Notes under the pieces: model-generated
Databases searched by the model: none
Told to the model about the DNA's origin: nothing
What the model saw: only the letters and a program-made list of their open reading frames with translations
Position numbers and translations under genes: made by a program
Assembly: GCA_903854335.1 (NCBI GenBank)
Contig: CAINVY010000010.1
Span: 133,060-197,059 of the forward strand
Reading direction: 5' to 3'
DNA from: an uncultured Candidatus Peregrinibacteria bacterium
GTDB taxonomy: Bacteria; Patescibacteriota; Gracilibacteria; Peribacterales; Peribacteraceae
DNA: 64,000 nt
Shown: one piece after another, positions 1-64,000 of the stretch
How positions within the stretch are numbered: the stretch's first letter is position 1
Layout of the letters: each line of letters starts with the position of its first letter

Positions 1-77
1 GCCCGACAACGACCGCAGTTTAGCACACTGCGACCGATACTTTGGATAAGGAAGAAGGCTGCGCTATCCTCGCACCA

Positions 78-722
78 ATGAAGAAGTTCCTCCTCCCGGT
101 ATTCCTGACTGCGTCACTCCTCGCCGCGTGCGCGCCCCTGCCGCTAAGCACGTCCGTTACGCCACCGAAAACCGCTTCGGGAAGCCGGGTACAATCTTCC
201 GCCCCCCTCGCCGCGTCGGGCAGTCTTCTGGAAATCGGCAGCGGCAGCGCAGCCATCACCCTCCTCCTCTTCGACAATCCTTCGTGCGCGTACTGCCGGG
301 AATTCTGGGAACAGGACGTCCCGCGACTGCAGGCGGACTTCATCACTCCCGGCACGCTGCGCCTGGAAGTGGCGACGCTTCCCATGAAGAAGTATCCCGA
401 GAGCGAACAGGAGGCACGCGCACTCTACTGCGCCGCCGTACAGGGGAAGGGCGCACAGATGCACGGGGCGCTCTTCGATCTTCCGCAACACACGGATGCC
501 GCCCTACTGAATGCGGCGACAGCACTGGGCCTCGATGTTCCGACGTTCCGCACCTGCCTCACATCCCCGGAAGCTTCCACCTCCCTGCACGAGCAGCAGG
601 CGCTTGAGAAGAAATGGAAGATCACGCTCGCTCCGACATTGATCCTCGAGGGCGAGAAGAAAGTCGGTCTTCAATCGTACGCAGATCTGCGGGGATGGAT
701 CGAAGTGAAGCTGGAAAAGTAA
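78..722 (+). CDS. DsbA-like thioredoxin-fold lipoprotein
   Basis: Predicted secreted thiol-disulfide oxidoreductase of the DsbA/Thioredoxin_4 type. I chose the ATG at 78 over an upstream ATG at 42 because it places a clean lipoprotein signal peptide (MKKFLLPVFLTASLLAAC) at the N-terminus, with the lipobox cysteine near residue 18. A short Ser/Thr-rich linker follows, then a CAYC redox motif near residues 70-73 after the strand TLLLFDNPS, and a cis-proline-like APT near the C-terminus. The product (214 aa) fits a single DsbA-like domain. It stands alone ahead of the lycopene cyclase genes, with no partner such as DsbB or VKOR nearby. The role (oxidase or isomerase of exported proteins) is inferred from the fold. 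Several exported Cys-containing proteins, such as the last gene of the window, could be substrates. Confidence 0.82.
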   Translation: MKKFLLPVFLTASLLAACAPLPLSTSVTPPKTASGSRVQSSAPLAASGSLLEIGSGSAAITLLLFDNPSCAYCREFWEQDVPRLQADFITPGTLRLEVATLPMKKYPESEQEARALYCAAVQGKGAQMHGALFDLPQHTDAALLNAATALGLDVPTFRTCLTSPEASTSLHEQQALEKKWKITLAPTLILEGEKKVGLQSYADLRGWIEVKLEK

Positions 723-774
723 TCGCCACATCATTTTCCCGCACCTGTTAGGCCAGATTGAAACAAATGATATT

Positions 775-1101
775 ATGGGGCTGGTTATGGCATATGCCTA
801 CATCATCTGGCTTTCCTGTTTCGTGGCACTGCCATTTGTGGCCCTGTGGCTTTTCTTCGGACACACACTGTGCAGACACACAAAGACGATTGCGCTTGCC
901 CCACTGGGAGCGCTCGTCTTCTCCGTCCCCTGGGACATCATCTCTGTTCGGGAACACATTTGGGACTTTCGCACCCCCTTCATAATGGGCGTGTGGCTCT
1001 TCGGGCTTCCTGTGGAAGAATACCTCTTCATCATCCTCGTAACGCTTCTCTTCGCAACCATCTGCGCACTCCTATGGAAACGGTTCGGCCACCCCCTCTA
1101 A
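775..1101 (+). CDS. lycopene cyclase domain protein, first subunit (CrtYc/CarR-type)
   Basis: Small hydrophobic protein (108 aa) with three predicted membrane helices. It carries the motif LPVEEYLF, matching the conserved PxE(E/D/N) signature of the lycopene cyclase domain family (heterodimeric CrtYc/CrtYd of actinobacteria, fused in archaea and fungi). A following gene only 3 nt downstream encodes the matching second domain, so the two probably form a heterodimer in the membrane that cyclises lycopene or a longer acyclic carotenoid. A second in-frame ATG at 787 is possible. No crtE, crtB or crtI is visible in the window, so the substrate supply is unknown. C50 carotenoid cyclases (CrtYe/Yf) share the family, and sequence reading alone cannot tell which ring is formed. 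Confidence 0.75.
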   Translation: MGLVMAYAYIIWLSCFVALPFVALWLFFGHTLCRHTKTIALAPLGALVFSVPWDIISVREHIWDFRTPFIMGVWLFGLPVEEYLFIILVTLLFATICALLWKRFGHPL

Positions 1102-1104
1102 ACG

Positions 1105-1416
1105 ATGTTTGGCAAATACTCGTACCTGGCCTGGATGTTGATCTTCACACTGATACCGATTGGCGTTCTCTGGCTGCGTTATCCGCACGCGCTTTGGAGG
1201 AATCGCCACGTGATCGCCCTCACAGCGTGCATAGCCGTTCTCTACCAACTACTTGTGGATCCCATAGCAGAGAAGTGGCACGCCTGGTTCTTCGACGAAC
1301 GAAGAGTGATGGGGATCTGGATGGGAAACTTCCCCATAGAGAATACGATATTTTTTGCGTTGATCGCCGTGGCCATTTCCTCCTTCGTCGTCAGCCGCCT
1401 CTCGAGAAACAAGTGA
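1105..1416 (+). CDS. lycopene cyclase domain protein, second subunit (CrtYd-type)
   Basis: 103-residue membrane protein with three hydrophobic segments and the motif FPIENTIFF, the PxEN form of the lycopene cyclase domain signature. It starts 3 nt after the first subunit stops, so the pair is almost certainly co-transcribed and translated together. The family is active only as the combination of both domains, which supports reading the two short genes as one enzyme. It converges on the DUF167 gene on the other strand, leaving 25 nt between stops. As with its partner, the cyclised product (beta-carotene-like or C50) cannot be decided here. Confidence 0.75.
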   Translation: MFGKYSYLAWMLIFTLIPIGVLWLRYPHALWRNRHVIALTACIAVLYQLLVDPIAEKWHAWFFDERRVMGIWMGNFPIENTIFFALIAVAISSFVVSRLSRNK

Positions 1417-1441
1417 TGAGTCGAACCATTTGTCTCCAACA

Positions 1442-1708
1442 TCATCGAGAAATCCGCACGACTTTCCGTCGACCGCTCCCCCCGGCGAGAATCTCCACAC
1501 GAGAGGGATGAACTCCGAATTCCTCACCCAGAAATCCGATCAGCGCCGCGTTTGCTCTGCCATCTTCCGCAGGAGCCGCGAGTGCAATCTTCACGCTGCC
1601 ATCCTCGAGGACCGAAACGACTTCCGTGCGACGCGCATTCGGGCGGACACGCAACGAGAAGGAGACGCTCCCCTCCTGTGCCAGTGTCTTACGAAGAGAG
1701 GTCAGCAT
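1442..1708 (-). CDS. DUF167 (YggU) family protein
   Basis: 88-residue protein with the DUF167/YggU fold signature: SVSFSLRVRPNARRTEV at the start, LAAPAEDGRAN in the centre and VEILAGGSGRRKVVRI at the end. The usual family length is 80-100 aa. The ATG at 1706-1708 is chosen because it follows the trmD stop by 2 nt and covers exactly the conserved domain; the open frame upstream of it only shadows trmD. The molecular function of the family is not established. Co-transcription with trmD is likely from the spacing. Confidence 0.85.
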   Translation of the reverse strand: MLTSLRKTLAQEGSVSFSLRVRPNARRTEVVSVLEDGSVKIALAAPAEDGRANAALIGFLGEEFGVHPSRVEILAGGSGRRKVVRISR

Positions 1709-1710
1709 GA

Positions 1711-2388
1711 TTATTGCAGTTGTTCCCTGCGCCACTTCTCGATTTCCTTGTGATTGCCGGAGAGGAGAACGGGTGGGACTTTTCTCCCGCGGAAGACTTC
1801 GGGCCGCGTGTAGTGGGGATACTCCTTCTTGCGATCGAGCGCCTTCGAGAAGCTCTCCTCCGCCGCGGACTCCTCCTTGCCCAGCACTCCCGGGATCTGG
1901 CGCGCCACGGCATCGATCAAAACCATCGCGGGAAGTTCGCCGCCCGTGAGCACGTAGTCGCCGATGGAAATCTCCTCGTCGATCCATCCGTCGCAGATCC
2001 GTTGATCAACTCCCTCGTAGTGTCCGCACAGAAGCAGGAGCCGCTCCTTCTTCGCCAGTTGCTCCACGTGCGTCTGCGTTAATTTTTTTCCCCGAGGAGA
2101 GAAGTAAATTCGCCACGGAGCTTTCTTCGTCTTGTTACTTTTTTTCCCCTTCTTATCTTCTGCCACAATACTCTCCATCGCCGCGACGATGACATCCGCC
2201 CGCATCACCATCCCCGCCCCACCTCCGTACGGGGAGTCATCGACCTGCTTGTACTTCCCCATACCGAACGACCGCAGATCGTGCAGGTGAACCTGCAGCA
2301 AATCATTATCCTGTGCACGCCTGAGGATGCTCTCGGAGAGAGGCCCCGTGAACATGCCGGGGAAGAGTGTCAGAACATCGATGTGCAT
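1711..2388 (-). CDS. trmD: tRNA (guanine-N1-)-methyltransferase TrmD
   Basis: SAM-dependent enzyme that forms m1G37 next to the anticodon of tRNAs reading CNN codons, preventing frameshifts. The 225-aa product begins MHIDVLTLFPGMF and has DDSPYGGGAGMVMR, LLLCGHYEGVDQRI and ISIGDYVLTGGELPAM, which form the trefoil-knot SAM site of TrmD. The length is typical. An insertion rich in Lys (GKKSNKTKK) lies before the knot. It is followed 2 nt later by the DUF167 gene and preceded by korB, separated by about 34 nt on the same strand, so it may be part of a korAB-trmD-DUF167 transcript. Confidence 0.95.
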   Translation of the reverse strand: MHIDVLTLFPGMFTGPLSESILRRAQDNDLLQVHLHDLRSFGMGKYKQVDDSPYGGGAGMVMRADVIVAAMESIVAEDKKGKKSNKTKKAPWRIYFSPRGKKLTQTHVEQLAKKERLLLLCGHYEGVDQRICDGWIDEEISIGDYVLTGGELPAMVLIDAVARQIPGVLGKEESAAEESFSKALDRKKEYPHYTRPEVFRGRKVPPVLLSGNHKEIEKWRREQLQ

Positions 2389-2422
2389 ACGCAGTGTGGT
2401 GGAGAGATTCGATGTCAGCTTC

Positions 2423-3310
2423 TCAAATGAAATCCTCGTAAAAGATCGAAGGATCGATACACCGCACCTCTTCCGTCAGCTGCGTGGCCTTCCCCTGCCT
2501 GGGCACAAGCTCTTCGCAAAAGTTCGGTACATCTTCATTCTGGTAGAGAATACCGGTGGCGATGCGCTTCGACGTATCGGTGGCAAGCTGCCGCGCTTTC
2601 GCAAGATCCTTCGGATCATGCCCCTCTTTGTTCGCGTCGAAACATCGCTCGAGAAGGAAGTCATGCGTCGCGAAATGGTTGTACGTCGGACACGACTGCA
2701 GCACATCCACGAACGCGAAGCCGCGATGCGCAATGGCGGTCTTGAGGATCTGCGTGAGCTGCGGAATGTCGCCGGAGAATCCCCGTGCCACAAACGTCGG
2801 CTCGAGAGAGAAGACGAAATCCATCGACGGCAACGTGCGCTCGGGTATGCCATTGGGACTCACGTTCATCTTCTGCCCTTTCGGCGTAAGCGCGCTGGCC
2901 TGCCCCGTCGTGAGACCGTAGTTCGCATTGTTATGGAGAATGAAGACGATCGGATAGTTCGAGCGGATCGCGTGGACGAGGTGGCCAACCCCCTCCGAGA
3001 AACTCGCCCCGTCTCCGCCGACCGCGATCACCGGCAACTTGTTATTCGCAATCTTCGCGCCCGTCGCGAATGGAATGACCCGTCCGTGCAACCCGTGGAA
3101 GCGGTAGCCGCCGATCTTGTCGGCCATGTTGCCGTGGCACCCGACGTCGAAGCACAACAGCGCCTGCCAGGGATGAATCTTGAGCTCCACGAGCGCGCGC
3201 TTGATCGCCGTCCAGATGCCGTAATCGCCGCAGGCATCGCACCACGTGCACGCCTGGGTCGAAGCGTAATCCTTCATGAGAGGGCCGCTGCTATCGAGGG
3301 GAATACTCAT
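2423..3310 (-). CDS. korB: 2-oxoacid:ferredoxin oxidoreductase, beta subunit
   Basis: Thiamine-pyrophosphate-binding beta subunit of a cytoplasmic 2-oxoacid (2-oxoglutarate-type) ferredoxin oxidoreductase, which oxidatively decarboxylates a 2-oxoacid to an acyl-CoA and reduces ferredoxin. The 295-aa protein shows CTWCDACGDYG near residue 22 (iron-sulfur cysteines), GGDGASFSEG followed by NNANYGLTTGQ (the TPP/Mg motif) and SCPTYN. Its ATG overlaps the stop of the alpha/gamma gene by 4 nt (ATGA), showing translational coupling. The acid used cannot be fixed from sequence; Kor-type architecture with a separate beta subunit and fused gamma-alpha favours 2-oxoglutarate or a broad range. Confidence 0.92.
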   Translation of the reverse strand: MSIPLDSSGPLMKDYASTQACTWCDACGDYGIWTAIKRALVELKIHPWQALLCFDVGCHGNMADKIGGYRFHGLHGRVIPFATGAKIANNKLPVIAVGGDGASFSEGVGHLVHAIRSNYPIVFILHNNANYGLTTGQASALTPKGQKMNVSPNGIPERTLPSMDFVFSLEPTFVARGFSGDIPQLTQILKTAIAHRGFAFVDVLQSCPTYNHFATHDFLLERCFDANKEGHDPKDLAKARQLATDTSKRIATGILYQNEDVPNFCEELVPRQGKATQLTEEVRCIDPSIFYEDFI

Positions 3311-5079
3311 GATGCGGCAACAAACGGGGAGAGGAGATCGATCAATTCATCGTAGAAGAACGGTCGACCGTCAAACTTCAGGATCTTGTCTCGAATTTCG
3401 ACGCCGCTCTCCTGACGCAGGAGCTTCCCGAGTTGACCCTGCGCATTGCCCTCGATGAGGACGACCTTCTTCGCGCTCTTTGCAAACTTGGCAAAGGTAT
3501 CGGTCTTGAGAGGCCAGAGATAGGAGTAGTGGAGGTACCCGATATCCTTTCCCCGGAAACGCTCATCACGGAGAACATCGGCAATTGCTGTCTTGGCACT
3601 CCCCCATCCGACGAGGAGGATTTCCGGATCTATGCTGCCGATCAGCTCTGGCTCGGGCAACGCAGCCTTCAACGCATCGCCTTTGCAAAGACGCTTCGCG
3701 ATTTGCAACCGCGCTCCCTCCGCACTCTCACATGTGGATCCGTCCGGCGCGTGCTCGTCGGCTTGCGCGCAGAATGTCTGCGCCTCGCTGCCGGGAAGCC
3801 ACCGCGGAGAGATGCCGTCCTTCATAGAGGGATCGTAGCGGTCGGTCGACGAAAGTTTCTTGAGCGCCGCCGTATCCGTCACGAGAGCTCCGCGCCGAAT
3901 CGAAACGGTCGAGGCATCGAACGGCTCCTGCGTGTAGAGCCCCTCCATGAGCTGCTTATCCGTGAGGACGATGACGGGAATCTGATACTCCTCGGCAAGA
4001 TTGAACGCCTCAGCGAAGAGCGCAAACGCATCGGCGCTCCCGCTGACGCCGATCACCGCGCGCGGGAATTCTCCGTGCGCCGTGTACACCGTCATGAGGA
4101 GATCTGCCTGAGCGGTCCACGTGGGAAGACCCGTGCCGGGGCCCGGACGCTGCGCGACGACGAACACGACGGGATTCTCGATGATGCCATTCATCGAAAC
4201 CGTTTCGCTCATGAGATCGAAGCCGCCTCCGGATGTCGTCGTAAACGCGCGCGTCCCGGCATACATCGCTCCGGATACCATCTGCGCCGCCGTGATCTCG
4301 TCCTCCGCCTGCTTAATCGCGATGCCGGTCTTGTTCTGCATGTCCGCCATGAACGTGAGGAGAGGCGTAGAAGGCGTCATCGGATAGCCGGCGAAGAATC
4401 GCACGCCCGCCGCGAACGCCCCGAGCCCAAGCGCCTGACTCCCCGTGATGAGGAGACACTCCTTCCATCGATCCTGAGGCAACGGGAGCGAAACCGAGGC
4501 GGGCCCGGCGGGATCCAAAAAACCGAATCCCTCCTCAATACACCGCATGTTCAAATCGAGAAGTTGCGGCTTCTTCTTGAAGCGCTCACCGACGAGCGTC
4601 TTGAGAGAATCCTTCTCCCTTCCCAAAATCGCCCAGACGAATGCGGAGATGAGGACGTTGCCGAGGATCGCCTTCGCCTTCAGTTTCTCCAATATCGCTT
4701 CGACGGGAAGGAAGATGACGCGTACGCGACGCTCACGCAGCGTCTTCTTCTCCTCTTCGGAGAATTCCCACCCCTGTACCGCATGGATGATGACGCCCCC
4801 CTCTTTGAGATCACCGAGATTCTTCTGGAGTCCGTGGTGATTGAGCGTGACAAGAATATCCACTGACCGCTCCGTGCTCCCTATCTCCTCGTGGGAAATA
4901 TCCAACTGATAACTCGCATGACCACCCTTAATGAGCGACGGATACTCGCGGTACCCAAACACACAGTAGCCGCTGCGCTTGAGACCCTTCGCGAGAATCT
5001 CTCCGATGGAGTTGATTCCCTGACCGGAGGCGCCGACGATTTTGAGAGAAACGCGGGGCACAGGGAAATGATGACGCAA
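3307..5079 (-). CDS. korA: 2-oxoacid:ferredoxin oxidoreductase, fused gamma-alpha subunit
   Basis: Partner of the beta subunit encoded just downstream. Residues 10-190 form the gamma domain (KIVGASGQGINSIGEILAKG, with GYREYPSLIKGGHASYQ). From about residue 205 comes the alpha domain, with ITGSQALGLGA, FAGYPMTPSTPLL, IKQAEDEITAAQMVSGAMYA and TTSGGGFDLMSE, which are typical of KorA pyrimidine-binding and substrate regions. The 590-aa size is normal for the fused form. The frame opens with TTG at 5079; a GTG 18 nt further in is the other candidate, and neither has a clear ribosome site. No ferredoxin gene is adjacent. Confidence 0.92.
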   Translation of the reverse strand: MRHHFPVPRVSLKIVGASGQGINSIGEILAKGLKRSGYCVFGYREYPSLIKGGHASYQLDISHEEIGSTERSVDILVTLNHHGLQKNLGDLKEGGVIIHAVQGWEFSEEEKKTLRERRVRVIFLPVEAILEKLKAKAILGNVLISAFVWAILGREKDSLKTLVGERFKKKPQLLDLNMRCIEEGFGFLDPAGPASVSLPLPQDRWKECLLITGSQALGLGAFAAGVRFFAGYPMTPSTPLLTFMADMQNKTGIAIKQAEDEITAAQMVSGAMYAGTRAFTTTSGGGFDLMSETVSMNGIIENPVVFVVAQRPGPGTGLPTWTAQADLLMTVYTAHGEFPRAVIGVSGSADAFALFAEAFNLAEEYQIPVIVLTDKQLMEGLYTQEPFDASTVSIRRGALVTDTAALKKLSSTDRYDPSMKDGISPRWLPGSEAQTFCAQADEHAPDGSTCESAEGARLQIAKRLCKGDALKAALPEPELIGSIDPEILLVGWGSAKTAIADVLRDERFRGKDIGYLHYSYLWPLKTDTFAKFAKSAKKVVLIEGNAQGQLGKLLRQESGVEIRDKILKFDGRPFFYDELIDLLSPFVAAS

Positions 5080-5116
5080 AACGCAGACGGGAGGAAGGGG
5101 TTGGGGAAGGTTCTGA

Positions 5117-5208
5117 GGTTGTAGGTGGTAGGTTGTTAACTTGTAGGCTTATGATCGTCTGAAACTTCCCCTAATAACCTAATAACCTACAAGCTAACAT
5201 ACCTACGA
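5117..5208. repeat. degenerate 7-8 nt tandem repeats in two opposite arms
   Basis: The gap between korA and the glycosyltransferase is made of short tandem units. The left arm (5117-5151) reads GGTTGTA GGTGGTA and similar heptads. The right arm (5170-5208) reads CTAATAAC CTAATAAC CTACAAG and related units. The arms share exact inverted 8-mers (CTTGTAGG/CCTACAAG and ATGATCGT/ACGATCAT), so the transcript could fold. The same style of heptad array recurs at 18371, 19444, 44957 and 47123. Confidence 0.6.
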
Positions 5209-5210
5209 TC

Positions 5211-6179
5211 ATGTCCCAACCCACGGTCAGCATCCTCATGCCGACATTCAATCCCGATCCCGCATTCCTGCGGGCCGCGGTGGCATCCGCGCAGAGCCAG
5301 TCGTATCCGTACTGGACGCTCCTTATCCATGACGACGCTTCCGATACCGATGTCCGAAGTCTTGTTGAACCTTTTCTGCGCGACACGCGTATCCGCTTCG
5401 TTCGAAGCGAGCGGCGACTTGGCATCGGCGGAAATTGGAATGCCTGCCTCACGAGTGTCGAGGGAGCATTCGTGCAGTTCCTCTTCCAAGATGACCTGTG
5501 GTACCGCGAGTACCTGGAGAAGAACGTAAGCATCTTCCGCGGGCACGCGTCGGTGGGATTGGTGAGCTCTTTCCATACGTATAAAGCTGAGGGGAAAGAT
5601 GCGGAGACATTCCTTACGGAAGGAGGATTCGAGCGCGTGCAAGAGGAGCGGCGCAGTCGGATGCGGGCGGGGAATGGGAAAGCGTTTCTGATGCGATGGG
5701 CAGAGGAGGGGCTCTGGCCCAACCTCATCGGTGAGCCGAGCTTCGTCATGCTGCGACTCTCGCTCGTCAAGCGCGTGGGGACGTTTCGGCAGGATATGAG
5801 GCAAGGATTGGATCTCGAGTACTGGGTGCGATGCCTCCTGCACACGGACATCGAAGTGCTGAGGGAATCGCTCGGCATTTTCCGCGTGCATGCCGGAGGA
5901 GCGAGCATGCGCAATGATCGCAGCGGCGAAGGGCTCTTCGACAGGCTCCGTTGTTTCGATGTCCTCCTCTCGCTTCTGTCGGACAGTACGGAGAGGCGAA
6001 GGATCGAACAGGCGCTGCAGGCACAGGTCGATCTCTTGGCGCTCAAATTTCGCAAAAGATTCGATGATGGAAAGCGCGGTGTCGGCGGCTCCTCGGCCTC
6101 CGAGGCACTGCGCTTCTTCGCCAAGCATCCGATTCTTCTCTTCCGGGCGCTGGGCGCGGCGATGTTTACAAAGAAATGA
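5211..6179 (+). CDS. family 2 glycosyltransferase
   Basis: 322-aa GT-A fold glycosyltransferase: TVSILMPTFNPDPAFLRAAV at the N-terminus, LLIHDDASDTDV (nucleotide-binding Asp), and FLFQDDLW in the DxD position. It has no membrane helix except weak hydrophobicity at the C-terminus. It probably transfers a sugar to a surface glycan acceptor in the cytoplasm. It stands alone between korA and a structured intergenic region, about 13 kb from the main glycan locus. The ATG at 5211 sits directly after the repeat arm, with no clear ribosome site. Confidence 0.85.
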   Translation: MSQPTVSILMPTFNPDPAFLRAAVASAQSQSYPYWTLLIHDDASDTDVRSLVEPFLRDTRIRFVRSERRLGIGGNWNACLTSVEGAFVQFLFQDDLWYREYLEKNVSIFRGHASVGLVSSFHTYKAEGKDAETFLTEGGFERVQEERRSRMRAGNGKAFLMRWAEEGLWPNLIGEPSFVMLRLSLVKRVGTFRQDMRQGLDLEYWVRCLLHTDIEVLRESLGIFRVHAGGASMRNDRSGEGLFDRLRCFDVLLSLLSDSTERRRIEQALQAQVDLLALKFRKRFDDGKRGVGGSSASEALRFFAKHPILLFRALGAAMFTKK

Positions 6180-6287
6180 ATTTCTTTCGTGGGGGGTGAG
6201 GATGTGACTCTTGTCCTTCTTTCTCAAGGCGAGAAAACGGATATCGCCTTTCTTTCTCAGGGCAAGAAAGAAAAGCGGAAAGAAAGT

Positions 6288-6309
6288 GCCTGCCTGCCGG
6301 CAGGCAGGC
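6288..6309. repeat. 22-nt perfect palindrome (GCCTGCCTGCC and its complement)
   Basis: A perfect inverted repeat of GCCTGCCTGCC. A shorter relative (CCTGCCTGCCGGCA) occurs at about 57648-57661 next to the tRNA-Thr 3' fragment. It could be a hairpin in RNA or a protein-binding palindrome; neither role can be shown here. Confidence 0.6.
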
Positions 6310-6487
6310 TCGCGCAACAATGCTTCGTGAAATGTTTCCTCTGAAAAACTATTCCACCCCGTGTTGCGCGCTCCGGCTGATGGGTGTGGGTTTTTTCTGT
6401 TTAAGAGAACAGAGAACAACCTTTGCGGTCGCGCGCCGTTGCTTAATCAACGAGAACTAGTTTTTGAAAGTCGAGGCGAGGCTCTGT

Positions 6488-6512
6488 GCCACGGCGTTCG
6501 AAACGCCGTGGC
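6488..6512. repeat. palindrome GCCACGGCGTTCG / AACGCCGTGGC, copy 1
   Basis: A 25-nt palindrome of the form GCCAYGGCGTT...AACGCCRTGGC. Related copies lie at 15209-15234 and 15452-15477. All three are intergenic and each sits inside larger inverted repeats, which suggests a REP-like family. Confidence 0.65.
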
Positions 6513-6606
6513 ATTCCGCCGACGCGACGGCTGCAAAACCTTGGAGCAGCCGGAGCAAAGGCGCAGAGCCAGATGATGAGCTTCGGCGCGCCAGCGTTTT
6601 CTTTCT

Positions 6607-6638
6607 CTCTTTCTTTGTCGCGCCTGACAAAGAAAGAG
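6607..6638. terminator. strong hairpin, possible terminator or RNA structure
   Basis: A perfect 13-bp stem, CTCTTTCTTTGTC with its complement, around a 6-nt loop. It sits about 135 nt before the NIF3-like gene and 430 nt after the glycosyltransferase stop. It is not followed by a T-run on the + strand, so a terminator role is uncertain; on the - strand the sequence after the stem is also only moderately T-rich. Confidence 0.35.
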
Positions 6639-6773
6639 GGGGGTCACATGCAATGAAGATGTTGATTTGAGAAGAAGAGATTGATCAAAACCTGTCAAAA
6701 ACGTTTTGCCCCCGCCTCTCCGCCGTGCTTTACTGAGTTCTCGTCTCAGGAAGAGACATTCCCCACCTCATCT

Positions 6774-7739
6774 ATGAAACTCCGTAAACTCTTCGCCCGC
6801 GCCGTCGAATTGGGCATCGAAGCTGATCCCCGCGGCAAGGAAGCCCTCAAGAAAATGCTCAAGAAACAGAAGGAGAAATTCGAAAAACTCGATGCGAAAG
6901 AGAAGGAGTTCTTCGATGCAGAGCGACTGTGGAATCCTTTCGGTGACTCCCGCATCATCAATGGAACCGGCGAAGAGGAGATCCGCACCCTCGTCATCGG
7001 CATCGATGTTGAGACACCCGAACTCCTCCTCATCGATCACCTACGGGAAATGGGAAGGAAGATCGACGCCGTGATGATCCACCACCCGGAGGGCCGGGCC
7101 CTCGCGGATCTGCAGCAAGTCATGCCCCTCCAGGTCGATGTCCTCATGCAGTCCGGCGTCTCCGTCACGCGCGCCGAAGCGCAGATGCGCCCGCGCATGG
7201 ATCGCATCCGTCGCGCCATCCACGCCGACAACCTCTTCCGCGTGGAACGCACCGCAGAACTCCTCGGCATCCCCGCCTTCAACTGCCACACCATCACCGA
7301 CAACCTCGTCTGGGGTTTCATGGAGAAGACGATCTGCAAGAAAGAGTACGAGAATCTCGATGCGCTCGTGAGCGCGATCCGCGACATCCCCGAGTACACC
7401 GCCTACGCGAAGAAAGGGAATCCGCCTCTCATCGTCAACGGCTCTGGGAGCGGAAGAACCGGGAAAATCGTGGCGTCGGAATTCACCGGCGGCACCAACG
7501 GTCCCGAGGAATTCCTGGAGGAACAATCGCGCGCCGGAGTCGGCACGATCCTCTCGATGCACGTCACGGAGAAGACGCTGGAAGAAGCGAAGAAGCATCA
7601 CGTGAATATGGTGCAGTGCAGCCATATGGCTTCCGATGCGATCGGCATCAACCTCCTCCTCGACAAGCTCATGAAGGAAGAGAAGAAGCTCGACGTCATC
7701 GAAATCGCCGGATTCATCCGCGTAAAGAGGAGCGCCTGA
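6774..7739 (+). CDS. NIF3-like (DUF34) metal-binding protein
   Basis: 321-aa member of the NIF3/DUF34 family, a widely conserved dinuclear-metal protein of unsettled function. Evidence: AVMIHHPEGRAL (metal-binding HH), AFNCHTITDNL, and at the C-terminus GVGTILSMHVTE followed by HHVNMVQCSHMASDAIGINLLLDKL, the second half of the metal site. The ATG at 6774 (MKLRKLFARAVELGIEADP) is preferred over an earlier in-frame ATG at 6681 because the extra 31 residues look non-conserved and lie close to the hairpin at 6607-6638. A Lys/Glu-rich helix (residues 20-50) precedes the domain and looks like a coiled coil. Confidence 0.85.
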   Translation: MKLRKLFARAVELGIEADPRGKEALKKMLKKQKEKFEKLDAKEKEFFDAERLWNPFGDSRIINGTGEEEIRTLVIGIDVETPELLLIDHLREMGRKIDAVMIHHPEGRALADLQQVMPLQVDVLMQSGVSVTRAEAQMRPRMDRIRRAIHADNLFRVERTAELLGIPAFNCHTITDNLVWGFMEKTICKKEYENLDALVSAIRDIPEYTAYAKKGNPPLIVNGSGSGRTGKIVASEFTGGTNGPEEFLEEQSRAGVGTILSMHVTEKTLEEAKKHHVNMVQCSHMASDAIGINLLLDKLMKEEKKLDVIEIAGFIRVKRSA

Positions 7740-7766
7740 CGCGCCCCGTCGACTTCCCCCTGCCCC

Positions 7767-8630
7767 ATGCGTAGAGCCACCCTCGCCTCTCCCTTCACCC
7801 TCCTGCGCACATCGTGGAAGTACTTCTGGAAGCATCGCGCGCTCCAGACGATTCTGGTGTGGCTCTTCATCATTCCCGAAACGCTCCAGATCCTCCTGAG
7901 CAATACCGACGCCCCGTCACCCTTCCTCCTCACCGCCTCTCGCGAATGGCAGCTGGCGGAATTCCTCGGCATCCTCGCCTCCATCGCACTCAGCATCATC
8001 GTGCTGTGGGGAGGCGCCTGCGTGCTGCTCATCGGTAAGAGGATGATCCAGAACAAGGCCGGTCGTTCGCGCACGTCGTTTCGCTCCGTACGCAAAGACG
8101 CACTCCCGCTGATCGTGCCTCTCTTCCTCACTTCGCTTTTGCAATTCTGTTTCCTCTTCTACCGAAGCCTCCTCTATCTCGTCCCCGCGGGCTTCGTCCT
8201 CTTCTTCCTCGCTCTCGGCTACCGAGCACCGTTCCTCACGCCTCAGCATCTTCCCTGGATCCTCCTCGCGCTTACGCCGCTGCTCATTCCCAGCATCCTG
8301 TACTACTTCCAAACGTTCTTCTCGTCGATCGTGCTCGTGAGCGAAAACGTCAGGTACCGCAAAGCCCTTCGACGCAGCAGCGAGCTCGTCTCGGGGAAAA
8401 TCCTCCCACTGCTCTGGCGGGTGTTGGTGCTCAGCCTCTGTACCCTCATTCCCTCCTCGATCCTCTCCGCCGCTCTGCAATACTTTCTACCGTCCCTTTC
8501 GCCGATCCCGCTTATCCTCGGCGCACTCCTGCGCTCCGTGATCGTGACGTCGTTCTCCGTACTCTTCGTCCTCTCGACGGTCGCGCTCTTCGGGAGCCTG
8601 CGCAATCTGCGCGAAGTTCCGCGCAAGTAA
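7767..8630 (+). CDS. multi-pass membrane protein of unknown function
   Basis: 287-aa protein with about six hydrophobic segments: around residues 23-40, 65-88, 112-132, 135-155, 165-190 and 215-280. A cytosolic loop with FQTFFSSIVLVSENVRYRKALRRSSELV separates the last two groups. This layout resembles the YciC/DUF975-type or glycerophosphoryl-diester-phosphodiesterase membrane-domain proteins, which share a VxxxxRxxxAxxRSxxLV-like segment. The assignment is by pattern only. It follows the NIF3-like gene by 27 nt and is probably co-transcribed. Confidence 0.75.
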   Translation: MRRATLASPFTLLRTSWKYFWKHRALQTILVWLFIIPETLQILLSNTDAPSPFLLTASREWQLAEFLGILASIALSIIVLWGGACVLLIGKRMIQNKAGRSRTSFRSVRKDALPLIVPLFLTSLLQFCFLFYRSLLYLVPAGFVLFFLALGYRAPFLTPQHLPWILLALTPLLIPSILYYFQTFFSSIVLVSENVRYRKALRRSSELVSGKILPLLWRVLVLSLCTLIPSSILSAALQYFLPSLSPIPLILGALLRSVIVTSFSVLFVLSTVALFGSLRNLREVPRK

Positions 8631-8631
8631 C

Positions 8632-8853
8632 TCAGGTCAGCGTCTTCGCCGTGTAGTCGCTCAGAACGGATGCGAGTCCTTTGATCACCACCTGCGGCGG
8701 CATTTCGTGGCAGGAGTAGGTAACGCCGAACTCATCATCGCTCTTGGGCCAACCGAAGACGATGAACCCCGGCCGTCCGAGTTCCCGCAAGAACTGTTCG
8801 CACCGTTGCTGGATTTCCAGCTCGTCCATGGAGTCAGGAGATGGAGATGACAT
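8632..8853 (-). CDS. small hypothetical protein
   Basis: 73-aa protein I do not recognise. It has an acidic N-terminal helix (DELEIQQRCEQFLRELG) then FIVFGWPKSDDEFGVTYSCHEMP and a C-terminal VVIKGLASVLSDYTAK. The residue mix looks like a genuine folded soluble protein, and the gene fits exactly between the membrane protein stop and the rplT region. An in-frame ATG nine codons in (8829) is an alternative start. No function is proposed. Confidence 0.55.
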   Translation of the reverse strand: MSSPSPDSMDELEIQQRCEQFLRELGRPGFIVFGWPKSDDEFGVTYSCHEMPPQVVIKGLASVLSDYTAKTLT

Positions 8854-8923
8854 ACAGAAAGGATACCCGAATCAATCATCGACCTTCAACAAATCAACGG
8901 CTTCTTCTCCTTCGGCTTGGGAA

Positions 8924-9271
8924 TCAAATCACCCCCACTTCCTTCATCACCTGCACGAGCACCGTCGGATGAGCGATTGCCACCTCCGAGAGCGCCTTGC
9001 GATTGAGCAGGACATTCTTCTCCTTCATAGCTTTGATGAAACGAGAGTACGTGACGCCGTTCGCCCGCAACGCGGCATTGAGGCGGATGATCCAGAGACT
9101 GCGGAAATCGCGCTTCTTGATACGACGATCCTTGTACGCATTCACGCCGGCGCGGATGACGGCCTCATTCGCCTTCACGTAGGTCGAACTGCGCATGCCG
9201 CGGTACCCCTTCGCGAGTGTGCGAATTTTCTTGTGTCTGCGATGCCGAACGATACCTCGCTTGACGCGCAT
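8924..9271 (-). CDS. rplT: 50S ribosomal protein L20
   Basis: 115-aa L20, binding 23S rRNA early in large-subunit assembly. It starts MRVKRGIVRHRRHKKIRTLAKGYRG (written here in part: RHKKIRTLAKGYRG), then RDFRSLWIIRLNAALRANG and YSRFIKAMKE, all hallmark L20 segments. It follows rpmI by 3 nt in the classic infC-rpmI-rplT order, which in many bacteria is autoregulated by L20; no leader structure was demonstrated here. Confidence 0.97.
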   Translation of the reverse strand: MRVKRGIVRHRRHKKIRTLAKGYRGMRSSTYVKANEAVIRAGVNAYKDRRIKKRDFRSLWIIRLNAALRANGVTYSRFIKAMKEKNVLLNRKALSEVAIAHPTVLVQVMKEVGVI

Positions 9272-9274
9272 GAT

Positions 9275-9469
9275 TTAGAGATTGGGGAGGAGACCTCTGA
9301 TCGCTCGAACGTTCGTGGGATGAGCCATGACCGTACGCGAGAGACGCTTCTGGCGCTTGTTCTTCTGCGAGAGAAGGTGATTGCGGCTGTGACGCCTGAA
9401 CGCGTACGCACCGCTTCCGGTCTTCCGGATGCGCTTCTTGGCGCCGCTGTGGGACTTGAGCTTGGGCAT
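9275..9469 (-). CDS. rpmI: 50S ribosomal protein L35
   Basis: 64-aa L35: [20 protein letters not shown] at the N-terminus and Lys/Arg-rich throughout. The ATG at 9469 is used because it gives the universal [13 protein letters not shown] start; an in-frame ATG 17 codons earlier lacks family support. It lies between infC and rplT. Confidence 0.96.
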
Positions 9470-9529
9470 GGGGACGGGGAAGTGTAGCGCAAATTGAGGG
9501 CAATGCAAAAGAATTTTCACTCTCTCCTC

Positions 9530-10072
9530 TCACCTCTTCGGCCTCAGGATCCCAATGTACTGATTCCCCTGCCGCTTGATCTCCTGCTCCGTATCGGCCA
9601 CGTCGGCGAGACCCGTCATGAGGTGCTTGAGCTTCTCGATGGCGAATTCCTTGTTCGAAAGTTCCCTGCCGCGGAGCCGCACGGAGAACTTCACGAGATG
9701 ACGCTCCTGGAAGAATTCCCGCGCCCGATCCGAAAGCCGATCGAGATCGTGCTTGTCGGTCCGAAAGCCGAAACGCAGCATCTTCACTTCCACCTGCTTG
9801 CTGTGCGTGCGCTGACGCCGCTCCTTCTTCTGCAATTGATAGAGGTAGTGCCCGAACTCCCCGATCTTCACAACCGGCGGAACCGCCTTCGGCGACACTT
9901 CGATGAGGTCGAGCTCCTGCGCCTTCGCGCGTTCAAGAGCCGTGGCAATCGGCAAGATTTCGCTCACACCATCCGTTATGAGCAGCACTTCCGGTACGCG
10001 GATCTGCTCGTTCGTGCGCGGTCTCTTCTCCTGTTGTTTTTTTAACGGCTCGTAACGATGACGTTGTCGCAG
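9530..10072 (-). CDS. infC: translation initiation factor IF-3, non-canonical start
   Basis: IF-3 binds the 30S subunit, prevents premature 50S joining and discriminates start codons. The reading frame contains TNEQIRVPEVLLITDGVSE (N-domain), a Lys-rich linker and VKFSVRLRGRELSNKE (C-domain). The essential NEQIR segment lies upstream of the first GTG (9988), so translation must begin earlier. Between 10120 and 9989 the frame has no ATG, GTG or TTG. I place the start at CTG 10072, giving the basic N-terminus (L/M)RQRHRYEPLKKQQEKRPR, but an ACG at 10015 preceded by AGGAG is another option. A rare start codon is a known autoregulation device of infC (AUU in E. coli). It is first in infC-rpmI-rplT. 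Confidence 0.85.
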   Translation of the reverse strand: MRQRHRYEPLKKQQEKRPRTNEQIRVPEVLLITDGVSEILPIATALERAKAQELDLIEVSPKAVPPVVKIGEFGHYLYQLQKKERRQRTHSKQVEVKMLRFGFRTDKHDLDRLSDRAREFFQERHLVKFSVRLRGRELSNKEFAIEKLKHLMTGLADVADTEQEIKRQGNQYIGILRPKR

Positions 10073-10139
10073 AAAAGAGAGGGGGAACGAAAGCCCGTCT
10101 AATCTACGAGAAAAGCCATTCTGCTGTCAAGAAAGCCCT

Positions 10140-11024
10140 TCAGGAAGCGGACCCCAAGACCACGAGATGCAGCGAAAGCGTCAACCACCCGTCCGCGAGA
10201 TCACTCACCTCAGCCTTCTTCACTTCGAGGAACGGCATCGGCCAAAATCCCTGCTGCGAGAAGAGATCGGAAATCCCCTTCTTCCCAACGAGCGCCTGAC
10301 CGTCGACGAACGCGGGGTGCACGATGCTAGCGAAATCGCTCGCGAACGTGCCGGAGGAAAATCCCGCGAGGAGCCGACGATCGTAGAGATCCGCATGGCG
10401 CAAATACTCCACCAGATCCGTCGAGAAGTACTGCTGAAGCGCGATGACGCCCATCGGATTTTCCCGCTCCGTGAGCGCGAGGAGTTTTGTAATCTGATCT
10501 TTCGAGAGTGCGTCTGCAACCGTGAGGAGCCCCGAGAGATCCGTCGCATGCAGGAAATCCTCCAATCCATCCTGCGTCACTTCCATCGACACATCCAGCG
10601 TGCGCATGTTGAGCGTGGCACCCGTGAGCGTCAGATCCGCCGCCTCCGTATCTCCCACGGAGATCGAAGAGAGCGATCGCAGTTCCCCCAAACTCCGAAG
10701 TGTGTCGCCAAGCGCACTCACCGTCGCCACCGACCGCTTCACGCCGTCCGAGGGCAACACGTAGGCGCGAAGACTCTCGCGCAGCGGGCCGGACTTGCCT
10801 GCCTCCGTGGCCTTCGCCGCCTGCACCTGACTCTTCAGTACGGCGAGCCGTTCCTGGAGTGCGGGCATGCGCGATGCGATCGGGAGGGCGGTGTGCCGCA
10901 TATCACCGATGACTTTTGCGTGCGCCGCGATCAATTGCGCCGAGGACACGAGAAAGATCGCACTGAGCGCGAGGAGGCAGAGATCGATGAGCAGACGCCG
11001 GCGTGCGGAGGAGAGCATGCTCAT
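10140..11024 (-). CDS. single-pass envelope protein, possible PilO-like
   Basis: 294-aa protein with one N-terminal helix (residues 10-35) and an extracytoplasmic part that begins with a probable coiled coil (MPALQERLAVLKSQVQAAK), then alternating beta/alpha regions. Its ATG overlaps the stop of the preceding gene by 4 nt. Two consecutive single-pass proteins of about 200-300 aa with short cytoplasmic tails and coiled coils are the layout of PilN-PilO in type IV pilus assembly. That is an inference from architecture; no pilM, pilQ or pilin gene is nearby. It could equally be a CPR-specific envelope pair. Confidence 0.55.
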   Translation of the reverse strand: MSMLSSARRRLLIDLCLLALSAIFLVSSAQLIAAHAKVIGDMRHTALPIASRMPALQERLAVLKSQVQAAKATEAGKSGPLRESLRAYVLPSDGVKRSVATVSALGDTLRSLGELRSLSSISVGDTEAADLTLTGATLNMRTLDVSMEVTQDGLEDFLHATDLSGLLTVADALSKDQITKLLALTERENPMGVIALQQYFSTDLVEYLRHADLYDRRLLAGFSSGTFASDFASIVHPAFVDGQALVGKKGISDLFSQQGFWPMPFLEVKKAEVSDLADGWLTLSLHLVVLGSAS

Positions 11025-11623
11025 TTCAGAGAGAGTGAAATGGTGAAGGGTGAATGGAACGATCCCGCAGAGTCCGAGAGCCGCTGGTACGTCGGTTCCT
11101 TCACGCTGGAAACAAAGGGAAGCTTGTGCAGAAGCGCGACGAAACTGGCGAGAACTGTTTCCGAGCTGGGACCGACATTGCGCACGTCGCCCTGAAGCAC
11201 GAGCGTCTTCGAAGAAACATCGAGGTCCGCGGATGAGAGGTGGATGGCATCCGGCTTCGAGACGAGTGCGTTCGCCTCTCGCACGATTTCATCGCGCAGC
11301 GTCGTCAGGGACGGCTGACCGGATCGATCCTGCTTGAGCGCATCGTACGTGGCATCCTGGAGCGGGAGAATCGACGCGTCACGCGCCTGCTCCTGTACGG
11401 TGATATCCGAGACGAGCTTGTCGTACGATTTCCCAAGATCGCTCGCATTCATGCGCGTGCCGTTCACGTCGATCTGCGCGATGCGCGGGAGGAGAAACGT
11501 GCGCGAGAGGAAGAGCAGGACGCAAAGCACCGAAGAGAAGAGGAGCAGGAAGAATGCGATGCGACGGAGACCGTCTGACGCACAGGTCGGTTGCCGATCG
11601 AGGGGCTCGAGAGGAGTGTTCAT
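11021..11623 (-). CDS. single-pass envelope protein, possible PilN-like
   Basis: About 200 aa from the ATG at 11623 (MNTPLEPLDRQ); an earlier in-frame codon would add residues rich in His/Ser without a signal. It has a short cytoplasmic tail, a helix (IAFFLLLFSSVLCVLLFLS) and a periplasmic-type domain. The C-terminus LVLQGDVRNVG...LPFVSSVKEP...FTISLSLK has the beta-alpha-beta pattern seen at the end of PilN-like proteins. It is translationally coupled to the next gene (4-nt overlap). The function is not proven; naming follows the two-gene architecture. Confidence 0.55.
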   Translation of the reverse strand: MNTPLEPLDRQPTCASDGLRRIAFFLLLFSSVLCVLLFLSRTFLLPRIAQIDVNGTRMNASDLGKSYDKLVSDITVQEQARDASILPLQDATYDALKQDRSGQPSLTTLRDEIVREANALVSKPDAIHLSSADLDVSSKTLVLQGDVRNVGPSSETVLASFVALLHKLPFVSSVKEPTYQRLSDSAGSFHSPFTISLSLK

Positions 11624-11922
11624 GTTTTCCGTACAGTATAGCGGAAAATGAGACTTTACGGAAGGAGCTTGATGATGGGGAATTACACAAGCGAGCATTG
11701 ACGTATAGACGTAATGTATGAATAATCAGCGACCAGATAGAAACGGCCCTGCGGCCACCCTGTCTGGATCCGTTCTTTGGAAGGATCGGCAGGGATTTTT
11801 TTACCGTTTGCAGGCGGTAGCAGCGTGCGGGTGATACGCCCCCACCCCGCTACTGCCCGTGAACGATCTATGATCACCGCGGGAGTACGCACGAGTACCA
11901 ACAAATAACCAATAACGAAAAC
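11624..11922. other. intergenic region upstream of xylA
   Basis: About 300 nt between divergent genes, presumably holding both promoters. No open frame is credible. I see no strong hairpin or tandem repeat. It is less GC-rich close to xylA (11880-11922), where AT-rich words such as AACAAATAACCAATAACG precede the ATG. Confidence 0.4.
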
Positions 11923-13272
11923 ATGAAATTGCTCAACAAATGGTTCCCCACTGTGGGACAAATCCCGTTCGACCCAGCGGCAAAAAAAGGGTCACTCGTA
12001 TTCCGCCACTTCAACCCCAAGAAGGTTGTATTCGGGACAGGAAAAACACTTGCTGAGCTGTGCCCTTTTGCGGGCGTCGCTTGGCATGGCATTCGAGGAG
12101 ATGGCAAAGATCCGTTCAGCGGAACAGGTACCAGATCCACGCCGTGGGAAAAAGGCGGAGACGCCATCACCATCGGCAAACAGCGCTGCGATGCGCTGTT
12201 CGAAATGCTGCAGAAACTCGGCATCGGACACTACTCGTGGCATAACTACGATCTCGCGCCGGAAGGTGCGACGCTCGAAGAAAGCCACATCAACCTCGAT
12301 ATCATCTCCGATCACCTCGCCGAGCTTCAAGAGGCAACGGGCATCGGACTGGCATGGGGAACGTGTGACCACTTCAGCCATCCGAGGTATCGCCTCGGTG
12401 TGGCCACGGGCGTTTCGCCTGAAGTGTATGCATACGGTCTCGCCGAGGTGTACAAGATGTTGGAGATCACGAAGAAGCTCAAAGGTCGCAATTTTGTGGC
12501 CTGGGGCGGACGCGAAGGACTCCGTCAGATCATGTCCATTCTGATGCGGATGAAGTTCGTTCTCGAACGCTACGGCCAATTCGGCCGCAGCGTCTGCGAC
12601 TATGCGGACAGCATCGGCTTTGAGGGGAACATTATGTTTGAGCCGAAAAAACGGGAACCCATGAAGGTCCAATATCAGAGCGACGTCCAAACCACCCTCT
12701 GGCTGCTGTCACAAGCTGGCCTGCTGGGACGGAAAAACGTCAAACTCAACCTCGAGGAGAACCATGCCGGCCTTGCCGGCTTGGACTTCGCCTTCGAGGT
12801 GATGATGGCGATAGCCGCCGGAAAACTCGGGAGCTTGGACGCCAACGAAGGCGATAAGCTCATAGGATGGGATGTGGACGAGGGCTCACATACCGTGATC
12901 CGACTGGTTCCCGTCATGCTTCTGCTCCTCGAGTATGGGTTCGACGGAAACCTGGTGTTCGATATGAAGCTGCGTCGGGAATCCACTGATGAAAAAGACC
13001 CGTTCTGGCTCCATGTCACTGCCATGGATACCTGGGCCATCGCCACGAAGGTGGCGGCTCAGATCCGCAATGACAGGATCCTCGACCGGATCACCGAGGG
13101 CACCCTGTACGCCGGCTGGAATACCGACTTCGGCAAGCAGGTTGCCAACGGCATCAACTCGGACGACATCATCAACGCCGCACACAAGTACGGCCCGACG
13201 ATCCAGTTGCCGAGTGGATGCGAAGAATGCATAAACGGTCTCGTCAACGAGTACCTCCACCCGGCGAATTAA
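11923..13272 (+). CDS. xylA: xylose isomerase
   Basis: 449-aa metal-dependent aldose-ketose isomerase (D-xylose to D-xylulose, also D-glucose to D-fructose). The catalytic pair lies in SWHNYDLAPEG (H107, D110). The metal ligands are conserved: MFEPKKREP, LEENHAGLAG, SLDANEGD, GWDVDE and FDMKLRRESTD correspond to the E, E, H, D, D, D and D ligands of class II XylA. One segment usually reading like QYDYD is VQYQSD here, an unusual substitution. It is a single-gene unit with a terminator directly after it; no xylulokinase or sugar transporter is adjacent, so its pathway role is open. Confidence 0.96.
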   Translation: MKLLNKWFPTVGQIPFDPAAKKGSLVFRHFNPKKVVFGTGKTLAELCPFAGVAWHGIRGDGKDPFSGTGTRSTPWEKGGDAITIGKQRCDALFEMLQKLGIGHYSWHNYDLAPEGATLEESHINLDIISDHLAELQEATGIGLAWGTCDHFSHPRYRLGVATGVSPEVYAYGLAEVYKMLEITKKLKGRNFVAWGGREGLRQIMSILMRMKFVLERYGQFGRSVCDYADSIGFEGNIMFEPKKREPMKVQYQSDVQTTLWLLSQAGLLGRKNVKLNLEENHAGLAGLDFAFEVMMAIAAGKLGSLDANEGDKLIGWDVDEGSHTVIRLVPVMLLLLEYGFDGNLVFDMKLRRESTDEKDPFWLHVTAMDTWAIATKVAAQIRNDRILDRITEGTLYAGWNTDFGKQVANGINSDDIINAAHKYGPTIQLPSGCEECINGLVNEYLHPAN

Positions 13273-13299
13273 CCCCTGCCAACCCCAAACCAAAGAACT

Positions 13300-13330
13300 C
13301 CGGTCGCTGCTCCTCGCGGCGACCGGTTTT
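13300..13330 (+). terminator. intrinsic terminator after xylA
   Basis: Stem CCGGTCGC / GCGACCGG around an 11-nt loop, followed by TTTT. It lies 28 nt after the xylA stop and before prfB. Confidence 0.7.
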
Positions 13331-13393
13331 CTGCGTGAGTGACAACACAGACGAGAGAAGAGTACGATCGTCGCGTTCCCTCCCCCCTTTCCC

Positions 13394-14486
13394 GTGGAAG
13401 AGCTCCTCCAGAAATTGAATCAGCTGCGCTCTGCCGTAAACACGGGCAAGGACTCTCTTTGAGGCAAAGAAATTTCCCGATCAGATCGCGAAGTTGCAGA
13501 GCCTGACGGAAGCTCCCGATTTCTGGAACGACCAGAAGGCCGCGCAAGCCGTCTTCTCAAAATTAAAAGGATTCAAGAAATTGTGGGATCCGGTGATGGA
13601 AATTTTCTCGAGCGTGAATGATCTCCTCGAACTCACACAGCAAGCCGAGCCCTCGGACCTGCCGAGCCTCGAGAGCGAAGCCGACGCTCTGGAAAAGAAA
13701 TGGAGAGTCGTGGAGGTGCAGCTCTACCTCGGCGGGGAATTCGACATGAGCAACTGCTACCTCTCGATCACCTCGGGCGCAGGCGGCACGGAGGCGCAGG
13801 ACTGGGCGTCGATGCTCTCGCGCATGTACCTGCGCTACTGCGAGCGCAAGGGTTGGGAGACGAAGCTGCTCGAGAAGACCGACGGGGCGGAGGCCGGCGT
13901 CAAATCCGTCACGTTCCACGTGCTCGGCGAGATGGCGTACGGAAATCTCAAGTGTGAGAAAGGCACACACCGCCTCGTCCGACAGTCGCCCTTCAACGCG
14001 AAGAATCTCCGACAGACGAGCTTCGCGCTCGTCGAGGTGCTGCCGGAGATCGAGGAGTCGGCTGAGATCGTGATTCCCGATAAAGACCTGCGCATCGACA
14101 CGTACCGCAGCGGCGGCGCGGGAGGACAGAACGTGAACAAGGTGGAGACGGCCGTGCGCGTCACGCACCTCCCCACCAACATCGTCGTCGCGTGTCAGAC
14201 GGAACGCTCACAACTCCAGAACCGCACACAGGCGATGAACATGTTGCGCGCAAAGCTCCTCGAGAAGCAGCGGCGCGAAGAGCTGGAGCAGAAGACGGAG
14301 CTGCGCGGGGCCAGCGCGTCCGCGGACTTCGGTCAGCAGATCCGAAGTTACGTCCTCCATCCCTATCAGATGGTGAAGGATCTGCGCACGGACACCGAGA
14401 CGAGCGACACGACCGGCGTGCTCGACGGCGACATCCAGGAATTCATCGACGCGGAGCTGAAGAGGGAAGCGAGAGGAGAGAAATAA
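13394..14486 (+). CDS. prfB: peptide chain release factor 2, with programmed +1 frameshift
   Basis: RF2 terminates translation at UGA and UAA. The gene opens at GTG 13394 ([22 protein letters not shown]) and reaches an in-frame TGA at 13460-13462 inside CTT TGA. A +1 shift there continues as [13 protein letters not shown] and joins the long frame. The main body has [12 protein letters not shown], the GGQ motif ([13 protein letters not shown]) that triggers peptide release, and a C-terminal VKDLRTD. In total about 363 residues. The frameshift makes RF2 level control its own synthesis, as in E. coli. Its presence shows UGA is a stop codon in this genome. Confidence 0.95.
13446..13463 (+). promoter_or_regulatory. 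prfB +1 frameshift site with internal SD-like sequence
   Basis: Sequence AAGGAC TCT CTT TGA G: the slippery CTT codon is followed directly by TGA, and a Shine-Dalgarno-like AAGGAC lies 3 nt upstream of CTT, the same spacing as the E. coli prfB AGGGGG element. Low RF2 gives a slow stop and a shift; high RF2 gives termination after 22 codons. Confidence 0.88.
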
Positions 14487-14512
14487 AAAAAAAATGCCTC
14501 CTTACGGAGGCA
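14485..14512 (-). terminator. bidirectional terminator between prfB and the histone-like gene
   Basis: Stem TGCCTCC / GGAGGCA with loop TTAC. Read on the - strand it is followed by a run of ten T, a textbook intrinsic terminator for the histone-like gene. On the + strand the trailer is CTCTTTGTTT, weaker but usable for prfB. Confidence 0.8.
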
Positions 14513-14538
14513 CTCTTTGTTTCGAGAAAAAGAACTTC

Positions 14539-14709
14539 TCAAAGATCGTAAGGACGGACCGTGACGCGGCCGTTGTCCTTGGCGCGCTTGGCGGCCTCCT
14601 TGAGAGCTGCCTCGAGGTGTGCAGACGCGGCCTCCGGGAATTCACCGGCCGTCATCATGCCCTGCTTCTTGAGGTAGTCCTTGATCGCTGATGCAACAAC
14701 GTAACTCAT
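14539..14709 (-). CDS. small bacterial histone-fold protein
   Basis: 56-aa protein: alpha-1-like VVASAIKDYLKKQG, a long central helix AAALKEAAKRAKDNG region, then NGRVTVRPYDL at the very C-terminus. The (N/A)GRxTVxPxDL ending matches the L2 loop and alpha-3 start of histone folds, and the short length with truncated alpha-3 matches the known short bacterial histones (the Bdellovibrio Bd0055 type). It probably binds DNA as a dimer and may act in nucleoid organisation. The ATG at 14709 (MSYVVASAIKDYL) is chosen over an upstream start with no domain. It is monocistronic with a strong terminator, and its promoter must lie in the repeat-rich region to the right. Confidence 0.8.
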   Translation of the reverse strand: MSYVVASAIKDYLKKQGMMTAGEFPEAASAHLEAALKEAAKRAKDNGRVTVRPYDL

Positions 14710-15030
14710 AGGAATGGGGGTAAAAGAGGTAAAGCAAAAGGATTGTAGGGGTGCAAAAGGGCCTTGCAAGTGAAATTTCTCAAACAAATCGCAAATGTAC
14801 CTTCCGCGGTCTCCGTGGTCGTATTTCGTGATTTTGGCTACCAGAAGCGAAAATCGAACGATTTTCCATGCGTCGAGTTCCCATGATCTCCGCCGTCCGT
14901 CAAACCTTTCGTGGCTCTAAAACACCAAAAACCCATGGAATCGGGGAATGGGATGCTCTTCCGAAAACGAACCGTCCCGTCCGCCTCGCTGCTGGAAACA
15001 AAAAATATCGTGCGATTCTACGTAGCAAAC
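14710..15030. other. intergenic region upstream of the histone-like gene
   Basis: No coding frame is supported. There is a small inverted repeat CGAAAATCG/CGATTTTC near 14850-14866. The promoter of the histone-like gene should be here on the - strand, but I cannot assign -35/-10 boxes with confidence. Confidence 0.4.
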
Positions 15031-15143
15031 GTGATGGTTCGTGGCTCGCTTCTTCCTTCCGTTTCTTACCATGTCAGCCTGAGGTGCTTTTTGCATAGCA
15101 AAAAGCCACGAAGGCTTAGGCGCGAGCACCTCACCATGACACG
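15031..15143 (+). repeat. 113-nt nested palindromic repeat, copy A
   Basis: Begins GTGATGGTTCGTGGCTCGC and ends GCACCTCACCATGACACG. It contains nested inverted pairs: TGTCAGCC-GAGGTGC with GCACCTC-TGACA, and GCTTTTTGC with GCAAAAAGC. It is almost identical to 15505-15618 and to the reverse complement of 25608-25719. The 5' TTCGTGGC can also pair with the inner GCCACGAA, so two folds compete. Confidence 0.85.
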
Positions 15144-15208
15144 CTGTATCAAAATCTCTTTCGAAGCACCTAAGGAATTCTGCGAAGCTTGCGAAGCAGA
15201 ATGGCGGT

Positions 15209-15234
15209 GCCATGGCGTTCGCGAACGCCATGGC
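15209..15234. repeat. palindrome GCCATGGCGTTCG / CGAACGCCATGGC, copy 2
   Basis: A 26-nt perfect palindrome whose right end overlaps the 3' CCA end of tRNA-Ser. It belongs with 6488-6512 and 15452-15477. Its position means it could form a hairpin just after the tRNA on the transcript. Confidence 0.7.
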
Positions 15235-15321
15235 GGTGGGAGAGGGATTCGAACCCTCGAACCCCTTTTGAGGGTTACGCGATTTCGAGTCGCGCGCCTT
15301 CGACCACTCGGCCATCCCACC
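15231..15321 (-). tRNA. tRNA-Ser (anticodon CGA)
   Basis: 91-nt class II tRNA with CCA encoded. Acceptor stem GGTGGGA / TCCCACC, discriminator G; D-arm GGCCGAGTGGTCGAAGGC; anticodon arm GCGCGACTCGAAATCGCG region with CGA in the 7-nt loop; long variable arm CCCTCAAAAGGGG type; T-arm GAGGGTTCGAATCCCTC. It reads UCG codons. It is flanked on both sides by copies of the 113-nt repeat and by the 26-nt palindromes. Confidence 0.95.
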
Positions 15322-15410
15322 GAGGATATTGTACGTAGGAAGAGTGGCGAAGGGAATGATGGAATGGAGGAGAGGATTCCGAGGAAATATTAAGCTCTTG
15401 CCACACACGC

Positions 15411-15489
15411 GTGTCACCCTGAGGGATTTCGCGAAGCGAAATCGTCACGAAGCCACGGCGTTCGAGAACGCCGTGGCGAAGGGCGACAC
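15411..15489. repeat. 79-nt composite palindrome with copy 3 of the GCCACGGCG palindrome
   Basis: Outer arms GTGTCACCCT and AGGGCGACAC enclose a perfect hairpin GATTTCGC-GAA-GCGAAATC (15425-15443) and the 26-nt palindrome GCCACGGCGTTCG/AACGCCGTGGC (15452-15477). The gap 15322-15627 has no gene other than this and the next repeat. Confidence 0.7.
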
Positions 15490-15504
15490 GCAAATAACCG
15501 CAAT

Positions 15505-15618
15505 GTGATGGTTCGTGGCTCGCTCTCTCCATCAGTTTCTTACCGTGTCAGCCTGAGGTGCTTTTTGCTTAGCAAAAAAGCCACGAAGGCTTAGGCGCGA
15601 GCACCTCACCATGACACG
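15505..15618 (+). repeat. 114-nt nested palindromic repeat, copy B
   Basis: Same element and orientation as 15031-15143, differing mainly in the CTCTCTCCATCAG stretch and one extra A. It lies about 10 nt beyond the end of the polX gene, so its transcript could end polX mRNA on the other strand. Confidence 0.85.
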
Positions 15619-15627
15619 TTGCTGTCA

Positions 15628-16590
15628 TCACAGTAAAAAAATATCTCCCCTCCTCCTCTCCGGCGAAACAAACGTAAAACCCAGCGCCTCATATACATCC
15701 TTCTCTTCTTTGCTCGCTATGACTCTCTCGCCTTCGAAGAGTCCATACTCATTGAGTTTCCATCCGCGCTTGATCGCCAATTTTCGAAGCGCGATGTTGT
15801 GCTCCTTGTCGCCGGTGAAGTAGAGGAGCGCCGCACCCCACTGATCACGATCCACGAAGCGGATATCGACGCGCAGACCAGAAAGAAGATCGAAGGAGAG
15901 CTTCGTCTCACCGTGCGCCACCACATGCCTCACGATCGGGAGGTGCGCGATGGCATCGGAAACCTTCTCTCTGTTTTTCGCGATGGCGAGGATATCGATG
16001 TCACCGACGGTCTCTTTTTTCCGGCGAAACGACCCCGCCGCCTCCGCCTTCACCACACCCGGCACCGCTCGAAGCGTCTTCAGCAGCATCCGAACATCGT
16101 CGACCACTTCCGCTCTCGGAAATCTTCGACTTCGCTCCTTCACTCGTCGCGCATTCTCGAGAATTTTCTTCTCCATCGTCTCGGAAAATCTGGGAAGTAT
16201 GCGGAGCTTGCCTCCCTCGGCAGCCTTGATGAGATCGGCGACGGACGTGATGCCAAGCTGCCTCTGTAGCTCTCGCGCACGCGCGGGACCGAGATCCTCG
16301 ATCGCGAGGAGGTCGGGCGGAAGTGCGCCCTGCGACGCCATCAATTCATCGAGCATGCGGATGTGCCCCGTCTCCAGAAACTCGCGGATCTTGCCCGCAA
16401 TCGCCTCGCCGATGCCGGGGAGCGTCATCAAATCCTTCTCAGTCTTGAAGCTGCCGATGTCTTTCTCCAAATCCTCCACCGTCTTCGCGGCACGACGATA
16501 GGCGGCGGGCTTGAACTTCGTTCCCTGCTCCTCGAGGAGCGCGGCGATTTGCCACAGTGCCGATGAGATGTCCGCATTTTTCCCGGGCAC
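15628..16590 (-). CDS. family X DNA polymerase without PHP domain
   Basis: 320-aa PolX polymerase core, a DNA-repair (gap-filling, BER-type) enzyme. Residues 1-80 form the 8-kDa-like/HhH part (FKPAAYRRAAKTVEDLE, TLPGIGEAIAGKI), a second HhH follows near 95-115 (IEDLGPARARELQ), and the palm has GSFRRKKETVGDIDIL with catalytic D197/D199 and a third Asp in RVDIRF (D242). The thumb reads WGAALLYFTGDKEHNIALR. Typical bacterial PolX is about 570 aa with a C-terminal PHP exonuclease; this one stops after the polymerase thumb, so it has no proofreading/AP-endonuclease part unless encoded elsewhere. Confidence 0.9.
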   Translation of the reverse strand: MPGKNADISSALWQIAALLEEQGTKFKPAAYRRAAKTVEDLEKDIGSFKTEKDLMTLPGIGEAIAGKIREFLETGHIRMLDELMASQGALPPDLLAIEDLGPARARELQRQLGITSVADLIKAAEGGKLRILPRFSETMEKKILENARRVKERSRRFPRAEVVDDVRMLLKTLRAVPGVVKAEAAGSFRRKKETVGDIDILAIAKNREKVSDAIAHLPIVRHVVAHGETKLSFDLLSGLRVDIRFVDRDQWGAALLYFTGDKEHNIALRKLAIKRGWKLNEYGLFEGERVIASKEEKDVYEALGFTFVSPERRRGDIFLL

Positions 16591-16657
16591 GGCAAAGATG
16601 ATACGCCGTCGATGCGCAGAGAGACTAGCGAGAGAACACCTGCACTCGTTTTAGATT

Positions 16658-16685
16658 GCCGGACCCCCACGAAGGAGGGTCCGGC
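16658..16685. repeat. 9-bp hairpin between polX and the next small gene
   Basis: Stem GCCGGACCC / GGGTCCGGC with a 10-nt loop. It sits downstream of the small gene at 16701 on the - strand and just upstream of polX. No T-run follows on either strand, so it may be a weak terminator or an mRNA-end stabiliser. Confidence 0.5.
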
Positions 16686-16700
16686 AGGAGACCGGAGCAG

Positions 16701-16898
16701 CTATCTGCCCCTTCCGAATTCCTTGACGAGCTTCGTCCTGGAACGGAATGTATTGATGAGGTCTCGCTCCTTGGCGTTGAGAGGAATCTTGTGACTCTCC
16801 TTATGGAGGAGCTTCTCGGCTTCCTTCTTGTTGACCTTGAGCCATGCACTCATCTTCGCAATATGTTCCGCTGTCGGACGTTCAACTGTCGTTTCCAT
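16701..16898 (-). CDS. small basic hypothetical protein
   Basis: 65 aa from METTVERPTAEHIAKM; an ATG 11 codons earlier is possible. It is helical, Lys/Glu-rich (WLKVNKKEAEKLLHKESHK) and ends in a basic tail (RSRTKLVKEFGRGR). I do not recognise it. The composition suggests a small nucleic-acid-binding or regulatory protein, but that is a guess. The 207 nt between it and ahcY hold nothing recognisable. Confidence 0.5.
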   Translation of the reverse strand: METTVERPTAEHIAKMSAWLKVNKKEAEKLLHKESHKIPLNAKERDLINTFRSRTKLVKEFGRGR

Positions 16899-17105
16899 GT
16901 TAGTGTGGTCTCTACCTGCAGCTCGATTCATCTGAAATCACTCAAGAGCGGAACCGTCCGCTTCTAAGTAACTTCGAGGGTTGTTTCAAGAGATGAAACG
17001 AAGTGCAGATGCTCTATCGCTCGATGCTTTCAAAGAGCAGAAAAGTCATCGTAGGACAATTTGGCGCATTGTAAAGATTCGCTCTGCGAAGTCAAGAAAG
17101 AGCTA

Positions 17106-18359
17106 TTACGTCCCCTCCTCCCAGCTTGCGAGGTACTTCTTCTGCTCCTCGGTGAGCTGATCAATCGTCATGCCCATCGCGGTGAGCTGCAGCCCGGAGA
17201 TGAAATCGTCGATCTCGGGCGGAAGCGTGTGGACGCCGGCGGCAAGCTTCGCTTTATTTTTCACGAGGTACTCGCACGCGAGCGCTTGCCCGCAGAAGGA
17301 GAGACTCATCACCTCGCTCGGGTGCCCTTCCGCCGACGCGAGATTCACCAATCGACCTTCGCCCGCGAGGTAGAGCACATTGCCCGACGGCAGGAGGAAC
17401 TCGTCGAGGTAGTGGCGCACACGGCGCTTGCGGCGCGCGAACTTTTCGAGCGTGGCGAGATCAATCTCGCAATCGAAGTGCCCGGAGTTCGCGAGGACCG
17501 CGCCGTCTTTCATCTTCTCGAAGTGTTCCTTGCGGATCACGTGGATGTCGCCCGTCACCGTGATGAAGAGATCGCCAAGAGGAGATGCCTCTGCCATCGT
17601 CATCACGCGGTGTCCGTCCATCGCCGCTTGGAGCGCTCGGAATTGATCAACCTCGGTGACGATCACCTGCGCCCCGAGACCCATCGCGCGCAACGCCACA
17701 CCCTTGCCGCAGCTCCCGTACCCCGCAACGACCACCGTCTTGCCGGCGATGAGGAGATTGGTGGAGCGGAGAATCCCGTCGAATGTCGATTGTCCCGTGC
17801 CGTAGTAGTTATCCATCAAGTGCTTCGTCTTGTTGTCGTTCACCGCGATCATCGGCATTTTCAACGCCTTGTCCCGCTCCATCGCCTTGAGGCGGATGAT
17901 GCCCGTCGTCGTCTCCTCACACCCGCCGATCATCGCGGGGATCAGCTCGGGACGATTCTTGTGAATTTCGGAGATAAGATCGCAGCCGTCATCGATCGTG
18001 ATCTGCGGCGCAGTATCGAGCACGGCAGCAAGGAAACGGTAGTAATCCTCCTTCGACTCTCCCTTGTACGCCCAGACGAGCACGTTCTCCTGCTCGGCGA
18101 GCGCCGCGGCCACGTCGTCTTGAGTCGAGAGCGGATTGCATCCCGTGATCGCCACTTTCGCTCCTCCCGCCGTCAGCGTGGAAACGAGCACAGCCGTCTC
18201 TTTCGTCACGTGGAGCGCCATGCCGATCGTGAGTCCCTGGAAAGGTTTCTCCTTCGCAAATCTCTCGCGCACCTTCAGGAGCGCGCCCATGCGTTTCTCC
18301 GCAATCTCGATCTGGAGCTTTCCCTGCTCGGCCAATGATGCGTCTTTCACGAAGGACAT
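17106..18359 (-). CDS. ahcY: S-adenosylhomocysteine hydrolase (adenosylhomocysteinase)
   Basis: 417-aa NAD-dependent enzyme that splits S-adenosylhomocysteine to adenosine and homocysteine, removing the product that inhibits methyltransferases. Signatures: GLTIGMALHVTKETAVL, NDNKTKHLMDNYYGTGQST (substrate/catalytic region), the NAD loop VVVAGYGSCGKGVALRAMG and TGDIHVIRKEHFEKMKDGAVLANSGHFDCEID. It lacks the long C-terminal YRY tail of many homologues and is shorter, like thermophile-type enzymes. The ATG at 18359 is chosen; upstream in-frame codons run through a heptad repeat. The kinase upstream is likely in the same unit. Confidence 0.95.
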   Translation of the reverse strand: MSFVKDASLAEQGKLQIEIAEKRMGALLKVRERFAKEKPFQGLTIGMALHVTKETAVLVSTLTAGGAKVAITGCNPLSTQDDVAAALAEQENVLVWAYKGESKEDYYRFLAAVLDTAPQITIDDGCDLISEIHKNRPELIPAMIGGCEETTTGIIRLKAMERDKALKMPMIAVNDNKTKHLMDNYYGTGQSTFDGILRSTNLLIAGKTVVVAGYGSCGKGVALRAMGLGAQVIVTEVDQFRALQAAMDGHRVMTMAEASPLGDLFITVTGDIHVIRKEHFEKMKDGAVLANSGHFDCEIDLATLEKFARRKRRVRHYLDEFLLPSGNVLYLAGEGRLVNLASAEGHPSEVMSLSFCGQALACEYLVKNKAKLAAGVHTLPPEIDDFISGLQLTAMGMTIDQLTEEQKKYLASWEEGT

Positions 18360-18370
18360 GGAGCCAGTGT

Positions 18371-18426
18371 AATGGAAAATGGAGAATTGATAATGGAAAA
18401 TATTCACTGATCACTTCTCACTGTCC
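18371..18426. repeat. eight contiguous degenerate heptads
   Basis: Uninterrupted 7-nt register: AATGGAA AATGGAG, then AATTGAT AATGGAA, AATATTC ACTGATC, and ACTTCTC ACTGTCC. The last three units are identical to units at 44957-44991 and 47123-47157. It fills the gap between ahcY and the PfkB kinase. Confidence 0.75.
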
Positions 18427-18438
18427 CACTCCGCCGCA

Positions 18439-19386
18439 TCACGGAAGCGGCGGTAACGCCTCGCTGTACGTCATTTCCGCACGACCACAGACGTCGTTGA
18501 GATCGAGCGTATTGAGAAGCGTCCCCTCCTGCTCGACGACAAACGATGCCACCGACGCGCCGAGCCTGCCGCACATCTTCAGCGGCCATTTCGCCGCCAA
18601 CCCCGTGAGCAGTCCCGCGCGAAACGCATCACCCGCGCCCGTCGGATTCACGAGTTTCTCAGGGCGGCACGGCGGGATGACGATTTCTTCCTTCGATGTA
18701 TAGATCGTGAGGCCCTGTTCCGCGTGCGTGATGATGAGGAGCGGGGACTTCTTGAGGAAACTGTCGATGGAGAAGGATGTGCGCTTGGAAATCAGACTCC
18801 ATTCGTACGCATTCGCGATCACACCCCTGCACTTGCTGATCGCACGAAGGATCTCATCCTCCGAAAGTGCAATCACCTGCTGCCCCGGATCGAAGAGATA
18901 AGGAACGGCGAACTCCTGGCACCAGTCGACCGCCCGCATCATCAGTTTCGCATCGCGCGGACTGATGATGGCAAACGCGATCTGCTCACGCTCATCGCTG
19001 AGGTCGGGGAAGGATCCCGCCGCATCCGCTCCGGGATGGAAGAAGGTGATCTGCCGCTCGCGCGAATCGGTCGCGACGATGGCGGTAGCCGTCGCACGCT
19101 CGTGAAGCATCTCGATGCGTTTCGTCGAAATCTTGCGCTCTTCGAGGAGTGCGGTGTACTCGCCCCCATCATTCCCCACGCTCCCGATGAGAAGCGGATC
19201 TTGATTGAGGAGTTTGAGATTCCACGCGATGTTCGCGCCCGTCCCTCCGTGATGCTTGGCGAAACGCGGCGTCACGAACGCCATGGAAAGCTCCTCGATG
19301 TGCGCGGGGTCGATGGCATCCGCGAATGACCCGTCGTACGTGAGGAGAAGATCGTAAGCGATGGAACCGGTGACGAGAATTTTCAT
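18439..19386 (-). CDS. PfkB-family kinase, probable adenosine kinase
   Basis: 315-aa ribokinase/PfkB-fold sugar or nucleoside kinase. It begins MKILVTGSIAYDLLLTYDG, has RFAKHHGGTGANIAWNLKLL (substrate GG-N motif) and the C-terminal NPTGAGDAFRAGLLTGL (anion hole and catalytic Asp of PfkB signature 2). The ATG at 19386 fits the universal start; the upstream frame is repeat-derived. It is transcribed just before ahcY. Because AhcY makes adenosine, adenosine kinase is the most sensible role: it removes adenosine and drives SAH hydrolysis. Family membership is certain; the substrate is inferred. Confidence 0.85.
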   Translation of the reverse strand: MKILVTGSIAYDLLLTYDGSFADAIDPAHIEELSMAFVTPRFAKHHGGTGANIAWNLKLLNQDPLLIGSVGNDGGEYTALLEERKISTKRIEMLHERATATAIVATDSRERQITFFHPGADAAGSFPDLSDEREQIAFAIISPRDAKLMMRAVDWCQEFAVPYLFDPGQQVIALSEDEILRAISKCRGVIANAYEWSLISKRTSFSIDSFLKKSPLLIITHAEQGLTIYTSKEEIVIPPCRPEKLVNPTGAGDAFRAGLLTGLAAKWPLKMCGRLGASVASFVVEQEGTLLNTLDLNDVCGRAEMTYSEALPPLP

Positions 19387-19443
19387 AGTGGGTGATTGGA
19401 ACGGCGACAGTGTGCCTTGGAAAGGAGGATCGGGGAAGGAGTT

Positions 19444-19541
19444 AGGAAGTAGGACGTAGGACAGAAGATCAAATAGCATCTTCTATTCTGTGTCTTTCAT
19501 TTTCACCCTACGTCCCCCGTCCTACGTCCTCCGTCCTCTGT
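19444..19541. repeat. heptad arrays AGGACGT and CCTACGT types
   Basis: Left part AGGAAGT AGGACGT AGGACAG (19444-19464). Right part CCTACGT CCCCCGT, CCTACGT CCTCCGT and CCTCTGT (19507-19541). The two parts are inverted with respect to each other (AGGACGT/ACGTCCT) and a small GAAGAT...ATCTTC hairpin lies between. It fills the divergent gap between the kinase and ugd. Confidence 0.7.
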
Positions 19542-19592
19542 CCTCCCCCAACCCACCCTGACATCCCCCACCTCCTCCGATACACTCTCTCC

Positions 19593-20918
19593 GTGCGCCT
19601 CGCCGTCGTCGGCACCGGCTACGTGGGACTCGTCACCGCGACATGCTTTGCGGAGCTGGGGCACTCTGTGACCGGCATTGACATCGATGAGAAGAAAATC
19701 GCGATGCTGAAAGAAGGGAAGAGCCCGATCTACGAACCGGGGTTGGAAGAATTAATTCAGAAAGGATTGAAGAGCGGCTTCCTCCGATTCACGACGGATC
19801 TGCCCTCTTCACTCGCCGATATCGACATGGTCTTCTCCGCTGTTGCCACTCCACCCGGGGAGGGCGCGAAGGCAGATCTGCGCGCGGTCTTCTCGGTGGC
19901 TGAGTCCGTGGCCGAACATGCCGAGCGGGAAATCCTCTTCGTCAATAAGTCCACCGTTCCCGTGGGGACAGGTCGCATCTGTGAGGAGAAAATCACCGAA
20001 GTTCTGAAGAAGCGCGGGAAGACGTTTGCGATTCCCGTCATCAGCAATCCCGAATTCCTGCGCGAAGGCATGGCGGTCCCCGACACGCTCATGCCCGATC
20101 GCATCGTCGTCGGCGTGAATGGAAATGAGAAGGCAAAGACATTGATGGAAGAGCTCTACCGTCCGATCACGAGAGTCGGCAAGCCGCTCCTCTTCATGGA
20201 TCGCGAGAGCGCGGAGATCGTGAAGTACGCGTCGAACTCCTACCTCGCCACGCGCATCAGCTTCATCAACATGCTCACGGAATTCATCGAGAAGAATGGA
20301 GGAAATATCCGGCACGTCGCCGAGGGCATGGGGCTCGACCACCGCATCGGACCGAAATTCCTGCACGCCGGCATTGGCTACGGCGGCAGCTGCTTCCCCA
20401 AAGATGTGAAAGCGTTTCTGGCGACGGCGAAGGAGAAGGGATTGTCCTTCCCCATCCTCGAAGCGACGGATGCCGTGAACCGCCACCAGCGCGAGCGATT
20501 CTTCGCCCAAATTCTCGTGGCACTCCCATCGAGGGGAACGGTGTGTCTGTGGGGACTGAGCTTCAAACCGCGCACCGACGACATGCGCGAAGCGCCGAGC
20601 CTCGATCTCATCCCGCTCCTCCTCAAAGAAGGATTCACCGTCGCCGCGCACGATCCCGCTGCGATGGAAAATACGCGCATGCTCTTTCCTTCGGGGATTC
20701 GCTTCGCCACAAGTCCACTCGATGCTGCGAAGGACGCGGACGCCGTCGTGCTCCTCACGGAGTGGGACATCTTCCGCGGTGTCGATCTCAACGATGTAAA
20801 GTCGGCGATGCGCGGGAAAGATCTCTTCGACGGGAGGAACATCTACGAACCGAAAGACGTCGAAGCCGCGGGGCTCGTGTACCATGGCATCGGTATTCAT
20901 TCGTCCTCCCACTCCTGA
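19593..20918 (+). CDS. ugd: UDP-glucose 6-dehydrogenase
   Basis: 441-aa NAD-dependent enzyme oxidising UDP-glucose to UDP-glucuronate. It begins at GTG with RLAVVGTGYVGLVTATCFAELGHSV (Rossmann; shown in part as GTGYVGLVTATCFAELGH). The catalytic cysteine is in GYGGSCFPKDVKAF, and WGLSFKPRTDDMREAPSL marks the C-terminal domain. It is the first gene of the surface-glycan locus. The next gene, 1 nt later, is an epimerase that would use its product, so UDP-galacturonate is a likely sugar made here. Confidence 0.94.
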   Translation: MRLAVVGTGYVGLVTATCFAELGHSVTGIDIDEKKIAMLKEGKSPIYEPGLEELIQKGLKSGFLRFTTDLPSSLADIDMVFSAVATPPGEGAKADLRAVFSVAESVAEHAEREILFVNKSTVPVGTGRICEEKITEVLKKRGKTFAIPVISNPEFLREGMAVPDTLMPDRIVVGVNGNEKAKTLMEELYRPITRVGKPLLFMDRESAEIVKYASNSYLATRISFINMLTEFIEKNGGNIRHVAEGMGLDHRIGPKFLHAGIGYGGSCFPKDVKAFLATAKEKGLSFPILEATDAVNRHQRERFFAQILVALPSRGTVCLWGLSFKPRTDDMREAPSLDLIPLLLKEGFTVAAHDPAAMENTRMLFPSGIRFATSPLDAAKDADAVVLLTEWDIFRGVDLNDVKSAMRGKDLFDGRNIYEPKDVEAAGLVYHGIGIHSSSHS

Positions 20919-20919
20919 T

Positions 20920-21867
20920 ATGCGCATCCTCCTCACCGGCGCCGCCGGCTTCATCGGATTTCACACCGCACAGCGTCTGCTCGACCGGGGCGACGAAGTG
21001 ATCGGCTACGACAACTTCAGCCCGTACTACGATCCGCAGTTGAAGGAGTCACGCGCAAAGCTCCTCGAAGGGCGCAAGGGCTTCACGATGCTTCGCGCGG
21101 ATATCTTGGATCGCACCACCCTCGCGAAAGCCATGAAAGGATGCGAACGCGTCTGCCACCTCGCCGCGCTCGCCGGTGTGCGCTACGCCTTCGATCATCC
21201 TGACGAGTACATCGCCTGCAACATTCAGGGATTCTTCAATGTGATCGAGGAAGTCCGACAACAGAAGATTCCTGGCCTCATCTACGCATCCTCGAGCTCA
21301 GTCTACGGAGGCAATACGAAGTTCCCGCTCGCGGAAGAAGACCGCACCGACGACCAACTATCGCTCTACGGCATGAACAAGAAGGACAACGAGCTCATGG
21401 CGCACGTCTACCACAAGCTCTACGACATCCCCGTCACGGGCCTGCGCTTCTTCACCGTCTACGGACCGTGGGGACGACCCGATATGGCGCTCTTCCTCTT
21501 CACCGACGCACTCCTCCACGACAAGCCCCTCCAGATCTTCGGTCACGGAAAGATGTCGCGCGACTTCACGTTCGTGGAAGACATCGTCTCGGGCATCGTC
21601 GCCTCCATCGACAAGAACTATCCGGAAGAAGTCTTCAATCTCGGATGCGGACGTAGGGAGGAGCTGATGGAGTACGTGCGCATGGTGGAGGTGAGCTGCG
21701 GGAAGGAGGCGAAGAAGGAATTCCTCGAGATGCAACCGGGCGACGTGGTGCGCACGGACGCGGATATTTCCAAGGCGCGCAAGATGCTCGACTACGACCC
21801 CAAGACCATGATCCAGGAAGGCGTACCGAAATTCGTCGAGTGGTACCGCCAGTACTACAAGATCTGA
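20920..21867 (+). CDS. NAD-dependent epimerase, probable UDP-glucuronate 4-epimerase
   Basis: 315-aa extended SDR: MRILLTGAAGFIGFHTAQRLL, the serine region IYASSSSVYGGN, the YGMNKKDNE Tyr-x3-Lys pair, and LRFFTVYGPWGRPDMALFLF. The last segment is characteristic of UDP-glucuronate 4-epimerases (WGRPDMA). The placement 1 nt after ugd supports the pathway UDP-glucose to UDP-GlcA to UDP-GalA. The ATG at 20920 gives the exact Rossmann start. Its last 81 nt are nearly repeated at 22937-23017. Confidence 0.88.
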   Translation: MRILLTGAAGFIGFHTAQRLLDRGDEVIGYDNFSPYYDPQLKESRAKLLEGRKGFTMLRADILDRTTLAKAMKGCERVCHLAALAGVRYAFDHPDEYIACNIQGFFNVIEEVRQQKIPGLIYASSSSVYGGNTKFPLAEEDRTDDQLSLYGMNKKDNELMAHVYHKLYDIPVTGLRFFTVYGPWGRPDMALFLFTDALLHDKPLQIFGHGKMSRDFTFVEDIVSGIVASIDKNYPEEVFNLGCGRREELMEYVRMVEVSCGKEAKKEFLEMQPGDVVRTDADISKARKMLDYDPKTMIQEGVPKFVEWYRQYYKI

Positions 21868-21878
21868 TTTCTCTCGCC

Positions 21879-22922
21879 ATGGAAACCATCCTCATCACCG
21901 GCGGTTCGGGATTCTTCGGCGAACTCCTCGTGAAGTCCCTCCTCGAACGCGGATACCACTGCGTGAATATCGATCTGGAAGATGATCCGAATCACCATCC
22001 GAACATCGTCTCCATCAAGGGAGATATTCGAGATGAGGAAACTCTTCGCAGCATCTTCGATCGCTTCAAATTCAGCGCCATCGTTCACCTCGCCGCAATC
22101 CTCGCGCACGCCGTGAAGGACAAGAGTTTTCTGTGGACCTCCAATGTCGACGGGACGAGGAATATCGCCCACTTCGCGAAGCAATACGGCGTTAAGAAAG
22201 TCATCTTCACATCTTCCAATTGCCTCTGGGGTGAACCATTCGGGAGACCGGTACGCGAGGATGATCCTCCAAACCCCGTCGAGCTCTACGGACGATCGAA
22301 GTGGGAGGGAGAGAAGATCCTCTCCGAGGCTGCGAGCGACGGATCGTTCCAAGCTGTGATCTTCCGTTGCCCCACGATTATCGATTGCGGAAGGCTCGGC
22401 CTCCTCTCGATCCTCTTCGAATTCATCGACGAAGGAAGGAAGGTATGGGTGGTGGGGGGCGGTGAGAATGTGTATCAATTCATTTACGCCGGCGATCTCA
22501 TCGAAGCCTGCGTGAAGGCACTCACGTTCAACGGCACGGATGTCTTCAATATCGGATCGGACAATGTCGAATCCTTCCGCTCCGTCTACGCTGACGTCAT
22601 CGCAAAAACAGGCACGAGAGCACGTGTAGCGAATTTTCCGAGAATGCTCGCGATACCCGCCATGAAGCTTGCCTACGCATTGAAACTCTCTCCGCTCGGC
22701 CCCTACCAGTACAAGATGATCGCCGAGAGTTTCGTTTTCGACACCACAAAAATCAAACAGAAGCTCCAATGGTCCCCCACACTCAACAACGCACAGATGC
22801 TCTGGAAAGCGTACGAGTACTACCACACCCATCGACATGAAATTGAGAACCGCCAAAATGTTTCGGCGCATAAGCAAGCGGCGAAGATGGGTATCATCCG
22901 TCTCCTCAAGTGGCTCTCTTGA
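21879..22922 (+). CDS. NAD-dependent epimerase/dehydratase
   Basis: 347-aa extended SDR: METILITGGSGFFGELLVKSL, FTSSNCLWGE, VELYGRSKWEGE (Tyr-x3-Lys), IFRCPTIIDCGRLGLLSILFEF and a C-terminal domain ending in a basic tail. The substrate is not clear; it resembles nucleotide-sugar epimerases such as UDP-sugar 4-epimerases. The ATG at 21879 follows the previous stop by 11 nt. It is bracketed by two copies of the same epimerase 3' end (21787-21867 and 22937-23017), suggesting it was inserted between or beside duplicated epimerase DNA. Confidence 0.85.
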   Translation: METILITGGSGFFGELLVKSLLERGYHCVNIDLEDDPNHHPNIVSIKGDIRDEETLRSIFDRFKFSAIVHLAAILAHAVKDKSFLWTSNVDGTRNIAHFAKQYGVKKVIFTSSNCLWGEPFGRPVREDDPPNPVELYGRSKWEGEKILSEAASDGSFQAVIFRCPTIIDCGRLGLLSILFEFIDEGRKVWVVGGGENVYQFIYAGDLIEACVKALTFNGTDVFNIGSDNVESFRSVYADVIAKTGTRARVANFPRMLAIPAMKLAYALKLSPLGPYQYKMIAESFVFDTTKIKQKLQWSPTLNNAQMLWKAYEYYHTHRHEIENRQNVSAHKQAAKMGIIRLLKWLS

Positions 22923-22936
22923 AGGGGGATTGGGAG

Positions 22937-23017
22937 CTCGGCTACGAACCCAAGACCATGATCCAGGAAGGCGTGCCGAAATTCGTCGAGTGGTATCGGA
23001 AGTACTACGGGATATAG
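22937..23017 (+). pseudogene. orphan 3' end of a UDP-glucuronate 4-epimerase-like gene
   Basis: 81 nt reading LGYEPKTMIQEGVPKFVEWY then RKYYGI and stop. It aligns without gaps to the last 81 nt of the epimerase ending at 21867 (LDYDPKTMIQEGVPKFVEWY RQYYKI), with roughly 86 percent nucleotide identity by eye. There is no start and no upstream domain: a remnant of a second epimerase copy or a recombination scar. The differences are spread out and include synonymous changes, so the copy came from a related, not identical, gene. Confidence 0.8.
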
Positions 23018-23022
23018 GGTGA

Positions 23023-24276
23023 TTACTTTCGGTTGAGAATCTCTACACGGTTATCTTTGTACACCGTGGTTGCATCCGGGAATACATTCCGCTGACTGTT
23101 GTCCAAAAGAAGAATCATCCCGCGGATGTCCCGCGGATCCATGGTCTTACCGACAAGAACACGGGGATTTAAATACCAACGCACCTGATGCCCGGCATCG
23201 CCGAGGACGGTGACTACGGAAGCTCCATCGAGCTTCTCATTAATGATGTCCGCGTGCGTATTCCAATACCCAGGCTCTCGATACCAGGAATAGAGCGTGC
23301 TTCGGGGCACGAGATCTCGCGGACCGACGAAGAGCACCGTGATGACGGCGAGCGTCGCAACCACGACTAAGGAAAGTGATCGCGGAAGGAGCGACAGTGC
23401 GACCCCGAGAGCAAGTGCATACACAATAAGATAGGTGGCGTAGTAGGGATGATTTGCACCGAAGAAAAATCCGATGAGAGAGGCGACGGAGAAAAGCATC
23501 CAGACCGGCCAAGGAAAGCGTCTCGCGAAGGGCACAGAAAAAGCGAGAAAGGGAAGGAAGAGCCAGGAGGTAGACCACCACATCCCAATGAGAGCCAGGA
23601 AGCGACTCGGAGCAGCACCGAATAAGCCATTGCGACTGTTCCCAATGATATTCGCGAGGATCGCCGGGTGCGTCGCAACCGTGAGGAGAATGGGAATCGT
23701 GCTAAGAACCAAAAGGAAGAGCACGGGATCCTTCCATGCTTTCCTGCGAAGCACGAAAATTCTTCCAATCACAAACAGGAACGTGAGAAGAAATGCTTGA
23801 GTCTTCGCGAAGGATGCGATGAGAAAGACAAGGTACAGAAGGAAGAGTCTCGTGGGCGTTACCTTCTCCGTCGTCCAGAGGAATGTAAACGTCATGAGAA
23901 GCCATCCCAAGCAGAGGAAGACATCCAGGTAAGCGATGCGACTGAAGATGATGTGACTCGGGACGATGCTCGCGACCGCCACGGAGAGCAAAGCACCGCG
24001 TGCACTCATGATCCGACGCGCGATTCCGTAGAGCGGCAGGAGGCAAAGAACACCGGCGACCGCCATCGTGATCCGTACGACGAGTATGTGCGGCCCGAAG
24101 AGCATCTCCGCACCGCGAAGAATCCAAAGAGCGGGTGCGGGATGCCCGTTGGATACGCCTCCCAGAATGAACTGCGTTTCATCCGTAAAGAGATCGGGAA
24201 CGCCGAGGTCAACAAACCGCAGTGCGACTCCAAGCGCGATCACAAGCCAGAGGAAGAAACGTTCGCTACGACGCAT
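23023..24276 (-). CDS. GT-C fold membrane glycosyltransferase (PMT/ArnT-like)
   Basis: 417-aa integral membrane protein with about ten hydrophobic helices. The first loop has VPDLFTDETQF, matching the Asp-Glu catalytic motif after helix 1 of GT39/GT83-type enzymes that use polyprenyl-phosphate sugars. A C-terminal soluble part (SVVTVLGDAGHQVRWYLNPR) follows. The start at ATG 24276 (MRRSERFFLW) puts a basic patch before helix 1; the frame extends further upstream without a hydrophobic segment. It probably glycosylates a lipid or protein on the outer face of the membrane, supplied by DPM1-like GT2 enzymes of the locus. Confidence 0.8.
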   Translation of the reverse strand: MRRSERFFLWLVIALGVALRFVDLGVPDLFTDETQFILGGVSNGHPAPALWILRGAEMLFGPHILVVRITMAVAGVLCLLPLYGIARRIMSARGALLSVAVASIVPSHIIFSRIAYLDVFLCLGWLLMTFTFLWTTEKVTPTRLFLLYLVFLIASFAKTQAFLLTFLFVIGRIFVLRRKAWKDPVLFLLVLSTIPILLTVATHPAILANIIGNSRNGLFGAAPSRFLALIGMWWSTSWLFLPFLAFSVPFARRFPWPVWMLFSVASLIGFFFGANHPYYATYLIVYALALGVALSLLPRSLSLVVVATLAVITVLFVGPRDLVPRSTLYSWYREPGYWNTHADIINEKLDGASVVTVLGDAGHQVRWYLNPRVLVGKTMDPRDIRGMILLLDNSQRNVFPDATTVYKDNRVEILNRK

Positions 24277-24616
24277 GGATGCATGTGGTGATCGATTGCG
24301 CGGGATCCCTCCTCCCCCGAGCGCTGTATCGATAGCTCCAGAGGAAACAAACGCTATCGGCATTCTTGGTGACCCTCTGTAAATCTGCATCCAGCACCCA
24401 GACTCCCTGTCGCTGCAGCGCTGCGACAGCCTTGGGCGCGGCTGCGCGCACCTGAAAATCCAGAAAAGACATCATGAAAGGAACACGCAACAACATCGGC
24501 ACTCCCGCGATGACTGTAATCAGCGTACAGAGCGCGCAGATGAAGCCTGTACGAAACACGCGTGACACGGAGAACAGCGTAGCAGCGAGGAAAGAGATTG
24601 CCAGTCCTTTGCCCAT
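24266..24616 (-). CDS. small membrane protein of unknown function
   Basis: 117 aa from ATG 24616: two hydrophobic segments (GLAISFLAATLFSVSRVF and FICALCTLITVIAGVPMLL), then SFLDFQVRAAAPKAVAALQRQGVWVLDADLQRVTKN (cited in part: SFLDFQVRAAAPKAVAAL) and a Cys/Arg-rich end. It overlaps the start of the GT-C gene by 11 nt on the same strand, consistent with coupling. It has no recognised family. The extracytoplasmic tail with periodic Ala/Gln looks like a real domain, but non-coding status cannot be excluded. Confidence 0.5.
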   Translation of the reverse strand: MGKGLAISFLAATLFSVSRVFRTGFICALCTLITVIAGVPMLLRVPFMMSFLDFQVRAAAPKAVAALQRQGVWVLDADLQRVTKNADSVCFLWSYRYSARGRRDPAQSITTCIHAS

Positions 24617-24646
24617 TGTCGCCTTTCCAGGCACAATCACTTTCGC

Positions 24647-25564
24647 ATGAAGATCCTCGTTACGGGTTCCTCCGGCACCATCGGCACCAGACTCTGCGAG
24701 CGACTCCTCGAACGCGGAGAGGATGTCATCGGCGTCGATTGGGAACCGAACAAGTGGCAACCGCGCGTCGAAGCGATCACGACGCACATCGATCTCCGCG
24801 ATGAACATGCGCTACAAGCAGCCGCCGACAAGCTACAAGCCGATGTCATCGTTCACCTCGCAGCGAACGCACGCGTCTACGAGCTCGTCGAGCATCCCGA
24901 TCGCGCCCGCGACAATTTCCTCACGATCTTCAATACGCTCGAATTCGCACGCAAGAATTGTATCAAAGGCTTCCTCTTTGCCTCCTCCCGCGAATGTTAC
25001 GGCAATAGCTCCGCCACGCACTACACGGAGGACATGGCGCGCATGGAGAACTGCGAGAGTCCCTACACGGCGAGCAAAATCGCCGGGGAGGCCCTCGTCG
25101 AGGCCTACACGCGTTGCTACGGAATCGACCACGTCATCTTTCGCTTCTCGAATGTCTACGGCATGTACGACGATTCCGTACGCGTCGTTCCGAACTTCAT
25201 CCGCTTGGCTCGGAAGAACGAACCTCTCGTCATCTTCGGAAAAGACAAGTGCCTCGACTTCACGTTCATCGACGACGCCGTCACGGGGATCATCGCCACC
25301 ATCGATCGCTTCGACGCCTCAAAGAACGACACCTACAACATTGCCTTCGGCGAAGGCACCACCCTCACGCACCTTGCGAAACGCGTCATCGAAATCCTGA
25401 ACAGTTCTTCCACGCTCAGCATCGAATCATCGCGCACCGGGGAAGTCATCCGCTACGTCGCGGATATTGCGAAGGCGAAAAAGATGCTCGGATACGATCC
25501 GAAGATTTCGTTCGATGAAGGGATAGAGAAATCCGTAGAGTGGTATGCAAAGAATATGAATTGA
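24647..25564 (+). CDS. NAD-dependent epimerase/dehydratase
   Basis: 305-aa extended SDR: MKILVTGSSGTIGTRLCERL (Rossmann), VIVHLAANARVYELV, LFASSRECYGN, SPYTASKIAGEALVEAY (catalytic Tyr-x3-Lys) and FRFSNVYGMYDDSVRVVPNF. A GalE-like nucleotide-sugar epimerase or 4,6-dehydratase; the exact sugar is unknown. Its gene runs alone, divergent from the small membrane protein and convergent with the FAD oxidoreductase. A copy of the 113-nt repeat lies just after its stop. Confidence 0.86.
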   Translation: MKILVTGSSGTIGTRLCERLLERGEDVIGVDWEPNKWQPRVEAITTHIDLRDEHALQAAADKLQADVIVHLAANARVYELVEHPDRARDNFLTIFNTLEFARKNCIKGFLFASSRECYGNSSATHYTEDMARMENCESPYTASKIAGEALVEAYTRCYGIDHVIFRFSNVYGMYDDSVRVVPNFIRLARKNEPLVIFGKDKCLDFTFIDDAVTGIIATIDRFDASKNDTYNIAFGEGTTLTHLAKRVIEILNSSSTLSIESSRTGEVIRYVADIAKAKKMLGYDPKISFDEGIEKSVEWYAKNMN

Positions 25565-25607
25565 GAAAATTATTGTGACGATTTTCCATCAAAACCAACC
25601 AGCTTAG

Positions 25608-25719
25608 GTGTCATGGTGGGGTGCTCGCGCGTTGCCTTCGTGGCTTTTTGCTACGCAAAAAAGCACCTCAGGCTGACACGGTAAGAAACTGAAGGAGGAA
25701 GCGAGCCACGAACCATCAC
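25608..25719 (-). repeat. 112-nt nested palindromic repeat, copy C (inverted)
   Basis: Reverse complement of the elements at 15031-15143 and 15505-15618, starting GTGTCATGGTG and ending GCCACGAACCATCAC on the + strand. The paired arms are kept while loop bases differ (for example CAACGCGCGAG versus TTAGGCGCGAG), the pattern expected if the structure matters. It occupies the convergent gap between an epimerase and the FAD oxidoreductase. Confidence 0.85.
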
Positions 25720-25740
25720 CTAAGTTTTAGGAAAGCCTTG

Positions 25741-27363
25741 TTACCTCTTCCCCTCGTGGTAGTCGTCATCGATATTGACGCCCCACACGTTGGATTTGTC
25801 CGTGCGCCCTCCGAGGATGTTATCCACCGCGAGCATCGCCGTGAGCATGGAGTGATCCTGATTGTTGTACCGATGCTGACCGTTGCGACCGATGAGGAAG
25901 AGGTTTTGGAATCCGTCCGTGTACTTTTGCACGTGCGACAATTGATCGTACGTACCGATGTACGACGGGTACGCCTTCGGAATGCGCAGGACGCAACCGT
26001 CGAGGACGTCCTCGGACTTCAGGAAACCGATCTTCACCATCTCCTCGACGCCCAATCGCACCATGTCCTCATCCTTCTTCGACCATAGATCATCGCCCTC
26101 GTTCACGAAGTACTCGAGGCCGATCCAACAGTTCTTGCGATCCGCGACCATGTAGGGACTCCAATTATTGAAGATCTGGATGCGCCCCACGCGCACGTCT
26201 CGCTCCTGCACGTAAATCCAGTTGTCGGGAACCGTCGCCTGTGAGGGTTTCCCACGTTCGAGGACATGAAGCTTTTTCAGGAGAAGACCGACCGTGAGAA
26301 AATCGCGGTACACGAGCCCCTTCGCTACTTTCGCGATATCGCTCGGCGGCTCCGGCGTCAGCATCGAAAGAAGATGCTTGATGGGCATCGTGGAGAAAAA
26401 GTAATCGCATGGCACATCTCTCCTCTCCCCCGTCTTCTTGTCCTCGACCGTCACAGCGACGACCTTGCCACCCTCCGTGCGCACGCCGACCACGCGCGAG
26501 TGCATGTGCACTTGGCCGCCGCACTGCGTGACCTGCGTGGCGACCGTCTCCCACAATTGCCCCGGACCGAATTTGGGATAGTGGAATCGCGTGATGAGCG
26601 TCGTTTCGCGCTGCTCCTGCTTCTTCTTTGAATCACTCGAAATCATATCTCTGACCGCATGCACAAGCGCACTGCGTAGCGAGAGCCCCTTCACACGTTG
26701 TGCGCCCCAATCGGCACGAATCTGATTGCACGGAACACCCCACACCTTCTCCGTGTACGACTTGAAGAACGTCTCGAAGAGCCGCTTCCCAAAACGATTG
26801 GTGTAGAAAGCATCGAGATACGTTTCATCGCGGAGAGGAAAGATCTGCGCCTTGATGTAGCTGAGGAGGATGAGGAACGTATTGAAGATACCTAGCCGCA
26901 TCGCGACCGATAGCGTGATCGCAACGGGGTACGGGAAGAAACTACGAAGGTAGAAAATGCGAGAGAGGCGCGGACGCTGGAGCATCACGGCATCTTCCTG
27001 CTCAGGATCGGGAGCTCGGCGGCGCACGGTCTTGGCCCCCCCGGCGCACGCCTCGCAGAGGAAATCGATCAATACCTCATCCGCATAGTCGATCTCATGC
27101 TGCTTCTCCACGGTATCCGCTGCCGGCGCTCCCTGCGGTGGAAGGATATTGAACCACCACTTCATGATGCGATCGCTCTTGCTGAAAAAACGATGCCCCC
27201 CGATATCGATACGGTTCCCTTTGTACACGTACGTCTGCGAGATACCGCCAATCATGTCCGTCTCCTCGAAGACAATCGGTACGATGTCCGACCGCTTGAG
27301 AAGTTCATACGCGGCGGTGAGGCCCGCGGGCCCCGCCCCTGCAATGACCGCGACTTTTGCCAT
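25741..27363 (-). CDS. FAD-dependent oxidoreductase of surface-glycan loci (UGM/protoporphyrinogen-oxidase-like fold)
   Basis: 540-aa flavoprotein: [20 protein letters not shown] is the dinucleotide-binding motif at the N-terminus, followed by [17 protein letters not shown] and [14 protein letters not shown]. The central [19 protein letters not shown] resembles UDP-galactopyranose mutase-like and amine-oxidase-like proteins. Such genes are often linked to polysaccharide clusters, but the substrate is not established. An insertion around residues 78-125 ([19 protein letters not shown]) is unusual. True UDP-galactopyranose mutase is shorter (about 370-390 aa), so I do not call it glf. Confidence 0.8.
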
Positions 27364-27435
27364 GGGCAGAGACTATAGGGAAAGTACATATTCGCGAAAG
27401 GGCATGCCATGAGCATCTCCTGTTCGTTCGCAGAT

Positions 27436-27909
27436 TCATTCTCCAGAATGTGCGAAAACGAAGCTATGGAGCATGAAATAGTTGTAGAACATCACGATGC
27501 CGATCGCCAAGACCTTCGCAAAGAAGTAGTGAACACCGAGGCGGATGAAGAGGATGGAGAGTCCGATGTTCAAACAAATGGCGATGGCATAGACGATCCC
27601 GAACTTCAAGATCTGCGTACTCGCTTTCCCTTTACGACTGCGGAACGTGATGAACTTATTCATCAGAAAGACAACGAGCAGGGAGAAGAAACTCGAACAC
27701 GTGGCCGCCCATTCGGGTCGCACATGTGCGATTCTCACGAGGGCCGTAAGGGTTCCAAGATCGATGACGGCTCCCACGCCTCCGGAGAGAGCAAACTTGA
27801 GTCCCTGATCGATGTGCGGCGCGAGGCGGGGAAAACGCTTACGCAAATACGCCAGCCCAGCATCCCAAAAATATTTACCGGATTCGCGTTTTGCTGCAAA
27901 TGAAGCCAT
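27436..27909 (-). CDS. GtrA family membrane protein
   Basis: 157-aa GtrA-like protein with four membrane helices: FALSGGVGAVIDLGTLTALV, the next after VRPEWAATCSSFFSLLVVFLMNKFITFR, then FGIVYAIAICLNIGLSILFI and VLAIGIVMFYNYFMLHSFVF. The NKFITFR and N-Y/F-xxxxxFVF motifs are typical. GtrA-type proteins are thought to help flip polyprenyl-phosphate-linked sugars. The ATG at 27909 (MASFAAKRESGKYF) is preferred. It lies divergently from the sugar dehydrogenase, with GT2 and flippase genes nearby. Confidence 0.88.
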   Translation of the reverse strand: MASFAAKRESGKYFWDAGLAYLRKRFPRLAPHIDQGLKFALSGGVGAVIDLGTLTALVRIAHVRPEWAATCSSFFSLLVVFLMNKFITFRSRKGKASTQILKFGIVYAIAICLNIGLSILFIRLGVHYFFAKVLAIGIVMFYNYFMLHSFVFAHSGE

Positions 27910-28006
27910 GCATCGATCATACCGTGGCCAAGGCACGACGTCGAGAATGACTCTCTCAACTTCGCCAATAGTGGAAGACCCCCGCAGATTCACCTACACT
28001 CTTTTC

Positions 28007-29278
28007 ATGTCGGCAACACAAAGCATCTGCATCATCGGTCTCGGCTACGTCGGCCTCCCTCTCGCACATGCCTTCGCCACGGCAGGCTACGCGGTCTCCG
28101 GATTCGACATCTCGACATCACGCATTGAAGAACTCTCCGCAGGAAGAGACGGCACTCTCGAACTGAGTGCGACACAACTCAAGGAAGTGAACATCCGCTA
28201 CAGCAGCGACCCGGCGGTCATTAAAGATGCCGACTTCGTGATCCTCGCAATCCCCACTCCCATCGACGATCAGAACAACCCCGATCTCACTCCCGTGATC
28301 AAAGCATCTCAAACCGTGGGGAAGAATCTCAAGAAGGGAACGATTGTCATCTACGAATCGACCGTCTATCCCGGCGTCACCGAGGAACTCTGCGGCAAGA
28401 TTCTCGAAGAACAATCGGGGCTCGTCTGCGGAACGGATTTCACGCTCGCGTACTCACCCGAACGCATCAACCCCGGCGACAAGGAGCACACGGTAACGAA
28501 GATCGTGAAGATCGTTTCCGGACAGGACCAACGAACGCTCGACGCGGTCGCAGAGCTCTACGGATCGATCATCAAGGCCGGCGTGCACCGCGCGCCATCG
28601 ATCAAGGTGGCGGAGATGGCGAAAGCGATCGAGAACGCCCAGCGCGACATCAACATCGCCTTCATCAACGAAGTGGCGATGCTCTGCGGAAAAATCGGCA
28701 TCCCGACGAAGGACGTGCTGGAGGCTGCGGGAACGAAGTGGAACTTCCTGCGTTTCTCGCCCGGCCTCGTGGGAGGACACTGTATCGGTGTCGATCCGTA
28801 CTACTTGGTCGAGAAGGCGAAGCAACTCGGGATGCAAACGCATGTCATCGCGGCGGGGCGAGGCGTCAATGACGGCATCCCCGCCTACATCGCGGACAGC
28901 ATCGTGGAAAAACTCGGCGGAGCGAAGGGGAAGCGCGTGCTCGTGCTCGGATTGACCTTCAAGGAGGACATCCCGGATACGAGAAACAGCAAAGCGCAGG
29001 TGGTCGTGAAGGAATTAATCAGACGGGGAGCCGAGGTCGAAGTTCACGATCCGTTCCTCGCGCCGGAGGCCATCAAAAAACTCGGGTTCGTCCCGGGATC
29101 GCTCGAACAAGGACTCTTCGATGCCATCCTTCTCCTCGTCACGCACACGCAGTATCGAGAGATGCCGCTGCAATCGTTCGTGGACGCAACCAAAGATGGC
29201 GGATTGATCTACGATCTCAAGTCGATTCTCGACGGAAGGAAAATCGAAGCGAGCGGGAAAGCGTACTTGGCACTTTGA
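28007..29278 (+). CDS. nucleotide-sugar dehydrogenase (UDP-HexNAc 6-dehydrogenase type)
   Basis: 423-aa UDP-glucose/GDP-mannose dehydrogenase superfamily member of the WecC/WbpA/TviB branch. The N-terminal ICIIGLGYVGLPLAHAFATA is typical of that branch, the catalytic cysteine is in GLVGGHCIGVDPYYL, and KRVLVLGLTFKEDIPDTRNSK marks the UDP-binding domain. It likely makes a UDP-N-acetyl-hexosaminuronate (Man- or Gal-type). The ATG at 28007 fits the Rossmann start. It begins a + strand run with a GT2 and the flippase. Confidence 0.9.
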   Translation: MSATQSICIIGLGYVGLPLAHAFATAGYAVSGFDISTSRIEELSAGRDGTLELSATQLKEVNIRYSSDPAVIKDADFVILAIPTPIDDQNNPDLTPVIKASQTVGKNLKKGTIVIYESTVYPGVTEELCGKILEEQSGLVCGTDFTLAYSPERINPGDKEHTVTKIVKIVSGQDQRTLDAVAELYGSIIKAGVHRAPSIKVAEMAKAIENAQRDINIAFINEVAMLCGKIGIPTKDVLEAAGTKWNFLRFSPGLVGGHCIGVDPYYLVEKAKQLGMQTHVIAAGRGVNDGIPAYIADSIVEKLGGAKGKRVLVLGLTFKEDIPDTRNSKAQVVVKELIRRGAEVEVHDPFLAPEAIKKLGFVPGSLEQGLFDAILLLVTHTQYREMPLQSFVDATKDGGLIYDLKSILDGRKIEASGKAYLAL

Positions 29279-29297
29279 ATCATCTTCGTCACTCCGC

Positions 29298-29996
29298 ATG
29301 CCCACTCTCTCGATCATCGTTCCCCTCTTCAATGAAGAGAGGACTATCGCGGCTATCTGCGATGCCCTTCACAACCTCTGTCCGGACGCGGAGCTCATCT
29401 TCGTGGACGACGGATCCAGGGACCAATCGCTTTCGCGCCTGCACACGCACATCCGACCAAGCGACATCGTGCTCACAAAGGAGAATGGAGGAAAGGGATC
29501 GGCGATTCGTCTCGGCCTCACGCGTGCATCGGGGACGTACACGATCATCCAAGACGCGGATCTCGAGTATGACCCCGGGGAAATTTCTCTGCTCCTCGCA
29601 CATGCCATCGCGCATCCGGGACATGCTGTCTTCGGCTCGCGCTTCCTCAAGAAGAATCCGAATCTCTACAAGAGGTTTCTCTGGGGAAACAAAGCCATCA
29701 CCCTCTTCATCAACATGCTCTTCAAAACGAAGCTGACGGACACCTACACGTGTTACAAACTTTTTCCCACGGATGTGATGCGATCCCTGCCGCTTAAGGC
29801 AAACGGATTCGAACTCGAGACGGAGCTCTGCTGCTACCCGGCACTGCAAGGAATTCCCATCGACGAAATCCCCATCTCCTACAGTCCCCGATCCCTCGAA
29901 GAGGGGAAGAAGATTCGGTTGAGAGATGCGTGGAGGGGGTGCGTGACGGCGCTTGGAATACGGTATTTTTGCCCTCTCTCCAGGATTCTCCGCTAG
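29298..29996 (+). CDS. DPM1-like family 2 glycosyltransferase
   Basis: 232-aa GT2: LSIIVPLFNEERTIAAICDAL, LIFVDDGSRDQSL, GGKGSAIRLGL and IIQDADLEYDPGEI are typical of dolichyl-phosphate-mannose synthase-like enzymes that load a sugar onto polyprenyl phosphate. The QDADLEY motif holds the metal-binding Asp. It has no C-terminal membrane helix, so a partner such as GtrA (27436) may anchor it. It lies 19 nt after the dehydrogenase stop. Confidence 0.88.
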   Translation: MPTLSIIVPLFNEERTIAAICDALHNLCPDAELIFVDDGSRDQSLSRLHTHIRPSDIVLTKENGGKGSAIRLGLTRASGTYTIIQDADLEYDPGEISLLLAHAIAHPGHAVFGSRFLKKNPNLYKRFLWGNKAITLFINMLFKTKLTDTYTCYKLFPTDVMRSLPLKANGFELETELCCYPALQGIPIDEIPISYSPRSLEEGKKIRLRDAWRGCVTALGIRYFCPLSRILR

Positions 29997-30031
29997 TTGG
30001 AGTGTGAAAGAAGGCATACAATCCCTTCATC

Positions 30032-31354
30032 ATGGACCTATCGGGCTCAGAGACTTCTTCAAAGAATGGCGAACACCTTATTCATCGCTTTATTTTGTAT
30101 ATCGGAAGGATGTTTAGGATCGATGCGCGGTATTTTGCGAAAAATACCGTTATTCAGCTCCTCAGCTATCTGCTATCCGTCTGCAGAGGTTTGGTGACAG
30201 GCTACCTCGTTGCTCGACTGCTCACGCCTCGTACCTATGGTGGATATAGCCTGGTCATCGACATTGTAGGCATCGTGAGCCTCCTCACGCTCCCCGGAAT
30301 GGAAAGTGCGATGGCAAGAGACATCTCCCAGCGAGGGCGTGAGCACGCTGCACTTCGATTCAGCATATTCTGGAACACGATTCTCAGCCTCTCAGGAATC
30401 TTCGTCCTCCTTTCGATTATTCCGTTCCTTCATTTCTGGAATCAACAGAGTCTTTGGCCGCTCTTCTTCGCTGCAGCGTTCCTCTTCATTCCGAACAATA
30501 TTGGACAAACGTTCTTCTCAGCGATTATCACCGGAACCGGTGCGTTCACGAAATCACTCAAAGTAGCGACACTCTCCAGTCTTCTTGTCGTAATCGGGGT
30601 GCTCATCGCCCTCTGGTTTACCCATTCTGCGGTTATCATTTATGTTCTCGTCGTGGGAATTCCCTCTTTTCTCTCGCTTTGGATGCTCCGAAGAGAAATC
30701 CACACTTTTCCCTCAAGAGAGAAAACATGGAGAGTCATCCGCTACGCTTCATTTCTAAGCATCAACAGCATTCCCTTTGCTATCGCATGGTACTTCGACG
30801 GCTTTCTCGTAACCGCATTCTTCGGACTCAAGAATCTCGCCCTCTTCCAGGTCGCAATTCTGATCCCCGAGCAAGTAAAGGCTCTGTACAAGTCGATTAT
30901 GCCCATCTCCTATTCGAGACAAGCAAGAGCGAATGACTCACTGGAGCTCCGCAAGAAGCTGCGACGTATCGTATTTCTGGGCACATGCATCATGCTCGTA
31001 GGCATCGCTCTGTACTGCGCAGCCGCCCAATGGATCATGCAGATCCTCTTCCCCAATTATGACACCGCAAGCCTCACGCTCCTCACACGCCTGATGGCGC
31101 TTTCCGTCGCCACTTTGCCTTCCATGCTCTTCAGTCAATTCTTTGAAGCGCAAGGCTTCATCAGAGAGCAAAGATGGATACAGTGGCTTACCACCGGTCT
31201 ATATATAATACTTCTCGTTCTTCTTATTCCTCGCTTCGGACCTCTTGGAGCCGTTATCTGCCGTCTGACCTATCGTATCTTCGGATCATTACTCAGTCTT
31301 CTCTTCATCTACATAGCCCCGATACGAAAATCACAGATATCTGATCCCGATTGA
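30032..31354 (+). CDS. Wzx-type polysaccharide flippase
   Basis: 440-aa MATE/MOP-superfamily transporter with about twelve hydrophobic helices. Near the N-terminus is NTVIQLLSYLLSVCRGLVTGYLVARLLTPRTYGGYSL (cited in part: RGLVTGYLVARLLTP), the usual start of oligosaccharide flippases. It would move lipid-linked repeat units across the cytoplasmic membrane. ATG 30032 is 35 nt after the GT2 stop. No Wzy-type polymerase was recognised in the window. Confidence 0.87.
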   Translation: MDLSGSETSSKNGEHLIHRFILYIGRMFRIDARYFAKNTVIQLLSYLLSVCRGLVTGYLVARLLTPRTYGGYSLVIDIVGIVSLLTLPGMESAMARDISQRGREHAALRFSIFWNTILSLSGIFVLLSIIPFLHFWNQQSLWPLFFAAAFLFIPNNIGQTFFSAIITGTGAFTKSLKVATLSSLLVVIGVLIALWFTHSAVIIYVLVVGIPSFLSLWMLRREIHTFPSREKTWRVIRYASFLSINSIPFAIAWYFDGFLVTAFFGLKNLALFQVAILIPEQVKALYKSIMPISYSRQARANDSLELRKKLRRIVFLGTCIMLVGIALYCAAAQWIMQILFPNYDTASLTLLTRLMALSVATLPSMLFSQFFEAQGFIREQRWIQWLTTGLYIILLVLLIPRFGPLGAVICRLTYRIFGSLLSLLFIYIAPIRKSQISDPD

Positions 31355-31392
31355 ACATTACGTGAACACAGGTAATCTTCTATACTCTCATC

Positions 31393-32190
31393 ATGCAAGT
31401 CATCATTCTCTGTGGCGGCAAAGGAACACGCCTTCGAGAGGAAACGGAGTTCAAGCCAAAGCCGATGATCGACGTTGGCGGGAAACCCCTCCTCTGGCAT
31501 CTCCTCCAATTCTTCAGCAATCAAGGGCTGAAGGATTTCTGTCTCTGTCTCGGATATAAGGGAGACCAGATCAAGCACTACTTCCTCCACTACGAAGCGA
31601 TGAACAGAGATTGCACGATCGCATTGGGAGGAACGCAGCGTCAGATCAGCTACCACGACAAAGGAAACGAAATGTCGATGAGCGTCACACTCGCAGATAC
31701 CGGCGAAGAAGCTCTGACGGGGGCACGCGTGAAGCGCGTAGAGCATCTCATCAAAGGAGACACGTTCTTGATTACCTATGGAGATGGCCTTTCGGATGTC
31801 GATATAGGCAAGCTCCTCGATTTTCACCGATCACATGGAAAGGCCGTTACCATTACTTCCTTCGCACCTTTTTCCCGTTTCGGGGTGCTGAAACTCGATA
31901 ATGATGGAGTCACCGTTCGATCTTTTCAAGAGAAACCTCAACTCGATGGACTCATCAGCGCGGGATTTCTCGTATGCAACCGCAAGTTGTTTGAGTACCT
32001 TTCGACGGACGATTCCTGTTCCCTAGAAACAGATGGTCTCGAGAAGCTAGCACAAGAAGGGCAGCTCGCCGCATACCACCACCCAGGATTCTTTTATTCG
32101 ATGGATACCTACCGTGACTACCTCCATCTCAACGCCATGTGGAACGCTGGAAACCGCCCATGGGCCAATTGGTTACAATCATCCAAGTGA
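31393..32190 (+). CDS. rfbF: glucose-1-phosphate cytidylyltransferase
   Basis: 265-aa nucleotidyltransferase making CDP-glucose from CTP and glucose-1-phosphate. It starts MQVIILCGGKGTRLREETEF, then KPMIDVGGKPLLWHLLQFF and YKGDQIKHYFLHYEAMNRD, distinctive of RfbF. The Asp in TYGDGLSDVD binds metal. It is the first gene of a four-gene CDP-deoxyhexose run with overlapping reading frames. Confidence 0.93.
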   Translation: MQVIILCGGKGTRLREETEFKPKPMIDVGGKPLLWHLLQFFSNQGLKDFCLCLGYKGDQIKHYFLHYEAMNRDCTIALGGTQRQISYHDKGNEMSMSVTLADTGEEALTGARVKRVEHLIKGDTFLITYGDGLSDVDIGKLLDFHRSHGKAVTITSFAPFSRFGVLKLDNDGVTVRSFQEKPQLDGLISAGFLVCNRKLFEYLSTDDSCSLETDGLEKLAQEGQLAAYHHPGFFYSMDTYRDYLHLNAMWNAGNRPWANWLQSSK

Positions 32191-33179
32191 GTACATTACC
32201 CTCTTCATTTTGGCTCAATCGACCGGTCTTTGTGACTGGAGGGAGCGGCTTGCTTGGTCCTTTCGTTATTCGACAGTTACTTTCCCAACAGGCCCACATC
32301 GTTTGCTTAGTCCGCGACTGGGTCCCCGAATCTCTTCTCCTGAGCGAGAAGGCATTTGAAAAATGCACACTCGTCCGCGGAGAACTCCAAGACCAAGCAT
32401 TGCTCGAACGCACATTGAATGAGTATGAAATTCGTTCGGTTTTCCACCTCGCCGCACAGGCGATTGTGGGCACCGCCAATCGCAACCCAGCCTCCACGTT
32501 CGACAGCAACATACGCGGGACATGGACTCTCCTCGAAGCCTGTCGCAGAAGTCCACTCCTCCAAGAAATCATCGTCGCTTCTTCCGATAAAGCATACGGA
32601 GAACAACCACGTCTCCCCTACACCGAAGACATGCCGCTCTCGGCACGCAATCCTTACGATGCGAGCAAGGCATGTACGGATATCATCGCTCAGTCCTATG
32701 CGCTCACATTTAATCTTCCCATCGCGATTGCCCGATGCGGCAACATCTATGGAGAGGGAGATCTCAATTGGAATCGTGTGATTCCAGGAACAATCCGCTC
32801 CGCATTGAAAGGGGAACGTCCGATTGTTCGTAGCGATGGTTCTCCTATCCGCGATTATTTCTATGCCGAAGATGCAGCACGCGCCTACCTTCTCCTAGCC
32901 GAACACTTGCACGGAAACCGAAACCTCCGGGGAGAAGCTTTCAATTTTTCCAATGAAGAGCCTATTAGCGTCTCCGAATTAATCTCCCGTATTCTCCATA
33001 TTCTTGAAAGCAAACTGACACCCGATATTCACAATGAAGCGCATCATGAAATCCAGGAGCAGTATCTCAGTGCGAAGAAAGCTCACGATCAATTGAAGTG
33101 GAAAGCCCAGTACTCCCTTGAAGATGGTCTACGTCGAACAATCCAATGGTACCAATCTTTTCTGTCGCAGAATGCCTGA
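32187..33179 (+). CDS. CDP-glucose 4,6-dehydratase-like SDR
   Basis: About 330-aa extended SDR converting a CDP-hexose to its 4-keto-6-deoxy form. [19 protein letters not shown] resembles the FWxxxxVFVTG start of RfbG. Further motifs are [27 protein letters not shown] (Tyr-x3-Lys) and [20 protein letters not shown] place the start at GTG 32187, which overlaps the rfbF stop as GTGA; ATG 32160 and ATG 32139 are alternatives with longer overlap. The neighbours (cytidylyltransferase before, C-methyltransferase and epimerase after) support the assignment. Confidence 0.82.
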
Positions 33180-34398
33180 TAGTACATTCCACTGCCGATC
33201 ATGCGGGAGCTTGCAGACACGAGAGGTATTGAACCTGGGGTACCTGCCTCTCGCGAATGCGCTCTTGAGGGAGGAACAACTATCCATGCCGGAGCCACGG
33301 TATCCCCTTCGCCTCGTCTTCTGCCCCACATGCACTCTTGTGCAGATTACGGAGACCGTCGCTCCCGAGATTCTCTTTTCGAATTATCCCTACTTCTCAT
33401 CCGTTTCAGACGCCGCAGTAGCAAACGCTCGTTCGATTGTTGAGCGCATTATTGTTCAATGTAATCTGGGACCGCAGAGCCTCGCGGCGGAGATTGCCAG
33501 CAATGATGGCTATTTGTTGCAGTTCTATAAAGAGCACGGCATCCCGGTCCTCGGCATCGAGCCTGCCAAAAATATCGCGAAGATCGCAGAAGGAAAGGGA
33601 ATTCCCACGCTCTGCGATTTCTTCACGCGCGCAGTGGGAACGCACATCGCGAAGAAAGACGGACAAGCGGATGTGCTTCATGCCAACAACGTCTTCGCCC
33701 ATGTCTTCGACCAGAATGACGTGATAGAAGGAATGAAAGCGTTTCTGAAAGAAGAAGGTGTGGGGATCATCGAGACACCCTACCTCAAAGATCTTCTCGA
33801 TAACTGCGAATTCGATACGATCTACCACGAACATCTTTGCTACTTCTCTCTCACGGCACTTGATCATTTGTTCAGCAGACACAGCATGATTGTGCGGGAC
33901 GTAGAGCGCATTTCCATCCATGGCGGATCATTACGCGTCTTCGTTTCTCCATCGGGAAAGCGCAGTGAACGTGTCACGGAGATGCTCAAGGAAGAGAGGT
34001 TGTGGGGAGTAGATCAACCGACGTGTTATCAAGATTTCAGCCAACGAGTCGCAGCACTCAAGAAAGTTCTCGTGCAGCTCCTGACGGAACTGAAGTCCCA
34101 GGGGAAACGCATCGCAGTCTACGGTGCTTCAGCGAAGGGCAGCACGCTCATGAATGCGTTTGGCATCGGAAAGGACCTCGTCGACTACGTGGTCGATCGC
34201 AGCCCTCACAAACAAGGATTCTTCACACCCGGTAACCATCTGCCGATCTCCTCCCCTGATCGATTGCTCACGGAGCAGATAGACTATGTCCTGCTTCTCA
34301 CCTGGAATTTCGCCGACGAAATCTTGGCTCAGCAAACGGAATTCAGAAAGCGAGGGGGAAAGTTCATCATTCCTGTTCCTTCACCATATATCGTATGA
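33172..34398 (+). CDS. NDP-4-keto-deoxyhexose C-methyltransferase
   Basis: 408-aa SAM-dependent methyltransferase with three parts. The N-terminal zinc-binding domain is [22 protein letters not shown] then [10 protein letters not shown] (CxxC...CxxC). The central SAM domain has [20 protein letters not shown] and an HANNVFAHV stretch. The C-terminal domain has [20 protein letters not shown]. This three-domain build is that of TylCIII/NovU-type sugar C-methyltransferases. ATG 33172 overlaps the previous stop by 8 nt. It probably adds a methyl to C3 of the CDP-4-keto-6-deoxy sugar. Confidence 0.88.
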
Positions 34399-34931
34399 AA
34401 TTCACTTCTTTGCCCATTAAAGATGCTCTCACAATCGAGCCAGACCCTCTCCGAGATGAGCGGGGGTTCTTCGCGCGATTTTTCGACAAAGAAATCTTTG
34501 AAGAGAATGGGATTCCCATGACGATCATCCAATCCAGCATCTCATCCAATAGCAAAAAAGGGACCATACGCGGTCTGCACCATCTCATCCCTCCTCACGA
34601 AGAAAGGAAACTAGTCACCTGTACACACGGATCGATGTTCGACGTTCTCGTGGATCTTCGTAAAGATTCTCCCACTCATCTTCAATGGGTTTCCATCGCC
34701 CTGAGCGCGGATTCCTGGAAAACAGTCTATGTTCCGCCAGGGGTGGCGCACGGTTTTCAGACACTGGAAGACAACACGATCGTGTTCTATCAGATTTCCA
34801 TTAATTATGATGCGAAGTTTTTAAGGGGAGTGCGCTGGGATGATCCGACTTTCGGTATCAAATGGCCGCTCCCTGTCTCAATAATCAATGCTCGCGACAG
34901 CAACTATCCATTCTTTCCAAAAGAGGAGTGA
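34395..34931 (+). CDS. rfbC: dTDP-4-dehydrorhamnose 3,5-epimerase family protein
   Basis: 178-aa RmlC-like cupin epimerase: [19 protein letters not shown], the catalytic His in [21 protein letters not shown], and [20 protein letters not shown]. The usual length is 180-185 aa. It overlaps the C-methyltransferase by 4 nt (ATGA), so here it most likely acts on the CDP- rather than dTDP-linked 4-keto sugar, at C5 or C3/C5. It ends the co-directional CDP-sugar run. Confidence 0.9.
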
Positions 34932-34951
34932 GAAATTCGATGACTTCTCCG

Positions 34952-35767
34952 TCACAACACCCGTCTCAAATATCCATCAGGAGCAACAGAAATCAGCAGT
35001 TGTTGCTCAATTTTTTTGTCGATCTCAAACTGTATTGATGCACCATTGGCATCCTTTCGGCCCTCTGAACTCAGACGTCGCAAGTATTCATGAACCGCAG
35101 TTTTTGGATTATTAGATTTGCCCCAAGGTCTATCGAGAACCATATCTTTAGGGAAATCTTCCACTACCGTATCAAACACGACACAGTAACTGCCAAAGCT
35201 CGTGAGGGGAGCATAAGCCTCCAGCTCCGCAAGGACATGATCGTGGGTATGATTGGAATCGAGACAAAGAAATACACGCTGATAACCCTTTGCAATATCA
35301 CGTACCTGATTGATAATTTCTGACGATACAGACGACCCTTGGATCATGGAAATGCGACTAGCCATAGGATGTTTCTCAATCGCGGAACGGTTATGGGAGC
35401 GAATATCGATATCGATACCAAGAACTTTTCGATGTGGGTTTTTCGGATCAAGAGAGACTCCCATCTCAGCTGCTTCGCAGTAATCAAGTAAGGCCAAAAG
35501 GGACGCACTTAAAATCAATGAACCCCCATGAGCAATGCCTGTCTCAATAATCAAATCCGGTTTAACACTCCAAATGAGTTGCTGGAGTGCAACTATATCC
35601 TGTGGATACTGGATAATCGGTCTGGATAACCAGTCAAAATTATACGAATACCCTGCTTTTATGCTTTCAATCATGAATTTCTGACTCTCTCGTAATAGAG
35701 ATGCATTCATGCCATTCGCAGTAATGCGACTATCGCGCTCTGCCAAGAATTGCTGATTCGGATCCAT
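34952..35767 (-). CDS. CmcI-family (cephalosporin hydroxylase-like) methyltransferase
   Basis: 271-aa protein of the CmcI/rhamnosyl O-methyltransferase family: IETGIAHGGSLILSASLLAL forms the SAM-binding loop, then VLGIDIDIRSHNRSAIEKH and VFLCLDSNHTHDHVLAELEAY, where the last Asp and His are likely metal ligands. The family name derives from CmcI, but most members are O-methyltransferases of sugars. It is joined end to start with the next methyltransferase gene. This block uses more AT-rich codons than its neighbours. Confidence 0.85.
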   Translation of the reverse strand: MDPNQQFLAERDSRITANGMNASLLRESQKFMIESIKAGYSYNFDWLSRPIIQYPQDIVALQQLIWSVKPDLIIETGIAHGGSLILSASLLALLDYCEAAEMGVSLDPKNPHRKVLGIDIDIRSHNRSAIEKHPMASRISMIQGSSVSSEIINQVRDIAKGYQRVFLCLDSNHTHDHVLAELEAYAPLTSFGSYCVVFDTVVEDFPKDMVLDRPWGKSNNPKTAVHEYLRRLSSEGRKDANGASIQFEIDKKIEQQLLISVAPDGYLRRVL

Positions 35768-36820
35768 CTATATTGCGCTAATAAAATGAGGTTCAAAACA
35801 TGAGATCAATTGAGCGATTTCGTCTGCGTATATAGGATTCATGATAATTACATTAGCATGCGAAAAATCTTTTACCACCCCAGGAGACTCGATTGGAATG
35901 CCAGACATTCCTACAAACCTTCCTTGCTTAGCCGGATTGATGTCAATCAATGCATCAACAATTATTCCCTGCTGATACAGGATATTGGAGAATGTCATTC
36001 CCTTCGCCCCGGCCCCCCACACGTACGTGGCTTGCTGCGGTTTCATCTGAGAAAGAATGTCAGGCAGAGAACTCAGAAGATGCACCGAATGATATTTCTT
36101 CAGCTTTGTTGCATCGGGTTTCTGGAATGTTGATAGATCTGCAAAAATGGAAAGATACTGGCCATCGAACACGCGTTCGGATTCAAACATCATGCCAAAA
36201 GCAGCATTGAGGACTTCAAGTGTGAAATAATTACAGTGTTCGTAAAATACATCGTAAAAAGCACTATGGGTTACGATCCAATCGAAACAGGGAACCTCGA
36301 TATAGATTCGACATCCCTTCTTGCATCCGCTTGCCAAGAGAGCGAGAAACCCCCAGGGATCTTGAATATGTTCAAGGACATGACGAAGGATGATGTAATC
36401 CGGCTTCTCTTCGCCGAAGACTCCTCGATAATAGGCTTTACGCACAAACGGGCTATTTCCCTGATACGCCGGATCATACCCTGTCACTTTGGCACCAGCT
36501 CCAAGCAACATATCAAGAAAATATCCTTTGCCGCATCCGATCTCTATCCCCCGTGGCAGGTTTCCGAAATGCCGAAGAACACGGCTCAGCACTCCATCCA
36601 AGTGCTGTCGAAAAACAGATGAACATGCCTGCTCATTTTGATATTGTTCGTCGTAATCCAAAGCCACTGAACCGAAGAGTCGATTGAAAACCAACCCAGT
36701 TTCTTGAGACTGCACCAACTCAACATCACCCAACGCAGCCTTCCGACCTTCAGCACGATCCGCGTAGACCATGTTCTGGAAAGCAGGTAAGCCGAGTTGC
36801 TGATAAATAATCTCACTCAT
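35768..36820 (-). CDS. class I SAM-dependent methyltransferase with C-terminal Methyltransf_14-like domain
   Basis: 350-aa protein: GIEIGCGKGYFLDMLLGAGA (SAM motif I), VLRHVLEHIQDPWGFL-type motif II (IILRHVLEHIQDPWGFL) and YEHCNYFTLEVLNAAF, then a C-terminal domain ATYVWGAGAKGMTFSNILYQQ that mirrors the end of the C-methyltransferase at 33172. It lacks the N-terminal CxxC zinc domain. It is probably a sugar methyltransferase, with C- or O-type unknown. It overlaps the upstream epimerase by 4 nt. Confidence 0.83.
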   Translation of the reverse strand: MSEIIYQQLGLPAFQNMVYADRAEGRKAALGDVELVQSQETGLVFNRLFGSVALDYDEQYQNEQACSSVFRQHLDGVLSRVLRHFGNLPRGIEIGCGKGYFLDMLLGAGAKVTGYDPAYQGNSPFVRKAYYRGVFGEEKPDYIILRHVLEHIQDPWGFLALLASGCKKGCRIYIEVPCFDWIVTHSAFYDVFYEHCNYFTLEVLNAAFGMMFESERVFDGQYLSIFADLSTFQKPDATKLKKYHSVHLLSSLPDILSQMKPQQATYVWGAGAKGMTFSNILYQQGIIVDALIDINPAKQGRFVGMSGIPIESPGVVKDFSHANVIIMNPIYADEIAQLISCFEPHFISAI

Positions 36821-37662
36821 AGGTCCAAGATCTTTTGGAGTTTATTCACATTTCCCCAAAACGCCATGGGCTCGTAATCGGGATAGGGAAAATATCCAAC
36901 ATTGAGATTGATCTTCGCCCCACGTTCCTTGATCCGCTGTTCCACCAGATTCTTCACTGAAATAGATTCCCCACTACAACAATTAATGATGCCAGAGCAT
37001 TCGGGGTGTTCGGCAATAAGCACCAACCGTTTGGCAGCTTCTTCGACTGGCAAATAATCTCGAAGTTGTTCCCCACCCGACATATTGAAACTCTGATCGC
37101 CATTTTCAATAGCGCGATCCAAACAAGCGAGAAGGCTTCGGGAATTCTGCCCAGGACCATGCAAATAGAACAACCTTGCCCACTGTAAGATATATGGATG
37201 ATACGCCTGTAATTCCTGCAGGAATTTTCGCAACGTATCTTTGGCTAAACCATAGGGAGTAACTGGCAAGGTCGGAAGTTCTTCCTCCAAAGAACCGCTT
37301 TGCATACCGTATTCCAGGCAAGTTCCGGTAATGACAATGTTTTTTACTCCAGAGAATATCATCTGCTTGAGAAAACGATAATCAGCGGGCAAATTCTCTT
37401 CGAAGTGAAAAAGCTCCTTGTAATGAGGCAAGCCCGGCCAGGCCAAATGCACGAGGATATCTGGAATGCCAAGAACACTCGCTACATCCGAATCTTTCGT
37501 ATGAATGTCATAGGAAACGACTTCCACACAACTTTGCCATGGCATTTCAAGAATACGATCCCGATGACGGGTGACAACCGTTACGTTGTGACCACGTCTC
37601 AGAAGTTCTTGAGTAACATGTCTTCCCACAAAACCTGTGGCCCCCGTGACAAGAAATTTCAT
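36817..37662 (-). CDS. NAD(P)-dependent SDR, nucleotide-sugar reductase/epimerase
   Basis: 281-aa extended SDR: MKFLVTGATGFVGRHVTQEL, VITGTCLEYGMQ, TPYGLAKDTLRKFL (Tyr-x3-Lys) and RLFYLHGPGQ. It most resembles 4-keto-6-deoxyhexose reductases and could finish the deoxysugar made by the opposite-strand CDP module or by rfbA/rfbB. It leads a three-gene - strand operon with the two methyltransferases. It is AT-richer than the regions flanking the glycan locus. Confidence 0.83.
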   Translation of the reverse strand: MKFLVTGATGFVGRHVTQELLRRGHNVTVVTRHRDRILEMPWQSCVEVVSYDIHTKDSDVASVLGIPDILVHLAWPGLPHYKELFHFEENLPADYRFLKQMIFSGVKNIVITGTCLEYGMQSGSLEEELPTLPVTPYGLAKDTLRKFLQELQAYHPYILQWARLFYLHGPGQNSRSLLACLDRAIENGDQSFNMSGGEQLRDYLPVEEAAKRLVLIAEHPECSGIINCCSGESISVKNLVEQRIKERGAKINLNVGYFPYPDYEPMAFWGNVNKLQKILDL

Positions 37663-37767
37663 GACAGAAGGATATACTATTCTGACTGATCATGACACCA
37701 GAACCATCGCCGTTTGTTCTTCTCTGCGCTTCTACGGAGACCCATCCCTTTCCAATGGGAAGAACTC

Positions 37768-38751
37768 ATGACTTACAAAACTCAAACGGATAGACTCATG
37801 ATCATGATGAAAGAGTCCCCGCTCATCAGCGTTGGCATCCCTGTGTACAACGAAGAGCGCTTTCTGAAACAAACCTTAGCTTCCATCGTAGCCATCGATT
37901 ATCCAAACCTCGAAATCATCATCGTTGATAATGGCTCGACGGACAGCTCACCTGATATTTGCCGCACGTTCGCCTCTCAAGATCCTCGCATTCTCTACCA
38001 TAGAGAAGCTGAAAATCGGGGAGCAATATTCAGTTGGAACAAGACTTTTGCACTGTCACATGGAAAATACTTTTTCTGGTCGGGAGGTCATGACCTTTGG
38101 AATCCCCAATGCATTGCATTGTGCTGTAACCAGCTCGAACAACACCGGGATGCCGTCCTCGCATTCCCTCGAACGACGATTATTAATCAGGAAGGCAGGG
38201 AAATCGAGACCATGAATGAATCTTCATTCGACAGTCGAAACCTATCCGCAGAACAACGTTACGTGTTCGTACTTCGAAATCTCGATAAATGCAATATTCT
38301 CCATGGATTGTGGCGTCGATCATCACTGGAAGGAAGTGTGTTGTTTTCATCCCAGTGGGGACCCGATGTATTACTCATCGCACAAATGACGCTTCGTGGA
38401 TCTTTTCTCTCTGTCCCCGAAGCACAATGGTTTCGTCGAATTGTACGAATACCCGAAACACAGACGCTGAGAGATCAACGGATAGCACAGTTTTTTAATC
38501 CTCAAATAAGCAAAAACGCGCAAGAAGCAAAAAGAATTCTCCGGCAATCCAAAAAGGACTCCCGAAACGCGCATTACATGATCATCCGTTCAGAGGTCTC
38601 TTCTTTATCGATGCGAATAATGTTAACGTTGTTGACGTGGTACATATTTGCCGTTCGACAAGGACTCTATCCTTTCTCTCATCTCTCAAGAAAGATTATT
38701 CGGATCATTCCAAAAAAGTGGAAACGTAAAATTGGATTGGACCCCCACTAA
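37768..38751 (+). CDS. family 2 glycosyltransferase (tandem copy 1)
   Basis: 327-aa GT2: LISVGIPVYNEERFLKQTL, EIIIVDNGSTDSSPDIC, GKYFFWSGGHDLWNPQC in the DxD position, and a hydrophobic C-terminal part (MRIMLTLLTWYIFAVRQ). The start is ATG 37768, preceded by GGGAAGA; a TTG further upstream and ATGs at 37804/37807 are possible. It is a close paralogue of the next gene (shared VSIGIPVYNE, DYPNLEIIIVDN, GGHDLW, RNLDKC/RSCSILHGxWRRS), so the pair arose by tandem duplication. Confidence 0.85.
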   Translation: MTYKTQTDRLMIMMKESPLISVGIPVYNEERFLKQTLASIVAIDYPNLEIIIVDNGSTDSSPDICRTFASQDPRILYHREAENRGAIFSWNKTFALSHGKYFFWSGGHDLWNPQCIALCCNQLEQHRDAVLAFPRTTIINQEGREIETMNESSFDSRNLSAEQRYVFVLRNLDKCNILHGLWRRSSLEGSVLFSSQWGPDVLLIAQMTLRGSFLSVPEAQWFRRIVRIPETQTLRDQRIAQFFNPQISKNAQEAKRILRQSKKDSRNAHYMIIRSEVSSLSMRIMLTLLTWYIFAVRQGLYPFSHLSRKIIRIIPKKWKRKIGLDPH

Positions 38752-38775
38752 TCGGACTCTTTCTTCCGCCTATCA

Positions 38776-39690
38776 ATGATAACCATCGATAACCCACTTG
38801 TGAGCATAGGAATTCCTGTGTACAACGAAGGACAGTTTTTGGAACACACGCTCAAATCGATCATAGAAATCGATTACCCAAACCTCGAAATCATCATTGT
38901 TGATAACGCCTCGACAGATCGAGCTTCTGCTATTGCTGCTAATTTTGCGAAACACGACCATCGCATTAACTATGCTCGTGAGAATGAGAACCGTGGGGCA
39001 ATCCACAGTCTAAATACCACATTCGAGCGAGCTCGGGGCAAATACTTCCTCTGGTCAGGTGGACACGATCTCTGGCGCCCGGATATTCTTCGTCTCTGTA
39101 TCCCTATTCTCGAACAAGATACGAACACTATTCTCGCATTTCCCAAAACCACATTCATTGACGAAGAGGGGGCAGAAATACGTAGCGATACGTTCGCCAA
39201 TCTCGATACGCGCGGCCTCAACCAAATCTCACGATACGGAAAACTACTTTGGCATCTACGGAGTTGCAGCATTCTGCACGGTGTCTGGCGTCGCAGTGTG
39301 CTTCCTTCTCAAGCACCTCTTCCTTCCATGCTTTCTTGCGACGATCTCCTCCTATCACGAATGGCTCTAAGAGGAGCTTTTGCTTCAGTACCCGAAGCTG
39401 AGTGGTTTCGAAGAGAAGTTCACCGAAACCAATCGAATTCAGATCAAACCAAACGTCGCATCAAGGATCTGAATCTCAATCCCTCCGAGCAAAACCAGTC
39501 TCTTTTCAAAGTTCATCTGGTACTGGCCACCCAAGAAATTCATGCCCCGCTCTCTCGGATACGATTCACGCTCCTCACATGTCTCATATTTGCCGCAAGG
39601 AATATTGGTCGCACCGGATTCGTCAGAAAAATCCCCCGCCCATGGAAAGAGCTTCTTCTGCGATTAGCTGAAGTTATAAGTAAAGGATGA
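38776..39690 (+). CDS. family 2 glycosyltransferase (tandem copy 2)
   Basis: 304-aa GT2 paralogous to the gene just before: LVSIGIPVYNEGQFLEHTLK, EIIIVDNASTDRASAI, YFLWSGGHDLWRPDILRLC, SILHGVWRRSVLP and the same hydrophobic end (RIRFTLLTCLIFAARN). The acceptor pocket halves differ, so it may transfer the same donor to a different position. It starts 24 nt after the first copy. Confidence 0.86.
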   Translation: MITIDNPLVSIGIPVYNEGQFLEHTLKSIIEIDYPNLEIIIVDNASTDRASAIAANFAKHDHRINYARENENRGAIHSLNTTFERARGKYFLWSGGHDLWRPDILRLCIPILEQDTNTILAFPKTTFIDEEGAEIRSDTFANLDTRGLNQISRYGKLLWHLRSCSILHGVWRRSVLPSQAPLPSMLSCDDLLLSRMALRGAFASVPEAEWFRREVHRNQSNSDQTKRRIKDLNLNPSEQNQSLFKVHLVLATQEIHAPLSRIRFTLLTCLIFAARNIGRTGFVRKIPRPWKELLLRLAEVISKG

Positions 39691-39696
39691 TACACA

Positions 39697-40848
39697 TTAT
39701 ATTCCCTGCAGAATCCTCTGCATTCTCTTTTCCCAAGTGTGATTTTCTACAAACGCAATCCCCTGGATGACACGTTTGCGTGAATCATCGGGGTTATCGA
39801 GGACATCGAGGATGGCCTCAGCAAGGGCCAGAGGATCTCCGGGGATGAAAAACCGGACAAGGGCGTCACTCAGGAGTGCGCGCACGGGGGGAAGCTCTGC
39901 ACAAACAATCGGTCGTTTGGCAGCAAAGTACTGAAAAAGTTTTAACGGAGAAGTATCACGTACAAAATAAGGATCTTGAGAAGCCGGTGCAGGATAGACA
40001 CACACATCGCAAGCCGCGAGAGCCACCGGCACCTCCGTACGAGGAACGGCAGGAATGAAACGAATATCCTCATCACCAAGGCCGAGCGAAGAAGCTAGCA
40101 AACGATACTGCTTCTGATCTTCCGATGAACCACCAACGATCAAGCCAAATACGCGACGAGTCTCACGGAGATTCCCAAGCGCCTGAAGAAGAATGGCTAC
40201 ACCTTTGTCTATCTCCATCGTCCTCAGTTGCCCAACATATCCCACCACGGCCCGATCAGTGGGAAGATTGAATGAACCCCTTGCTTCAACCGTTGATGGC
40301 ATTGCATGGAACATCTCAAGGTCGACACCATTACTCTCCACAATCAGACGCTCGGGTAAAACTCCTGCGTAACGCATCGTGTCACATATGGGCATGGAAA
40401 GACAAACCACGCGTAAACAACGATTGCAGCGCGTTGCGAGTTTATAAAGCCACCACGGCAATTTATGTAATTCGAGAATCACCGGCAAACCCGTAGCCAA
40501 TGCAGGAGACAATACTGACGGCGATCGAAGATAGATCAGATCAGTGGGATGTGCCGCCAGGTATTCACGAAGACAGTTACGATAGGAATACATCCTCATG
40601 GGAACGCCGATGGATTCGGGTAACCATGGAAAACGAAAGGAATCAAATTGCTTGAGATAGGTAACGTGGAATGTTTTTTTTGGTATACCGTAATACGAAA
40701 AAGGATCACCTTGAGCTCCGACAATTGTGGGAACAACGAGTGTCACCTCATGCCCCAAACGTGCCATTGCCTGGCAAACTTGCGCGATCTGATGCCCATG
40801 CGCTTTCTCGGTTGGAAAGCGAGAATGACCGATATAGGTAATACGCAC
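39697..40848 (-). CDS. family 4 glycosyltransferase
   Basis: About 383 aa, GT-B fold. The N-domain begins RITYIGHSRFPTEKAHGHQIAQ (cited in part: ITYIGHSRFPTEKAHG). The C-domain has VVGYVGQLRTMEIDKGVAILL, the Glu-containing CDVCVYPAPASQDPYFVRDTSPLKLFQYFAA region (SPLKLFQYFAA) and the conserved KRPIVCAELPPV. The start is taken at GTG 40848; ATG 40872 adds eight residues. It converges on the tandem GT2 pair and diverges from the deacetylase gene. Confidence 0.85.
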   Translation of the reverse strand: MRITYIGHSRFPTEKAHGHQIAQVCQAMARLGHEVTLVVPTIVGAQGDPFSYYGIPKKTFHVTYLKQFDSFRFPWLPESIGVPMRMYSYRNCLREYLAAHPTDLIYLRSPSVLSPALATGLPVILELHKLPWWLYKLATRCNRCLRVVCLSMPICDTMRYAGVLPERLIVESNGVDLEMFHAMPSTVEARGSFNLPTDRAVVGYVGQLRTMEIDKGVAILLQALGNLRETRRVFGLIVGGSSEDQKQYRLLASSLGLGDEDIRFIPAVPRTEVPVALAACDVCVYPAPASQDPYFVRDTSPLKLFQYFAAKRPIVCAELPPVRALLSDALVRFFIPGDPLALAEAILDVLDNPDDSRKRVIQGIAFVENHTWEKRMQRILQGI

Positions 40849-40938
40849 AGAACAAGAATACCTCTCCACCATGAAGAATAGAATGGCTGGAAAACGCAAA
40901 GAAAGACGAAAACAGGGCATCGAACGGCAAAAATCGCT

Positions 40939-41706
40939 ATGATGGAGCGGATGTACTTCACGACTTCGTGGGATGACGGCTACCAAAGAGACCTCCACGT
41001 CTCAAACTTGCTCTCCGCGTACGGCCACACCGGAACATTCTACGTATCGCCGGGGCCCCAACATGGACAGCACATGTTGACGGAGGAAGAGATTCGAAAA
41101 CTCTCGGATCGGCATGAGATCGGCGCACACACACTGAGTCATCCACGCCTGAGTCGCCTGCCGCGGGAAGAGGCGCAACGGGAAATCGTCGAGAGTAAAA
41201 AGTGGCTCGAAGGAATTACGGGAAGACCATGCACGATGTTCTGTTACCCGAAGGGTGACTTCGATGCCGGCATCGTTTCGCTGGTGCGGGAGGCGGGATT
41301 CGAGGGGGCACGCACCGTGGAAGAGCTCCGCTTCGATGCCTCCGATCCCTTCACGCTCCCGACAACGCTCTATGCGACGGCGTTTCCTGTACGGAAAGAG
41401 TGGGACAGCGTCCGGAAGATTCTCGATCCTCTAGGGCCGCTCCGCGCTCGAATGAAGAGGCTCTGGAGTATCGGTGTTTCTCCTTGGCGCTGGGGATCCT
41501 GGCTCTCGATGAGCAAGAAACTGTTTCTGAAGGCCCTGAAACGTGACGCCGCATTCTTCCATCTCTGGGGGCATAGCTGGCAACTCGATCAATACGGCAT
41601 GTGGAACGATCTCAATGAATTTCTGCAATTCGTTCGAAAATATGATGTCATATCACTCACGAACAGAGAGCTCGTGAGGAAGCTGAAAGATAGGAAAGAC
41701 CTGTGA
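40939..41706 (+). CDS. polysaccharide deacetylase (NodB homology)
   Basis: 255-aa CE4-type deacetylase: FTTSWDDGYQRDL gives the catalytic/metal Asp pair, and GAHTLSHPRLSRL the HxxxH metal site. CYPKGDFDAGIVSLVREAGF and HLWGHSW complete the motif set. No signal peptide or anchor is seen, so it may act in the cytoplasm on a nucleotide- or lipid-linked HexNAc, or be exported otherwise. Starts at ATG 40939, 40942 or 40951 are equally plausible. Confidence 0.87.
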   Translation: MMERMYFTTSWDDGYQRDLHVSNLLSAYGHTGTFYVSPGPQHGQHMLTEEEIRKLSDRHEIGAHTLSHPRLSRLPREEAQREIVESKKWLEGITGRPCTMFCYPKGDFDAGIVSLVREAGFEGARTVEELRFDASDPFTLPTTLYATAFPVRKEWDSVRKILDPLGPLRARMKRLWSIGVSPWRWGSWLSMSKKLFLKALKRDAAFFHLWGHSWQLDQYGMWNDLNEFLQFVRKYDVISLTNRELVRKLKDRKDL

Positions 41707-41733
41707 TCGGAAGATATATTGATGTCCCGATCA

Positions 41734-42756
41734 TCAATTCCCAGAATCCATTTCACTCACGAGGCGCTCAATGAGCCTAGACAACGAGTGAGACTCCGTC
41801 ACGATGCGTCGAAGTTCTCTCCCCATCTGCCGCCGCTCGGCATCCGCCTTGCCAAGCATCTCTTCCATTCTCCGCGTGAATGTCTGCTTAGTGGCGATAC
41901 AAGGAGTCGGAAGAACTGACGCAGCCGCTTCGCAGATGGACACTACGGGGCACTCGCACGCCATGGCTTCGAGAAGCGCCTTATCCAAACCGCCGCCGCT
42001 GGCATGGACGAACAGGGAAGCACGCCGCAACTCCACGACCACTTCTTCCTGGCGAAGAGTCCGTTGCTGAACTTTTTCTGCGATGTCCAAGGTGTGTTCC
42101 AAGGTAACCATTTCTTCCTGATACTTGCGATCCTCCGCCGTCACTGCTCCTCCGATGATGAGCAGTCTCTTGAGCGCTAGAAGCTCGGCGACAGAGCGCA
42201 AAATTATTTCTATGTGCTTTATGCGAGTCATGCGCCCGACGGTACAGAGGAATCCTGGCGCTCTCTCCTGATCCTCAGAAGAAGAGAAGAATGCGGTGTC
42301 GATGCCATGACCGACGACGATGTGCTTGGGCGAGGGAAAGGGCAGGCCTTTCGATGTCGCGCTGAAGACCTTGCGCACGCACAGGAGCGCGAGACGAAGC
42401 TTCATGGTTCTCTTGTATCCTTCATGCCAAAGATAGGAACGCTTCCCGAGGATCTTCCACACAGGGAAGCCCAGAATCGTCCAAATGGATGTCATATGAA
42501 CGAACACCGCGTCGTACGATGCGTGACGCGTTGAGATGAAACGAAAGAAGCGCACCACCTGGACTATCTTTCCCGTACCGACTTCCTTTCCTAAAGAAAG
42601 AACTGTGACGTTCTTAGGCAATTGAACATCGCCGACGCTCAGCGCGATGACTGTCAAGCTCTCGCAATGACGAGCGAACTCCTCGATCCAACGATGGAAA
42701 AACCCGAGAACCGGATCTCCCTTGTCCACCTTCTGTGTGACGATCAGCAGCCTCAT
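41734..42756 (-). CDS. family 4 glycosyltransferase
   Basis: 340-aa GT-B enzyme: MRLLIVTQKVDKGDPVLGFF (N-domain), VGRMTRIKHIEIILRSVAEL (start of C-domain) and the VHASGGGLDKALLEAMACECPVVS-type E-x7-E motif (GGGLDKALLEAMACECPVVS). It shares a 4-nt ATGA overlap with the preceding GT4 gene. Third gene of a three-GT4 operon at 41734-44941. The donor sugar is unknown. Confidence 0.87.
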   Translation of the reverse strand: MRLLIVTQKVDKGDPVLGFFHRWIEEFARHCESLTVIALSVGDVQLPKNVTVLSLGKEVGTGKIVQVVRFFRFISTRHASYDAVFVHMTSIWTILGFPVWKILGKRSYLWHEGYKRTMKLRLALLCVRKVFSATSKGLPFPSPKHIVVGHGIDTAFFSSSEDQERAPGFLCTVGRMTRIKHIEIILRSVAELLALKRLLIIGGAVTAEDRKYQEEMVTLEHTLDIAEKVQQRTLRQEEVVVELRRASLFVHASGGGLDKALLEAMACECPVVSICEAAASVLPTPCIATKQTFTRRMEEMLGKADAERRQMGRELRRIVTESHSLSRLIERLVSEMDSGN

Positions 42757-43859
42757 GATGCCGAGGAAGAAAGTGATCGGAGGAAGGTTGCGTAGGTCGC
42801 GATACCCTCGCTATTCCCGAACGCTGCTACTGCGGCGGGTGCCGCATGAGACATACGCTCTCGCAAGGCAGCATTTTGCAGAAGCAGCTGCAGCGCATCA
42901 CCAAGCTCTTTCACCGACAATCCGATCAAAAGTCCGTTCTCCCCGGAAACGATCAATTGCGGCATCAGACCCACCTTGGTGGCGATCACCGGCATGCCGC
43001 ATGCCATTGCCTCCGCCGCAACGCGCGGATTCCCTTCACTCCAGGAATTCATCACCAACATGCGAGCCGTTTGAAGGGTGTTCGCTAATTCTGTATTGGA
43101 AGAAATCCAACCTTTAAACGTCACCTGCTCTGACATCCCGGAGTCCCGAACGAGAGACGCGAATGATGCACGCTTCGGCCCATCGCCGATGACGAGCAGA
43201 GTCGCCTGAGGGATGGCGCGCAGAGCTTCGATGAGTTCGGAAAACCCCTTCCCCGCCACAAGACGACTGCAGAACACGACGTCGTATTGCTTCATGATAT
43301 TCGGGTCCGACTTAAAGGACTGGAGATCGAGATAGAGAGACGACACGACCTTCGTCTTGTGACGCGGCACACCCCATTGCATCAGCGTCTCTCCCACTGC
43401 GGGGTTCACAACACGAACCAACGACGCATCTCGGGCATCGAACGCAGCGAAGCGGCGCAGCAGCATCCTCTCCATCTTTCCCCGTAGAGACAACCGCACC
43501 GGCTCCCCGTGATGAAATTCGATCGCGTAGGGGATATGCGTTTTTTGAAACAGCAGCTTCGCCCCGATTCCGTTATAGAACGGCGGATACTCGAGGACCG
43601 TCATCGCATCAAAATGATGCTGCTGATGGAGCTCCTCACCCTTCCGCTTGATCCAGAGCGGCTGAAGCCAAAGCGGCCATGGCGAGGGATGGAAGCAGAC
43701 ATTCTCAAAGGGTTGCAACACGGGAGATGCGGATGTCGTCCGAGGACAGATCACATCGATGCGTGTGAAGTGTTCGCGCAAAAGCGAGAGCGTGTACCAG
43801 AAGGGTGTCTTTTTTCCCGCCACAATCCCCCTCTCTCCGGAGATCATCAGGAGATTCAT
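42753..43859 (-). CDS. family 4 glycosyltransferase
   Basis: 368-aa GT-B: MNLLMISGERGIVAGKKTPF, FCSRLVAGKGFSELIEALRA (C-domain start) and MVMNSWSEGNPRVAAEAMAC with GMPVIATKVG. It is linked by 4-nt overlaps to GT4 genes on both sides, so the three are one translationally coupled set that probably adds consecutive sugars to one glycan. Confidence 0.87.
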   Translation of the reverse strand: MNLLMISGERGIVAGKKTPFWYTLSLLREHFTRIDVICPRTTSASPVLQPFENVCFHPSPWPLWLQPLWIKRKGEELHQQHHFDAMTVLEYPPFYNGIGAKLLFQKTHIPYAIEFHHGEPVRLSLRGKMERMLLRRFAAFDARDASLVRVVNPAVGETLMQWGVPRHKTKVVSSLYLDLQSFKSDPNIMKQYDVVFCSRLVAGKGFSELIEALRAIPQATLLVIGDGPKRASFASLVRDSGMSEQVTFKGWISSNTELANTLQTARMLVMNSWSEGNPRVAAEAMACGMPVIATKVGLMPQLIVSGENGLLIGLSVKELGDALQLLLQNAALRERMSHAAPAAVAAFGNSEGIATYATFLRSLSSSAS

Positions 43860-44941
43860 AGCAGACTTCGGAATAGTACGTTGGTCTCTTCCGCAATCGC
43901 TTCCCAGCCGCGCTTCTGGAACGGGGAAGCCGCCTCAGCCGCCACCTCCTCGTAGCGATGTTCGGCATCGAGGATAGCCCGTGTGATGTCCTCGACGGTT
44001 TTCAGCGGGCTCAGAAACATCCCCGCATGCAGCCCCTCGCTCAATCCGGTCTCCACCGTCAGGAGAACGGGCAAGCCGATCGCCCGCGCTTCGAGCGCGA
44101 CATGCGGACTGATTTCCGTAATCGAGGGAATGATGAGCAGATCATGCTCGCGAAGAACCTTCTCTTTCTCCGCACCGCGCGTCGGAGGAAGGAACACGAG
44201 CCGCCCCTTGAGGTGTAATTTTTCAGAGAGCGCGGAGAGCTCGCGTGCCACCGGTCCTTCTCCCATCAGTGTCAGCGTGACGTGGGGGAGATCTGCCACC
44301 GCAAAAAGCAACGATCGCAGATTTTTGAAACGGACGAACCGGCCCATGAAGAGCAAACGAAAAGGCTCATGATGTGTATGGAGAACACTCTCGCCTTCCG
44401 GAAGCGCATTTTCGATGACGACATGCTTGGGTAGGCGTCCATAGAAGCGATGGTAGAGCTGCGCCTGAAATCGCGTCGAAAAAACCAAAACATCGAATCG
44501 ACGGAAGAGAAAACCGAGCAGGACACTCAAGCGCGGGAACGACGCATACCACTGGTGCAGTGATTTGCGACCATGCCAATCGGTGTATCGTTCCCAGAGA
44601 AAATCTCCCCCGAACCGCAGAATCTTCTTTGGCTTTTTCAGGCGCGCGAGGAAGAGTGGCATGCCCACGCTCATCGGAGAGAACGCGTAAACGATATCCG
44701 CATTGGCCCCCTCCGCGCGCAACTTCTGAGAAAAGCGCCACCAGCGCAGCAGCGGCCCTCCCCACTTGGAAACGGTCGTAACCTTCCATGGCGATTTCTC
44801 CACCGGCACGTGCCTCTTGGCGTACGTAATGACGGTGACATCTTCGCCGTTGCCCCAGAGCGTCGCAGCCAAATGCGAAACGTAGGTCGCGGGTCCGCCA
44901 ATGTCCGGCGGGTAGATGCCCGTGGCAAGGATGATCTTCAT
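43856..44941 (-). CDS. family 4 glycosyltransferase
   Basis: 361-aa GT-B: MKIILATGIYPPDIGGPATY at the start (typical GT4 GGPATYV loop), LLFMGRFVRFKNLRSLLFAV for the C-domain, and LIIPSITEISPHVALEARAIGLPVL for the donor E-x7-E region (PSITEISPHVALEARAIG). ATG 44941 is chosen; upstream in-frame codons come from a heptad repeat. First gene of the three-GT4 set. Confidence 0.87.
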   Translation of the reverse strand: MKIILATGIYPPDIGGPATYVSHLAATLWGNGEDVTVITYAKRHVPVEKSPWKVTTVSKWGGPLLRWWRFSQKLRAEGANADIVYAFSPMSVGMPLFLARLKKPKKILRFGGDFLWERYTDWHGRKSLHQWYASFPRLSVLLGFLFRRFDVLVFSTRFQAQLYHRFYGRLPKHVVIENALPEGESVLHTHHEPFRLLFMGRFVRFKNLRSLLFAVADLPHVTLTLMGEGPVARELSALSEKLHLKGRLVFLPPTRGAEKEKVLREHDLLIIPSITEISPHVALEARAIGLPVLLTVETGLSEGLHAGMFLSPLKTVEDITRAILDAEHRYEEVAAEAASPFQKRGWEAIAEETNVLFRSLL

Positions 44942-44956
44942 GCGCAAAAGTGTACC

Positions 44957-44991
44957 ACTTCTCACTGTCCACTGATCACTTCTCACTGATA
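44957..44991. repeat. five heptads, ACTTCTC/ACTGTCC type
   Basis: Contiguous units ACTTCTC ACTGTCC, ACTGATC ACTTCTC and ACTGATA. Three units are the same as at 18406-18426. The array runs from the GT4 leader into the last codons of rfbB (encoding the VISEK end), so rfbB has acquired its C-terminus from the repeat. Confidence 0.75.
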
Positions 44992-45923
44992 ACTCCCTCA
45001 TACCACTCCACCGTCTTCTTCAGCCCCTCTTCAAACGCCACCTGCGGCTTCCAGCCCATCGCGCGCACAGACGAGGAATCGAGCGCGTAGCGCCAGTCGT
45101 GGCCGGGACGATCGGTCACGAAAGCGAGGAGGCTCTCGGGCTTCTCCAGGAGGCGGAGGATATCCTTCGCCACCGCAATATTCTCGCGCTCTGCATCCGC
45201 GGAAACCGTGTAGATGCCTCCGTCTTCGCCCTTCGCGAGAACCATCTCCAGCGCATCGCAGTGATCCGTCACGAAGAGCCAGTCGCGCTTGTTCTTCCCC
45301 TGCGCGTAAATCGGCACGGACTTGTCGGCGAGCGCGGTGCGGATCACCGTCGGAATGAACTTCTCGCCGGCCTGATGCGGACCAAAATTGTTGGTGCAAC
45401 GCGAGATGCGCACGCGAATGCCGTAGGTGCGCGCGGCAGCGAGAAGGAGGAGATCGCCGGCGGCCTTGCTCGCGGCATACGGCGAACTCGGGCGCAGCGC
45501 ATCGCCGGGCGTTTTCGGGAGATCACCATCGCGCAGGTCGCCGTAGACTTCATCGGTCGACACGTGCAGCAGAAGCGTCTGCGGATGCGTGCGGCACACG
45601 TCGATGAGGCTCTGAATCCCGAGAATGTTCGTCTGGAGGAAGGGGGCGGAGTCTTCGATACTGCGATCCACGTGCGTCTCTGCAGCGAAATTGACTATGG
45701 CATCGATGCGCTCCTCCAACACCAAAGATGTCATTAACCGGGAATCCGCGATATCCCCCTCGACGAAACGAATCTTGTCTTTCACAGGATCCAAAAACGA
45801 GAGATCGGCGGCGTACGTCAGCTTGTCGAGCACGACGACGCGATCGTCCGGATACGCCCGCACGTGTCGCAGAACGAAGTGCGACCCGATAAATCCTGCC
45901 CCTCCCGTAACAAGAATCTGCAT
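44976..45923 (-). CDS. rfbB: dTDP-glucose 4,6-dehydratase
   Basis: 315-aa extended SDR making dTDP-4-keto-6-deoxyglucose: MQILVTGGAGFIGSHFVLRH, DKLTYAADLSFL, HVSTDEVYGDL (catalytic Asp-Glu of RmlB) and SPYAASKAAGDLL (Tyr-x3-Lys). ATG 45923 is chosen because it starts the Rossmann fold; the long frame before it is the shadow of rfbA. It is divergent from rfbA across 51 nt, so the two probably share a promoter region. No rfbD was recognised. Confidence 0.93.
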   Translation of the reverse strand: MQILVTGGAGFIGSHFVLRHVRAYPDDRVVVLDKLTYAADLSFLDPVKDKIRFVEGDIADSRLMTSLVLEERIDAIVNFAAETHVDRSIEDSAPFLQTNILGIQSLIDVCRTHPQTLLLHVSTDEVYGDLRDGDLPKTPGDALRPSSPYAASKAAGDLLLLAAARTYGIRVRISRCTNNFGPHQAGEKFIPTVIRTALADKSVPIYAQGKNKRDWLFVTDHCDALEMVLAKGEDGGIYTVSADAERENIAVAKDILRLLEKPESLLAFVTDRPGHDWRYALDSSSVRAMGWKPQVAFEEGLKKTVEWYEGVISEK

Positions 45924-45974
45924 ACCGAGCCATAGTAGCAGGGAAGAGACGAAAGGCGGTATAGTGCCCACGCC

Positions 45975-46688
45975 ATGAAAGGAATCCTCATCTGCGGCGG
46001 TACGGGTTCGAGACTGCGACCTCTCACCGATGTGACGAATAAGAGTCTTCTGCCCGTCTACGACAAACCCCTCGTCCTCTATCCCCTCCAGATTCTCCTG
46101 GATGCCGGGATCCACGATATTGCGGTGATCACGGGGAAGGAACACATCGACCAAATGACAGCGTTCCTCGGATCCGGCTCCGGGTTCGGCTGCTCGTTCG
46201 CATTCCGTGTGCAAGAGAAAGCCGGAGGCATCGCGCAGGCGCTCGGCCTGGCGGAGGAATTCGCGGCAGGCGAATCAGTTTGCGCTATCCTCGGCGACAA
46301 CATCTTCTTCGACGATCTTTCGCCGGTCATTCGCTCCTTCAAAACAGGAGGACATCTCTTCGTGAAAGAAGTCCCGGATCCTTCTCACTTCGGTGTCGTG
46401 GAATTCGACGGGGCAGGGAAGGTGATTTCCATCGAGGAAAAACCATCGAAACCCAAATCGAATTTCATCGCCACCGGTTGCTACCTCTACGATAACAGCT
46501 GCTTCGATATCATCCGCTCCCTCAAACCTTCCGCGCGCGGCGAGTACGAGATCACCGACGTTTCCGCCGCCTACATGACATCGAAATCCCTCGGAGCGAC
46601 CATCCTCAATGAGGAGTGGATCGACGCGGGCACGTTCGAGAGCCTCTATAGAGCCGCATCCCTCGTCCGCGCGAAGAGAGCATCGTAG
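45975..46688 (+). CDS. rfbA: glucose-1-phosphate thymidylyltransferase (short form)
   Basis: 237-aa nucleotidyltransferase forming dTDP-glucose: KGILICGGTGSRLRPLTDVT, NKSLLPVYDKPLVLYPLQIL, ILGDNIFFDDL and ISIEEKPSKPKSNFIATGCY. It is the short, about 240-aa variant lacking the C-terminal extension of enterobacterial RmlA. Its 3' end overlaps the convergent GT4 gene by 43 nt. With rfbB it supplies dTDP-4-keto-6-deoxyglucose. Confidence 0.93.
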   Translation: MKGILICGGTGSRLRPLTDVTNKSLLPVYDKPLVLYPLQILLDAGIHDIAVITGKEHIDQMTAFLGSGSGFGCSFAFRVQEKAGGIAQALGLAEEFAAGESVCAILGDNIFFDDLSPVIRSFKTGGHLFVKEVPDPSHFGVVEFDGAGKVISIEEKPSKPKSNFIATGCYLYDNSCFDIIRSLKPSARGEYEITDVSAAYMTSKSLGATILNEEWIDAGTFESLYRAASLVRAKRAS

Positions 46689-47761
46689 AGGTGCGCATAG
46701 CGCTCCGTGATGACCGACCAGTCGAATGTTTTTGCGCTCTCTTCTCCTGCCGCTGCCAAGCGGAGGCACTCGGCTTGATCGGTGAGGAGGCTGACGATCG
46801 CCGCTGATGCGGCAGTTGGATCATCAGGGGGGACAAGAAGTCCCGTTACGCCGTCCGAAATGATATCCGGTATCCCGCCCACGTTCGTCGCGACGACTGC
46901 CAAGCCCGCAGCCTGGGCTTCGGCAAAGACGTTGCCGAACGCCTCCGAGCGAGAGAGCCCCGCAAAAATCTCCGCAGAGGCAAATTCGTCGTAGAGTGCT
47001 GGCGGCGAGAGATAGCCTGCAAACGTGACACGGTCCGCAATCCCAAGCTCGCGGCTCAAGCGTTCAAGTTCCGTCCTCAGCGAACCATCTCCGACAATTC
47101 TTAAGCTTGGACTTCTCCCCTCACTTCCCACTGTCCACTGTCCACTGTTCACTATCTCTGCGAATGCAGTGAGCAGGGTATCCACTCCCTTCATCTGCTC
47201 AAGACGTCCCACGAAGAGAATTCTGCCCGCTTGTCGCTTGTGCCTTCCTCGCGCATGCGCGATCTCCGCGATGGAAATCCCGTTTGGGATAAGTGTGATG
47301 TCGTCTCTCCCGAAACTCTTCCCGCGCTCCATCAGAACGGAACTGATCGCCGTGACGCGGTCGGCATGACGATGCATCAAGGGAATGAAGAGATGCGTAT
47401 TGGTGCTCTGACAGGTGAGGATTCTCTTGGCAGAAGGAGCGAGAATTCGGCAGAAAACCAAGGCAAGTCCGGCGAAGGATTCCAGCACCGCATGGACGAT
47501 GTCCGGTCGCAGGCGGCGTGCCGCGAACGGCGCAAGAAAGGGAAAGAGCCACTTATCCACCGGGTGTCCGATGCCGATGCGCATGACGGGAATGGAGCCG
47601 TGCAGAAGAAATCGACGCGGGAGATCGCGGCGCAGTTTCGCTGTGATGATCGTGAAGTCGTACCGTGCGAAGAGGCGCAAAGGCACTTCTTCCACGCACG
47701 CTTCGGCGCCGCTGCGAAACGGCGTCAGGAAAGCCGAGAGAATGACAATGCGCGGCTTCAT
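46646..47761 (-). CDS. family 4 glycosyltransferase with repeat-derived insertion
   Basis: 371-aa GT-B: MKPRIVILSAFLTPFRSGAE, ILFVGRLEQMKGVDTLLTAF and IFAGLSRSEAFGNVFAEAQA with GLAVVATNVGG. Between TAFAEI and SLRIVGDGSL lies NSGQWTVGSEGRSP, encoded by five ACTGTCC-type heptads (47123-47157 on the + strand): an in-frame insertion of an intergenic repeat into the C-domain, in the loop after the first helix. The start at ATG 47761 overlaps the next gene's stop by 4 nt. Confidence 0.87.
   Translation of the reverse strand: MKPRIVILSAFLTPFRSGAEACVEEVPLRLFARYDFTIITAKLRRDLPRRFLLHGSIPVMRIGIGHPVDKWLFPFLAPFAARRLRPDIVHAVLESFAGLALVFCRILAPSAKRILTCQSTNTHLFIPLMHRHADRVTAISSVLMERGKSFGRDDITLIPNGISIAEIAHARGRHKRQAGRILFVGRLEQMKGVDTLLTAFAEIVNSGQWTVGSEGRSPSLRIVGDGSLRTELERLSRELGIADRVTFAGYLSPPALYDEFASAEIFAGLSRSEAFGNVFAEAQAAGLAVVATNVGGIPDIISDGVTGLLVPPDDPTAASAAIVSLLTDQAECLRLAAAGEESAKTFDWSVITERYAHLYDALFARTRDAAL
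47123..47157. repeat. five heptads inside a glycosyltransferase gene
   Basis: Contiguous ACTTCCC ACTGTCC, ACTGTCC ACTGTTC and ACTATCT, the same family as at 18406 and 44957 but within coding sequence. On the gene's strand it reads as AGTGGACAGTG-like units translating to NSGQWTVGSEG. Confidence 0.8.
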
Positions 47762-48870
47762 CGTGTCGAGGAAAATGCGTCGAAGAGCGCGCGATACTCC
47801 CGGCCCGTCACATCCCAAGAAAAAATCTTCTCAATGCGCATGCGCGCCGCCTCGCCGAGGGAACGTCGCTTCACGGAATCATCGAGCAACCTGCGGATGT
47901 GAGAAGCGAGTGCCTCCCGATCGCCAGCCGGAAAGAGGAAACCGGAGACGCCATTTTGAATCAGGAACGGATTGCCTCCCACCTCGCTCGCGATGCACGC
48001 GCATCCGCTCGCCATGGCCTCCATCAGCGCATTTGAGAGTCCCTCGCTGTAGCTCGGTAATACGAAAATATCGGAGCGCGCCAGGATATCCGGAATATCG
48101 TCTCTCAGCCCAAGGAATGCGACGCGATCGCGGTACGCCTCCACCAGCGGATGCGACTCTACGTGCCATCCCGCCACCTGCGCATGCAACGTCGGATACT
48201 GCGGGCGAATGGAATCGAGCGCCGTAAGAAAATCCTCAACTCCCTTCACGGATTCCAGACGACCGACATACGTGATCGTGACATGCTCTGGATCGTGTTT
48301 GGCCGGTCCATACAATGTCGGATCGATGCCCGTCGGGATGACCTGCGTCTTGTTCGCGATGCAAAGCCTCTTCAAAAGACGCGACGGTTGTGGATGAAAG
48401 GTGACGACCTTCTGCGCCAATAAGAGAAGGAGCCAGCCGATCGTCCATGCGTACAGGAACGCGCACGCCTTCGGAATCCCCCCGCGCGGCCACCACGTCA
48501 TGCCAACGAGTGCGTCGGTGAGGAGAATGACGCGATGCCCCGTGAGCCGCAGCGCCGCGAGCGACAGCGTCGACCAGAAGAGGAGCTTATTGACGACGAT
48601 GATGTCCGGTTTTTCCGCACGCACAAGCCGTAGAACGAATCCGGAAAATCCGAGCGAGATGCCGTAATTCCAGGGATCACGCAGAAAGAAATCCTTGCGA
48701 AAATGCACCGTGAGCGATGGAGAAAGTTGCTCCGTATGCGTCTGCGTTCCCATGCATGCGACGACAACACGATACCCCAACCGCTGCCACAGCTCCGCCA
48801 ACTTCACGGAACTGATCATCCACCGGTGCGGTTCTTTCCAGTACGGAGAGATGAGGAGGATGGTTTTCAT
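47758..48870 (-). CDS. family 4 glycosyltransferase
   Basis: 370-aa GT-B: MKTILLISPYWKEPHRWMIS, ITYVGRLESVKGVEDFLTAL (C-domain) and IFVLPSYSEGLSNALMEAMA with GCACIASEVGGNP for the donor-binding Glu pair. It overlaps the following GT4 by 4 nt, giving a two-gene coupled unit. The region before its start (48871-48921) is Lys-codon-rich low-complexity sequence. Confidence 0.87.
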   Translation of the reverse strand: MKTILLISPYWKEPHRWMISSVKLAELWQRLGYRVVVACMGTQTHTEQLSPSLTVHFRKDFFLRDPWNYGISLGFSGFVLRLVRAEKPDIIVVNKLLFWSTLSLAALRLTGHRVILLTDALVGMTWWPRGGIPKACAFLYAWTIGWLLLLLAQKVVTFHPQPSRLLKRLCIANKTQVIPTGIDPTLYGPAKHDPEHVTITYVGRLESVKGVEDFLTALDSIRPQYPTLHAQVAGWHVESHPLVEAYRDRVAFLGLRDDIPDILARSDIFVLPSYSEGLSNALMEAMASGCACIASEVGGNPFLIQNGVSGFLFPAGDREALASHIRRLLDDSVKRRSLGEAARMRIEKIFSWDVTGREYRALFDAFSSTR

Positions 48871-48921
48871 GAAGACGAAGAAGACGACGAAGGTTGAGAA
48901 GGCAAAGATGACAAGGATGAA

Positions 48922-49326
48922 TCAGGCACGTCCCGTGAATTCTTTGTTTCCCTTGTCTTCCTTGTTTGCTTTGTCTTCCTTATTTCCTCCCTCCATCCCC
49001 GACTGCCGCAGCGCGAGTGACCGCACGATTTTCGTGTACTTGCGCTCGAGCTCCTCCAGACGCATGACGAGGTAGAACACCATGAAGAACAGAATGCCGA
49101 GGAACGTGACGATGACGGCGTTCTCCTGATTGGCAATGCCGGTCAGCCGTGAGAGGTAATGCAGAATGGAAGGATCGAGAGCGATGGCGGCAATCGCCCC
49201 CCAGAAGATCGTCCAGAAGCACGCTTCGAGGATCGATTTTTTCTTCCGCATCACGAGATTCCACGCGTATGCGAGCGCGAGGAATGAGACGACGGGGGCC
49301 AGGATCTGATAGGGCGTAAGGGGCAT
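48922..49326 (-). CDS. DUF2304 family membrane protein
   Basis: 134-aa protein with three hydrophobic helices (PYQILAPVVSFLALAYAWNLV, ACFWTIFWGAIAAIAL and AVIVTFLGILFFMVFYLVM) followed by RLEELERKYTKIVR, the typical DUF2304 arrangement. The tail ends in an 18-nt-period repeat (NKEDKA NKEDKG NKEF). DUF2304 genes commonly sit beside DPM1-like GT2 genes, as here (49339), and may anchor or regulate polyprenyl-phosphate-sugar synthesis. Confidence 0.82.
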   Translation of the reverse strand: MPLTPYQILAPVVSFLALAYAWNLVMRKKKSILEACFWTIFWGAIAAIALDPSILHYLSRLTGIANQENAVIVTFLGILFFMVFYLVMRLEELERKYTKIVRSLALRQSGMEGGNKEDKANKEDKGNKEFTGRA

Positions 49327-49338
49327 AACGGATGAATA

Positions 49339-50004
49339 TTAGCGCAGGAAGGAGCGAAGGAGAATGCGCAGCGCCGTCTTGATCCCATTGGCGAAGGATT
49401 GTCCCTTCGCAAGAGTGTACTCGGAATAGAGGACTTTCGTCGGAATTTCTTCAATCCGCCACTTGTGCTCCGCCGCCTCCCGAACGATTTCGGTGCAGAA
49501 TTCGAATCCGCTCATCCGCAGATCGATCTCGCGCAGGGCAGTCGGCCCAAACACCTTGAACCCGCACTGACTGTCGCTCACCCACTTCCCCGTCACGAAG
49601 AGCGTCAGCACATTTCCAATCCCGTTGAACACCCGTCGAACGAGAGGAATGATATTCTTTCTCCCGAACCGATTGGCGAAAACGATATCCGCCTTGTCCT
49701 CCTGGATCGGCTTCAGAAGCAGAGGGATTTCCTGCGGATCATGTTGCCCGTCGGCATCGAGTGTCACGACGATCTGTGCTCCGAGCATGCGCGCCGCATC
49801 GAGGCCCGTCATCGTCGCCGCTCCGGCCCCGCAATTCTGCGCATGCGAGACGATACGAGCGCCGGCCTGCACTGCACATTCAGCCGTGCGATCGGTGGAC
49901 CCGTCATCAACGACGAGCACGGCGTCCACGTAGCGTTTCGCGGCGGCGACAACCTGTGCAATCCGCCCCTCTTCGTTGTATGCCGGAATGACGGCGAGAA
50001 TCAT
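49339..50004 (-). CDS. DPM1-like family 2 glycosyltransferase
   Basis: 221-aa GT2 of the polyprenyl-phosphate mannose/glucose synthase type: MILAVIPAYNEEGRIAQVVA, AVLVVDDGSTDRTAECAVQA, TLDADGQHDPQEIPLLL (metal Asp) and NRFGRKNIIPLVRRVFNGIG. It lies 12 nt before the DUF2304 gene and 49 nt after the large membrane protein. The three probably form a module in which this enzyme charges a lipid carrier that the GT-C enzyme uses. Confidence 0.89.
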   Translation of the reverse strand: MILAVIPAYNEEGRIAQVVAAAKRYVDAVLVVDDGSTDRTAECAVQAGARIVSHAQNCGAGAATMTGLDAARMLGAQIVVTLDADGQHDPQEIPLLLKPIQEDKADIVFANRFGRKNIIPLVRRVFNGIGNVLTLFVTGKWVSDSQCGFKVFGPTALREIDLRMSGFEFCTEIVREAAEHKWRIEEIPTKVLYSEYTLAKGQSFANGIKTALRILLRSFLR

Positions 50005-50053
50005 GGAAGGGGCAGCGTATCAAGGAATAGCCATTAAGTCAGCATCATCGGAC

Positions 50054-52894
50054 TCATGGGATCAGCACAAACGCCACTCCCGCGGCAGGATCGCTCACGA
50101 GAATCTGAAGATTGAGCGACGGCGTATTGAGGAAATCCACGAACGCCTGCGCCTTCTTGTGGAGCGTGCCGTTGGGATCCTGCTCGATCGTCGTGGTATT
50201 CGTATCGAAGATGATGCTGTTGAAACCGAGCGCCTTGAGACGCTTCAGCGTGAGCTCGGGATTGCGCTCCTGATTGATGCAATTGAAAAAATCGAGCTGC
50301 TGATCACTCAAGCCGATGACCTCCGAATTCTTCGGGATGAAGTATGGGATGAACGTTCCGATGCGATAGAGGTACGGCCGATCGGGCATCGCGTCGTGAC
50401 GCTGCGTGACGATCTCACGAATATCGTCATAGTAGGGAATGGTGCGAATGCGAAGTGCCTGGGCGGAAATCTTTCCGAGCGGATACTCCAGAAGATTTCG
50501 CTGCTGCTCGAATTGCCAGAAGCGATGGGCGAAATTACTGAGGAGCGAACACGAGAGCAGGATCACGACAAGCCAACGACTGAGAGGATCGGGCGCATAG
50601 ACAACGAGCGCTTCGAGACCAACGACGAGCCCCAGGAACACGCCGATCCCATACCAAGGCACGCCATTCGCGAGGAACATCCACTCCGCCAGATAGAGCA
50701 TGGTCCCGAGGAAGAGCCATCGAAGCCATCTCCCCTTCTTCGTCCAGAATGCCGGGAGGAGAAGCAGAAGCGGAAAGAGCAGGAGCGCAGGCATGGTCGT
50801 CACGTAATATCCCGCGGAATCAATATTCATGACCGTACGCCACGGGAGCGTCAGATAGTGTCCCCAGCCTTTCGAGAATCCCCAGTATCGGTCGAGTTCC
50901 TCCGCAGTCGCAGTGGAGGTACATGCGGCATTCTTCGGATCAAGAGCCAGATCTTTCGGGAGCGTTTTGACCGTTCGTCCCGGCGTCGGTTGCACCGTTC
51001 CCGAGATATCCATCACGGGAACGAGATTGTCCGACATCCCGAGTGTGAGATGAAAGGGGGAAAGCCCCTGAGCAAGATTGTTGTGTGTGATCCAGGGAGC
51101 GATGGCGAGGGCAAAGGCCGCACAGAAGATGGTGAGAGATCCGATAACCGACACCTTCCTGTTTTGGAGCTTCACGATAAACAACACGGCAAACACAAGC
51201 GCGAGAATGAGCGAGAAGATTCCAAACCATGGAAGCAACGCCTGTGCTGTCGGACCACCAATACGAGCCGCGGCGGAACCAAGAATTCCCTGATGTTCGA
51301 AAATAAAGAAAACGAGGAAAAGAGCGGCAAAAGCGCCAAACCACTGCATTGCTCCCGCGAGCGTCACGAGCAGCGCCATGAGCACCATGACCGACGTCAC
51401 CTTGAAACCAAAACCAAAGCCAATGAAGATGCCCCCCAACGCAAGCCACTGCCAATCGCGAGAGAGCATCGCGCGCCATCGGGAGACGGGCAACGCGGAA
51501 GCTGAAGCTGAAGCTGACGTCTCCGTGCCATCGTCATCATCGCGCGGAAAGAGAAAGAGGAAAACGCAGAACATCGCAAGCGCCCCCATCACAAAGACCG
51601 CATTGTCGATCTTCATATCCGCGAAGGAAAAATGACCGACGAGCGGGAGCGAGTAATAGAGGAGCGCCGAAAGAAGGCCGCGACGATTGCCGAGGAATGT
51701 CCGTGCGAAGAGGAAGACGGAGAGGAGGGCGATCAATCCGGCGGACCAGTTGATGATCATGGACGCCGTCGCGCCGAAAACGCTGTCGTACCCGAAGAGG
51801 AGGAACCCGAGCGACGTCAGATACTCCCATTGGAACGACGGCATCAGCGGAACGAAGTGGCCGTAGCTCACGAGGAGACGGGGACGATTGAGGTAACTTC
51901 CGAGATCATCCCAACCGATCGGGAAGGGACGAACGACCGTGAGAAAATTGAGCGCGAGGTACGAGAGAAGCAACCACCCCAGCACGATCGTCATGCTCCG
52001 CCACGAGAATTCAATTTCTTTCGCACTCCAGAACGCGCGCATCCAGTACCAGGACTGTCGGAAGAGAAGAAGCGGAACAAGCACGAGCAACGTCCAGCCA
52101 ACGGCAGCGTTAAAGATCGAGAAGAGCGCGACAAACCAGAGAATCGCCACCATGCCGCATGCGCCGATTCCCAAGCTCAAGACCGACTCCATCAGGAGAT
52201 CCTTGCCTCGAACATGGAAGAGCCCGAGGAGGAATCTTCCGAGCACGAGGAGCTCGAAGAGAAGGAGAGCGATGAAGAGAATCTGCCCGACCACACGCGT
52301 GAAGAAGGACTCCTGCACACACGTTTCCTTCATCTGGTAGACGTTCAATCCCGAATCCGACGACCCAAGAGCCGTCAGGCATCCTCTGGTTTTGAGATCT
52401 TGGAAATTATCTTGGAGCGACTTTAGCGGAGCGGCGCCGATGTTACCGTAGGCCTGCGCCGTCGGTTCAACGATCTGTCGGAAGGGAGAAGTCCCGTCCG
52501 TGCTCCCGAAGCTGAAGCACGTGAAGAGCAGCCAAATGGAAACGATGAAGAGGATGGGCAGGTAGACCGGCCGCCAGCGCAACTGCAATGTCAGATCTCC
52601 GTTCTTCGCCGCGTACCATCCGAGGAAGATCCCATAGACAACAATGGAAGCCAGCGCATACCCAAGGAAGGGCGCGGCACGCATGATCGTCGCGAGGATG
52701 AAAGGGAAGAATCCGACGAGACCTCCGCACAATGCCGAATCGCCGCAGAGCGCCGAGACACCCTGTTGCCCATCGGGATTGAGCACCGTCTGATGCACGG
52801 GGATTCCCACGTACACGAGGAGCGTGTAGACACCCCACACGAGAAGACCGAGAAAAAGTGCCACCGAAAGGGCCCGGATTGTGCGTTGTTGCAT
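50054..52894 (-). CDS. large multi-pass membrane protein, probable GT-C glycosyltransferase
   Basis: 946-aa integral membrane protein with roughly 16-18 hydrophobic helices. A short amphipathic loop after a mid-protein helix reads FPIGWDDLGSYLNRP, whose Asp-Asp resembles the catalytic loop of GT-C enzymes. Two extracellular stretches lie near 110-160 and 630-700, and a soluble C-terminal domain of about 120 aa follows (LGKISAQALRIRTIPYYDDI, then ENPxx-type loops). The size is about twice that of the other GT-C gene. A role as polymerase/ligase (Wzy/WaaL-like) cannot be ruled out. It is divergent from sufS across 51 nt. Confidence 0.65.
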   Translation of the reverse strand: MQQRTIRALSVALFLGLLVWGVYTLLVYVGIPVHQTVLNPDGQQGVSALCGDSALCGGLVGFFPFILATIMRAAPFLGYALASIVVYGIFLGWYAAKNGDLTLQLRWRPVYLPILFIVSIWLLFTCFSFGSTDGTSPFRQIVEPTAQAYGNIGAAPLKSLQDNFQDLKTRGCLTALGSSDSGLNVYQMKETCVQESFFTRVVGQILFIALLLFELLVLGRFLLGLFHVRGKDLLMESVLSLGIGACGMVAILWFVALFSIFNAAVGWTLLVLVPLLLFRQSWYWMRAFWSAKEIEFSWRSMTIVLGWLLLSYLALNFLTVVRPFPIGWDDLGSYLNRPRLLVSYGHFVPLMPSFQWEYLTSLGFLLFGYDSVFGATASMIINWSAGLIALLSVFLFARTFLGNRRGLLSALLYYSLPLVGHFSFADMKIDNAVFVMGALAMFCVFLFLFPRDDDDGTETSASASASALPVSRWRAMLSRDWQWLALGGIFIGFGFGFKVTSVMVLMALLVTLAGAMQWFGAFAALFLVFFIFEHQGILGSAAARIGGPTAQALLPWFGIFSLILALVFAVLFIVKLQNRKVSVIGSLTIFCAAFALAIAPWITHNNLAQGLSPFHLTLGMSDNLVPVMDISGTVQPTPGRTVKTLPKDLALDPKNAACTSTATAEELDRYWGFSKGWGHYLTLPWRTVMNIDSAGYYVTTMPALLLFPLLLLLPAFWTKKGRWLRWLFLGTMLYLAEWMFLANGVPWYGIGVFLGLVVGLEALVVYAPDPLSRWLVVILLSCSLLSNFAHRFWQFEQQRNLLEYPLGKISAQALRIRTIPYYDDIREIVTQRHDAMPDRPYLYRIGTFIPYFIPKNSEVIGLSDQQLDFFNCINQERNPELTLKRLKALGFNSIIFDTNTTTIEQDPNGTLHKKAQAFVDFLNTPSLNLQILVSDPAAGVAFVLIP

Positions 52895-52945
52895 GGAACG
52901 AGACTAGCAGAGAACAGCACAAAATCCACAACACGCATGTTCCAA

Positions 52946-54187
52946 ATGCTATGCTACAGCCCCTTGGCTCTCGATATTCCCTCCATCCGCAGGCAATTCC
53001 CGATCCTGTCTCAGCGCATCGGAGCGTATCCCCTGGTCTACCTCGACAATGCCGCGACGACGCAGAAGCCGAAAACGGTGCTCGATGCCATGACGCACTT
53101 CTACGAAACGTCGAACGCCAACCCCCACCGCGGCCTCTACCCTCTCGCCGACCGCGCGACGCAGGCCTATGAAGATGCACGCAGTCGCGTCGCGACGTTC
53201 ATCCATGCAACGAGGCCGGAGGAAATCGTCTTCACGAAGAGCACAACCGAGAGCATCAACATCATCGCGAAGTGTTGGGGGCGCACACTCCGCGCGGGAG
53301 ATGTCATCGCACTCTCTGTTCTCGAGCATCACAGCAACATCGTTCCCTGGCTCCAACTTAAAGAGGAAAGGGGAATCGACATCGCCTGGATCGATGCGGA
53401 CGGGACGGGGCGATTGAATATGGAAACCTTGGAAAAGATTCTCGGGGAAAAACACGTGAAGCTGCTGTCACTTTCGGCGCTCAGCAATGTGCTCGGCACC
53501 GCTCCCCCGCTGCAAGACATCATTGCCATGGCGCATCGCGCTCAGTGTCTGGTGCTCCTCGACGCCGCACAGGCCGTCGCGCATCACCCGATCGATGTGC
53601 GAGAACTCGATGCCGACTTCCTCGCCTTCTCCTCGCACAAGCTCTACGGCCCGACCGGCATCGGCGTCCTCTGGGGCAGAGAGCGCCTCCTCGATGCCAT
53701 GCCTCCGATGCTCGGGGGCGGCATGATGATCGACGAGGTGGATTGCGATCACTTCACGTTCGCGGAGATCCCACAGCGTTTCGAGGGTGGAACGCCTCCC
53801 GTTGCGGACGCGGTGGGACTCCACGCCGCCATCGATTGGCTCACGCAATTTCCCTGGCAAGAGATCGAAATGCACGAACGCTCGCTGCTCACGACCGCAC
53901 AGAACGAGCTCTCGAAGATCGAAGGACTCTCGATCCTCGGAGGGACATCGCAAGAACGCTCTGGCTCGCTCAGCTTCACACTCGACGGCATCCATCCGCA
54001 CGATCTCGCCGAACTCCTCGGACAACGCGGCATCTGCGTGCGCGCCGGCCACCATTGCGCCCAGCCGCTCCATCGGCACTTCGCTGCCCCTGCCAGCACG
54101 CGCCTCTCCGTCGCCCTCTACAACACGGAAGAGGAGATTTTCGCACTAGCCGCTGCGATCCAGGAAATCCTCCCTCCCTTCCGCTGA
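52946..54187 (+). CDS. sufS: cysteine desulfurase
   Basis: About 413-aa PLP enzyme of the SufS branch, taking sulfur from cysteine for Fe-S clusters: PSIRRQFPILSQRI start, LVYLDNAATTQKPKTVLDAM, NPHRGLYPLADRAT, the PLP lysine in FSSHKLYGPTGIGVLWG, and the active cysteine in RAGHHCAQPLH. ATG 52946 is used; ATG 52937 adds three residues. It is followed 2 nt later by sufU, the usual SufS partner. Confidence 0.94.
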   Translation: MLCYSPLALDIPSIRRQFPILSQRIGAYPLVYLDNAATTQKPKTVLDAMTHFYETSNANPHRGLYPLADRATQAYEDARSRVATFIHATRPEEIVFTKSTTESINIIAKCWGRTLRAGDVIALSVLEHHSNIVPWLQLKEERGIDIAWIDADGTGRLNMETLEKILGEKHVKLLSLSALSNVLGTAPPLQDIIAMAHRAQCLVLLDAAQAVAHHPIDVRELDADFLAFSSHKLYGPTGIGVLWGRERLLDAMPPMLGGGMMIDEVDCDHFTFAEIPQRFEGGTPPVADAVGLHAAIDWLTQFPWQEIEMHERSLLTTAQNELSKIEGLSILGGTSQERSGSLSFTLDGIHPHDLAELLGQRGICVRAGHHCAQPLHRHFAAPASTRLSVALYNTEEEIFALAAAIQEILPPFR

Positions 54188-54189
54188 TC

Positions 54190-54597
54190 ATGGATCTCTA
54201 CGCCGAGAACATTCTCGATCACTTCCGGCATCCGCACCGAAAAGCCGCGCTCACGAGGCATTCAGTCGAGCTGCAGGAGAAGAATCCCAGCTGCGGAGAC
54301 TCCCTGACTCTGATGCTGCGCATGAAGAAGAACACGATTGAAGACGTCGGCTGGGAAGGCGAAGGCTGCGCCATCAGCCAAGCGAGTATGTCGATACTCG
54401 CGGATGCCTTGATCGGGAAAACGATTGAGGCGGCGCAGGCACTTTCTCCGAAAGACATTCTCGCGATGCTCGGCGTGGAGGTGGGGCCGAGGCGCCTGAA
54501 GTGCGCCCTGCTCTCGCTCCATGCACTGCGAAACGCGTTGCGGAAATTCCAGAATCTGCCGCCCACTCCCTGGCGTGAGGTTCTGCCGAACGCCTAA
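54190..54597 (+). CDS. sufU: SufU-type Fe-S scaffold / sulfurtransferase
   Basis: 135-aa SufU/IscU-like protein: MDLYAENILDHFRHPHR, the three cysteines in NPSCGDSL, GEGCAISQASMS and LKCALLSLHAL. The Gly-Glu-Gly-Cys and Asp residues match zinc-dependent SufU, which passes sulfur from SufS. No sufB, sufC or sufD is in the window, so they must lie elsewhere. Placed 2 nt after sufS. Confidence 0.92.
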   Translation: MDLYAENILDHFRHPHRKAALTRHSVELQEKNPSCGDSLTLMLRMKKNTIEDVGWEGEGCAISQASMSILADALIGKTIEAAQALSPKDILAMLGVEVGPRRLKCALLSLHALRNALRKFQNLPPTPWREVLPNA

Positions 54598-54605
54598 GGC
54601 GCTCA

Positions 54606-54630
54606 TTGGTCTTCTTGTGACCGATTTTTT
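54606..54630 (+). terminator. intrinsic terminator after sufU
   Basis: TTGGTC TTCTTGT GACCGA stem-loop followed by TTTTTT, 9 nt after the sufU stop. The rest of the gap up to tRNA-Thr (54631-54906) has no gene; it holds GCGTTGGG...CCCAACGC and a partial tRNA copy. Confidence 0.7.
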
Positions 54631-54804
54631 CACCAGGTACACTCCCCTCACGGTCTTTCCCGCGTTAGCAAAGCCTTTTTCTCTCTGAATGAAAAACGTG
54701 GCGAAGCGTTGGGTGGCTCCGACGGGCCCCAACGCTGAAGCCACACCTATGAAGGGAAAAGAGAGTCCATGAGAGAAAAACCGTAGGTTTGTCTCTCATG
54801 AATA

Positions 54805-54824
54805 TTCGCCGCCCTAGCTCAGAG
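54805..54824 (+). repeat. duplicated 5' end of tRNA-Thr
   Basis: TTCGCCGCCCTAGCTCAGAG, identical to the 3 nt before plus the first 17 nt of the tRNA-Thr gene, located exactly 99 nt upstream. The rest of a tRNA does not follow, so it is a truncated copy or recombination remnant. Confidence 0.75.
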
Positions 54825-54906
54825 CCCCGCCGAGGCGCAGCCGAGGCGAAACAAATACAAATGTGCTCGGTCGCCAACCTTGATCTTTCTCCCACTCAAA
54901 ACTTTC

Positions 54907-54981
54907 GCCGCCCTAGCTCAGAGGTAGAGCACCTCCATGGTAAGGAGGGGGTCACGGGTTCAATTCCCGTGGGCGGCTCCA
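54907..54981 (+). tRNA. tRNA-Thr (anticodon GGT)
   Basis: 75-nt tRNA with encoded CCA: acceptor GCCGCCC / GGGCGGC, D-arm AGCTCAGAGGTAGAGC, anticodon arm CCTCC ATGGTAA GGAGG with GGT at the centre of the loop, T-arm CACGGGTTCAATTCCCGTG. It reads ACC/ACU codons. Its 3' end is repeated at 57621-57644, marking a probable integration site. Confidence 0.95.
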
Positions 54982-55027
54982 GAAATCTAAATTATGGCTT
55001 TTTGAAGCCAAAATAATATTACCTCTG

Positions 55028-55810
55028 CTATTTGGTCTTCGAACCACGGCCTCTCTTGTTGTTCCCTGGTTCTGGGAGAAAATCCCACATCATTTGCCAC
55101 CACAATCTGTAACCTTCAGCGAGCTGTGGGCTGACCATGACGAAGATGGTGAAATCATCCTCCAATTTTCCGAAACCGAGTCCAGTAAATGTCACAACGT
55201 GATCCCCGAATATTTCCACAGCAGATGCGCTGCTGTACTTCTTGTGGGCGAATTTGTAGGGTTTCCCCACGGCTACCGGGACATGCGGGGCCTTCTCCTG
55301 AACCTCCCAATCGAAAATGTGGTGGAATTTGATGTTCTTTCTCTTCGCTTCAGTGAGGAACCACTTAGTGAACGTGCTTAGCCTTGGGTCGAACCAGCCT
55401 CCTTTTGCTCCGAACTCGTACATGTCTACTCCAACCTTCAACGCTTCCCTCAGATAATTCTTCATGCCTTCCACTCCCTTGAAAATGTATGCACGCTCCG
55501 GTGCACGATGCTTTCTATAGATCGCGAGAAGGCCTGGAAGTTCATTCTTCAGCTTCATCTCTTTCTCCTCCATGAATTCCAGGAACTTCCCCGGATCGAC
55601 GGCTTCGTAGAGGGTCTCACGCTGTCCAAATACTTCATAAACAACACCCTTCTCGATCAGACGTCGCAGGGAATCGTAGGCGTTGCTGCGGTGCACTTTT
55701 GAACGCAGTGCGATCGTCGACACCCCCGAACCTCCGTACGTCAGAAGGGCGTTGTAGATTTTTGCCTCATTCATGCTCAGCCCGAGTTCTTCGAAGAGTT
55801 GGGTGCTCAT
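55028..55810 (-). CDS. TrmB-family transcriptional regulator
   Basis: 260-aa regulator: N-terminal winged HTH with LFEELGLSMNEAKIYNALLTY, GGSGVSTIALRSKVHRSNAYDSLRRLIEKG (recognition helix around SKVHRSNAYDSLRRL), a coiled-coil linker rich in Glu/Lys, then an effector-binding domain (YIFKGVEGMKNYLREAL, TKWFLTEAKRKNI). TrmB-type proteins regulate sugar or solute transport, most commonly in archaea. It is divergent from the symporter gene across a short gap, so it probably controls that transporter. Confidence 0.87.
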   Translation of the reverse strand: MSTQLFEELGLSMNEAKIYNALLTYGGSGVSTIALRSKVHRSNAYDSLRRLIEKGVVYEVFGQRETLYEAVDPGKFLEFMEEKEMKLKNELPGLLAIYRKHRAPERAYIFKGVEGMKNYLREALKVGVDMYEFGAKGGWFDPRLSTFTKWFLTEAKRKNIKFHHIFDWEVQEKAPHVPVAVGKPYKFAHKKYSSASAVEIFGDHVVTFTGLGFGKLEDDFTIFVMVSPQLAEGYRLWWQMMWDFLPEPGNNKRGRGSKTK

Positions 55811-55835
55811 TTGTCGTTATTATAGCAACACTGTC

Positions 55836-55849
55836 GTAGTCTTGGCTAC
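55836..55849. promoter_or_regulatory. candidate operator in the regulator/transporter gap
   Basis: Imperfect palindrome GTAGTCTTGGCTAC between the start codons of the regulator and symporter genes, followed by AT-rich TATAGTATAAC, a plausible -10 box for the symporter. Its position suits an autoregulated divergent promoter, but binding is not shown. Confidence 0.35.
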
Positions 55850-55897
55850 TAACAAATATAGTATAACATTCGCCATACTTTGTCACCTACGCGATTT

Positions 55898-57421
55898 ATG
55901 GCAATAATGTCACCTTTCAGCGGCTATCTCCTCTTATTCCTCTTCGGTATGGCAATGATTGCCATTACCGTTCTCGGGTCGAAGAAGGAGACGTACAGGA
56001 AGACCCAGGTGGGTTTTCTCGCCGCAGGAAGAAATGTGCCTTGGACTTTGGGAGCATTCTCCATAGCCGTCTCGTGGATCTGGGCACCCGCTCTCTTCGT
56101 GAGTGTACAACAAGCATTTCAGCAGGGAATCCCCGGAATCTTTTGGTTCACGTTCCCGAATATCCTCTGCCTCTTCATCATGGCTCCGCTGGCGCTACGC
56201 ATTCGAAAGTTACTGCCAGAAGGATTCACGCAGCCGGAGTGGATTCGACATCGGTTCGATGAACGAACGCACAAGATGTATTTGATTCCTTTCTTTTGGT
56301 ATCAGCTGATGGCGGTCACGGTGCAGCTCTACGTGGGAGGAAGCATCTTCCATATTCTGACAGGCGTGCCACTCCAGGCAGTCATGGCGATTCTTCTGCT
56401 CTTCGTCCTCACCTATTCGATGATCTCTGGCATGCGAGCTTCGATTATCACAGACTTCCTCCAGTACGCCATGATTATCATTGGCGGTCTTCTCGTCTTG
56501 CCTTGGACGATTTGGTCGGCGGGAGGATTTAGTGCAGTCATGAAAGGTATTGGCGGCGTCACCGGCTTGCACACAAGTGTTCTTGATCCCGGAGTAGCCT
56601 TCTCGTTTGGAATCATCACGACAATCGGCCTCATTTCAGGGGTCCTCTCCGATCAGCAGCATTGGCAAAGGGCATTTTCCATCCAGAAGTCGCATCTGCG
56701 TCTTTCCTACATCATTGGTGGCTTACTCTTCGGGATCGTCCCCCTTTCGCTGGCGACACTAGGCTTTCTCGCCGCCAATCCCGCCGTCGGAGTTTCCCTG
56801 CAACAAGGTGTCGATCCCTCGATGATCGGAATTCTCGTCGTCACGAAGTTCCTCCCGGCATGGGCAGTGGCGGCGTTTGCGGTGATGCTCCTTGCCGCAC
56901 TTTGCTCCGTTCTCGACTCCGGCATGGTTGCGGCAGCGTCGCTCTACGCAGTGAACTGTTTCCACTACACATCTGATGAGCAATCCCTTCTCCGTAAGCG
57001 CCTCCTCCGTGAGCCATTGAATAGTGGCGAGGAGAACATCCAAGCTGAACTGGACTCAAAAATGATCAAGAGAAGCAGGATTGGGATGATCGGCATCAGT
57101 ATCGCAGGCTTGGCTGTGGCACTGGCAGTCATCTACATACCTGGATTCGGTTTACAATACTTGTGGTGGGTCTTCAACACCATCGCAGCCTGTATTGCCG
57201 TTCCAACAGTTCTCAGTATCTACTGGGATCGATTGAGTTCTTCAGGGGTGTTCTGGGGCGTTCTTATCGCATTCATGCTTGGGATTCCTGCATTCATCTA
57301 CGGGAATTACACGAACACTGTCTGGATCAGTGTCGCCGCATCGGTGGGGATTATTCTCGTCTCCCTTCTCGTTGCAGTGCTTTTACCTCGCAAGACACGG
57401 TTGTCGCTCACTCAACCGTGA
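55898..57421 (+). CDS. sodium:solute symporter (SSS family)
   Basis: About 507-aa transporter with around 13 hydrophobic helices. It has SKKETYRKTQVGFLAAGRNV (the typical SSS loop after helix 1), FSIAVSWIWAPALFVSVQQAF, RHRFDERTHKMYLIPFFWYQ and GVLSDQQHWQRAFSI. It probably imports a small solute (amino acid, urea or sugar acid) with sodium; the substrate cannot be read. ATG 55898 is chosen, with ATG 55907 possible; the in-frame TTG 55880 is unlikely. Confidence 0.88.
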   Translation: MAIMSPFSGYLLLFLFGMAMIAITVLGSKKETYRKTQVGFLAAGRNVPWTLGAFSIAVSWIWAPALFVSVQQAFQQGIPGIFWFTFPNILCLFIMAPLALRIRKLLPEGFTQPEWIRHRFDERTHKMYLIPFFWYQLMAVTVQLYVGGSIFHILTGVPLQAVMAILLLFVLTYSMISGMRASIITDFLQYAMIIIGGLLVLPWTIWSAGGFSAVMKGIGGVTGLHTSVLDPGVAFSFGIITTIGLISGVLSDQQHWQRAFSIQKSHLRLSYIIGGLLFGIVPLSLATLGFLAANPAVGVSLQQGVDPSMIGILVVTKFLPAWAVAAFAVMLLAALCSVLDSGMVAAASLYAVNCFHYTSDEQSLLRKRLLREPLNSGEENIQAELDSKMIKRSRIGMIGISIAGLAVALAVIYIPGFGLQYLWWVFNTIAACIAVPTVLSIYWDRLSSSGVFWGVLIAFMLGIPAFIYGNYTNTVWISVAASVGIILVSLLVAVLLPRKTRLSLTQP

Positions 57422-57620
57422 TACCGTGCGTGGGGAGAACCCGGAAGCGTTCTATTTACATTTAGTAGATCCCACCCACTCAATGATTCAATCTGGGACA
57501 TAAACTCCTACTATCATTAGTCGCTAGAACAGTTCTAACTTCCTCCATCAGGGAGCTCCATTAAAAACCTTGTCGACTTCACACCATAGGTAACGGGCCT
57601 GTGGTGAGCCTGTCGAACCA

Positions 57621-57644
57621 TTCAATTCCCGTGGGGGGGCTCCA
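57621..57644 (+). repeat. second copy of the tRNA-Thr 3' end (attachment-site-like)
   Basis: 24 nt matching tRNA-Thr 54959-54981 except C to GG in the acceptor stem. No other part of a tRNA precedes it. The stretch 57422-57620 has no gene; 57645-57698 includes CCTGCCTGCCGGCA, related to the palindrome at 6288. Confidence 0.75.
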
Positions 57645-57698
57645 TCCCTGCCTGCCGGCAAATGCGACGGAATGCCAAACCAGATCGGAAAATCACGC

Positions 57699-60600
57699 TC
57701 ACCCCTTAATGAGTTTATTCAGCACCAGCTTCGTCGCACTATCCACCATGCCGCTGGGACGCAGCTTGTTCTCCTTCTGGAAGGCGATGAGTGCGGTCTT
57801 CGTTGCCTGATCGAAGGTGCCGTTCTTAAAGGTCCCAGAGAGGAGCTTCTGTTGTGAAAGATAGGCCTGAAGAGCAGAGACATCCGTGCCCTGCATGCCT
57901 ATAGAGAGTGTTCGTGTGAACGACTTAATGGAAGGAATGGTGACCTTGGGAGTAACAGCGGAAGTAGCAAGTGCCTGTAGCTTTTGCTGGGTCACAACAT
58001 CGGCGATGCCTGTAGGTTTGATACCAACGGTTTGCTGGAACTTGAAGATCGCTTTCACCGTGTTTTCATCGTACGTTCCTGTGACGGGGCCGATAAATAT
58101 TTTCTGTTTGAGGAGGATGTTCTGGAGGACGGAGACGTCCGATCCCGCCATGCCGGTGTGCAGTGTCCTCGCTGCAGGAGCGGAGGAAAGCGAGCTGGCA
58201 CTTGCCTTGAGAGGAGTTGAGATTCGACCTCCATTGCCGCCCCCTCCACCACCACCACCGCTCCTATGTACAACAGCGCTGGAGGAAGACTCTGAGGCTG
58301 GAGTGACGATTGCCGTCAAGACTTGGGTGAGGGCTTGGGACGTGCTACCGGTGTAGTAGCTGTTACCAGCATAGGTTGCCGTGATGCTGTGTGAACCAAA
58401 CGAGAGCGAGGAAAGAGAGAGTGTCGCACTACCTCCGCTGACATCTGCTGTTCCAAGTGCCACGTCTCCGTCGCTAAACGTGACGGAGCCTGTTGCCGTG
58501 ATGGGGAACATGTGTATGACAAGGGATATTGCGGTTCCTTCAGTGGAGGGATTCTGTGACGAGGAGAGCGTGAGGGACGTCGACGCTTTCGTAATGTTTG
58601 CCGTCGTGGAAGCAGTGGTATTCGCAAGGGAGTAGTTCCCGGCATCTGCTCCGCTGATTACGATGTTACTGACTGTTACTGGTTTCCCCACTCCGACATT
58701 CTTGTCAGTGAAGAGTGTGGTGCCGGAGATTGTCAGTGTGTCTCCGACGATGCGGTTGTCACCGTACGTGACAGTGGCGGATGTCGTCGCATCGTAGGCT
58801 TTGCTCACGCCCGTTGCCGTTACGGTGAGGAGTTTCTTCTGCACCGCAAGGGAGACCGAAGAGGATGTGCTCCCGAAGTACGGCGTATTCCCGCCGTAGG
58901 CTGCAGTGAGAGAGTGAGATCCTGCTCTGAGTTTTGCGACTACGACTGAACCACTCCCGTGACGGACGTTTGCGGTACCGAGGATTGTCGAGCCGCTCGC
59001 AAAGATCAATGCCCCTGCGGCGTTCGTCGCGATGAGAGAGCCGGACATCACGGTTGCCTTGAGCATGACGAAATTGCCATAGGTCAAAGCTGAGGGAGTC
59101 GCGGTGAGATTCACGGCCGTCGTGATGAACTTCGCGCTCGTCGTGAGCGTCGCGCTCGTGTGAGCAGCATCATGCACGTGCATGGGCCAGGGTTGAGGGG
59201 ACGTCGCCGATGTGTTTTGGAGATCCCAGTACTTAATGGATCCTAATTCATCCTGCCAAAGCATCGACAATTTCCCACTGCCGTTGTTGAAATTTCCGAT
59301 AACAGCCCCCCCGAAGCCAGGAGAAGCGGACGGCTTCTTGAAACCCGGAATTTCTTGAGCCGTCCTCCCATCGAAAGCATTGAGACCAAATATATTATAA
59401 GAATACTTGTTGGGATTCTGTGTAATTCCGGGCGCAACCACGACGTCCGCAATGCCGTCATTATTGATGTCCGCCAGAGCGGGAGCAGTTATTTGATTTC
59501 TTGGAAGATAATCCCATGGCGTCGTCACAGTTATCGGCCAGTTGGGAAGCGCCGTTCCATCTCCGTGCCAAGCAAAGACGCGATTGGTAGTTCTGAAGTG
59601 GTAGCCATCTTGGTCGAGTAGATACATGCTAATTTCTTGTTCATGAACAACAATTGCCGGCATTCCGCTTCCGTCGATATCACCGATGGAGGGGGAACTG
59701 AGGCCATAAATGGTTTCGTTCGATTGCTCTAAGTTCTCTGTCTCTTTCGGCCAGCCGGGAAGCACCGTTCCATCACCCCGAAGCGCATAGACTGCATTGT
59801 GATCCGATTGGATGATTTCCAACTTTCCGTCTCCATTGATATCTGCGAGAGCGGGCGACCAGGCATGATTAACTTCGTCCCCACCGGCAAGTACGGTGGG
59901 GAAATCCACCGGCCACCCAGGGAGCACGGCACCGCTGGCATTGAGAGCAGTGAGATGCAACGTGTCCTCTAACGAACCCCTATCTTGAGTTTTTGCAGCA
60001 ATAATGATTTCCTTCTTCCCGTCTGCGTCTATATCGCCGATGGCGAAGTTGGAAAGAGATTCAAATATTATACTTTGAGCCAATGGATGGTACGGAAGAG
60101 ACACCGGGAATCCGTGCAAGCGATTCCCAAAGCTGTCGAAGGCATCGATGGGGACAGCGGAATCAGAAAGCAAATTCCTTAAAACATCGACGAGAATGAG
60201 ATCATTTTTCCCGTCCCCGTTGAGATCGTCGATTGCGAGAGAAGCGGCGGCGGCATTGAAAGACGATTGCGCTGACCAAGCGAGTGTACCGTCTCCGTTA
60301 TAGACAGAGATCGTCCCTGACGGGGAACTCACGACGATTTCCGACTTTCCGTCATTGTTGATATCACCCGTCACCATATTCAAGGGGCAATCCGAACGCG
60401 AACAAGTTTTGGGCCAGCCCGGGAGTTCGTTTCCGTCACTGTCCCAGACATCGATCTTGGTATCGAAACGGTAATGAGGATAGTACAACCCATCAGGTTG
60501 GAATGACCAAGAAACGATTTCCGCTTTCCCGTCGCCATTCACATCCGCAGCTGCCAATGTCGTGCCAAGGAAGGGTGGATAGCGAAGTGTTTCATATTCA

Positions 60601-63122
60601 TGAACGTTGCCTTGTTTCGGCCATCCCGCGCGAATCGTCGAATCCACGGTCACGAACACGCTGTTCGTGACAAAGGAGATGTTGTTTCGCATCGTTACGG
60701 TAACGGAAATCCTATAGACATCCTGCGTCGCATTCTGCAGATTCCACACCCCCAGAACGCCATCAACGGGTTGTATCCCTCCATTCGTAAGAGTGATGTC
60801 CGAATTCGAAACAGGAGTCCCGTCGCTATGAAGAATAGTGATGGTGTAATGGGAAAGACCTGCACACTCGATGCCACCTCTGATGGTAAGCGACGCTGCG
60901 TCCTGATCTGCCGGATAGAGGGCATCGTTTCGCACCGTATAGTAACTGAGATCCTCGAACTCACTTGAGGAAGTATTTGCAACGCGCAGCCGTACCGCAA
61001 GGGTTCCGTCGGGTACCACGGAGAGATCCAACGTCCCGAGTAACCCGCCGCTGCTCGTCACGGGAGTGGAAGAAGTCTGAATCGTCGTCCACTGGAGGGT
61101 ATTCTCCAAGTCGCTCCCGGTTGCGACGAGTGATGAGAGTGGCTGCGACATCGACGCATACTCCAACGTGTAGTGATCGAATCCCGTTCCGTACGCCGAA
61201 CCCGTGATGGGAATCGTTGAATTCGTATGCAAATAGTAGGATGCATCCGGATCCTGTAGGCGGAGCTGAGCGCCCGAGAGGGAGGAGAGGAGGGAAGGAG
61301 AAACAGGGCTTGTGATCCGAGCGGCGAGCGGATGAGTAATGGTCAAGGCGCGAAGAGCATTGATGCGACCGTAGCCGGAGAAGGAATTGAAGCCAGCGGA
61401 ATTTGAACCGCTCGGATTGATGTGATCCGCACTCTTGCGGATCACTTGGCGCACCTGCTCAGGTGTGTATTCGGGGTGTTGAGAGAGGATCAATGCCGCA
61501 AGTCCCGCCACGTGGGGAGCTGCCATGCTAGTGCCTGCCTGCCTTATGTATTGAGAACCAACCACTAAATGCCCGTTTCTGGTCATATCTGGTACGGCTT
61601 GCGAAGCTTTCAGTGAGAGAATAGTACGATAAGGCTCGATGATGCCCGTCGACCCCACATCTACTGCCTCATCTCCTCCCCCCGGTGCTGCGACGTCGAT
61701 CTTTGTGCCGTAGTTCGAGAAGTATGCCATCAGATCCGTTTGAGTGGAGGCGGAAACGGTAATGACATCCGGGAGAGCTGCCGGAAAGGTTCCAAAGTAC
61801 AATACATTCCCGACATCGGTCGCTGAGTTTCCCGCCGCCGCGACAACCGTGATGCCCATCATATGAGCATACGTAATGGCGTCGGCTACTGGGTTAGCAT
61901 ATTTCGAATTATTCCCACCACCCAGACTCAAGTTGATGACCTTCGCGCCGTGGTCGGCAGCAAAAATAATACCATTCGCAATCCACTCATTATATCCAGA
62001 TCCTTCTTGATCAAGAACTTTGACCGCCATGATCTTCGCCTTCGGTGCGACGCCGATTACCCCTATTCCGTTATTCCCCACGGCAGCAATCGTTCCAGCG
62101 ACGTGCGTGCCATGGCCGAAGTCATCCTGGACATTGTTCGTTTTGTTCACGAAGTTCCATCCGTTGCAATCGCCTGCAAAGCCCACATCCCCTGTCCCAC
62201 CGTTTGCGCAGGCGGGATTCTGCCAGACGTTCGCTGCGATATCCGGATGATAGGTATCCAGACCTGTATCCACGACGGCAACGATGACACCCGATCCTTG
62301 CGCGATGTCCCATGCGCCGGATCCCGAAATTTTCTTGAGACCCCAGAGATCGTCGAAGCTCTGTCCCCATGCTCCGGAGGAACCGTAGTAGGGATCGTTC
62401 GGCACCATCATGGTATGCATAATGACATCGGGTCCCACGGACTCCACGGAGGGATCAGATCGCAATTGCTCGATCATGGCCTTCGTCCCCGCTTTGTCGA
62501 GATTCGGGAATGTGAATTTTGCGTAGCGTTCGAGTGCTCCTCCGGCACTCTTCCTGCGGTTATGGAAGAGCTTCTCCCCGTACGTACCCTTGCGACTGTG
62601 CAACGTCCGATTGAATGACGTGCTTCCGAAACTCAGGGTGGCAGAAGCGTCCGCATCGGTTTTGCTCTTAAATTTCACGATGATTTCTCCCGGGACGAAG
62701 TCTTGGAGGAGAGCTGACGTTCCGGTTGAAAGCGATCCCATGCCATTCGTGAGAGAAGGCACGGAGAACGGGGAGCTCGAAGACGACGATGATGACAATA
62801 TGGCGCTGGTGGAGCTCGACGATATGCTCGAGACGCTGGAAGAAGAGGAGAGCACGACGCCAGGCTGTGTCGAGGATTCGGAGGAACTCTGGATCGTCAG
62901 TGATCCGCTGGATGAAGATGATGAGTCGGATGAGGTGAGCGCACCGCTTCCGCTGACATGTGAAGATGAAGAAGACTGCACAGAGGAATTCCCAATATCC
63001 TGCGCGGCAAAGTGCTGGGTTCCTTGCTGTGTTCTAAAAAGAACAATACACAGTGCAAACAACGTGAGACTTGCGAGAGCTGCAAGGCCGAGGGCATGCC
63101 TTTGGCGCAGATTCATGTTCAT
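57699..63122 (-). CDS. giant secreted subtilisin-like protease with VCBS/FG-GAP, Ig-like and peptidoglycan-binding domains
   Basis: About 1807 aa. Signal anchor (residues 8-30), a long Ser-rich linker (about 45-120), an inhibitor-like propeptide (about 140-245), then a subtilase domain with the catalytic triad Asp in VAVVDTGLDTYHPD (about 285), His in FGHGTHVAGTIAAVG (about 337) and Ser in GTSMAAPHVAGLAAL (about 532), plus oxyanion Asn in AAAGNSATD. About seven FG-GAP/VCBS calcium-type repeats follow (DVNGDGKAEI, DINNDGKSEI, DLNGDGKNDL and others, about 855-1230), then Ig/YDG/Big_3_5-like domains (about 1335-1600), a Gly-rich linker and two PG_binding_1 domains at the C-terminus (about 1655-1720 and 1735-1800). 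It probably sits on the wall and cleaves extracellular proteins. Confidence 0.92.
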   Translation of the reverse strand: MNMNLRQRHALGLAALASLTLFALCIVLFRTQQGTQHFAAQDIGNSSVQSSSSSHVSGSGALTSSDSSSSSSGSLTIQSSSESSTQPGVVLSSSSSVSSISSSSTSAILSSSSSSSSPFSVPSLTNGMGSLSTGTSALLQDFVPGEIIVKFKSKTDADASATLSFGSTSFNRTLHSRKGTYGEKLFHNRRKSAGGALERYAKFTFPNLDKAGTKAMIEQLRSDPSVESVGPDVIMHTMMVPNDPYYGSSGAWGQSFDDLWGLKKISGSGAWDIAQGSGVIVAVVDTGLDTYHPDIAANVWQNPACANGGTGDVGFAGDCNGWNFVNKTNNVQDDFGHGTHVAGTIAAVGNNGIGVIGVAPKAKIMAVKVLDQEGSGYNEWIANGIIFAADHGAKVINLSLGGGNNSKYANPVADAITYAHMMGITVVAAAGNSATDVGNVLYFGTFPAALPDVITVSASTQTDLMAYFSNYGTKIDVAAPGGGDEAVDVGSTGIIEPYRTILSLKASQAVPDMTRNGHLVVGSQYIRQAGTSMAAPHVAGLAALILSQHPEYTPEQVRQVIRKSADHINPSGSNSAGFNSFSGYGRINALRALTITHPLAARITSPVSPSLLSSLSGAQLRLQDPDASYYLHTNSTIPITGSAYGTGFDHYTLEYASMSQPLSSLVATGSDLENTLQWTTIQTSSTPVTSSGGLLGTLDLSVVPDGTLAVRLRVANTSSSEFEDLSYYTVRNDALYPADQDAASLTIRGGIECAGLSHYTITILHSDGTPVSNSDITLTNGGIQPVDGVLGVWNLQNATQDVYRISVTVTMRNNISFVTNSVFVTVDSTIRAGWPKQGNVHEYETLRYPPFLGTTLAAADVNGDGKAEIVSWSFQPDGLYYPHYRFDTKIDVWDSDGNELPGWPKTCSRSDCPLNMVTGDINNDGKSEIVVSSPSGTISVYNGDGTLAWSAQSSFNAAAASLAIDDLNGDGKNDLILVDVLRNLLSDSAVPIDAFDSFGNRLHGFPVSLPYHPLAQSIIFESLSNFAIGDIDADGKKEIIIAAKTQDRGSLEDTLHLTALNASGAVLPGWPVDFPTVLAGGDEVNHAWSPALADINGDGKLEIIQSDHNAVYALRGDGTVLPGWPKETENLEQSNETIYGLSSPSIGDIDGSGMPAIVVHEQEISMYLLDQDGYHFRTTNRVFAWHGDGTALPNWPITVTTPWDYLPRNQITAPALADINNDGIADVVVAPGITQNPNKYSYNIFGLNAFDGRTAQEIPGFKKPSASPGFGGAVIGNFNNGSGKLSMLWQDELGSIKYWDLQNTSATSPQPWPMHVHDAAHTSATLTTSAKFITTAVNLTATPSALTYGNFVMLKATVMSGSLIATNAAGALIFASGSTILGTANVRHGSGSVVVAKLRAGSHSLTAAYGGNTPYFGSTSSSVSLAVQKKLLTVTATGVSKAYDATTSATVTYGDNRIVGDTLTISGTTLFTDKNVGVGKPVTVSNIVISGADAGNYSLANTTASTTANITKASTSLTLSSSQNPSTEGTAISLVIHMFPITATGSVTFSDGDVALGTADVSGGSATLSLSSLSFGSHSITATYAGNSYYTGSTSQALTQVLTAIVTPASESSSSAVVHRSGGGGGGGGNGGRISTPLKASASSLSSAPAARTLHTGMAGSDVSVLQNILLKQKIFIGPVTGTYDENTVKAIFKFQQTVGIKPTGIADVVTQQKLQALATSAVTPKVTIPSIKSFTRTLSIGMQGTDVSALQAYLSQQKLLSGTFKNGTFDQATKTALIAFQKENKLRPSGMVDSATKLVLNKLIKG

Positions 63123-63318
63123 TTGGGTTTCTTATTATTGTAGCAGATTCTTGCACTTATTCCTAGGAATGCTTCAGGGAGTTGCAGCATTGGAACCGCC
63201 ATCACATCTCTCTTCTGGAAGCCAAAATGGCAGTGTGACGGCCGTGACGGAACTTCAGACTAGCCTGCGTTTCTGCTCCACCACATTCCTCACCTACTCC
63301 AACAGAGAACCCGAATCA

Positions 63319-63966
63319 TCAATGAGAATTTTTCTCCAACTTCACGCTATAGGTCGGTGGGGAATTCTGGGAATGCGTCACTTTTAAATTCAGTGTTTGG
63401 TTCCCGGGATGTGCAACGCACGTTGCCCCGTTTAAGGAGTCGGCAGGATCACCGCTGAGACGCAGATCAGGTACGTACTTTTTCGTATCGCAGTTTATCC
63501 GCCGAAGGAGGCCGGAATACTTCCACTTCCCATGTGCCTTCTGCTCGTGAAAATCCTTCATTCCATAGCACTTATCGCCTAGTGTGCACTGCGAATCCGT
63601 CATGGCTCCTGGTCTACTGCTGCTGTGGTGACTGCTGCTGTGACCGCCACCGCCCCTGTTGCTACTACTACTGCTGCTGCTACTGCTACTGCTACTGGAA
63701 CTATGGCATGCAGCTAGGCATGTATCTTGAGTATTTTCAGAATTCCATCCTTGGAAGAAGGTGCCATTATTTGCGCTACATGCTGACGGCGTTTGGTATA
63801 AGCAAGTGAAATTGACACAGCAGAATCCGTTAGTAGCACTTGATAACGCATCGCCGGTGAGAGGAACGGAGCGGTTGACCAAGAGTGTCGAGCCCGCCAC
63901 GACCAGAACGCCGAGAGCCAACACGCCGACGATCAGAGACTTCGAATTAATGAGATAAGTGTACAC
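63319..63966 (-). CDS. small secreted Ser-run, Cys-rich protein
   Basis: 215 aa, from a 22-residue N-terminal hydrophobic anchor (SLIVGVLALGVLVVAGSTLLV). Then come a Cys-rich part (GFCCVNFTCLYQTPSACSAN, with TQDTCLAACH), a run of Ser and Gly/His-rich linker (about 89-117), and a second domain with CTLGDKCYGM, INCDTKKYVPDL and ATCVAHPGNQ. There are about ten cysteines after the anchor, so disulfides are likely. I know no family. It neighbours the giant protease on the same strand and shares the Ser-rich spacer style. Confidence 0.68.
   Translation of the reverse strand: MYTYLINSKSLIVGVLALGVLVVAGSTLLVNRSVPLTGDALSSATNGFCCVNFTCLYQTPSACSANNGTFFQGWNSENTQDTCLAACHSSSSSSSSSSSSSSNRGGGGHSSSHHSSSRPGAMTDSQCTLGDKCYGMKDFHEQKAHGKWKYSGLLRRINCDTKKYVPDLRLSGDPADSLNGATCVAHPGNQTLNLKVTHSQNSPPTYSVKLEKNSH
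63661..63697 (+). repeat. trinucleotide repeat (Ser codons of the opposite-strand gene)
   Basis: GCTACTACTACTGCTGCTGC-type repeat: imperfect (GCT/ACT)n encoding the serine run of the small secreted protein on the - strand. Length variation by replication slippage would shorten or lengthen the Ser spacer in frame. Confidence 0.6.
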
Positions 63967-64000
63967 GATGATGCAAATTCTCCATGTTCAAAAATAGTTA

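Follow-up and report, generated by a model that had tools for sequence, protein, structure and literature searches.

What is a palindromic repeat of 113 nt doing on both sides of a tRNA-Ser gene, and again, inverted, at 25.6 kb, in the genome of an uncultured Candidatus Peregrinibacteria bacterium? The window analysed here is the whole 64,000-nt stretch of one contig of this organism. A first-pass annotation, made from the letters alone, had suggested either a miniature mobile element or a structured RNA. The three copies lie where it had placed them, at 15031-15143 (+), 15505-15618 (+) and 25608-25719 (−); its ends for the 113-nt unit fit the core, but the palindromes run on into flanks specific to each copy. 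A fourth, related element, absent from its list, lies between the tRNA and copy 2. The features are:

15031..15143, + strand: 113-nt composite, copy 1; an outer TGG-type hairpin (own sense strand −) whose loop contains a GCC-type hairpin in inverted orientation
15077..15115, + strand: inner hairpin of copy 1, GCC-TGAG-GTGCTTTTTGC..GCAAAAAGCCA-CGAA-GGC
15231..15321, − strand: tRNA-Ser(CGA), between copies 1 and 2 (ARAGORN and Rfam)
15411..15489, + strand: CCC-type relative, composite too, GTGTC-ACCC-TGAG-[GATTTCGCGAAGCGAAATC]..CACGAA-[29-nt insert]-GGGC-GACAC
15500..15622, core 15505-15618, + strand: composite copy 2; core 93% identical, palindromic flanks GCAATGTG...CACGTTGC
15551..15590, + strand: inner GCC-type hairpin of copy 2
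25603..25725, core 25608-25719, − strand: composite copy 3; core 92% identical, palindromic flanks CTTAG...CTAAG
25634..25674, − strand: inner GCC-type hairpin of copy 3

The 29-nt insert of the CCC-type relative is mostly a perfect palindrome, with CGAA on both sides. The CCC-type element (window 15411-15489 and locus L018) occurs in short and long forms, and the insert belongs to the long one.

The tRNA gene flanked by copies is real, and we judge its position to be incidental. Apart from the two copies in the window, no copy at the other scanned loci adjoined a tRNA, and the tRNA as insertion target was rejected on that ground. At the 3' end of tRNA-Ser, window positions 15170-15229 hold two further palindromes, ATTCTGCGAAGCTTGCGAAGCAGAAT (nearly perfect) and CCATGGCGTTCGCGAACGCCATGG (perfect), the latter of which may be its terminator. 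The orthologous region of the sister species G001 (contigs C54 and C31; loci L113 and L114) has two features that the window lacks at this place: a further tRNA-Ser-like gene, and an extra open reading frame, downstream of tRNA-Ser(CGA), that resembles a SET-domain protein.

The 113-nt unit consists of two hairpins of one family

Instead of a single palindrome, the 113-nt unit comprises two hairpins of one family in opposite orientation, the inner one lying in the loop of the outer. A family hairpin reads [CT]GTC-A-NNN-YGAG-loop-CGAR-N'N'N' and in its simplest form measures about 25 nt, with a loop of 5-6 nt. The unit holds the module GTGTCA-NNN-TGAGGTGC...GCCACGAA-N'N'N' twice, in opposite orientations: the outer module, read on the − strand, is GTGTC-ATGG-TGAG-GTGCTCGC...GCGAGCCA-CGAA-CCAT-CAC, and the inner one, inverted inside its loop, is GTGTC-AGCC-TGAG-GTGCTTTTTGC...GCAAAAAGCCA-CGAA-GGC. 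A third small family hairpin (CCTTCGTCAGGCTCAGGGCAGGCT) sits in the right arm of four copies.

Both modules combine a free block of pairs (NNN/N'N'N') with a fixed TGAG/CGAA internal loop, a tandem G.A mismatch that reads 5'-YGAR-3' on either strand and whose neighbouring pairs covary. Tandem G.A mismatches in this context form stable sheared pairs in DNA and RNA. In a variant internal loop, CGAG/CGAG, a C-G pair replaces the flanking T-A pair. The stem ATGGTGAG/CGAACCAT spans 8 positions including the two G.A mismatches; position 1 is A in nearly all hairpins, and position 2 is T in the TGG and TCC types and G or C in the GCC and CCC types.

The pairing arms listed by the first-pass annotation (GTGTCA/TGACAC and GAGGTGC/GCACCTC) do pair, but they run across two modules. 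The two competing folds it proposed are an artefact of a unit that holds one module twice, once inverted: the same arms recur in the inner and the outer module in opposite orientation, which makes an alternative pairing available. Predicted folding gains modestly over shuffled sequences (z about −2 to −3) and comes out much the same for either strand and for RNA and DNA. We rejected a riboswitch-like switch, given a z of only −2 to −3 and an alternative pairing that follows from composition.

Hairpins are numerous, intergenic and largely confined to one family

The window holds too few copies for a scan of over-represented tandem-mismatch motifs to be informative. The host genome (G000, Candidatus Peribacteria; 1.17 Mb in 13 contigs, 97% complete) has about 23 full or near-full-length copies of the 113-nt unit at 73-100% identity, along with shorter variants, and the best match elsewhere in the genome (E 3.5e-43) is far beyond chance. 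The generalised motif GTGTCANNNTGAG, whose NNN is mostly TGG, GCC or CCC, has 63 matches there versus 2 for the reversed motif; CGAA plus the reverse complement of NNN lies downstream in 43 of 57 matches, versus 16.4 with NNN shuffled. Neither outcome that the first-pass annotation had named as speaking against a family, a lack of further copies or arm decay without compensation, was found: there are more copies, and both arms covary.

All copies in this genome are intergenic, with none inside a called gene. The 21 copies with a classifiable gene context divide into 9 convergent, 7 unidirectional and 5 divergent; copy 3 occupies the gap between the convergent genes 24647-25564 (+) and 25741-27363 (−). 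The same genome also carries a segment of about 460 bp (L129:9453-9912, contig C7) that recurs at 81-88% identity in at least five places; from its translation, our guess is that it encodes a C-terminal peptidoglycan-binding-like domain.

Elsewhere in the same family, GTGTCANNNTGAG counts reach about 80 per genome and are zero in many relatives. When 84,980 species genomes were scanned for the pattern, the outer hairpin turned up in Candidatus Peribacteria/Peregrinibacteria assemblies only; the TGG hairpin was present in 32 of 288 genomes of the class, nearly all from one family, with 0 control matches. Among the 148 TGG hairpins listed, the loop is 5-6 nt in 105 and extended in 43, enlarged by unrelated palindromes or other family hairpins, and 12 of these 43 were scored as containing a whole family hairpin. 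Of the TGG hairpins sampled, roughly half lie no more than 110 nt from an inverted family hairpin, mostly of CCC or TCC type, with the tags outside.

The 113-mer core and the TGG dimer had no exact match in IMG/VR. The simple TCC hairpin GTCATCCTGAGCGAAGCGAAGGATC occurs in 24 IMG/VR contigs (L212-L235), and therefore simple members of the hairpin type occur outside Peribacteria. Phage carriage was rejected, exact IMG/VR matches being limited to this simple hairpin and none of the 24 contigs carrying a GIY-YIG gene of the kind described below.

Sister species differ in which hairpins occupy the same gaps

Comparison of orthologous sites revealed presence, absence and replacement of hairpins. 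At the copy 2 site, the same flanks enclose a short single hairpin in G001; at the copy 3 site, G001 has two other family hairpins, and G002 and G003 have none. A 113-mer at a further site (L012) is common to G000 and G001 (107/111 identical), with the simplest TGG/CCC dimer, in inverted order, in G002 and nothing in G003. At another (L006), both the element and a neighbouring gene are missing from G001. In two more intergenic gaps, hairpins have been gained, lost or replaced in other ways between species. The hairpins are probably mobile, with insertion as the likely direction of change.

Copy-specific flanks are inverted-complementary (4.70 observed versus 3.38 ± 0.24 when mispaired, permutation p = 5e-5). 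In an alignment of 18 copies, 7 of 10 pairs of the outer flank helix have changed on both sides, and the covariation score is 0.156, compared with 0.087 ± 0.009 for shuffled flanks and at most 0.079 when they are slid; double changes exceed G-U intermediates. A target-site duplication, which the first-pass annotation had proposed looking for, did not appear: direct repeats in the flanks gave no signal (p = 0.19). With flanks inverted-complementary rather than directly repeated, we rejected a classical MITE of a DDE transposon. The earlier reading as a miniature mobile element is thus upheld by dispersed intergenic copies, presence and absence at orthologous sites and nesting at a fixed junction (see below), but not in the sense of a classical MITE.

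Hairpins are nested at a fixed junction after GT(C)

Among 30 hairpins retrieved without the tag in the query, 26 are preceded by [CT]GTCA, and in 23 the loop ends in GT before C. Ten nested cases from seven genomes have the identical junction NNN-YGAG-loop-GTC|ANNN..N'N'N'|CGAR-N'N'N', in which the incoming unit starts directly after GT(C) and ends directly before (C)GAA or (C)GAG, with an ambiguity of at most one nucleotide (C). The shared junction and the [CT]GTCA prefix therefore identify the tag as the left border of a unit and the entry point of the next. The tag is not strictly unpaired, because it often pairs with the palindromic flank; CCAT is followed by GACAC, AGACAC or CAC.

The GCC hairpin within the 113-mer is inverted and has no GT(C) junction, so we infer the assembly route of this composite. 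If GTC alone were the target, roughly 5-10 landings in hairpin loops would be expected on a rough estimate, versus 10 seen; GTC targeting alone might therefore account for how often loops are hit, without a special preference for hairpins. Simple insertion after GTC leaves the copy-specific palindromic flanks unexplained. Units may settle at dyad centres, for example GTGTC|GACAC, or their arms may grow outward. Comparable placement inside palindromes has been reported for some GTAG and CGTC families of repetitive extragenic palindromes (REPs; PMC3733652).

A GIY-YIG nuclease gene adjoins some hairpins in Peribacteria and beyond

The gene next to the 113-mer at L006, 12 nt away, encodes a GIY-YIG protein (PF01541, E 7e-18; 100-115 aa) and forms with the element a cassette of about 420 bp, a second copy of which lies on another contig of the host genome at 87% identity; two GIY-YIG genes of this genome stand beside 113-mers. 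One GIY-YIG protein of G000 is encoded at 68972-69319 of contig C7. In the alignment, the GIY-YIG domain retains its conserved Tyr, Tyr, Arg and Glu. By sequence, the closest solved structures are UPF0213 GIY-YIG proteins (PDB 1zg2, E 3e-13; 1ywl, E 2e-10). Across the retrieved Peribacteria loci, tblastn identified six such genes and one remnant, all at most 100 nt from a family hairpin, an adjacency measured in loci selected for hairpins. When each gene was set against random positions in its own locus, the proximity was more or less unusual for five of the six (0.0008 to 0.083) and unremarkable for the sixth, L094 (0.31).

Plasmid records searched by GIY-YIG proteins only are independent of that selection. 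Tagged hairpins occurred within 300 nt of the gene in 13 of 22 plasmid loci, with 41 in 19.8 kb of near sequence versus 33 in 89.1 kb of far sequence. About ten of these loci have them on both sides of the gene, including loci from Rhizobium, Shinella, Neorhizobium, Aeromonas, Spirosoma, Neisseria, Planktothrix and Azospirillum. The repeats flanking the genes of rhizobia, Azospirillum, Aeromonas, Neisseria, Spirosoma and Planktothrix are CGTC/TGTC-tagged REPs; in Azospirillum a REP/GIY-YIG/REP unit lies between sufB and sufC. Beside Methylobacterium genes whose products are 58-61% identical to the Peribacteria protein, we found the variant CCTCATCC-TGAG...CGAA-GGA. The gene on Planktothrix agardhii plasmid p1 (L240), bracketed by tagged hairpin dimers, lies between genes for an MmeI-type restriction enzyme and a DISARM helicase.

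No such hairpins accompanied the GIY-YIG genes of Sphingomonas, Sphingobium and N. aromaticivorans, or those in housekeeping positions (nrdR, rnc-era and yazA); B. subtilis YazA, a UPF0213 protein, is encoded in a housekeeping operon without hairpins, unlike the Peribacteria gene. Our literature searches found no paper linking GIY-YIG to REP, RAYT, dRS3 or CGTC. The closest description concerns the Ssn nucleases of Neisseria, reportedly site-specific single-strand GIY-YIG enzymes that act on repeated NTS sequences (Chenal et al., Nature Communications 2025), in a study said to concern transformation and ssDNA tools. Ssn is reportedly, like the Peribacteria protein, small and stand-alone, with repeats near its own gene as targets; that work is not known to cover Peribacteria, nesting or an insertion junction.

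Resemblance to CGTC-tagged REPs

The CGTC-tagged REPs surveyed by Di Nocera et al. in 2013 include Neisseria dRS3 and Rickettsia RPE-4/6, were reported without a dedicated transposase, and come from phyla among which Candidate Phyla Radiation bacteria are not named (PMC3733652). Like them, the Peribacteria hairpins have a [CT]GTC tag and form intergenic heterodimers with tags outside and without a RAYT; the A-T first stem pair, the stem of about 8 positions and the loop of 5-6 nt are broadly comparable. Some CGTC REPs, too, are reported inserted inside palindromes. Taken character by character, the terminal tag of CGTC REPs is CGTC, or TGTC or CCTC, and 26 of 30 Peribacteria hairpins carry [CT]GTCA; stem positions 1 and 2 are AT, and in Peribacteria A comes first, with T second in the TGG and TCC types only; stems are 8-9 bp with loops of 4-5 nt, compared with 8 positions and, in 105 of 148, loops of 5-6 nt. 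Heterodimers of the HH type predominate, as they do here, with an inverted partner within 110 nt of about half of the TGG hairpins in the sample. The unpaired CCA-like 3' tail is absent from the Peribacteria hairpins, and because of this we do not file them as formal CGTC REPs. They differ further in the conserved tandem G.A internal loop, a second stem base that is not always T, long copy-specific palindromic flanks and nested composites of up to 113 nt. One alphaproteobacterial CGTC REP, CGTCATTGCGAGCGCAGCGAAGCAATCCA, has a GAG...CGAA core as in Peribacteria.

GTAG REPs and REPINs with their RAYT (TnpA-REP) share with the Peribacteria hairpins a high copy number, tagged imperfect palindromes, conserved mismatches and dimers, and the REPtron, an enzyme gene flanked by the repeat, resembles the Peribacteria cassette. 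The tag, however, is [CT]GTC and not GTAG, and the adjoining gene encodes a GIY-YIG nuclease, with no Y1 transposase. On sequence characters, the Peribacteria hairpins resemble the CGTC/TGTC-tagged REP superfamily in kind, and not the GTAG/RAYT REPs.

Weighing the explanations

The reading that best fits these results is one of nested TGTC-tagged, REP-like mobile hairpins with a stand-alone GIY-YIG nuclease as their most likely driver, to which we assign a probability of roughly 0.62. The copies might instead have arisen with no moving enzyme, through template switching, gene conversion and slippage at microhomologies such as GTC and CGAA, with the GIY-YIG genes as passengers or homing on repeats. 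Microhomology template switching could produce the nested GT(C) junctions, which have 3-5 nt in common with source copies; loop contents have been swapped between short and composite forms at orthologous sites, and the copy-specific palindromic flanks are consistent with palindrome growth. This account nevertheless has to accommodate whole units in gaps that are empty in relatives, a gene with its REPs placed between sufB and sufC in Azospirillum, and a GIY-YIG adjacency that is found again in distant phyla, where the repeat sequences differ; we consider it unlikely.

Two further explanations appear considerably less probable. That the hairpins are transcribed and kept by selection as a functional RNA, as bidirectional terminators or as stabilisers of mRNA 3' ends, would suit covarying arms, the position of copy 3 in a convergent gap, the avoidance of called genes and the 9 convergent contexts among 21. 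Folding, however, shows no strand preference, Rfam holds no matching family, and the excess of double changes over G-U intermediates in the flank helix does not suit RNA, and the structured RNA of the first-pass annotation is not supported; divergent contexts, presence/absence between sister species and nested self-insertions also weigh against this explanation, which we regard as very improbable. Standard REPs of the GTAG/RAYT type, moved in trans by a Y1 (IS200/IS605-like) transposase, would likewise be small tagged palindromes forming dimers, without target duplication and inserted 3' of a short tag, in keeping with IS200/IS605 logic. Yet the tag is not theirs, and the Y1 transposase domain (PF01797) is absent from G000 and from the repeat-rich genomes G015, G046, G047 and G048, though control genomes gave matches; nor did any of ten Y1_Tnp loci examined elsewhere have a simple family hairpin. 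A RAYT or Y1 transposase as driver was rejected on these grounds, and we give such an origin scarcely any weight.

A candidate mechanism and its meaning

If the hairpins are mobile units served by the GIY-YIG protein, the nuclease would recognise a folded single-strand hairpin with its tag and cut near GT^C, allowing units to reach new GTC sites by copying or relocation and to insert directly after GT(C). Units would insert into each other because the loop of a simple hairpin usually offers GTC at its 3' edge, and the 113-mer, a GCC hairpin inverted within a TGG hairpin, may have been assembled by unit insertion together with exchange of loop contents. The single-strand cleavage and causal role of the nuclease are putative; adjacency and comparative evidence make it the best-supported candidate for the mechanism.

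More tentatively, and with somewhat less than even confidence, we propose that tagged hairpins and GIY-YIG genes make up one mobile system in several phyla, in which the nuclease takes the place of RAYT, insertion occurs at GT^C, including in the units' own loops, and the autonomous element consists of the gene plus the hairpins that flank it. The cassette of element and gene in Peribacteria and the sufB/sufC unit in Azospirillum would be examples of such elements. The nested junctions indicate where units would enter, and the recurrent GIY-YIG neighbours in several phyla provide a concrete and easily purified candidate enzyme for CGTC-type REPs, a widespread class of repeats. Within the small genomes of Peribacteria, the hairpins explain part of the intergenic turnover between sister species.
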